This document shows, one piece after another, positions 1-25,192 of a DNA stretch of 25,192 nt. Position numbers and translations under genes: made by a program. Below the pieces are notes generated by a model. It saw only the letters and a program-made list of their open reading frames with translations. It had not been told where the DNA came from and made no database searches. This DNA comes from a virus, in IMG/VR virus record IMGVR_UViG_3300032246_002495, positions 1-25,192 of that record, one strand, 5' to 3'. The stretch's first letter is position 1. Every line of letters begins with the position of its first letter.

Positions 1-342
1 AGCAAAGTTGACGGCAAGCTTGGTGCGGCCAGCAACCAGCTCATCAAGGGCAACAATGGTGCCGCCAGCCATAAGCTGGGCAAGGGAGCCTAGGTCTAGT
101 CGCTCGCCGCTCCACTCGCCAGAAAAGCCGCTCAGGACTTCGTCAATGTACTGCTTGTCGTGCACAATAGCAAGCTCATCAGGCGTGGCTGGGCGCGGAA
201 GAACCTCGGCAATAGCCAGGTTCTGGAGTTCGGCCATCTCATAGAGACGGTCCTTGGCGTTCATAAATCGACGCCCCTGGGTAACCGTGAGAACCCAGTT
301 TGCATACTCGTCGCTGTGGACGAGGGTAATATCACTCTTCAT
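1..342 (-). CDS. Histone deacetylase superfamily (AcuC/polyamine deacetylase-like) enzyme, N-terminal part
   Basis: The frame is open from an ATG at 342 to the window edge (114 codons), so the gene is cut by the edge, not by a stop. The fold signature of the arginase/deacetylase superfamily is visible: an early 'LVHSDEY' strand, then about residue 46-65 'LPRPATPDELAIVHDKQYI', which matches the 'A(T)xxELxxVHxxxYI' block of AcuC and class II HDAC-like amidohydrolases, then a 'GGTIVALDEL' helix and 'AVNFA', just where 'GG(L)HHA' with the catalytic His pair should follow off the edge. Family members remove acetyl groups from lysine, polyamines or related amides with zinc. An AGGAGG SD lies 5 nt before the ATG. 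The catalytic His/Asp residues are outside the window, so activity cannot be judged. Family assignment is fairly sure; substrate is unknown. Confidence 0.72.
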   Translation of the reverse strand, partial: MKSDITLVHSDEYANWVLTVTQGRRFMNAKDRLYEMAELQNLAIAEVLPRPATPDELAIVHDKQYIDEVLSGFSGEWSGERLDLGSLAQLMAGGTIVALDELVAGRTKLAVNFA

Positions 343-347
343 TACTT

Positions 348-405
348 CCTCCTACGTGTATTGACATGCCTCATTTGGCGTAGTCATATCTTAACACGTA
401 GGAGG
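348..405. repeat. 12-bp perfect inverted repeat around promoter and SD
   Basis: CCTCCTACGTGT (348-359) and ACACGTAGGAGG (394-405) are perfect reverse complements separated by 34 nt. One arm contains the SD of the deacetylase gene; the other lies in the -35/-10 spacer of its promoter. As DNA it could be a paired operator. As RNA, only transcripts that read through from upstream contain both arms, and these would fold with the SD paired. Confidence 0.7.
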
Positions 406-416
406 TGCTTTGTCAA
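388..416 (-). promoter_or_regulatory. Sigma70-type promoter of the deacetylase gene
   Basis: On the minus strand TTGACA (416-411) is followed after exactly 17 nt by TAAGAT (393-388). The predicted start is near 381, giving a leader of about 39 nt with an AGGAGG SD. The TTGACA overlaps the stop codon of the upstream small membrane protein gene, so the deacetylase has its own promoter at the end of the preceding operon. Confidence 0.6.
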
Positions 417-616
417 TCCCCGTCTTCGTCAAACGAAACGCGGAGCGGCATTGTTACAGCCCAAGCGAAGGTAAGCACAGCGAGGGTTGCCCCAACAAAG
501 TCTCTTGTCTCGCCATCCGGCAGAACAATCCAACCAACCATAAGACCAAAAATGGTCCACGACTGGCTGACTATATCATTAGTCGCCTGAGCCAAAAGGC
601 TCTTCCACTTGCTCAT
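413..616 (-). CDS. Small membrane protein, two predicted TM segments (holin-like candidate)
   Basis: 67 aa with a short charged N-terminus, a hydrophobic stretch at about residues 20-33 ([12 protein letters not shown]), a short polar turn with 'PDGETRD', a second stretch at about 39-57 ([15 protein letters not shown]) and an acidic tail ending DEDGD. The start ATG overlaps the stop of the exported stalk protein gene in an ATGA, so the two are translationally coupled. Size, two helices and position after an XhlA-like gene would suit a holin or holin-like partner, but nothing in the sequence proves lysis function; it could also be a membrane partner of the stalk protein. I do not recognise a named family. 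Confidence 0.65.
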
Positions 617-2223
617 TTTCCACCTCTCCTCTGCCCGCTCTGGGCTGTTTTTGCTTGCTGTGGCTTAGGCCCGCTGGATCGCCTTGCCCCCTGGCGGCGA
701 CCGCCTGCTCGGCCCTTGCCCTTACCGCCACCGTCACCGCCGCCACTGAACCCGCCACCGCCAGAGCTTGATGCCCCGCGTGCGGCGGCTGCAGATACTG
801 CGGCCTGTGCGATGGTTGTCATGATTACGGCTGGACCGACTACGGTTCTAGCCTCTTCTTTTTCTTCTTCGGTGATATCATTACCAAGATTGGCAACAGT
901 GTCAATAGCAGCGCTTACTGCCTCTCCAACTGCCGCAACAGCCTCTCCAACCGCCTTCGTAACCGCTTCTACTGCAGCGCCCGGATCAATTGGTCCAGGT
1001 GTGTCAGTAGGTACAGGGCTGGGATCAGGAGTAGGGGCTGGAGACTCCGTAGGGGTGGCCGTTGGCTCGGGCGTCGGCTCGGGTGTGGCAGTCGAGTTCG
1101 GTGTCGGCTCATTTGTGACCTCCGGGGTTGGCGTCGGTGTTGGCACCGGCGACGGGCTTACGGACGGCTCTGGCGTGGGCGTAGGAGCCACGCTAGGGCT
1201 TGGTGTTGGCGGTTCTGGTGTCGGCGTAGGGATTGGCGTTGGGCTTGGTGTTGGCTCTGGCGATGGGCTGGGGGTTGGCTCGGGGGTAGGCGTTGGCTCT
1301 GGGGTGGGGGTAGGCGTAGGCTCGGGTGTTGGGCTTGGCGTTGGGGATGGAAGCGAAGGAACAAATACCGAAACCGTTGCAGAAATTGGCGAATAAATAT
1401 GCAACGTGTCGTTATCTGCCCTTATCCAGAACGTATAATTTTTATCCACGCCGCCAGTGATAACAAAGACATCATTAGCAATGCCCATATTTGTTTCCGC
1501 AGATGAGGCGCCCCAGCCGTTTGCTCCTTCCGTGGTCCAGAACACCCCGTACCGCTCAATGTCAGTGCCGCTGGCTTCTGATGCATTCCAAGTCAGGTAA
1601 ACGTTTCCGTTGCTGTACACCGTGACCATTAGGCCAGTTGGTGCATTGAGATACGGGTCTGGAACTGGCGTTGGGGTAGGCTCCGGAGTCGGGGTTGGCG
1701 TCGGCTCCGGAGTTGGGGTCGGGGTTGGCGTGGGGGTAGGAGTTGGCTGGGGCGTAGGCGTCCAAGTTGCCGATGGGGTGCCCGGGGCAAGCTCAGCCTC
1801 AAAGTTGCTGATCATGTAGTAGTGATTTCCGTAGAATCGGTCGGCCGTTGGATCACCACAGCACACGCCCGCGCGAATTCGATAGTTTCCAGCCGGAACG
1901 GAAACACGGATAGTAGAGGCAAGAGAGTACCCGCCGGTGTGGTCGGTATAAGAATCGTCATTAGCGGCAATCAAGTTTCCCTGACCGTCGTACAGCCACA
2001 GCATGGAGTCAACAATGCCGCCGCACCAGCCGCTGTTGGTGTTATCGCATAGGTCAGTCCAAATATGCAGCAAACTTTGCTCTGGAACGGTAATCCAGAA
2101 ATCTTGCGTGCGATCTACGTAGCTATTTTGACTTCCGGCAACTGGATTGACCACGAGACCATATGCAAACGTAGTAATAATAAGCCAAATAGTTGCAGCA
2201 ATAGTAATAAATTTAGTACTCAT
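613..2223 (-). CDS. Exported PPC-FN3 protein with two Pro/Thr stalks and a basic C-terminus
   Basis: 536 aa from the ATG at 2223, chosen because it overlaps the preceding stop (ATGA). Residues 1-30 are a signal peptide with a hydrophobic core at 5-24. Residues about 35-150 form a PPC-like beta domain ([19 protein letters not shown], then a beta strand with '[11 protein letters not shown]', Cys pairs that could be disulfides). A Thr-Pro-Glu stalk covers about 152-190, an FN3-like domain about 193-288 (WNAS...YGVFW...YTFWIRA), and a second stalk of about 125 residues runs to 413. Then come a helical Ala/Val repeat (418-450), a hydrophobic segment (461-481) and a Gly/Lys/Arg-rich tail (483-536). 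This order resembles a cell-surface protein held by a C-terminal membrane segment with a basic cytoplasmic tail. It is not a typical virion protein. Function unknown; adhesion, superinfection exclusion or envelope binding are guesses. Confidence 0.85.
985..1359 (-). repeat. DNA encoding the long Thr-Pro-Glu/Ser stalk
   Basis: Low-complexity coding repeat of about 125 codons built on PTP, PEP, PSP and TPTPEPTP units, with variable third bases. It belongs to the exported stalk protein. The same DNA read on the plus strand is a stop-free Gly-Val-rich frame, which is an artefact of the repeat. Confidence 0.85.
1654..1770 (-). repeat. DNA encoding the short Thr-Pro stalk
   Basis: About 39 codons of TP/TPEP repeat joining the PPC-like and FN3-like domains of the exported protein. 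Same composition as the longer stalk. Confidence 0.8.
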
Positions 2224-2405
2224 CTGCCTTGCCCCGAGATCCACGTAATGAGTCCGCCAACTCCTGAAAGTCCGAGAATGGCAAGGACAAACTTTGCAAG
2301 TCGAAAGGCGCCCCTCGTTTCAGCCATTTCGTTTTTGAGCGCGTCAATATCTCGCTGAATGCGGTCGAGCCTATCGAGAATGATGTCTGATTGAGATTTT
2401 GTCAT
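2220..2405 (-). CDS. XhlA/holin-accessory-like membrane protein
   Basis: 61 aa from ATG at 2405, preceded by a GGAGG SD; an in-frame start further upstream has no SD. Residues about 5-33 form an amphipathic helix with heptads ([21 protein letters not shown]), followed by a single TM segment about 37-57 ([20 protein letters not shown]). This coiled coil plus C-terminal helix is the layout of XhlA-type proteins that assist phage holins, and of small gp-like membrane proteins of many actinophages. Its stop overlaps the next start (ATGA), so it is the first gene of a coupled trio with the exported stalk protein and another small membrane protein. Family placement rests on layout only. Confidence 0.7.
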
Positions 2406-2442
2406 GCGTCCTCCTTCTCCTTGGTGACGCACGTATTGTCGC

Positions 2443-2475
2443 AAATAAAAAACGCAATTGCATTAGCAATTGCGT
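2443..2475 (-). terminator. Rho-independent terminator of the tail operon
   Basis: On the minus strand a perfect 10-bp stem (ACGCAATTGC / GCAATTGCGT) with a 4-nt loop is followed by TTTTTATTT. It sits just after the 55-aa zinc-ribbon gene, the last gene of the tail-tip operon, and before the XhlA-like gene. Confidence 0.8.
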
Positions 2476-2500
2476 CTACGAAAAACAGATTATGTTTGTA

Positions 2501-2668
2501 TTATTCTGGTGCCTTTGGATCTTCAATCAAGTCAACTCGGCACACACCACATACAAGTTGCGGCAGTTGCCCGTCCTCAGTTAGTCGGAGCATAGTGTTG
2601 CATGAAACGCCATTGTTTGGACATCCTTCTGTTTCGCAACTAATCTCAACGCTTGCAAATTCCATCAT
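2501..2668 (-). CDS. Small Cys-rich (zinc-ribbon-like) protein, 55 aa
   Basis: Begins MMEFASVEISCETEGCPNNG and ends VDLIEDPKAPE. Five cysteines in a C-x4-C-x6-C ... CGVC arrangement suggest a zinc ribbon. The start lies 5 nt beyond the stop of the tail-collar gene with a TGAGGT SD, and the gene is followed at once by a strong terminator, so it is the last cistron of the tail operon. I do not recognise the family. It may be a regulator or a small structural factor. Confidence 0.7.
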   Translation of the reverse strand: MMEFASVEISCETEGCPNNGVSCNTMLRLTEDGQLPQLVCGVCRVDLIEDPKAPE

Positions 2669-2673
2669 GTACC

Positions 2674-3783
2674 TCAGGTCTTAATAATAAACGATGTCAA
2701 GAATGACTTAGGTGAAATTACTGATCCAACACTTGATGATGTTACGTTTGTGGTAGCCAGAGCAGTAACAGATCCAGTCACTGTATGCGATAGCGTAGCA
2801 CTTGGTCCGCCAGACGTAGTTGCTGGAATATCAACAGAGTGAGTATGCGCACGGTAAGTTGCTCCACTTGCAATATAGGCAAACTGCGTACTGTCTACTG
2901 CCCCTACGCTTGCAGTTGTGCTAGTCGTCGCCGCTGGGTCAACGCTGTGTGTATGGGAAGCGTGGCTAGATACGGCAAAAGTGTCAGCGTGGCTGTGACC
3001 GACATTTGTTGTGTGGGCGTGCGCTCCAACAGAAACTGCGTTATTCGGACCAAACGATCCAGAATTTGTCGTATATCCAGAAGCAGAAGACTGGTATCCT
3101 CCAATGAATCTATCTCGCAAATCTGGAACACTAAACGTTTCGCCAGGTGTTTCTCCACCAGTTGCAATAGTAATTGCACTTGCTAGATTTGGATATGAAG
3201 ATGTATTGTATGTTGCACCATCACAAAATAGCCAACCTGTTGGCGCTTGATAGCCAATGTATGGAAAAATTACACCAGTTGGGAATGCGGCGCTTGTAAG
3301 AAGTGTTGCAGAAGACGGGATTGTTGTGCCGTTAATGGAGGTTGCCGTAGCGGCCCCAAGGCTTGGCGTTGTTAGCGTTGGGCTGGTTGCAAAAACCAGC
3401 GCGCCTGAACCCGTTTCATCTGAAACAACTCCAGCAAGTTCTGCCGATGTCGTTGCGGCAAATGCAGATAATTTATCGGTCTTGCGAGCAACAACAGTGG
3501 TGTCAATTGCCACATCGTCAGCATTGACGGTGATGCCAGTACCCGCTCCTACATTGAGCGTGGCGGAACCGGATGTTGCCCCGCCAGTCAGACCAGAGCC
3601 AGCAACGACATCGGTAATATCGCCTGAGCCTCCGCCGGATGCAGCAAGGTCTACCCAAGATGTGCCGTTATACACATAGGCAGTATTAGCAACCGTGTCG
3701 TAATACACATCCCCTGCCGCTGGGGACGACGGGGCCGTTGCTAGTTTCGGAAGCGTAATGGTGTTGCCTACGAATTTTGTCAT
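2674..3783 (-). CDS. Tail-collar domain fibre/tip protein
   Basis: 369 aa. The N-terminus (1-48) carries 'AGDVYYDTVANTAYVYNGTSW', an attachment motif shared with the longer fibre upstream. Residues about 104-150 hold the 'LSAFAATTSAELAGVVSDE...TGSGALVF' module also found there. Residues 168-230 are a phage tail-collar domain (PTGWLFCDGA ... SVPDLRDRFIGG). The C-terminal part (255-335) is rich in HxH pairs (HAH, HSH, HTH, HTH), the pattern that binds metal in short-tail-fibre tips such as T4 gp12. It likely forms a trimeric receptor-binding tip. It lies downstream of the 698-aa fibre with a 9-nt gap and no strong SD. Confidence 0.9.
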   Translation of the reverse strand: MTKFVGNTITLPKLATAPSSPAAGDVYYDTVANTAYVYNGTSWVDLAASGGGSGDITDVVAGSGLTGGATSGSATLNVGAGTGITVNADDVAIDTTVVARKTDKLSAFAATTSAELAGVVSDETGSGALVFATSPTLTTPSLGAATATSINGTTIPSSATLLTSAAFPTGVIFPYIGYQAPTGWLFCDGATYNTSSYPNLASAITIATGGETPGETFSVPDLRDRFIGGYQSSASGYTTNSGSFGPNNAVSVGAHAHTTNVGHSHADTFAVSSHASHTHSVDPAATTSTTASVGAVDSTQFAYIASGATYRAHTHSVDIPATTSGGPSATLSHTVTGSVTALATTNVTSSSVGSVISPKSFLTSFIIKT

Positions 3784-3792
3784 AGGCGTATC

Positions 3793-5889
3793 TTACCCGA
3801 TAACGACGACTCGGTACGTCCCCGCCGCGCTAATTGTGACTGTCAAAGTGTTAACAGTGGCGGTTACAACATCCGCCAAAACCAAGTTGTCAGTAGAGTC
3901 GTATAGCGATACAACAACATCCTTGGTGTTAAGTGAGTGAGTGACCGTCTTAGCCTCTCCAGCCGTCCAGGTTGCGGACGTGCTGTAGCGGGTCATAAAT
4001 CCAAGGTTGGTCTTTGCCCCAGCGGCCGTGCTTGCGCCAGTACCGCCGTCGACTACAGCAATATCTGTGCCGTTCCATGTACCAGTTGTGATGGTGCCGA
4101 CCGTGGCAATGTCATTGTCGCCCGTGTATGTCCCGCCAGCAACTGCTGCCAGTGTGCTGTTGTATGCCTGAACATCGGTTCCGATAACAAGTCCAAGGTT
4201 GGTTCTAGCACCAGAAGCCGTTGTGGAGCCGGTGCCACCGTAGAGAACACCCACTGCAGTGCCTTGCCATGTTCCCGTGCCGATTGTACCAACCGATGTC
4301 AGGCTGGAGCCAGTGACGCCGCTCCCAAGGGTTGTGCCGCTAAGGACCGAAGTTCCGTTAATGTAATATGCCTTGCCGGTAAGGAGATTTACGTGCTCAG
4401 ATGAGGTCCATGCATCTGTTGCGTCAACCCAGTTGAGCGTCTTGTCGGTTGTTCCTTTAAGGGTAATACCACCGCCATCTGCCGTTACGTCTGTTGGGCT
4501 TGCCACAGAACCAAGCTCAATGTTCTTGTCATCTACCGTAAGGGTTGTGGAGTTAAGCGTTGTTGTGGTTCCGTTTACCGTCAGGTCGCCAGAAAGCACA
4601 AGGCTCGTACCAGTTGCTGCGCCAATGTTTGGCGTAACAAGCGTTGGGGTGTTGGCAAAGACCAGTGCGCCAGTTCCTGTCTCATCTGAAATTACGCCAG
4701 CAAGTTCTGCTGAACTTGTTGCAGCAAACGCGCTAAGCTTGTTATTGGTAAGCGCAATCGTACCGCTTGCATCAGGTAGGGCAATGGTGCGATCCGCCGT
4801 TGGATCTGTTGCTTCAAGTCGTGTTTCGTTGGCGTCATCCGTCGCGCCCTCAAACGAAATCCCGTGCGTTGCAGGAAGCTGAATTCCGTGAATAACTGGC
4901 GTGCTGGCAGTAGCGGTAAGCGTTACTCCGTCAAGAGTTGCGCTTGTCCCAAATACCAATGCCCCAGTTCCGGTTTCTCCAGTGACTGCGCTTGCAAGGT
5001 TTGCCGACGTTGGCGTAGCAAGGAATGTGGCGACGCCGGTGCCAAGACCAGAAACGCCGGTGCTGATTGGTAGGCCAGTTGCATTGGTCAATACGCCGCT
5101 TGCTGGGGTTCCAAGTGCTGGAGTAGTAAGCGTCGGGCTTGTGAGGGTTTTATTAGTAAGCGTCTGTGTTGCTGACGTGGTTACAACGTCGACGCCCTCA
5201 ACGGCAAGTGTCCCTGCTGCTGATCGGCTAAGGGTAGTATCGGTAGCATGACCAAGATTAATGCTTCCAACACCAATTACAGTGCTCGTGGAAGCGTTAA
5301 AAGATCCAAGGCTATTTTGAAGAAGCGCGACTGTACCAGTGGTAGATGGAAGTGTAAGAACAGTTCCAGTTCCAGCGGTACCCGTTGCAAGAATTTGTAT
5401 TGATCCTGAAATTGCCCCAGGAAACGTTACGCTCGAAATTCCTGTTAGATCAAGGTTTGCAGAAGAGCGGTTAAGGGTAACTGCAGTCGTACCAACGTAA
5501 GTTGTATCGCCTGGGTTTGCCTTACCGTTAGCAAGATCATACGCAGCCTTAACAGCAGTTGGCGTAGCAGCAAGGATGCTGCTCGTCGTGCTAGTGGAGT
5601 CGCTGAGCTGAACGGCGCCGACAACGGACGTTGTGGCGGCGGCAATGGTGATGTTTGGCGTGGTGCCGCCGGATGAAGAGATTGCGCCCGAGCCCGTAAC
5701 CGCCGTAACTGTTCCTGAGCCCGTCGAAAGGGTTACCCATGCGGCTCCGTCGTAGACCTTAATTGCGTCAGAAACAGTGTTGTAATAAATCTGGCCCTGA
5801 ACTGGGGTAGCTGGGTCGGTGGCTAGGTTTTGGATAACTGCGTTCTGCAATTCATTTTTCTGAAGGTCTAGAACGGTTAGAAACTTCAT
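3793..5889 (-). CDS. Long tail fibre protein with repeated modules
   Basis: 698 aa. The N-terminus (about 28-52) has the '[21 protein letters not shown]' attachment-type motif. The body is Ser/Thr/Gly-rich with tail-fibre repeats: '[15 protein letters not shown]' (240-254), ETGTGALVF copies at about 305 and 403, and twin blocks at about 532-566 and 596-631 (GTGTW.GT...GGTG...AGA.TNLG). The last 65 residues ([13 protein letters not shown]...VVVSLYD) form a beta tip domain resembling the tip of the collagen-like protein next to it. No enzymatic motif is seen. It likely makes a trimeric receptor-binding fibre. SD AAGGGGGAG lies before the ATG and overlaps the preceding stop. Confidence 0.88.
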
Positions 5890-5898
5890 GGCTCCCCC

Positions 5899-6432
5899 TT
5901 AATTCAAATAGGCTTTGCCGCCAAATGCGGCAACAAATTGGACAGTTAAACTATTATTATCTATATACGTGATATCGCCAATCACTAGCGTTCCTGCACT
6001 ATCAACCACCTCTACCGATGGAAAACACGCCAAGTTGTGCGTAATTGCCCACGTTGCCGAGGCGGAGTTTTGTGTAAAAACATAGGTTGAGTGAGAAGCG
6101 CCGCTACCTTGCGCGCCCTGGGGGCCCGTTGCCCCCGTTGCGCCAGTGGCACCAGTTGGTCCCTGCACACCCTGCGGGCCCTGCGGTCCGGTTGAGCCGG
6201 TAGCCCCAGTGGCACCCGTTGACCCCGTCGAACCGGTGGGCCCCGTTGCGCCCGTCGGGCCCTGCGGACCAGTAGGGCCTTGCAAGCCTTGCACTGTGCC
6301 GCCGCTGGCGGTAGTAATGGTTAACGTTGGGGCATTAACTGATACGGAGACGGGGCTAGTTGTAGCCGTTACGCTATTGCTTTGCTGCGTAACGTTAATA
6401 GTTCGCGCTTGCTCGGAAACCTCAACGGTCAT
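5899..6432 (-). CDS. Collagen-like tail fibre protein
   Basis: 177 aa. Residues 1-48 are a beta-rich N-terminus, 49-109 are about 20 Gly-X-Y triplets ([19 protein letters not shown] and so on), and 114-177 are a tip domain with '[20 protein letters not shown]' and a final 'GGKAYLN', a C-terminal pattern common in phage fibre tips. Collagen-like triplets in phage fibres trimerise and give flexible shafts. The start overlaps the stop of the preceding baseplate-type gene (ATGA), so the two are coupled. Confidence 0.9.
6106..6288 (-). repeat. DNA encoding Gly-X-Y collagen-like repeats
   Basis: About 20 triplet codon groups dominated by GGN-CCN-ACN and GGN-GCN-ACN. Such a repeat is a natural site for length change by slippage or recombination. 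Confidence 0.85.
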
Positions 6433-6785
6433 CTGGTCACTTCTCCGGCCACTGTAAACAGGCCAGAGATGAGCTTCACCATGGCGCCGCCAACAGGGTT
6501 GACCTCCAGGTCGTAGACATATGTGCCTGGGGCAATGAGGCTAAGAGCCTCGTCTGATACGTAAACATTGACGGCACCGTTTGTAGTGCCAAGGACAATG
6601 CCCGTTGTGGTTCCGTTTGAGCTAGATAGCCTCAGGAATGCCTCTTGGGCACCCTGTCGCCTGCGGACCTGCATAGACGCAGTGGCACCTGTCAGGTTGA
6701 CCAGGTTCCCGGACGCGTCTCTATAAACCAGGCTAATGCTTAGATAACTTCCCTGCTCGGCCGTAATGTCATAAGTAGTCGACAT
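6429..6785 (-). CDS. Baseplate/tail protein, Ig-like (BppU N-terminal-like)
   Basis: 118 aa from ATG at 6785, chosen for its GGAGGTG SD; a longer upstream frame would run through the promoter. The pattern '[36 protein letters not shown] ... GTYVYDLEV ... [14 protein letters not shown]' matches the widespread phage beta-sandwich protein that resembles the N-terminus of lactococcal BppU and other lower-baseplate parts. It is the first gene of the tail-tip operon and couples by ATGA to the collagen-like fibre gene. It probably attaches or accompanies the fibres. Confidence 0.8.
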
Positions 6786-6803
6786 GTGGCACCTCCGGAA
6801 AGC

Positions 6804-6833
6804 ATTGTAATGTTTGCTGGCTGAAAGTGCCAA
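6804..6833 (-). promoter_or_regulatory. Promoter of the tail-fibre operon
   Basis: On the minus strand TTGGCA (6833-6828) and TACAAT (6809-6804) are separated by 18 nt. The predicted start is near 6797 and leaves a short leader with a GGAGGTG SD. It diverges from the terminase promoter in an 86-bp gap. The -35 resembles the TTGGCG of the promoter at 13145-13174. Confidence 0.6.
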
Positions 6834-6856
6834 TAGGTATTTTCTGCTATTGAATA

Positions 6857-6872
6857 TGTTATGATACTTATA
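6857..6872 (+). promoter_or_regulatory. Extended -10 promoter giving a leaderless terminase mRNA
   Basis: TG-T-TATGAT (6857-6865) is a perfect extended -10. The hexamer ends 6 nt before the terS ATG, so transcription should begin at or next to the A of the start codon. No SD is present before terS, which agrees with leaderless translation. Confidence 0.65.
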
Positions 6873-7390
6873 TGGCAAGACCCGGACGTGTCCCAGCAGA
6901 GCAACTAGCAGCCCTCCGTGAGCGCATCAAAATGCTCATGTTGCAGGGCGTCTCTCTGTCTGAGATAGCGCAGGTCGTTGGTTTGAGCGAGGAAACCGTC
7001 CGTAAGCATAGCTATGTAATCAAGAAATCATGGGTAGACCCCACGGAAGACCCCGCAAGCAACAAGCAGGAGCTTATTGAGCGTGCCAACTTGGTCGCTA
7101 AGATGGCTGCAGCCGCTGCGGCACGGGCAAAGGGCACCAATAACGAGGCGCAATTCCTCAAAATCCAGCTAGAAGTTATTGACCGCATCGCCCGCCTTAC
7201 TGGCGCCTACGAACCTGACCGCACCGAAATCACAGGCAAGGACGGCGCTGCCATTCAACTTGCAGCAGTGCCGCACGAAATTGACACTTTGGCACCTGCC
7301 CAGCTTGCTGCCCGTATGCAGGCGTGGGCAGACGCCATGAAGGAAGAGCCAATCGAAGGGAAGGCTGAGGTTGTTGAACAGCACGATTAG
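6872..7390 (+). CDS. terS: Terminase small subunit-like DNA-binding protein
   Basis: 172 aa. A helix-turn-helix lies at about residues 27-52 (SLSEIAQVVGLSEETVRKH), followed by a helical region and a polar tail. Position directly before TerL with a 20-nt overlap, plus the N-terminal HTH, identify it as the small terminase subunit that recognises packaging-initiation DNA and loads TerL. The mRNA is predicted to be leaderless. The assignment is by context and HTH; sequence similarity of small terminases is always weak. Confidence 0.8.
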   Translation: MARPGRVPAEQLAALRERIKMLMLQGVSLSEIAQVVGLSEETVRKHSYVIKKSWVDPTEDPASNKQELIERANLVAKMAAAAAARAKGTNNEAQFLKIQLEVIDRIARLTGAYEPDRTEITGKDGAAIQLAAVPHEIDTLAPAQLAARMQAWADAMKEEPIEGKAEVVEQHD

Positions 7391-8798
7391 CAACGCCGAG
7401 TACCGAGATTGGCTTAGGAAGAAGGCGGTTTCCTCAGACGCCGCCTTTGCCGAGTACATGAGCGGCCTGGTTTTTCCCAAGCACCTTCGAGACATGGAAA
7501 AGTTTATGGACGAGCACGACCGTGCTTTGGTGCTTATGCCCCGCGGCCACGCCAAGACAACTGCGCTTATGTTTCGTGCCGCAAGAATCATTGGAATGAC
7601 GAAGGGAAATATCCGCATCGGCATTCTCACCGCGGTGCTTTCCGACTCGCTCTCTCGTTCAAGGGCAATCAAAATGCTTATTGAAAGCCCCTTGTTTGCT
7701 GAAATATTCCCATGGGCAGCATCTGGCGTGATTGGCAGCAAGTGGACCGACGAAACCTGGACCATCAAAGGCGTAAACATGGGCAAGGATGCCACGTGCT
7801 TTGCCGACGGTCTTGGCTCCATCAAGCCTGGCGCCCGACTTGACCTCCTGTTTGCAGATGACATGGTCGGAATGAAGGAGAACGCCACCGCTGTGCAGCG
7901 ACAAAAGGCATCTGACACCTACTGGCAAGTGGTTGACCCAATGCTTGTGCCGGGCTCAAAGAAGTGGTACGTGGGCACGCGCTGGCACGAAGATGATTTC
8001 TACGCAGAACTTATGCGTAAGGGGATTCAGGAATATCAGCGCAGAGCCCTGGAGGACGGCCAGCCCCTGTGGCCAGAGATGTACACCGTTGAAACCCTAA
8101 ACCAGAAGAAAGAGGAGCTTGGAACTCCAATCTTCATGCTCCAGTTTCAAAACGACGTGAACGCGATGGGTGGAAACATCTTCCGGCACGATTGGTTTCA
8201 GCGCGTAAATACCCTGCCCGAAGGAACTCGACGCGTTGGTGTTGACCTTGCCTCATCTGTTAGCGAGAGAAGCGACTACACAACGGCTGTTGAGGTGCTG
8301 GAGGACGCTGATCACAACCTGTATGTAGTTGGTGCATGGAAAGATCGCATCAATGAAGGGCACCAGGAGTGGCTTACTGGCGTTAAGCGAGATGGAAGCA
8401 TGGGAAACGCCAAGGGTCCAAAGCTTCTGTGGCCACAGCGGCTGCTTGGTATGCGTGGGCTAAACCACGAAGCAGAAGAGCCGCGCTTTGTTGAGTCGGT
8501 AAACATCGAGGCCGTGCAGCACCAGAGCACATTTGTGCGGGAAATCCTTGGCGACACTACGCTCCCTGCGCGTGCGGTACGCCCCGACAAAGACAAGGTC
8601 AGCAGAAGCCGAGCGCTTGCAGCCAGGTACGAGTCGGGAAAGGTGTTTCACCTCACTGGGGCGCCAGGCATTGACGACCTGGAGCATGAGCTGATGTCGT
8701 TCCCGAACGGAGAGCATGACGACCTTGTTGATGCCCTGGTCTACTCTGCAGACCTTAGCGGAGCGTCGTTCTACTTCACGTCCGGGAATCGGTTTTAA
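7371..8798 (+). CDS. terL: Terminase large subunit
   Basis: 475 aa with a TTG start at 7371 inside the end of terS. ATPase part: Walker A variant 'PRGHAKTT' (57-64), Walker B 'LDLLFADD' (157-164), a 'VGTRWHEDD' motif near 201-209. RNase H-fold nuclease part: 'VGVDLAS' (Asp near 292), 'VNIEAVQ' (Glu near 380), 'HDDLVDAL' (Asp near 451-454), all expected metal ligands. It packages DNA into the prohead and makes the cuts. Length is normal for the family. The stop abuts the stop of the convergent subtilisin gene; no portal gene follows, which is unusual. Confidence 0.95.
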   Translation: MLNSTISNAEYRDWLRKKAVSSDAAFAEYMSGLVFPKHLRDMEKFMDEHDRALVLMPRGHAKTTALMFRAARIIGMTKGNIRIGILTAVLSDSLSRSRAIKMLIESPLFAEIFPWAASGVIGSKWTDETWTIKGVNMGKDATCFADGLGSIKPGARLDLLFADDMVGMKENATAVQRQKASDTYWQVVDPMLVPGSKKWYVGTRWHEDDFYAELMRKGIQEYQRRALEDGQPLWPEMYTVETLNQKKEELGTPIFMLQFQNDVNAMGGNIFRHDWFQRVNTLPEGTRRVGVDLASSVSERSDYTTAVEVLEDADHNLYVVGAWKDRINEGHQEWLTGVKRDGSMGNAKGPKLLWPQRLLGMRGLNHEAEEPRFVESVNIEAVQHQSTFVREILGDTTLPARAVRPDKDKVSRSRALAARYESGKVFHLTGAPGIDDLEHELMSFPNGEHDDLVDALVYSADLSGASFYFTSGNRF

Positions 8799-9737
8799 CT
8801 ACCAGGCCCACCACTCTTCGTGCCAAGGAGTCTCTTCCTGCGGTGCAAATAGGTCTGGACCAAGATACAGCAAATCTCGCGTGCCCCAGCGAACAGAGCA
8901 GCACATTGCATCGGTTGTTGCGCCACTTAGAAGAATGCTTGCAGCCTCATCGGTTGTCACTGCCGCTGCAGATGCCACTGCAGCAATTGCGCCGCTAACA
9001 TAAGCGGCGGCGCCCGATGTTCCGCTTGGGTAAAACGTTCCGCGATTTGGATCAAAAGCAGGGATGCGATCTCCTGGTGCCCAAATGCTCAGGCACGGCC
9101 CGTGGTTGCTACCAAACCACCGCATGTCCAAATTGTTAGAGGCGCCGACCGTAATTGCATATTCGGCTCTTGCAGGCGAAAAGTTGCAGGCGTTTTTGCC
9201 GTTATTGCCAGCAGCAACTACTACGGGAAAACCGACTTCTGCCAACTTATTTACCCACGCGTCCACAGTGCTGTTTGCCGCCCCGCCAAGCGACATGTTT
9301 ACCACAGATGTTTCCGGGTCCCCATACTTATAAATCCACTTCAAACCTTTAACAATATTTGCCGGAGTGCCCTTACCGTCGCACGAAAGAACGCGTACGG
9401 AAACCATGTTTACTGACCAGGCGATGCCATATTGCTCGCTCCCAATCAAGGATGCAATTGACGTCCCGTGATTAGCGCCACATCCAGCGGTGCCGCCCTT
9501 AAGGGCCGAGTAGCCAGGGAGAATCCTGCCACCAAAAATCGGTAAGTCCGAAACCCCCGAATCAACAATGTAGACAGTGATGTCCCGACCAAGACCCGCG
9601 CCGTCCCAAACGCTTCCGTCCGGCATTCCTGCGTGCTGATCAATGCGGTCGATGCCCCATTGCGCAGAATACAAGGATTCTGTCGGTGCGCTAAGCGGTG
9701 CAATTACCAGAATTGCCGAAAGAATAAATTTAAACAT
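8799..9737 (-). CDS. Exported subtilisin-family (S8) serine protease
   Basis: 312 aa from ATG at 9737 with GGGAG SD; an upstream in-frame ATG at 9758 lacks one. Residues 1-21 form a signal peptide. The catalytic triad is complete: Asp59 in 'VYIVDSGV', His90 in 'NHGTSIASLIG', Ser241 in 'SGTSGAAAYVSG', with oxyanion Asn178 in 'AAGNNG'. The spacing and 'WGIDRID' N-terminus resemble proteinase K-like enzymes. The mature-like 'AQWGIDRID' follows the signal peptide directly, so there is no inhibitor_I9 propeptide. It is the last gene of a ten-gene overlapping operon and overlaps the preceding gene by 8 nt. It probably acts outside the cytoplasm on host surface proteins, on virion proteins or in release. 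Two Cys near 279-280 may pair with others. Confidence 0.92.
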   Translation of the reverse strand: MFKFILSAILVIAPLSAPTESLYSAQWGIDRIDQHAGMPDGSVWDGAGLGRDITVYIVDSGVSDLPIFGGRILPGYSALKGGTAGCGANHGTSIASLIGSEQYGIAWSVNMVSVRVLSCDGKGTPANIVKGLKWIYKYGDPETSVVNMSLGGAANSTVDAWVNKLAEVGFPVVVAAGNNGKNACNFSPARAEYAITVGASNNLDMRWFGSNHGPCLSIWAPGDRIPAFDPNRGTFYPSGTSGAAAYVSGAIAAVASAAAVTTDEAASILLSGATTDAMCCSVRWGTRDLLYLGPDLFAPQEETPWHEEWWAW

Positions 9738-10062
9738 TGTAATCTCCCACCACTTCATTAATCAACTCAAAGGTGTTGACTTCCTCATCAACAAAGATTG
9801 GCGTGCCTTCTCCAAGCCAGCCGCCCTGAATGTTGAAGGAAAAATACTCCTCGGCTTCTAAGAAGAAGTCGCGCTCCTCTCCATCGAATGGAAAGGACTC
9901 ATCCCTGCTGCTTTCAAATTCAGCGGCAAGTTTGGCGATGATTTTGTTCTTGCTGTACACAACAAATGGTTTATTGAATTGCCAGCCGAGGCCGATAATG
10001 CAATCCTCAAAACCGTCGGCAAGCAAGATCGGGTCTTTGTGGCCAACGCTAGAACTAGACAT
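9730..10062 (-). CDS. Conserved phage protein of unknown function
   Basis: 110 aa. The pattern 'ADGFEDCIIGLGWQFNKPFVVYSKNKIIAKL' and 'AEEYFSFNIQGGWLGEGTPIFV' (here split by an acidic 'FDGEERDF' part) is one I know from many phage genomes as a conserved hypothetical protein. It is acidic, has no signal or TM segment and is likely cytoplasmic. It overlaps both neighbours by 8 nt in the large operon, directly before the subtilisin. No function can be stated. Confidence 0.8.
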   Translation of the reverse strand: MSSSSVGHKDPILLADGFEDCIIGLGWQFNKPFVVYSKNKIIAKLAAEFESSRDESFPFDGEERDFFLEAEEYFSFNIQGGWLGEGTPIFVDEEVNTFELINEVVGDYNV

Positions 10063-10240
10063 CTTCTTTCCTTTCCTTTCTCTGAAACACGGTTTTCTTT
10101 GAGCACACCCCGCAGTATGCGTTTTTAAAACCCTCTACCAGGGTGTTGTTTGGGTACTCCTTGATCGCCTCGCTTTGCCGATCATCTCCGCAGAGGCCGC
10201 AAGCCCAAACGTAGTTCTCAGTCTTGGGGCTTAACGACAA
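10055..10240 (-). CDS. Small zinc-ribbon protein
   Basis: 61 aa with TTG start at 10240 inside the end of the upstream gene (23-nt overlap); no ATG is available. Two paired motifs, 'CGLC' near residue 14 and 'CGVC' near 43, spaced by about 29 residues, form a four-Cys zinc ribbon, followed by a Lys/Arg-rich tail. Likely binds nucleic acid or protein. Start codon is the least sure part. Confidence 0.65.
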   Translation of the reverse strand: MSLSPKTENYVWACGLCGDDRQSEAIKEYPNNTLVEGFKNAYCGVCSKKTVFQRKERKEDV

Positions 10241-10529
10241 GTCGTGCCTCGCAAGTGTTTACAAGGGATGAGACAGAAACAATTCCGTCTTCACGCGTCT
10301 CAATAATTCCTGCTTCGACAAGCTGGCGAACCAAGTCGTCGTTTTCACTCCACCATTTCAAATAGAACCAACCCCCAATTGGAGTCTTACCTTTGACCTT
10401 GCAAGATAGGCGGGCATACGGCTCGCCAGTGGTTGCAACAATGGCCGTGCAATCTTCGCCATCCTGGTCAACGTAAATGAGCTCATCGCCAAACTTTTCG
10501 GACTTGTACTGATATTCGCGTCTACTCAT
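10218..10529 (-). CDS. Hypothetical phage protein, 103 aa
   Basis: Start ATG at 10529 has an AAGGAG SD 6 nt upstream. Mixed alpha/beta soluble protein with 'ENDDLVRQLVEAGIIETRED', which looks like a winged-helix or small alpha/beta end, and no clear catalytic motif. It overlaps the preceding membrane protein gene by 8 nt. I do not recognise it. Confidence 0.7.
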   Translation of the reverse strand: MSRREYQYKSEKFGDELIYVDQDGEDCTAIVATTGEPYARLSCKVKGKTPIGGWFYLKWWSENDDLVRQLVEAGIIETREDGIVSVSSLVNTCEARLVVKPQD

Positions 10530-10971
10530 CTTTGCTCCTTCTGCGCTCCTTGCGCTTGCGGCCAGTATGGCCGAGTACCTGCAATGAGTCAAGCCTGTCC
10601 ATGAGCCTGGTTGCCCTATCATATTTTTGTTTAAAATGATTAGCCCAAATTGTCGCTTGATCCAGTAATGCCTCGGGGTTTCTGGCTTCTACCATGCACG
10701 TAATTGGCCCAAACTCAGTACGCACAACCCCGATGTATCGCCATTTACTGCTTGGCGGTACTGGGGAAAGCACGGCCGCAGTAAGAGACGCGAGGATACC
10801 GCAAGAAATTAATATAGACTCTATGTGAGCTGTAACCTCTTGCTCCGCGCGCTCATCGTCGCCGTGACCAACGGGCTTAGAGATGATTCCAAGAGTGGCC
10901 GCGGTAGACATGAAAGACGCTGCAAGCCAGCCGTATGACCAGTCGTCTGGAACCTTATTCTTTTTCTTCAT
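10522..10971 (-). CDS. Two-TM membrane protein, 149 aa
   Basis: Start ATG at 10971 (MKKKNKVPDDW) lies within the end of the upstream gene. Two hydrophobic helices, about residues 14-32 and 55-75, are separated by a polar charged loop with 'GHGDDERAEQEV'. The second half has a beta-like part (YIGVVRTEFGPITCMVEA), then a helix and a strongly basic tail 'GRKRKERRRSKDE'. Function unknown; it is the only integral membrane protein in this operon. A longer frame to 11169 is open but begins inside the next gene without SD. Confidence 0.65.
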   Translation of the reverse strand: MKKKNKVPDDWSYGWLAASFMSTAATLGIISKPVGHGDDERAEQEVTAHIESILISCGILASLTAAVLSPVPPSSKWRYIGVVRTEFGPITCMVEARNPEALLDQATIWANHFKQKYDRATRLMDRLDSLQVLGHTGRKRKERRRSKDE

Positions 10972-11185
10972 CAGCCACAAAATCTCCCAACAGCGATGGC
11001 ATAGCATCGTACAGCATAGAAATGCTAATAAGACGATCAACGCGGCGGTGGGCCTGCGCTTCGGGCATTGGCTCGACCACGCCAATAACTTCTTTGTTTT
11101 CTGCGTCAATAATCTTTGCCGACCAAAGCAGCACACCGTTGTTGTCCACACCCTCGCGGGAATAAACAACTATTGCGCTTGGCAA
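10955..11185 (-). CDS. Small acidic hypothetical protein
   Basis: 76 aa with a TTG start at 11185 that follows the upstream TAA stop with no spacing, which suggests restart by terminating ribosomes. A beta N-terminus (AIVVYSREGVDNNGVLLWSAKI) and a helical acidic C-terminus 'LLGDFVADEEKE' are seen. No recognised family. Its end overlaps the membrane protein gene by 17 nt. Confidence 0.55.
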   Translation of the reverse strand: MPSAIVVYSREGVDNNGVLLWSAKIIDAENKEVIGVVEPMPEAQAHRRVDRLISISMLYDAMPSLLGDFVADEEKE

Positions 11186-11689
11186 TTAAATGCTCTGTGC
11201 TTTTTCTGCCAAAGGCATGTCGCTGTATGCGCGAAGGGGGCAGTTCTTCCACCAGCACGTGTTACCTGGCTCGCCCGCAGGCCCGCCCGCACAGTCTTCA
11301 CACATAGACCTAATTGCCAAGAGCATTCCGGTTGATTGGGTTGCCGCTTGGAGCTTATCAATGTTTTTTTCCATCTTGGCAAGAACTTCTTCAAAGTTTA
11401 CGGCCGGGGAAACAACCTTGCCCACTACCCCGGGGTCCATGCTGACCTTTGGCTCTATTTCTGAATAAAGCTCTGGCTGATAGGACTGAAGGTAACTAAG
11501 AACTACCACAGAATATTCCATTGGTATCTTTCTCTGACCTTGGCAGTAGGCTTCAACGGTTCTTTCTGATCTTTGTGCTTCTTTATTTGAGGTCTTGTTA
11601 ACCGCGTCTGCTAAGTTCCTGGCGGCCTGAACCCTGGTGCCATTTGGGAACAGCGTCAAAGCTATCTCCATAAGGTGCTCTGCCTTCAT
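11186..11689 (-). CDS. Phage protein with C-terminal Cys4 'C..C.GG...C....CPL' motif
   Basis: 167 aa. N-terminal half is helical (residues about 10-70, 'NLADAVNKTS', 'SERTVEAYCQGQRKIP' which could be an HTH). A coiled-coil stretch (about 100-122) leads to 'MCEDCAGG', then 'NTCWWKNCPLRAYS'. The last motif, C-x2-C-x-G-G ... C-x4-CPL-x-x-Y/F, is common at the ends of phage proteins that bind zinc, often beside DNA-acting domains. The start overlaps the glycosyltransferase stop by one base (TAATG). Confidence 0.75.
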   Translation of the reverse strand: MKAEHLMEIALTLFPNGTRVQAARNLADAVNKTSNKEAQRSERTVEAYCQGQRKIPMEYSVVVLSYLQSYQPELYSEIEPKVSMDPGVVGKVVSPAVNFEEVLAKMEKNIDKLQAATQSTGMLLAIRSMCEDCAGGPAGEPGNTCWWKNCPLRAYSDMPLAEKAQSI

Positions 11690-12486
11690 TACTTGCCACC
11701 GTTTGCTTCAGAGATAGCAACAGCAAGCGCCTTCCAATCAAACTCAATTGCCATTTGGCCATGATGTTTTGTTTTGGCGGCCAGCAAAATCTGAATCGTC
11801 CCGCCAAGAGAGCGCCATTTGTTGCAAAAAGTATAATCCTCGCCGTATTGAATCTTTGTTTCTGGGTCAACAGAATACGCAAAGAATTCGTAAAGCTTGT
11901 CTCCACTGGGCTTGATAATGTAATCCTCCGGGCGTTCCTTCATGATTCTTTCTAGCGTTTCCCTCTTGACCATCATTGCCCCAGTGCCAACCTTAAGTAC
12001 TGTTGCAAAGCCGCTTTCGTCAACGTTGAAAACGTCCTCTGTTGTGGAAAAATTACCCTCAGCTAAAAGCGACGGATAAACTTCGTGCGAGACGTTTGGG
12101 TAACTTTTTATAAATTCCCCAAGCCTTGGCCACAGCACTTCTCGCTTTGCACAAGGGAGCGCCGAAAGGTCCTTGTCGTGACCCAAGAGATAAAGGATGT
12201 GGCGCGGGTCAACTTGAATGTCGCTGTCAAGCATGAACATGTGGGTCGCTTTGCTCTCCAAAAAGCCACTTGCCAGTTCGTTCCTTGCCAGGGGCAGAAT
12301 TGAATTGCCGGAAATAACTTTCCACGTGAAGCCAACGTTGTTTTCAATGCACAACTTTTGGAGCGTTAACACCGAATGGACCGAACCGGCGTGCAGTCTG
12401 CCGTCTATTGTTGGAGTCGCAACAAAGATTGAAACTTTCTTTGCTGGCACAGAAGGAAACTGCTGCTTCTTGCTCTTTTTGCTCAC
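11689..12486 (-). CDS. Phage GT-A-fold glycosyltransferase
   Basis: 265 aa with GTG start overlapping the previous stop (GTGA). The early strand 'VSIFVATPTIDGRLHAGSV', 'RNELASGFLESKATHMFMLDSDI' with DxD at Asp87-Asp89, and 'YGEDYTFCNKW' near 219 as acceptor/base region fit the GT2/GT-A group found in many phages. It transfers a sugar from a nucleotide donor; the acceptor is unknown. It directly follows the Nmad1 gene, so DNA base glycosylation is one option, lipid or protein glycosylation another. Confidence 0.82.
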   Translation of the reverse strand: MSKKSKKQQFPSVPAKKVSIFVATPTIDGRLHAGSVHSVLTLQKLCIENNVGFTWKVISGNSILPLARNELASGFLESKATHMFMLDSDIQVDPRHILYLLGHDKDLSALPCAKREVLWPRLGEFIKSYPNVSHEVYPSLLAEGNFSTTEDVFNVDESGFATVLKVGTGAMMVKRETLERIMKERPEDYIIKPSGDKLYEFFAYSVDPETKIQYGEDYTFCNKWRSLGGTIQILLAAKTKHHGQMAIEFDWKALAVAISEANGGK

Positions 12487-12929
12487 TTTTTTACCCCCAA
12501 AATATCTACACGAAGGCTTGCCAAGTTTTTTGGAAGTTTGTCCTTTCGTTTTTTATCGACCGGTGCCTGCTTTTCCTCTTCAGATGTTCGAACCAGTGTC
12601 CGCTCCCCGTCATCCATTGGTCGACCCCATTTTCCCCTCTGGAGCGCAACGGCAATAAGCGCATAGTTTGCAATGTCCATTAGGGTGTCAGCCATCGACT
12701 CGCCATCGCCATCGTCAAATGGTTCAAGGATCACTTTGCCGCCCACAATTTTTCCATTCAAGAACTTCTTTGCCCGTGCGGATTTGTCGTGGGCAATTCT
12801 GCCGACCACCCCGTGAATGCCCAGCTGCTCAATGTTGGTGTCCCCATACCGCTCCTGCTTGTCGCAGAGAAGCTTGTAGGCTTCGGAGTATATCTCCGCA
12901 AAAGTCTGCTCAAAGCTCTGATCGCTCAC
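12483..12929 (-). CDS. Nucleotide-modification-associated domain 1 (DUF1599) protein
   Basis: 148 aa with GTG start overlapping the previous stop (GTGA). The core 'KLLCDKQERYGDTNIEQLGIHG' ... 'DKSARAKKFL' ... 'ESMADTLMDIANYALIAVAL' is the DUF1599/Nmad1 pattern: K-x3-YG, a helix with K/R pairs, E...D-x2-DIANY. The family is an all-alpha, MazG-like group predicted to act on modified nucleotides or their precursors. The tail is charged (EEEKQAPVDKKRKDK). Its coupling to a glycosyltransferase and context in a phage support a nucleotide role. The exact reaction is not known. Confidence 0.85.
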   Translation of the reverse strand: MSDQSFEQTFAEIYSEAYKLLCDKQERYGDTNIEQLGIHGVVGRIAHDKSARAKKFLNGKIVGGKVILEPFDDGDGESMADTLMDIANYALIAVALQRGKWGRPMDDGERTLVRTSEEEKQAPVDKKRKDKLPKNLASLRVDILGVKK

Positions 12930-13138
12930 TGCCCAGCCCTCCTTTTAATAATCCAGTTGGCTTCATTTTCACTAATCCGCATAAGTACCGCTGCTTCAAT
13001 ATCCGCCCCGCACACAATGACGTATGGCTCTTCATCGTGGTCGCTACGCTGGTCAAGAAGCAGGGTAATGGGATTGTCTTGGGACCACAAAAGCCAGATG
13101 GCCTTGACCCTTTGGCTTGGGAATAGATTGTTTTCCAT
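12926..13138 (-). CDS. Hypothetical protein, first gene of the ten-gene operon
   Basis: 70 aa from ATG at 13138. No SD precedes it; a -10 hexamer TACACT ends 6 nt upstream, so it should be leaderless. Sequence features: 'VKAIWLLWSQDNPITLLLDQRSDHDEEPYVIVCGADIEAAVLMRI' looks like a small alpha/beta protein with a strongly basic end 'IIKRRAGQ'. I do not recognise it. A longer open frame to 13393 would be antisense to the structured leader and has no start signal. Confidence 0.65.
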   Translation of the reverse strand: MENNLFPSQRVKAIWLLWSQDNPITLLLDQRSDHDEEPYVIVCGADIEAAVLMRISENEANWIIKRRAGQ

Positions 13139-13144
13139 GGGCGG

Positions 13145-13174
13145 AGTGTAGCGTAGATTTTTCCAGAGCGCCAA
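13145..13174 (-). promoter_or_regulatory. Leaderless promoter of the 8799-13138 operon
   Basis: TTGGCG (13174-13169), 18-nt spacer, TACACT (13150-13145), then 6 nt to the ATG at 13138. It appears to be the only start for ten overlapping genes. Confidence 0.55.
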
Positions 13175-13188
13175 ATGAGATTTTTGAG

Positions 13189-13382
13189 TGATAGCATAAA
13201 CGTGTGATGCCCCACCTAACCGGGCATCGCCGCTGGTCGGGAGCAGTAAGCCCGGCTTAGGCGGGAAGGGCAACGGGGATGTTGGGTCCCCTGTACGGTG
13301 TTGGCGGCCGCGCGAGCCGACGGGCTGCGTCGCAACCAGGCGTTCCTCCGTCCCCTTCCCGCTAAAACCCTTAGGAGGCAAC
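13189..13382 (+). ncRNA. GC-rich structured leader or small RNA with an extended -10 in front
   Basis: The 244-nt gap 13139-13382 has no gene. TG-A-TAGCAT (13189-13197) is an extended -10 with start near 13204. What follows folds strongly: hairpin GATGCCC/GGGCATC (13206-13212 with 13222-13228), hairpin 13236-13241 with 13251-13256, then a 10-bp perfect helix GCGGGAAGGG/CCCTTCCCGC (13261-13270 with 13353-13362), extended by TTA/TAA, that encloses about 80 nt with an inner GGGGA/TCCCC (13275-13279 with 13287-13291) and CGGC/GCCG (13305-13308 with 13316-13319). It ends 10 nt before an AGGAGG SD. I match it to no known riboswitch or ncRNA. It could be a riboswitch-like leader of the 62-aa protein or an independent RNA. 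Confidence 0.5.
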
Positions 13383-13571
13383 ATGGCAGGCAAGAAAACA
13401 CTGGCAAAGAATCAACCGGGGGACAAGCGCCCTGACAACCTAACTCAAAGAGTTTGCGCGCGTTGCGGCGAGCGCATGCTTGCAAAGCAAATCAGGGCCA
13501 CCTTGGCAATTAGCTTTGTCGGGGAGCGCGCATCAAAAGGTTTTATTCACCACCACGCTAAGTGCTCTTAG
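13383..13571 (+). CDS. Small zinc-finger protein, 62 aa
   Basis: AGGAGG SD 4 nt before the ATG. Basic N-terminus, then 'CARCGERM' at about residue 25 and 'HHHAKC' at 56-61, so a CxxC...HxxxC zinc site is likely. It is alone on the plus strand, with a long structured leader and its own predicted promoter. Its stop overlaps the convergent gene's stop by 4 nt. Family not recognised. Confidence 0.75.
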   Translation: MAGKKTLAKNQPGDKRPDNLTQRVCARCGERMLAKQIRATLAISFVGERASKGFIHHHAKCS

Positions 13572-14086
13572 TCCCATAGGCTGTAGGGGTCGTCCTTAAC
13601 TGGCGGCGTGTAGCCAGGTACCTTAGTGATGTCGTTAAGAAGGTATCCAGGAACAAACCACAGCCGTTTGTCTTCGTGATAAAAGCGTGGGACCATTGCT
13701 TCTTTTCCCTCAATCCAACCAACGACCTCAAAAATAAAATTTCTTGGGTCTGCTGGCAAAACCAAAACAAAAATGTCAGACTTCTTGTCTCCATGCCGAA
13801 GAGAAAGATCTTTAAAATTTCCCGGGCGGTATCGGACCTGAACGTTCTGGCCAATATCGGCGCCCTTGAACTGATCAATGTCCTCTCCGCTCCATGGCAT
13901 TCCCAAGGCAAACGATGCCGCAAGCTCGCCCATGGCGCCTTCAACATGCTGCTTCCACCCGTCGCGCTCCCAGCCGTACTTATCCTTCAAGCCGTCTTTG
14001 ATGGCGCGCAGCTCTCGGCGAACCCCGGCAATAGCCGCACGGTCCGCATCTTTTTCCATCAATTGAACGTAAACAGAGTTAGGCAT
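13568..14086 (-). CDS. Conserved phage protein, possible PD-(D/E)xK-like fold
   Basis: 172 aa, AGGGA SD before ATG. 'HVEGAMGELAASFALGMPW' (47-65), 'GADIGQNVQVRYRP' (75-88), 'DKKSDIFVLVL' (100-110) and 'FEVVGWIEGKEA' (119-130) follow the helix-E, D, QxR/K, beta and 'VGWI' order of a family of phage proteins I have seen annotated as hypothetical and which resembles restriction-endonuclease-like folds. The usual ExK is replaced by QVR, so nuclease activity is doubtful. It is the last gene of the lipoprotein operon. Confidence 0.7.
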   Translation of the reverse strand: MPNSVYVQLMEKDADRAAIAGVRRELRAIKDGLKDKYGWERDGWKQHVEGAMGELAASFALGMPWSGEDIDQFKGADIGQNVQVRYRPGNFKDLSLRHGDKKSDIFVLVLPADPRNFIFEVVGWIEGKEAMVPRFYHEDKRLWFVPGYLLNDITKVPGYTPPVKDDPYSLWD

Positions 14087-14441
14087 TTTCCCTTTCGCTT
14101 ATCCTTTTCTGTAAATTGTTGCGCATTTCCGCAAACTGCTCTGACACCTGCCGAAGCGAGCGGGCATGAAAGTCCAACGCCTCAGCAAGGCGCTTCTCTG
14201 ATTCTAAAACCAGACGCCAGCCTGACTCTTCGTACCGCTTCATGTCTTCAACTTCATTGGAGATAGCCAAATACGCCTTGCTTCTATACCCAATCCCGTT
14301 GTATACGTAGGTTCTCATCGTCTCACTGCTAAGCCCGTATTCCCTGGCGGCAGCAGCGCAAGCCTCAGTGACGCTTTTTGCCTGGGGGAATTTCCATACA
14401 AGCAACTGGTGCAACTCAATTGGCAACAAGTTCCTAGCCAT
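14079..14441 (-). CDS. HTH and coiled-coil hypothetical protein
   Basis: 120 aa from ATG at 14441 with AGGGGA SD; an in-frame TTG at 14459 has none. Residues about 18-52 look like a helix-turn-helix ('SVTEACAAAAREYGLSSETMRTYVYNG'-type, split here), and about 65-115 a long charged helix likely to coil. Could be a DNA-binding regulator that dimerises. Its end overlaps the next gene by 8 nt. Confidence 0.65.
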   Translation of the reverse strand: MARNLLPIELHQLLVWKFPQAKSVTEACAAAAREYGLSSETMRTYVYNGIGYRSKAYLAISNEVEDMKRYEESGWRLVLESEKRLAEALDFHARSLRQVSEQFAEMRNNLQKRISERENA

Positions 14442-14766
14442 TATTTCCCCTTTCAACAAGAAAATCTTTCATTTTGTCCATGGCTTGCGCGGGGGTTGCG
14501 CCTTGCTCAGCAAAAACTTCACCCGTGGGGTTAACTACCTCCACCCTCCAACCAAGCAAAAGAAAACTTAAGCGGTCAAGCCACCATTGAGGGGGCATGG
14601 CTTTTTGCAACTCGGTCCAGGCGCAATGAATGCAGCGCGGGTCTTTGCTGTTTTGAATAAAGCCAACAGAGGGGGCGGCGAGAAACCCCGCCTCCCCCTC
14701 ATGTCCGCATTGCTTGGCCTTACTTGCCAACGGTAAAATTCCACTCGCCGGTATGCGAATAGTCAT
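14434..14766 (-). CDS. Small protein with CGH...CIHC zinc motif
   Basis: Up to 110 aa from ATG at 14766, which overlaps the lipoprotein gene by 47 nt. A TTG at 14729, near the lipoprotein stop, is a second start option. Residues: 'CGHEGE' near 20, 'RCIHCAWTEL' near 44, then 'GWRVEVVNPTGEVFAEQ' and a helix 'TPAQAMDKMKDFLVER'. A C-x-H ... C-x2-C zinc site is probable. Unknown function; part of the lipoprotein operon. Confidence 0.6.
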   Translation of the reverse strand: MTIRIPASGILPLASKAKQCGHEGEAGFLAAPSVGFIQNSKDPRCIHCAWTELQKAMPPQWWLDRLSFLLLGWRVEVVNPTGEVFAEQGATPAQAMDKMKDFLVERGNNG

Positions 14767-15226
14767 CTAGACGCAGGAAGAACGTTGAGTTGCCCTTCGG
14801 CACCTCGAACGTAACCCACCCCTTCGCCTTGCGACCAGCGGAAAGCTCGTTGCTTGAACCAAGGTCTGGGTCTCGACTCCAAATGCTTGGAGTATAGGTA
14901 TACCCCTCGTCGGTTGCCAGCGAGAAATACAAGGTGTTGTACGACGTGCCGCTCACCAAAGCCTCAACCGTTATAAGTACGGTTACATACTTATTGCCAG
15001 GGTCTGGAGCAAAGTAATCCGAAATTCCCGCCCACGTCTCAGCGTCTTCAAACGTCATTTTCATGTCGTCCCAAATCAGCTGATCACCAAGCGCCGCAAC
15101 CGCAGGGGTTGGGGCAACGGTCGGCTGCTCGCTTGTCTCCGGCGTTGAGGTTGCGATAGAGGCCCCACCGCTGTTGCACGCTGCGAGCAAAAGCGCCACA
15201 GCAATTAGTCCTAGAACCTTCTTCAT
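14720..15226 (-). CDS. Lipoprotein with DUF4352-like Ig domain
   Basis: 168 aa from ATG at 15226, AAGGAG SD 7 nt upstream. Residues 1-17 are a lipoprotein signal with lipobox 'LLAAC' (Cys17). A Thr/Pro linker (to about 45) leads to a beta domain: 'LIWDDMKMTFEDAETW', 'GNKYVTVLITVEAL', 'KGWVTFEVPKGNSTFFLRL', which is the pattern of the telokin-like DUF4352. These are extracytoplasmic proteins anchored in the membrane. In phages, lipoproteins of this size may act in superinfection exclusion or lysogenic conversion; here that is only inferred. It has its own strong promoter. Confidence 0.85.
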   Translation of the reverse strand: MKKVLGLIAVALLLAACNSGGASIATSTPETSEQPTVAPTPAVAALGDQLIWDDMKMTFEDAETWAGISDYFAPDPGNKYVTVLITVEALVSGTSYNTLYFSLATDEGYTYTPSIWSRDPDLGSSNELSAGRKAKGWVTFEVPKGNSTFFLRLDDYSHTGEWNFTVGK

Positions 15227-15274
15227 GATGGCTCCTTTCATCTACAGCCCGAGCCAATCTCAGGCAATGTGTAG

Positions 15275-15303
15275 ATGATACGCCCTCAGATTGTGGTTGT
15301 CAA
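15275..15303 (-). promoter_or_regulatory. Consensus sigma70 promoter of the lipoprotein operon
   Basis: TTGACA (15303-15298), 17 nt, TATCAT (15280-15275). The -35 starts 3 nt beyond the CCA end of the tRNA-Ile gene. An imperfect dyad, AATCTCAGG (15256-15264) and CCTCAGATT (15284-15292), brackets the -10 and start and could be an operator. Confidence 0.75.
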
Positions 15304-15306
15304 GAG

Positions 15307-15383
15307 TGGTGAGGAAGCCTGGACTCGAACCAGGGCCTAGCGAGATATAAGCTCGCTGCTCTAACCAATTAAGCTACTTCCCC
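15307..15383 (-). tRNA. tRNA-Ile(UAU)
   Basis: 77 nt with a full cloverleaf and encoded CCA. Acceptor GGGGAAG/CTTCCTC, D stem GCTT/GAGC, anticodon stem GCGAG/CTCGC with loop CTTATAT (anticodon UAU), T arm CCTGG-TTCGAGT-CCAGG, discriminator A. It reads AUA. Most bacteria read AUA with a CAU anticodon that needs lysidine, so a UAU tRNA-Ile is uncommon. Its first base is also the last base of the TAG stop of the gene before it. Confidence 0.93.
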
Positions 15384-15622
15384 TAGTTTACGCCGCGCTT
15401 TTGAGCGACCTTAGGTGCTGCTGGGGCAGGCGCTGGCCTTTCTACGGGTGTCTTGCCCGTTGATGCCCGAGCGTCTTGCAAACCTGCCCACCAACCCTCG
15501 CGGAAAGCTGCGTCAGCTTGCGATTGAAGCTTGGCATAGCGTACTGTCCCACCCGAAGAAGTCATAAATGCTCCAAGCGCAAAGCCAAACAGGAAAATAC
15601 CAATCATTTGAAGTATGTCCAT
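15383..15622 (-). CDS. Small single-TM protein
   Basis: 79 aa from ATG at 15622 with AGGAGG 8 nt upstream. One TM helix at about residues 4-22 (LQMIGIFLFGFALGAFMTS), then a charged helix 'YAKLQSQADAAFREGWWAGLQDA' and a Pro/Ala/Lys tail. Probably N-out or N-in with a cytoplasmic tail. The stop TAG shares its G with the first base of the tRNA-Ile gene, so mRNA and tRNA must be made from one transcript or use separate starts. Function unknown; spanin or holin-like roles are not supported. Confidence 0.72.
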   Translation of the reverse strand: MDILQMIGIFLFGFALGAFMTSSGGTVRYAKLQSQADAAFREGWWAGLQDARASTGKTPVERPAPAPAAPKVAQKRGVN

Positions 15623-15660
15623 TTGCAAATCCTCCTAGGTAGTGATTCTTTCTTCCGGGC

Positions 15661-15673
15661 ATTACAATAGCAC
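15661..15673. promoter_or_regulatory. Possible bidirectional -10 element
   Basis: ATTACAATAGCA contains TACAAT on plus (15663-15668) and an extended -10 TG-C-TATTGT on minus (15672-15664). It lies midway between the metallopeptidase gene and the small membrane protein gene, which diverge. No clear -35 is seen on either side. Confidence 0.35.
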
Positions 15674-15699
15674 GAATCAACCGCGTAGTGGGGGTAACC

Positions 15700-16206
15700 A
15701 TGCCTGGAGAGTGGAAACGCTTTCGTACCGTATACGACCCTGCCGCTCCTAAGAATGATCGGCTGGAGTGGCGCCCTACCCTGCGGTTTGTTGCCAAAGT
15801 TTGCCAAGAGCAGGGCATTGCCCTAAAGCGAGTGCATGTCCATTATCACCCAGAGGGCGAGGACAACATTCCAGCCAGTCACCCTTTTGGCGAGGCAGAG
15901 TATTGGAACGGCGTAATCTACCTGTGCGCCTGGGACGAAGACACAATCCTTCATGAGCTTGCCCACGTCTGGTCTGAGAGCTGGCACACACCCAAATGGG
16001 CATCCCTCTATCTGTCACTTTGCGAACACTACATGTCCCGTGAGGATTTCATGGAGGCCGTTGTTGGCACTGCTGCAGAAATGCCAGTAGTCCGGCACGC
16101 ACTAAAAAGGATTTACGGCATTACCGTTAAGGTTGGAAAGAGAACCCCTAAGGGAAGCCGGCCAATGTCCGACGAACAAAGAGTTCACGGTCGGCATTGT
16201 AGCTAG
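15700..16206 (+). CDS. HExxH zinc metallopeptidase-like phage protein
   Basis: 168 aa from ATG at 15700 (an in-frame GTG at 15688 is possible). 'DTILHELAHVWSESWHTPKWASLYLSL' contains HELAH (85-89) and a third His at 96 in 'HTPKW', like the SprT/minimal zincin arrangement HExxH...HGxxF/W. The N-terminal half is a beta region (KRVHVHYHPEGED, NGVIYLCAWDED) typical of these one-domain phage zincins. No signal peptide, so it would act in the cytoplasm. Substrate unknown. Its 3' end overlaps the convergent glycosyltransferase gene by 59 nt. Confidence 0.8.
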   Translation: MPGEWKRFRTVYDPAAPKNDRLEWRPTLRFVAKVCQEQGIALKRVHVHYHPEGEDNIPASHPFGEAEYWNGVIYLCAWDEDTILHELAHVWSESWHTPKWASLYLSLCEHYMSREDFMEAVVGTAAEMPVVRHALKRIYGITVKVGKRTPKGSRPMSDEQRVHGRHCS

Positions 16207-16828
16207 ACGCGCTTTCGTTTCTGTCGCATAGTTCGTCTCGGCCGTTGGTTCCAATCCACCTGTGCTCAACAATCTTGTCTTCCACTTTGACTATTTTGTT
16301 ATAAGACAAAGCCACGTCAGTAAATTCATTGTCGCAGTAAACGGAAATGTATTCAGGGTGATAGATATAGTTGAAACGCTCGTACCAGTTTCTGCCAATA
16401 AGAATTACCGTAGACACAGTTTCGCTGTTGCCGTAGCCGTCAGGCGGCCACACCGCACCGTCTAGGTCTGGCCAATTTTCCCTGACAAGGTTAACCATCT
16501 TTTCATCCCAGTCCTGGACAATTGGGATCATGTCGTCTTGGGCAAGGAAAAGAACCTCCCAGTACGAGTTGGCCTTATCCATGTCGGCATTGATGGCCTG
16601 AATCTTTGTGATGGAGTTTCCGTAGAAGTACTTTAAGTCAGTACCAAAGGCAATCATTTTTTCAAAAGTTTCCCTAACCTCGTCATTATTCATCGAGAGG
16701 TCGTCGCTGTCCATTGAGATTACCCACTCAATGTGATGCCTGCCAGAGGCAAGGCGCATGTATTCCGATAGGGTTTCAAAGAACTTTTTCTGCCGCGACC
16801 TGGTTGGAAACTTAACTAGCAGATGCAT
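16148..16828 (-). CDS. Family 2-like glycosyltransferase
   Basis: 226 aa. 'VISMDSDDLSM' (Asp40-Asp43) and 'LAQDDMIPI' near 96 are metal/nucleotide-sugar motifs of GT-A enzymes; 'EVLFLAQDD' and a later 'HPEYISVYCDNEFTD' region fit the acceptor side. No TM segment. It is the last gene after gmd-fcl-GT and starts 2 nt beyond the previous stop. Probably transfers a sugar made in this island. Confidence 0.8.
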   Translation of the reverse strand: MHLLVKFPTRSRQKKFFETLSEYMRLASGRHHIEWVISMDSDDLSMNNDEVRETFEKMIAFGTDLKYFYGNSITKIQAINADMDKANSYWEVLFLAQDDMIPIVQDWDEKMVNLVRENWPDLDGAVWPPDGYGNSETVSTVILIGRNWYERFNYIYHPEYISVYCDNEFTDVALSYNKIVKVEDKIVEHRWIGTNGRDELCDRNESASSYNADRELFVRRTLAGFP

Positions 16829-16830
16829 CC

Positions 16831-17424
16831 TTATTCCTTGCTTGGGTAGTAGTAGTAAATCTCACCAGGTATTCTTACCTCTTTGTGCAGGACAATCCGA
16901 ACACGCTTGGAAAAATCCTGATCCTCCCCGTTGTTGATTGGCTTAAAGCCAAAACGTTGAACAATTTCAGTTTTTATGGCGTTAAGATGGTTGGGCGTTC
17001 GGTAATAATTTCCGTCGTTCCCGGTAAACCAGCCATCGTGGTCAATGGAATGGTCAAACATCCGAGAACTTCCATTCTGGAAATAGATAATTCCCGTTAG
17101 TGTGGCGCAATCCGGACTAGATTCCAGGGCCTTAAGGGTTTTCTCAACGTAATCAGGGCTTACCATGTCGTCATCATCAATAAAAGCGCAGTACTCACCC
17201 ACTGCCGCCTGGCATAGCTCGTTGCGCTTTTCCCCAATGGTCATCTCCCCGTCGTCTACGAGGTGCAAGATCTCGACCTCATTGGTTATCTGCTTGGTCA
17301 AGACTTCCAGAAGTCTTTGTAGTTTTTCCGCGCGATCACTTACGGAACAGATTAAAAGCGATAGTCGCTTCTCTTTCTGCTCTAATTTTTGCGCAGCAAA
17401 TTCCTTAGGCATCCACGTCGACAT
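16831..17424 (-). CDS. Family 2 glycosyltransferase
   Basis: 197 aa. 'RLSLLICSVSDRAEKLQRLLEVL' at the N-terminus is the GT2 first strand, 'GEKRNELCQAAVGEYCAFIDDDDMVSPDY' (64-92) carries the DxD, and 'INNGEDQDFSKRV' near 168 carries the catalytic ED. Short single GT-A domain, soluble. GAGG SD 8 nt upstream. Lies directly after fcl, so a fucosyltransferase role is a reasonable guess, not shown. Confidence 0.85.
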   Translation of the reverse strand: MSTWMPKEFAAQKLEQKEKRLSLLICSVSDRAEKLQRLLEVLTKQITNEVEILHLVDDGEMTIGEKRNELCQAAVGEYCAFIDDDDMVSPDYVEKTLKALESSPDCATLTGIIYFQNGSSRMFDHSIDHDGWFTGNDGNYYRTPNHLNAIKTEIVQRFGFKPINNGEDQDFSKRVRIVLHKEVRIPGEIYYYYPSKE

Positions 17425-17426
17425 AT

Positions 17427-18362
17427 CTAAACCTCACTGGACATCCACCGGTATGTCCGGTCTAGTCCTTCGGCCAGGCTAATCTTTGATTCCCAACCTA
17501 GCAAGTCAAATGCTCTCTGCGCATTGACGGACCGGCGTGGTTGACCGTCGGGTTTTGAGTCGTCCCAGGCAAACTTGCCCTCGTAGCCGACCACCATGGC
17601 AATCATTGTTGCCAGCGTTTTGATCGTAATTTCCGCACCTGCGCCAAGGTTAATGGGCAGCGTAGGCACGTTTTTTGCAGCAGCGCGGACAATTCCCTCG
17701 GCCGCGTCATCAACGTAAAGGAATTCCCGGCTTGCCTCTCCCGTGCCCCAGAGACTTACTACCCCTTCTCCTGACCTCTTTGCCTCAATGCACTTACGCA
17801 TGATGGCCGGGATTACGTGAGAGGTGTCCGGATTAATGTTGTCGCCAGGACCATAAAGGTTTGTCGGGATGACGTAGGCAATGTTCATGCCGTATTGCTG
17901 GGCGTAGGCCTCTGCTTGCACTAGTAGCATCTTCTTTGCAACTCCGTAAGGCGCGTTTGTCTCCTCTGGGTATCCGGCCCAAAGCCCTTCCTCAATGAAC
18001 GGGGGTTTTGCGTACTTCGGATAGGAGCACACGGTGCCCACCACAACGACCTTAGATGTTTCAGCAATGCGCGCCTGCTCTATGACGTTTAAGCCCATCA
18101 TGGCGTTGGCGTACAAGAATCTTCCAGGAAATTTCATGTTTGCACCAATGCCGCCAACTTCTGCCGCGGCGTGGATAACAACATCTGGCTTTGCTTCCTT
18201 AAACAGTTGAGCGGTTTGTGTTTGTGAAGTCAAGTCCCAGTCCCAGGACCGCGGAATAAGAACGTCTGCGGTGTTGTGCAAGTCCAACCGCTCAACGATC
18301 CGCTCTCCAAGAAAGCCACCGCCGCCTGTTACAAGCACTACCTTGCCGCGCAGCTTGCTCAT
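17427..18362 (-). CDS. fcl: GDP-L-fucose synthase (SDR epimerase/reductase)
   Basis: 311 aa. NAD(P)-binding 'VTGGGGFLG' (11-19); catalytic Ser113 in 'VVGTVCSYPKYA' and Tyr139-Lys143 in 'NAPYGVAKKMLL'; 'NLYGPGDN' and 'EFLYVDDAA' follow in family order. These match GDP-4-keto-6-deoxy-D-mannose 3,5-epimerase-4-reductase (WcaG/Fcl), which makes GDP-L-fucose from the Gmd product using NADPH. It overlaps gmd by ATGA, so the two steps are co-expressed. No frameshift or missing residue seen. Confidence 0.9.
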   Translation of the reverse strand: MSKLRGKVVLVTGGGGFLGERIVERLDLHNTADVLIPRSWDWDLTSQTQTAQLFKEAKPDVVIHAAAEVGGIGANMKFPGRFLYANAMMGLNVIEQARIAETSKVVVVGTVCSYPKYAKPPFIEEGLWAGYPEETNAPYGVAKKMLLVQAEAYAQQYGMNIAYVIPTNLYGPGDNINPDTSHVIPAIMRKCIEAKRSGEGVVSLWGTGEASREFLYVDDAAEGIVRAAAKNVPTLPINLGAGAEITIKTLATMIAMVVGYEGKFAWDDSKPDGQPRRSVNAQRAFDLLGWESKISLAEGLDRTYRWMSSEV

Positions 18363-19339
18363 CTTGGTCCATCCATGTCTGCTTTGAGCATGATGCCTAC
18401 AAGTTCTTCAAACTTTACCTTTGGCTCCCAGCCAAGGATGTTCTTTGCCCGAGTGGCATCGCCACAGAGCTGATCAACCTCGGCCGGTCTAAAATATCGC
18501 TGGTCGACCTCAACATAATCTTTCCAGTTGAGACCGACCAATGAGAAAGCCCTTTCGCACAGTTCCTGAACTGTATGCATTTCCCCCGTAGCCACTACGT
18601 AATCTCCGGGCTTGTCCTGCTGAAGCATGAGCCACATAGCCTCAACGTACTCGGGCGCATAGCCCCAGTCTCGTTTTGCTTCTAGGTTTCCCATGACCAA
18701 TTTACTTGCGCGTCGTGCCGCAATATCTGCAACACCACGGGTAACTTTGTGGGTGACAAAGGTGTTGCCGCGCCTTGGTGATTCATGGTTAAAAAGAATG
18801 CCGTTGCTTGCATGGACTAGGTATGCGTTGCGGTAAAGCTTTGTCATGTCGTGAGCAAAAACTTTTGATATGGCGTACGGGCTTTGCGGGTTAAAGGGAG
18901 TTGACTCCCGCTGAGGGGTTTCAAGCACCTTGCCGTACATCTCGCTGGAGCTTGCCTGGTAGTAGCGGACATCCCAGTCTGCCCACCTGACTGATTCAAG
19001 TAGGCGCAAGGTCCCGATGGCATCTGTCTGTGCGGTGAATTCCGGGATGTCAAAGCTCACCTTGACATGGCTTTGGGCGGCAAGGTTGTAGACCTCATTT
19101 GGCTTGATCCTTTGCATTAGGGCGTTGATAGAGCTGCCGTCGAGCATGTCCCCGTAATGCAAGGCAAACGGCACAGAGCCGTCTTTTGCCTGCTCAATGA
19201 GGTGGTCTATTCGCTGTGTATTGAAATTGCTGGCGCGTCGAATGACACCATGGACCTCGTAGCCTTTGCTGAGCAACAACTCAGAAAGATACGATCCGTC
19301 CTGGCCAGTAACCCCAAAGATCAACGCTTTCCTTGCCAC
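18359..19339 (-). CDS. gmd: GDP-mannose 4,6-dehydratase
   Basis: 326 aa from a GTG at 19339, chosen because it gives the family N-terminus MARKALIFGVTGQDGSYL and because TATACT ends 6 nt before it (leaderless); a GTG at 19354 would add five residues. NADP motif 'GVTGQDG', 'GDMLDGSS', catalytic 'SSSEMYG' (Ser/Glu) and 'SPYAISK' (Tyr/Lys), 'NHESPRRG' and 'RDWGYAPEYVEAMW' are all standard Gmd blocks. It converts GDP-D-mannose to GDP-4-keto-6-deoxy-D-mannose, the first step to GDP-L-fucose or related sugars. Confidence 0.95.
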   Translation of the reverse strand: MARKALIFGVTGQDGSYLSELLLSKGYEVHGVIRRASNFNTQRIDHLIEQAKDGSVPFALHYGDMLDGSSINALMQRIKPNEVYNLAAQSHVKVSFDIPEFTAQTDAIGTLRLLESVRWADWDVRYYQASSSEMYGKVLETPQRESTPFNPQSPYAISKVFAHDMTKLYRNAYLVHASNGILFNHESPRRGNTFVTHKVTRGVADIAARRASKLVMGNLEAKRDWGYAPEYVEAMWLMLQQDKPGDYVVATGEMHTVQELCERAFSLVGLNWKDYVEVDQRYFRPAEVDQLCGDATRAKNILGWEPKVKFEELVGIMLKADMDGPR

Positions 19340-19345
19340 GCCGGG

Positions 19346-19351
19346 AGTATA
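19346..19351 (-). promoter_or_regulatory. -10 hexamer of leaderless gmd mRNA
   Basis: TATACT on minus (19351-19346), 6 nt before the GTG at 19339. A weak TTACGG lies 16 nt upstream. It diverges from the -10 at 19387-19392, so both arms of the sugar island start within 60 bp. Confidence 0.5.
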
Positions 19352-19384
19352 CACACATGAAAGTGGCCCGTAACTTGCGTGTCG

Positions 19385-19392
19385 TGTAGTAT
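19385..19392 (+). promoter_or_regulatory. -10 hexamer of leaderless zinc-ribbon/glycosyltransferase mRNA
   Basis: TAGTAT (19387-19392), preceded by TG, ends 6 nt before the GTG at 19399. No SD precedes that GTG, which fits a leaderless message. Confidence 0.5.
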
Positions 19393-19398
19393 CTTTGT

Positions 19399-19551
19399 GT
19401 GGTAGAGGACAAACAGATTCCCCAGGAGCCGGAAGCAGACCCAGAAGAAGTTATAATGACTTGTCTGAATTGCGGAAGGCGAATGAGCCACCGAAGCTGT
19501 AAATTGATTTGCGAATGCGGCTACTATGCCTCCTGTTCAGACTACTATTAG
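19399..19551 (+). CDS. Small zinc-ribbon protein, 50 aa
   Basis: GTG start, acidic N-terminus (VEDKQIPQEPEADPEE), then 'MTCLNCGRRMSHRSCKLICECGYYASC', a treble Cys pattern CxxCG...C...CxCG typical of small phage zinc ribbons. It is leaderless by prediction and is the first gene of the plus arm. Its stop TAG runs into the AGGAG SD of the glycosyltransferase 8 nt downstream, so the two are coupled. Function unknown. Confidence 0.75.
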   Translation: MVEDKQIPQEPEADPEEVIMTCLNCGRRMSHRSCKLICECGYYASCSDYY

Positions 19552-19559
19552 GAGTAATA

Positions 19560-20126
19560 ATGACTAGCAAAGTGACTGTCATTACGGCAACTATCCCCGG
19601 CAGGGAGGAGTTGCTGGAGCGCGCCCGGAAATCTGTTGGAGAGCAGACGGTGCAGCCCCATGCACACATTATTCAACTTGACATCAATAGAAACGGTGGT
19701 GCATTTACAAAAAACAGGCTATTTGACTTTGTCAAAACTGAGTGGTTTATGGTTCTTGACGACGACGATTTCCTTTTGCCGCATCATATTGAAACTTTGC
19801 TTAATCACTCAGAGGGCTACGACATTGTTGGCTCTTGGCATGAGGGAAAACACGCAACTTACAATCGCCCGCTGTCAGAAATTATCAATCAAAATAATGT
19901 TTTACGTCATGGCATTCCTCACACCGCCATTGTGCGTAGCGAATTGTTTTCTCGGCTTGGCCGATTTGCTATCCAAACCGCTTATGACACCAAATTCTGG
20001 GATGACGCAGTGAAGGCGGGTGCCAAGGTCAACATTGTTGAACAAAAAACTTGGCACTACGACATTGACGAAAGCCGCCCCCACGAAAGCCTAGGGGGTT
20101 TGCCATGGGCGAGCGAGAACGCCTAG
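19560..20126 (+). CDS. Family 2 glycosyltransferase
   Basis: 188 aa from ATG at 19560, AGGAG SD 5 nt upstream; an in-frame start at 19509 lies inside the zinc-ribbon gene. 'KVTVITATIPGREELLERA' is the GT2 first strand, 'TEWFMVLDDDDFLLPHHI' (60-77) the DxD, 'TKFWDDAVKAG' and 'TWHYDIDESRPHESLGG' the acceptor end. Soluble, single-domain. Overlaps the next gene by 22 nt. Confidence 0.88.
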   Translation: MTSKVTVITATIPGREELLERARKSVGEQTVQPHAHIIQLDINRNGGAFTKNRLFDFVKTEWFMVLDDDDFLLPHHIETLLNHSEGYDIVGSWHEGKHATYNRPLSEIINQNNVLRHGIPHTAIVRSELFSRLGRFAIQTAYDTKFWDDAVKAGAKVNIVEQKTWHYDIDESRPHESLGGLPWASENA

Positions 20127-20728
20127 TCATTCTTTCTGCTGGTAGGGCGACGCGCCTTGGAGGGAAAAACAAGCTGCTTGTGGAGGCTGCTGGCACGCCA
20201 GTTCTGGATTGGCACAAGCGTTCTGCTGGGAATTTGATTACAGACATCGTCGTTCGATCAACCGACTGGCTTGAAGTAAATCGAGCTGCCGAGCATTGGG
20301 TCTCTGGCGTTGTTACCCATGACGACCTAGACGGCCCGGCGGGTGCCCTTCGGCACTACGTATCGCATCGCTTCCACGATGGGCCGCTTACGGTCATCTT
20401 TGCCGACACGCTTGTGCCTTCAATTCCAGGGCATGCAGGCTCTTGGGTCGGGGTTGCCCCCAACCCGGGAAGGGTTTGGGATTACCAGCACGACTGGACG
20501 TGGGTTCGCGGCGTACCTGGCGGCAACGTCTGCGTTGGGCTATATCGATTTGAGAACACTGCAGCACTTCGACAAGTAATTTCGGACATCCCAAACTATG
20601 GGCAAGAGACTCCGATGATTGACGTGCTCAACGAATACGAAAAGATCTACCATATGCGCTCAGTCCATGTTGCTGGGTGGCAAGATGCCGGAGATTTTTC
20701 GGCAATAGCGAAAGTGCAGGCCATTTAA
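20105..20728 (+). CDS. Sugar nucleotidyltransferase-like protein
   Basis: 207 aa. 'LVILSAGRATRLGGKNKLLVEAAGTPVLDW' (7-36, here with SAGRATRLG for GxGTR and the KxxL lysine) is the NTP-transferase signature; 'GPLTVIFADTLVPSIPG' carries the metal Asp of the 'AD' motif; 'GWQDAGDFSAI' is the second metal site. Family members join a sugar-1-phosphate to an NTP. The donor and sugar cannot be read from sequence. It would supply another activated sugar to the local glycosyltransferases. Confidence 0.82.
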   Translation: MGERERLVILSAGRATRLGGKNKLLVEAAGTPVLDWHKRSAGNLITDIVVRSTDWLEVNRAAEHWVSGVVTHDDLDGPAGALRHYVSHRFHDGPLTVIFADTLVPSIPGHAGSWVGVAPNPGRVWDYQHDWTWVRGVPGGNVCVGLYRFENTAALRQVISDIPNYGQETPMIDVLNEYEKIYHMRSVHVAGWQDAGDFSAIAKVQAI

Positions 20729-21453
20729 TGTCGTACGCCCTTGCAAATATTCCTCCAGTGTCTTGTTACGTGCGCAAGGAATACCTGCGCGACCTAGAAG
20801 ACGGGCATGGTGAATTCACCCCAGCTTATTGGGTAACGGTGAAGGTTATTCGTCATCGCGCCCTATACATCGAGGCTTTTTTGCCGGAGTATGGCGCCCT
20901 GTACGACAAGCTTCCGATTAGTGCTTTTTTGCAAAAACCATCTACCCCAAAGGTTGACCTTACCCTTGGTGATTTGCAGCTATGGGACGCAAACTCAACA
21001 CAAATCTCCGTGATTGAAAAAGCGGTGTTAAAAAATATGCGTTGCAAATACAGGACTTCAAAGGGGGAATGGAACGAGGGCCACTACATGTTTACTGTTG
21101 ACATGGTGCACAGCGATCCAAATGAGATCAACGCAAACTGGGCAAGCCTTCCAGCTGAGCACAAGTCCTACAATTTTATTCGACTAGACAATGGGCAATA
21201 TGCCGCACAGCCAAACAACCGTGTCCTTTGGCTAGACGAGGCCCTGGTGTACAAGGAGACAAAGATTCCCGACTTTAAGGTGAGCACCAAGGAGTTCTCT
21301 GCGGAGGGCGGACGCTGGCGTCTGGGCGGAGAAGATTCTTGGAACTATGATAAGCAAGACGAAAAAGCCCAAGAAAAGTTTTTGCGCCCTATTAACCCAG
21401 ATCCAATCCGGGCACTAGGCGCAGCAATAAAAAAGGGTTCAATTTCGGATTAA
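20728..21453 (+). CDS. Conserved phage protein of unknown function
   Basis: 241 aa; ATG shares its A with the last base of the previous TAA (TAATG). 'IPPVSCYVRKEYLRDLEDGHGEF', 'LPEYGALYDKLPISAF', 'LQLWDANSTQISVIEK', 'EGHYMFTVDM', 'EHKSYNFIRLDNGQYAAQPNNRVLW' and 'PDFKVST' are blocks I recognise from a large hypothetical protein family in marine and freshwater phages. No known catalytic motif, soluble. Its linkage with the sugar genes may be local only. Confidence 0.85.
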   Translation: MSYALANIPPVSCYVRKEYLRDLEDGHGEFTPAYWVTVKVIRHRALYIEAFLPEYGALYDKLPISAFLQKPSTPKVDLTLGDLQLWDANSTQISVIEKAVLKNMRCKYRTSKGEWNEGHYMFTVDMVHSDPNEINANWASLPAEHKSYNFIRLDNGQYAAQPNNRVLWLDEALVYKETKIPDFKVSTKEFSAEGGRWRLGGEDSWNYDKQDEKAQEKFLRPINPDPIRALGAAIKKGSISD

Positions 21454-21459
21454 GAAAGC

Positions 21460-21495
21460 GCCGCTGGGTAGGAAAGGAATAACCACCCCAGCGGC
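21460..21495. terminator. Hairpin between convergent operons
   Basis: GCCGCTGGG (21460-21468) and CCCAGCGGC (21487-21495) form a 9-bp stem with an 18-nt loop, placed between the ends of the plus sugar operon and the minus 21525-22240 operon. On minus it is followed by GCTTTCTTA, weakly T-rich, so it may end transcription from both sides. The same CCGCTGGGG/CCCAGCGG stem recurs at 23467-23555. Confidence 0.5.
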
Positions 21496-21524
21496 AGTTG
21501 CCACTATATCAGAACAGATGTTCG

Positions 21525-21926
21525 CTAGTAACTTGCTGTGGTGTTGCGGTGCTTGTTTGCGTACTCAACAGCGTCCCGCTCGTACTTACGCACGGGAGTT
21601 TCAGCCTCAGTGAAGCCTCGGTAGAAGCCGCTTAGCAGTTTCTGGAACTCCGCCGGCTTGTGGTAGCCGCCCAGCATCATGCGAACGCCACCAGCAAAGT
21701 TAATCACTCTGACAAGCGCAACTCCGCCATAGTCCGACATCAAATGAAAGAACCCTGGTGTTGCGGTGCCATCGTTGAAGTTTTTGTGGCCCGACGGAAA
21801 ACCCGCCGCCTGATTAATCAAGTTGACGGTTGCTTGCATCGTGCTCATGGTTAGGGCGTGATCGCAGCAGTTACCCTCAGAGCAAGAAACGCATCCGCAC
21901 TCCTGGCAATCTTCAAACTCCATCAT
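21525..21926 (-). CDS. Cys-rich N-terminal hypothetical protein
   Basis: 133 aa. Start ATG at 21926 overlaps the previous stop (ATGA); SD GGGAGG. N-terminal 'CQECGCVSCSEGNCC' holds six Cys in 15 residues (7-21), likely a metal cluster, then a mixed domain with 'FFHLMSDYGGVALVRVINFAGGVRMMLGG' and a basic 'VRKYERDAVEYANKHRN' tail. Not a family I can name. Confidence 0.72.
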   Translation of the reverse strand: MMEFEDCQECGCVSCSEGNCCDHALTMSTMQATVNLINQAAGFPSGHKNFNDGTATPGFFHLMSDYGGVALVRVINFAGGVRMMLGGYHKPAEFQKLLSGFYRGFTEAETPVRKYERDAVEYANKHRNTTASY

Positions 21927-22240
21927 GCCCTCCCCTTTTCATCTTGTTGGATGTGGTGCAATTTCATGTCGGTGCAAAGAGCAGTAAGCGCTTGGTAGAG
22001 CGTGTTTCCCTTACCGTACCCAACGTTAAGAAGAGTTTTCTCTTCAACGCCTGGGTACACTTTGCTTTCTTCCATGCGCTCAACAGCCACAGAGGCACTC
22101 CAGCGCCCCTCTTTGCTTTGCTCAATTAACCACAGCCGCTCACCGTCGCGCAGTTCTTTCTCTACGCGGGCGTATGCGTCAGTGATGCATTCTGGGTCGC
22201 CACACGTGTGGCGGAAGCCGTGCATGCTTGTGCTTGCCAT
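21923..22240 (-). CDS. Hypothetical protein, 105 aa
   Basis: First gene of a two-gene operon under the 22286-22314 promoter, GGGA SD 9 nt upstream. N-terminal 'HGFRHTCGDPECITDAYARVEKELRDGERLWLIEQ' includes a CGDPEC pair and a helix; later 'VGYGKGNTLYQALTALCTDMK'. No recognised domain. Expression is probably controlled at the palindrome in its leader. Confidence 0.68.
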   Translation of the reverse strand: MASTSMHGFRHTCGDPECITDAYARVEKELRDGERLWLIEQSKEGRWSASVAVERMEESKVYPGVEEKTLLNVGYGKGNTLYQALTALCTDMKLHHIQQDEKGRA

Positions 22241-22260
22241 GTAGCATTCCCTTCTTATAG

Positions 22261-22275
22261 CCGACTGTCAGTCGG
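22261..22275. promoter_or_regulatory. 15-bp perfect palindrome just after the transcription start (operator candidate)
   Basis: CCGACTGTCAGTCGG reads the same on both strands around one central base. It lies about 4-18 nt downstream of the predicted start of the 22240 operon, the normal place of a repressor operator. As RNA it could also form a short 5-bp hairpin. Confidence 0.6.
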
Positions 22276-22285
22276 GTTCTTTTTG

Positions 22286-22314
22286 ATAATACGACTGTTC
22301 TAAATGTCCGTCAA
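22286..22314 (-). promoter_or_regulatory. Sigma70 promoter of the 21525-22240 operon
   Basis: TTGACG (22314-22309), 17 nt, TATTAT (22291-22286); start near 22279. The rest of the 162-nt gap (22315-22402) holds AT-rich sequence and C-run CACCCCCC; I see no gene in it. Confidence 0.75.
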
Positions 22315-22402
22315 GTTTTTTGAGGCGGCCAACGTAAAACACCCCCCAAATTTTTTACACAACGTTCGCCAAAACTAGTATGATATAAAACTATTATCCA
22401 TG

Positions 22403-22624
22403 TTATTTCAGGACTTTTAGTGCGCGGGGCGCCCTGGAGTAGCGGGACAGGCGCTTTTCCGCCACCAGGGCAGCGATTGCGCGCTGAATGGTACTTCGAC
22501 CGCAGTCCAACGTGTTCGTAAGCTCTGTGACCGTTGGAGCCTGGTTCCAGCGCTCTACGTGCGCGCGGATTTCCGCGTACACTTCGTCTGGGCCTGGCGC
22601 TCCCTCTAGGCGGCGTGCCCTCAC
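22403..22624 (-). CDS. Winged-helix DNA-binding protein
   Basis: 73 aa with GTG start overlapping the upstream TGA (GTGA). 'AEIRAHVERWNQAPTVTELTNTLDCGRSTIQRAIAALVAEKRLSR' (17-61) is a winged helix with recognition helix 'GRSTIQRAIAAL', like the LexA N-terminal or MarR/IclR-type wHTH, and a basic tail. It is a good candidate for a local repressor, for example of the palindrome at 22261-22275. Last gene of a five-gene operon. Confidence 0.82.
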   Translation of the reverse strand: MRARRLEGAPGPDEVYAEIRAHVERWNQAPTVTELTNTLDCGRSTIQRAIAALVAEKRLSRYSRAPRALKVLK

Positions 22625-22809
22625 GCTTGCGCCTCCAGTTGCTTCTGCTCTTGGCGAAGGTACGCCTGTTCGCTCTGGTCAAGGCACTCACGGCACAGTG
22701 GCTTAGCACCGTACTGGTCAACCCAGACGGCCTTTGCCTCATTGAAGCACTTGGTGCACTTAATCTTTGTTTGGGATTGTCCGTCTCGCTCTAAAATCAT
22801 TGGCTTCAT
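22621..22809 (-). CDS. Small zinc-ribbon protein, 62 aa
   Basis: ATG at 22809 shares a base with the upstream TGA (TGATG). 'IKCTKCFNEAKAVWVDQYGAKPLCRECLDQSE' (residues 15-46) carries CxxC...CxxC spaced 20 residues; a Gln-rich helix follows (YLRQEQKQLEAQA). Predicted zinc ribbon; unknown role. Coupled to the DNA-binding gene next to it. Confidence 0.72.
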   Translation of the reverse strand: MKPMILERDGQSQTKIKCTKCFNEAKAVWVDQYGAKPLCRECLDQSEQAYLRQEQKQLEAQA

Positions 22810-23012
22810 CAAGCCACGCTCCTTTCGTACTCTTTATGTCTAGCAATTCGTGTATCGCAGCACCCGCGGCAGAGCCAATATTCAAATCGTGCTGGCTCAC
22901 GGTAGGTGAACTTCACAACCGCTCGGTCTCGGCTATCCCACGGGCAATCATTGCACGGTACGCCTTTTTCTAGTTGTTTGGGCCAGCTTTGGAACCATTC
23001 AACCTTCTGCAT
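22809..23012 (-). CDS. Small zinc-ribbon protein, 67 aa
   Basis: ATG at 23012 overlaps the previous TAA (TAATG). 'VPCNDCPWDSRDRAVVKFTYREPARFEYWLCRGCCDTRIARHKEYER' has CNDC and CRGCC pairs about 28 residues apart. Basic end. The series of one-base overlaps with its neighbours suggests tight equal expression. Confidence 0.7.
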   Translation of the reverse strand: MQKVEWFQSWPKQLEKGVPCNDCPWDSRDRAVVKFTYREPARFEYWLCRGCCDTRIARHKEYERSVA

Positions 23013-23224
23013 TATCGGCAATTTGTTGAAACGGCCCCGCCTGCAATGTCAATGCCGTTTGGCGCAGGGTTTGGGTACACATTGACCCCTACGCCGCACT
23101 TCTCGCAAGAAGAGGCGCTGGTCAGGTTCCAGCCAGCACCCATCAGATGCGTAAACTTGCGAAGGCGGTGCCCACGCTCAGTTGCCGCCTTACGGGCTGA
23201 CTTACGAAGTTCTCGTGCTTTCAT
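23012..23224 (-). CDS. Small basic Cys-pair protein, 70 aa
   Basis: ATG at 23224 with AGGAGG SD 5 nt upstream. Strongly basic N-terminus (KARELRKSARKAATERGHRLRK) and 'SCEKCGVGVNVYP' near residue 40, ending 'STNCR'. A half zinc ribbon or ribbon with the final Cys. May bind nucleic acid. Confidence 0.68.
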   Translation of the reverse strand: MKARELRKSARKAATERGHRLRKFTHLMGAGWNLTSASSCEKCGVGVNVYPNPAPNGIDIAGGAVSTNCR

Positions 23225-23232
23225 CTTTCCTC

Positions 23233-23445
23233 CTACTCGTCGTCGCAGTTGCCTGCGCACCAATCGCTGCCGCAGCCGGTACAAAGTCCCTGCTTGCGTG
23301 CGGATTCCTGTAGTTCAGCCACGTTTACCGCAACCTGGCCCAAGAACCCGTTGCAACACCCGCATGCTGAATACATTGTCGCCTGCGCGCTATCCGCGCA
23401 ATCAACGTGAATGTGGCCCTCAATGTGGCCCTCATGACTAGCCAT
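23233..23445 (-). CDS. Cys/His-rich small protein, 70 aa
   Basis: ATG at 23445, AAGGAA SD. His-rich N-terminus 'HEGHIEGHIHVDC', 'CGCCNGF' in the middle and 'CTGCGSDWCAGNCDDE' at the C-terminus: eight Cys and four His in 70 residues, so metal binding is very likely. It is the first gene of the five-gene operon and has a 112-nt foldable leader. Family unknown; a metal-sensing or metal-storage role would be a guess. Confidence 0.72.
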   Translation of the reverse strand: MASHEGHIEGHIHVDCADSAQATMYSACGCCNGFLGQVAVNVAELQESARKQGLCTGCGSDWCAGNCDDE

Positions 23446-23557
23446 GTTGTTCCTTTCGACTAAGTACCCCGCTGGGTTATGGCGAACCACGTCTTTCGAG
23501 CAGAGAGTTTCCAGATGGTCTGTCTCTTTTCCCCAGAAATCGTTCCCCAGCGGGGAT
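23446..23557 (-). promoter_or_regulatory. Foldable 5' leader of the Cys/His-rich gene
   Basis: From the predicted start near 23557 the minus transcript begins with CCCCGCTGGG (complement of 23546-23555) and ends, about 20 nt before the ATG, with CCCAGCGGGG (complement of 23467-23476), a perfect 10-bp closing helix over 69 nt. Inside are smaller hairpins, such as CGAA/TTCG and CAGA/TCTG. A riboswitch or translation-control leader is possible. Confidence 0.45.
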
Positions 23558-23563
23558 AGTCGT

Positions 23564-23593
23564 ATGGTACGACAGGATGGTATGGGTTGTCAA
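23564..23593 (-). promoter_or_regulatory. Promoter of the 22403-23445 operon
   Basis: TTGACA (23593-23588), 18 nt, TACCAT (23569-23564). The -35 begins one base after the CCA end of tRNA-Arg. GTCGTA-tgg-TACGAC (23559-23573 region) is an inverted repeat over the -10 that could be an operator. Confidence 0.62.
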
Positions 23594-23594
23594 G

Positions 23595-23671
23595 TGGTGA
23601 CCCCGGCAGGAGTCGAACCTGCGACCAACTGCTTAGAAGGCAGCTGCTCTAATCCACTGAGCTACGGGGCC
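23595..23671 (-). tRNA. tRNA-Arg(UCU)
   Basis: 77 nt, encoded CCA. Acceptor GGCCCCG/CGGGGTC, D stem GCTC/GAGC, anticodon stem GCTGC/GCAGT with loop CTTCTAA (anticodon UCU), T arm GCAGG-TTCGACT-CCTGC. Reads AGA, usually a rare Arg codon in GC-rich bacteria. Confidence 0.95.
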
Positions 23672-23672
23672 G

Positions 23673-23747
23673 TGGAGCCGACGGAGGGATTTGAACCCCC
23701 GACCAGTTGTTTACAAAACAACCGCTCTACCCCTGAGCTACGTCGGC
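23673..23747 (-). tRNA. tRNA-Thr(UGU)
   Basis: 75 nt, encoded CCA, discriminator U. Acceptor GCCGACG/CGTCGGC, D stem GCTC/GAGC, anticodon stem GTTGT/ACAAC with loop TTTGTAA (anticodon UGU), T arm GGGGG-TTCAAAT-CCCTC. Reads ACA. One base separates it from tRNA-Arg. Confidence 0.95.
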
Positions 23748-23761
23748 GCGGAACCTAATCT

Positions 23762-23995
23762 TTAGCTGGTAGGAAGCGTTTTTCGCTTTTCGCGGGTTGC
23801 CGCACTCTGGGCTAACTTCTTTGCCCTCAGGGCCGGGTCATTCTGCTCACGAATGGTACGCTCCTGGCGCTGCTCAAACTTACAGGCACGGCAGATATGG
23901 TCCCCCTCTGCCTTGTAGAATTCATGATCGTGGGGCCAGGATTCCTTGCATCTCTTACACGTTCTCTCCGCGGGATTCTCGTCGTAAAAGCCCAA
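23762..23995 (-). CDS. Small zinc-ribbon protein, 77 aa
   Basis: TTG start at 23995 supported by AGGAGG 6 nt upstream. 'RTCKRCKESWPHDHEFYKAEGDHICRACKFEQR' has CxxC...CxxC with a W and an HDHEFY helix, a pattern common in phage HNH-neighbour ribbons. A Lys/Arg-rich helical tail follows. tRNA-Thr lies 14 nt downstream, probably on the same transcript. Confidence 0.75.
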   Translation of the reverse strand: MGFYDENPAERTCKRCKESWPHDHEFYKAEGDHICRACKFEQRQERTIREQNDPALRAKKLAQSAATREKRKTLPTS

Positions 23996-24007
23996 GGTGT
24001 CCTCCTG

Positions 24008-24106
24008 CTATGCGGTGGTCCAAAACGCAAATAACGCCAAGATGATCCCCACCAGGACGGTTATCCCGCCGATGAGTTCCAGCAAGTGTCGCTCTTTCTC
24101 GTCCAT
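24008..24106 (-). CDS. Very small single-TM protein, 32 aa
   Basis: ATG at 24106 with GGAGG SD; MDEKERHLLELIG then a TM helix (about 12-30, GGITVLVGIILALFAFW). Charged N-terminus, hydrophobic rest. Its start has a real SD; the longer open frame does not. Could be a small membrane regulator or holin-like peptide. Low information. Confidence 0.55.
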   Translation of the reverse strand: MDEKERHLLELIGGITVLVGIILALFAFWTTA

Positions 24107-24197
24107 GGTTGTCCTCCGCAGTCTAGGGGATGTTGGGTTCTTTTGCTTGCGTGCCAGTATCCATGCCGTGATTAAAGATAAACCAGCCAAAGAGCCT

Positions 24198-24225
24198 CGG
24201 GCTCGGCCCGAAAACGCCGAAGGCG
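24198..24225 (-). terminator. Weak hairpin terminator in the 24107-24271 gap
   Basis: On minus, CGCC-TTC-GGCG (24225-24215) is followed by TTTT and then a second hairpin CGGGC-CGA-GCCCG (24210-24198). It follows the 30-aa zinc-ribbon gene. The stem is short, so termination may be partial. No gene is seen in the 165-nt gap. Confidence 0.4.
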
Positions 24226-24271
24226 GTTGAGCCGTGAGGCGAGGGTCTTGGTGCTGTGAAGCAGGCTCCAC

Positions 24272-24364
24272 TTACTCTTCGTCCTCAGGCTCACACCACC
24301 CACAGTAGTTATCATCGCCTACTGGACCGTTAAACTCATACCCACAGACGACGCATGCACTCAT
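24272..24364 (-). CDS. Zinc-ribbon microprotein, 30 aa
   Basis: Sequence pattern MSACVVCGYEFNG ... NYCGWCEPEDEE: CxxCG and CGWC 14 residues apart, a minimal four-Cys zinc ribbon. Its ATG overlaps the stop of the RlpA-like gene (ATGA), the same junction used by many genes here, which supports that it is real in spite of its size. Confidence 0.65.
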   Translation of the reverse strand: MSACVVCGYEFNGPVGDDNYCGWCEPEDEE

Positions 24365-24981
24365 GGCAGATAGCGTACTTCAATCCTACCGTGTGCCCCA
24401 AGCGCCTTCCAGACCTGTGGAGAGAGATCCACCAGCGACCATGCAGAAGATGGGCCACTCGGATGCTTCTGTCGGCAATCGCAGTAGTCAGCAATCCAGA
24501 CCTCTACGGAGATACCAGTTTCCATTGAGGTAATAAGCAACTTGTGCTGCGGAACGCCGTGCCATGCTGGCATTTGATCTGCAATGTGCTTACGGAGTAG
24601 GGGTCCAATGGCTGCGTACATGTCATTCAGCGGAGATGACCATGGGCGAACCAACTTCGTCCAGCCACCCATATTGCGGTGATAACACTTGTATTCAGGG
24701 TGCTTCTTGCAGAGTGCTGGGGTAAGGGTTGTGCCAGCAGGGTCTTCTTGTACCCACGTGGACGTATCGTCGTACCACGAGCCTGCAAAGGTGAAGGCGT
24801 CATACGTGGTGCCGAATCCGGTCAGGACTGGGGCGTTTGCCCAGATGTCGGTTTCTTCTGGAACGTCCAGATACCAACTGTCGCGCAGGTCGGGTGTCGC
24901 GCCTACCGAAATGACGGGCGACGGTACCGACGTGTAGATCAGAACTGCCGTCCATACGGCGGTGAGAATCTTGGTGATCAT
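24361..24981 (-). CDS. Exported RlpA-like double-psi beta-barrel protein
   Basis: 206 aa from ATG at 24981, AAGGAGGTG SD 6 nt upstream; the longer frame to 25035 has no SD. Signal peptide 1-27. 'AGSWYDDTSTW' (66-76) resembles the 'ASWYG' start of RlpA, and 'KLLITSMETGISVEVWIADYC' ... 'WSLVDLSPQVWKALG' ... 'GRIEVRYLP' (147-206) is the RlpA/DPBB pattern 'vrVtnl.nGrsv.vrvnDrGp...iiDLS..aa.aLG..Gv..V.v', with Asp165 at the catalytic position. Four Cys (91, 99, 167, 169) replace the usual RGPF. RlpA proteins cut peptidoglycan glycan strands or bind them. Here a role in envelope change or lysis is possible. Confidence 0.72.
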   Translation of the reverse strand: MITKILTAVWTAVLIYTSVPSPVISVGATPDLRDSWYLDVPEETDIWANAPVLTGFGTTYDAFTFAGSWYDDTSTWVQEDPAGTTLTPALCKKHPEYKCYHRNMGGWTKLVRPWSSPLNDMYAAIGPLLRKHIADQMPAWHGVPQHKLLITSMETGISVEVWIADYCDCRQKHPSGPSSAWSLVDLSPQVWKALGAHGRIEVRYLP

Positions 24982-25004
24982 TGCTGCCACCTCCTTCTGC
25001 ACGC

Positions 25005-25035
25005 ATGGTACCACGGGCTTGACTGGTGTTGTCAA
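25005..25035 (-). promoter_or_regulatory. Possible promoter of the RlpA-like gene
   Basis: TTGACA (25035-25030) and TACCAT (25010-25005) with a 19-nt spacer, longer than ideal. Sequence TTGACAAC and TACCAT resemble the promoter at 23564-23593. Confidence 0.4.
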
Positions 25036-25192
25036 ATGGTAGTTTTCTAAACGACCTACAAGGGGTGGTGGTTATTTGTGGTGGGTAGTGGGGTGGAAAG
25101 GGGAAGGAACAGGGTTATGGGGGAAATGTGATATTCGGGTGGAAAGTCTGACGAACCGTTTACATCTACCCAAGCTGTCCAGGGGTCTTACC
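25036..25192. other. Gene-free end of window with G-rich tract
   Basis: I see no credible gene in this 157-nt part. A G-rich stretch on plus, with runs at 25083-25085, 25090-25093, 25100-25103, 25112-25114 and 25119-25123, could form a G-quadruplex. Confidence 0.4.

Follow-up and report, generated by a model that had tools for sequence, protein, structure and literature searches.

Autogenous leaders of RNA-binding proteins are known from the ribosomal protein leaders and from gp32 and RegA of phage T4. In leaders that bind a protein or a metabolite, the stems normally covary. Phage phi29 encodes a packaging RNA, similar in length to the RNA described here, that is not the leader of an ORF. 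Com of bacteriophage Mu, a protein of 62 amino acids (aa) with a CCCC zinc module, acts on mom mRNA by way of a short hairpin (PMC6483171). Comparative genomics has also yielded orphan riboswitch candidates and other structured RNAs (for example, PMC2864571).

The window, by which we mean the whole stretch of DNA analyzed (IMG/VR record IMGVR_UViG_3300032246_002495, linear, 25,192 bases), is a tailed phage record with tail-fibre, terminase large subunit (phrog_38), nucleotide-sugar, and glycosyltransferase genes and three tRNAs. The terminase gene is adjoined by an extracellular serine protease-like gene (8799-9758, minus strand; phrog_3677) that is 44% identical to contigs of Acinetobacter phage MD-2021a, and positions 16148-21453 hold glycosyltransferases, two nucleotide-sugar epimerase/dehydratase-like genes, and a phrog_3704 "ferredoxin"-type gene. 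In a relative, G013, a prohead serine protease is joined to Hva1_TUDOR and ferritin-like domains within a single 672-aa ORF (L193:17647-19665). The tRNAs differ by clade, being Ile, Arg, and Thr in the window and Ile, Arg, and Leu in G013 (tRNA-set loci 15307-15383 and 23595-23747 of the window, and L196 and L197).

Within this record, an RNA of ~160 nt (13204-13363, plus strand) lies ahead of a 62-aa gene (13383-13571). The genes immediately flanking this unit are on the minus strand and the unit itself is on the plus strand, where an extended −10 element, a GC-rich stretch (13204-13363), a Shine-Dalgarno (SD) sequence, and the 62-aa ORF follow one another. A sequence-only reading of the window had described a GC-rich block with two small hairpins, an extended −10 placed for a start at about 13204, and an AGGAGG SD. 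Each of these elements is present in the sequence, and the GC content of the block is indeed 0.65 to 0.72, versus 0.45 to 0.53 in the surroundings. The features are as follows.

13189-13197, plus strand: extended −10 promoter element, TGATAGCAT, with a predicted transcription start at about 13204
13204-13212 with 13222-13230, plus strand: hairpin 1, 9 bp, with a 9-nt loop containing an invariant CCU
13236-13241 with 13251-13256, plus strand: hairpin 2, 6 bp, from a hand alignment
13260-13270 with 13353-13363, plus strand: closing helix P1, 11 bp, in 7 distinct sequences
13275-13279 with 13287-13291, plus strand: hairpin P2, 5 bp, inside P1, with 2 two-sided pairs
13295-13351, plus strand: core, comprising P3 (ACGG/CCGU) and the irregular hairpin P4, whose pairing is thermodynamic only
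13373-13378, plus strand: Shine-Dalgarno sequence AGGAGG, read from the sequence, ~10 nt downstream of P1
13383-13571, plus strand: gene for a 62-aa basic protein with C-x2-C ... H-x3-C, having homologues at 52 to 95% identity

Separate searches of 2.9 million viral contigs with the 62-aa protein and with the RNA core converged on one group of 13 contigs in addition to the starting record (L005 and L012 to L023). The RNA stands directly upstream of the 62-aa gene in 14 of 14 contigs, of which L020 holds just the first codons of the gene and L022 starts inside the RNA. Each record has one credible copy; a second match in G009 (13.2 bits, E 0.24) was taken as chance. The contigs form two clades with ~66% nucleotide identity in aligned flanks. 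Beyond this set, relaxed DNA patterns run against the viral contigs gave the known contigs again and chance matches, and the exact core had no match in 84,980 genomes. A looser core pattern gave 85 stretches; 80 of these were scored, with at most 29.2 bits under the model, and the best resembles coding sequence. A covariance model found nothing in ~600 genomes of two phyla under strict filters and with no positive control, a DNA-level search of phages returned just short chance matches (20 to 24 nt, E 2 or worse), and a plasmid search gave only two short matches (E 0.5); these absences outside the 14 contigs are bounded by the collections searched and by search sensitivity.

The sequence-only reading had called the RNA strongly structured, and folding energy did not bear this out: the minimum free energy (MFE) was −82.1, compared with −79.0 ± 3.9 for shuffles (z, −0.81), and 47 of 200 shuffles did at least as well. 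Because the single-sequence MFE is not unusual, proof of structure has to be comparative, from covariation and extreme conservation. Compensatory changes among relatives, which that reading had named as the check, were found as 8 two-sided pairs in 4 helices. In hairpin 1, 97.8% of alignment cells are paired and covariation is 0.60 versus 0.31 in shuffles, with 3 two-sided pairs and with slid controls at or below 0.36; in the alignment of P1 to P4, all cells are paired and covariation is 0.101 versus 0.042. In both tested alignments, none of 500 shuffles reached the covariation score, and these statistics rest on a limited number of events, i.e., few independent changes between two clades. Hairpin 2 contributes 2 two-sided pairs in the hand alignment (G-C to A-U and G-C to C-G), and P2 changes from GGGGA/TCCCC to GAGGC/GCCTC. 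P1, predicted at 10 to 13 bp, is conserved over 11 bp (13260-13270 with 13353-13363), and the extra outer pairs are not conserved; it is 100% paired in 7 distinct sequences, with 1 two-sided pair and 9 invariant pairs. P3 and P4 show no variation, so their pairing is a thermodynamic prediction only; the core also includes an unpaired UUCCU stretch and a CCUCC (13345-13349).

Over hairpins 1 and 2, P1, and P2, the pair states comprise 38 Watson-Crick, 9 G-U, no A-C, and 1 other. The presence of G-U together with the lack of A-C indicates that folding occurs on the plus strand. The expectation of a structured RNA before the 62-aa zinc-motif gene thus held, with the RNA next to the gene in 14 of 14 contigs and with compensatory changes, and a plus-strand RNA that is real and under selection is very nearly certain. 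Nor does it fit a known RNA class: no credible Rfam match was obtained for three members even at E≤10. At gathering cutoffs, the 4,227 Rfam families found only tRNAs in the 25,192-nt record, and at E≤10 the starting record, L023, and L016 matched unrelated families only, far under the cutoffs of those families. On comparative sequence evidence, we regard the RNA as founding a new family of structured RNAs, marked by a core frozen to an unusual degree, in an uncultured tailed-phage lineage.

The protein encoded downstream is 52 to 64% identical between the starting record and the other clade. For the same comparison, dN is 0.33 to 0.38 and dS is at least 2.0, saturated, or not computable, and the 62-aa ORF is therefore translated and under purifying selection. 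Residues C25, C28, H57, H58, and C61 are invariant across six of eight proteins, a single H57-to-Y change in L006 set aside, and the N terminus is basic; in its own numbering, the protein alignment lists H57, H58, and C61 as invariant columns. The "zinc finger" label draws on these residues, and the libraries yielded no significant family match: Pfam, PHROG, and NCBIfam gave nothing at E≤0.001, and searches against phage proteins gave either nothing or a Vibrio phage at E 7. An AlphaFold model of moderate confidence (pLDDT, 73.6) was closest to zinc ribosomal proteins in a fold search (eS26, E 0.9, not significant), and the best profile match was eL34 (E 0.31, not significant). Neither search matched a known RNA binder significantly. 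Nor did the family searches point to a Mu Com-like regulator: this protein keeps C, C, H, H, and C, whereas Com has CCCC. This basic zinc-motif protein is plausibly a nucleic-acid binder.

Conservation was measured over 2.3 kb aligned among six contigs, where the core is by a wide margin the best-conserved block (the top 60 nt have 0.95 identical columns, versus a mean of 0.50 and a standard deviation of 0.125). The invariant runs comprise 13295-13334 (40 nt) and 13336-13351 (16 nt) in the core and 13260-13269 (10 nt) and 13354-13362 (9 nt) in the arms of P1. P2 and a base pair beside the core vary, with compensation, between these runs, which makes recombination or recent exchange of one tract an unlikely source of the identity. 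The core and P1 are unchanged while silent sites of the 62-aa gene are near saturation, and the RNA probably has a function of importance.

A long invariant block could also be conserved as DNA, for instance as a replication origin or a packaging or recombination site. The invariant inverted repeat formed by 13261-13269 and 13354-13362, ~85 bp apart, would suit such an element. However, the compensatory changes and the G-U pairs without A-C point to a plus-strand RNA, and the promoter and SD positions are kept; we consider a DNA-level element very improbable, though single-stranded DNA might fold on that same strand. The core might instead be conserved because it encodes a peptide, since a frame is open through it in both clades. 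Third positions are nevertheless fixed while nearby synonymous sites are near saturation, Pfam is empty for the peptide, and only one of the clades has the frame running into the 62-aa gene, so we regard this explanation as refuted at this level. The frame of GTG 13298 (13298-13363) reads VLAARADGLRR(N/I)QAFLR(P/C)LPA, with a surface resemblance to the ABC-permease EAA loop that we judge a coincidence; a coding core with an ABC-permease motif is rejected on the invariant third positions and the lack of a Pfam match.

The signals around the RNA are constant in place across the relatives, where the positions of the extended −10 and the ribosome-binding site are kept. The other clade has TGATAGTAT as its extended −10, and TGATAG (13189-13194) is an invariant 6-nt run of the promoter in the six-contig alignment. 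TGATAGYAT occurs once in the 25,192-nt record, yet at least one copy arose in 14 of 100 shuffles, and no −35 element was recognizable upstream. The SD is of the AGGAGG type in the clade of the starting record and AGAGGU in the other. No terminator-like site was found between the RNA and the 62-aa gene (13204-13571, inside the checked region 12900-13900). In all 14 contigs, the RNA occupies a constant position before one gene, with an SD nearby.

The sequence-only reading had left a leader, an autoregulatory site, and a small RNA side by side. A leader or an RNA-protein unit is now favored, because of the fixed promoter and SD and the lack of a terminator-like site before the gene; a protein and a small-molecule ligand are not separated. 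We hypothesize, with a probability of roughly 0.45, that the RNA acts in cis as a leader governing translation of the 62-aa protein, which would itself be the ligand; a cis-acting leader of any kind has somewhat better than even odds. Plus-strand transcription from its own extended −10 would give a short mRNA with the RNA as its 5′ leader. The P1-closed domain, comprising the P2 arm and the near-invariant P3/P4 core, would form a recognition module immediately upstream of the ribosome-binding site, through which translation of the 62-aa protein may be controlled in cis. The most likely ligand would be the 62-aa protein itself, acting autogenously, a first choice made because the RNA is never found apart from the gene and the analysis turned up no other target. 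No complementary targets elsewhere in the phage rose above chance, which favors a cis role.

Direct sequestration of the SD was considered as the mechanism. With P1 blocked, CCUCC (13345-13349) pairs with the SD at 0.98 to 1.0 in the clade of the starting record, versus 0.00 to 0.03 in the other clade; the alternative pairing appears in one clade only, and a conserved SD switch through CCUCC did not emerge. In the loop of hairpin 1 (13213-13221), CCU is present in both clades and is complementary to part of the SD; a loop-SD contact is possible, at a consistency too low for a claim.

What a cis-acting leader explains least well is the unvarying P1. A closing helix with 9 to 10 invariant base pairs is unusual among protein- or metabolite-binding leaders, and this counts against the leader reading. 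The ~75 invariant nucleotides, helices included, suggest sequence-specific contact along the whole core, as would be expected if the RNA were itself the functional product, stable, perhaps complexed with the 62-aa protein that the transcript also encodes, and working in trans on some component of the host or the phage; the RNA and the protein also always co-occur. However, there is no terminator-like site between the RNA and the gene, the SD follows close behind P1, and complementarity is not above chance for the phage genome or above shuffles for the rRNA of Escherichia coli. We consider an RNA that is its own product less likely than the leader, with a dedicated RNA-protein complex as a strong competitor. 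More doubtful is a dedicated phage ribonucleoprotein, in which the RNA and the zinc protein would contact a conserved host machine through the near-frozen 75-nt sequence. Mimicry of rRNA, or antisense action on it, was rejected, the matches to E. coli rRNA being no longer than those of shuffles.

A metabolite or ion riboswitch governing the 62-aa gene would account for the multi-helix domain with a closing stem and a conserved interior just ahead of the SD, as in translational riboswitches. Against this stand its restriction to one phage lineage and one gene of uncharacterized function, a P1 that barely covaries, unlike usual riboswitch stems, and the lack of a matching Rfam class, and we hold a riboswitch to be quite improbable. 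The autogenous leader remains our preferred reading.

Clearly covarying new families of structured RNA are uncommon, and such rigidity, helices included, in a fast-diverging phage lineage suggests an exact molecular partner. One RNA and one 62-aa protein would make a compact two-part system. If the protein binds its own leader, the pair would be a minimal RNA-protein switch; otherwise, the RNA may lead to a host target.

Among the described systems, the phi29 packaging RNA differs in that the terminase gene (phrog_38) here lies several kilobases from the RNA, which has no Rfam match. Like the orphan riboswitch candidates (PMC2864571), this is a covarying multi-stem RNA ahead of a gene, with its ligand unassigned, although its range is far narrower (14 contigs), its sequence is stiffer, and it belongs to no Rfam family. 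The likeness to Mu Com and mom lies in a small phage zinc protein together with an RNA fold adjoining a start codon, whereas here the motif is C-x2-C...H-x3-C and the fold lies ahead of the gene for the zinc protein itself. Compared with the autogenous leaders, the RNA has no match to an Rfam ribosomal protein leader, P1 and the core helices hardly vary, and binding is predicted. What it shares with them is a folded RNA immediately upstream of the SD in a gene for a small basic protein and a constant pairing of RNA and gene.
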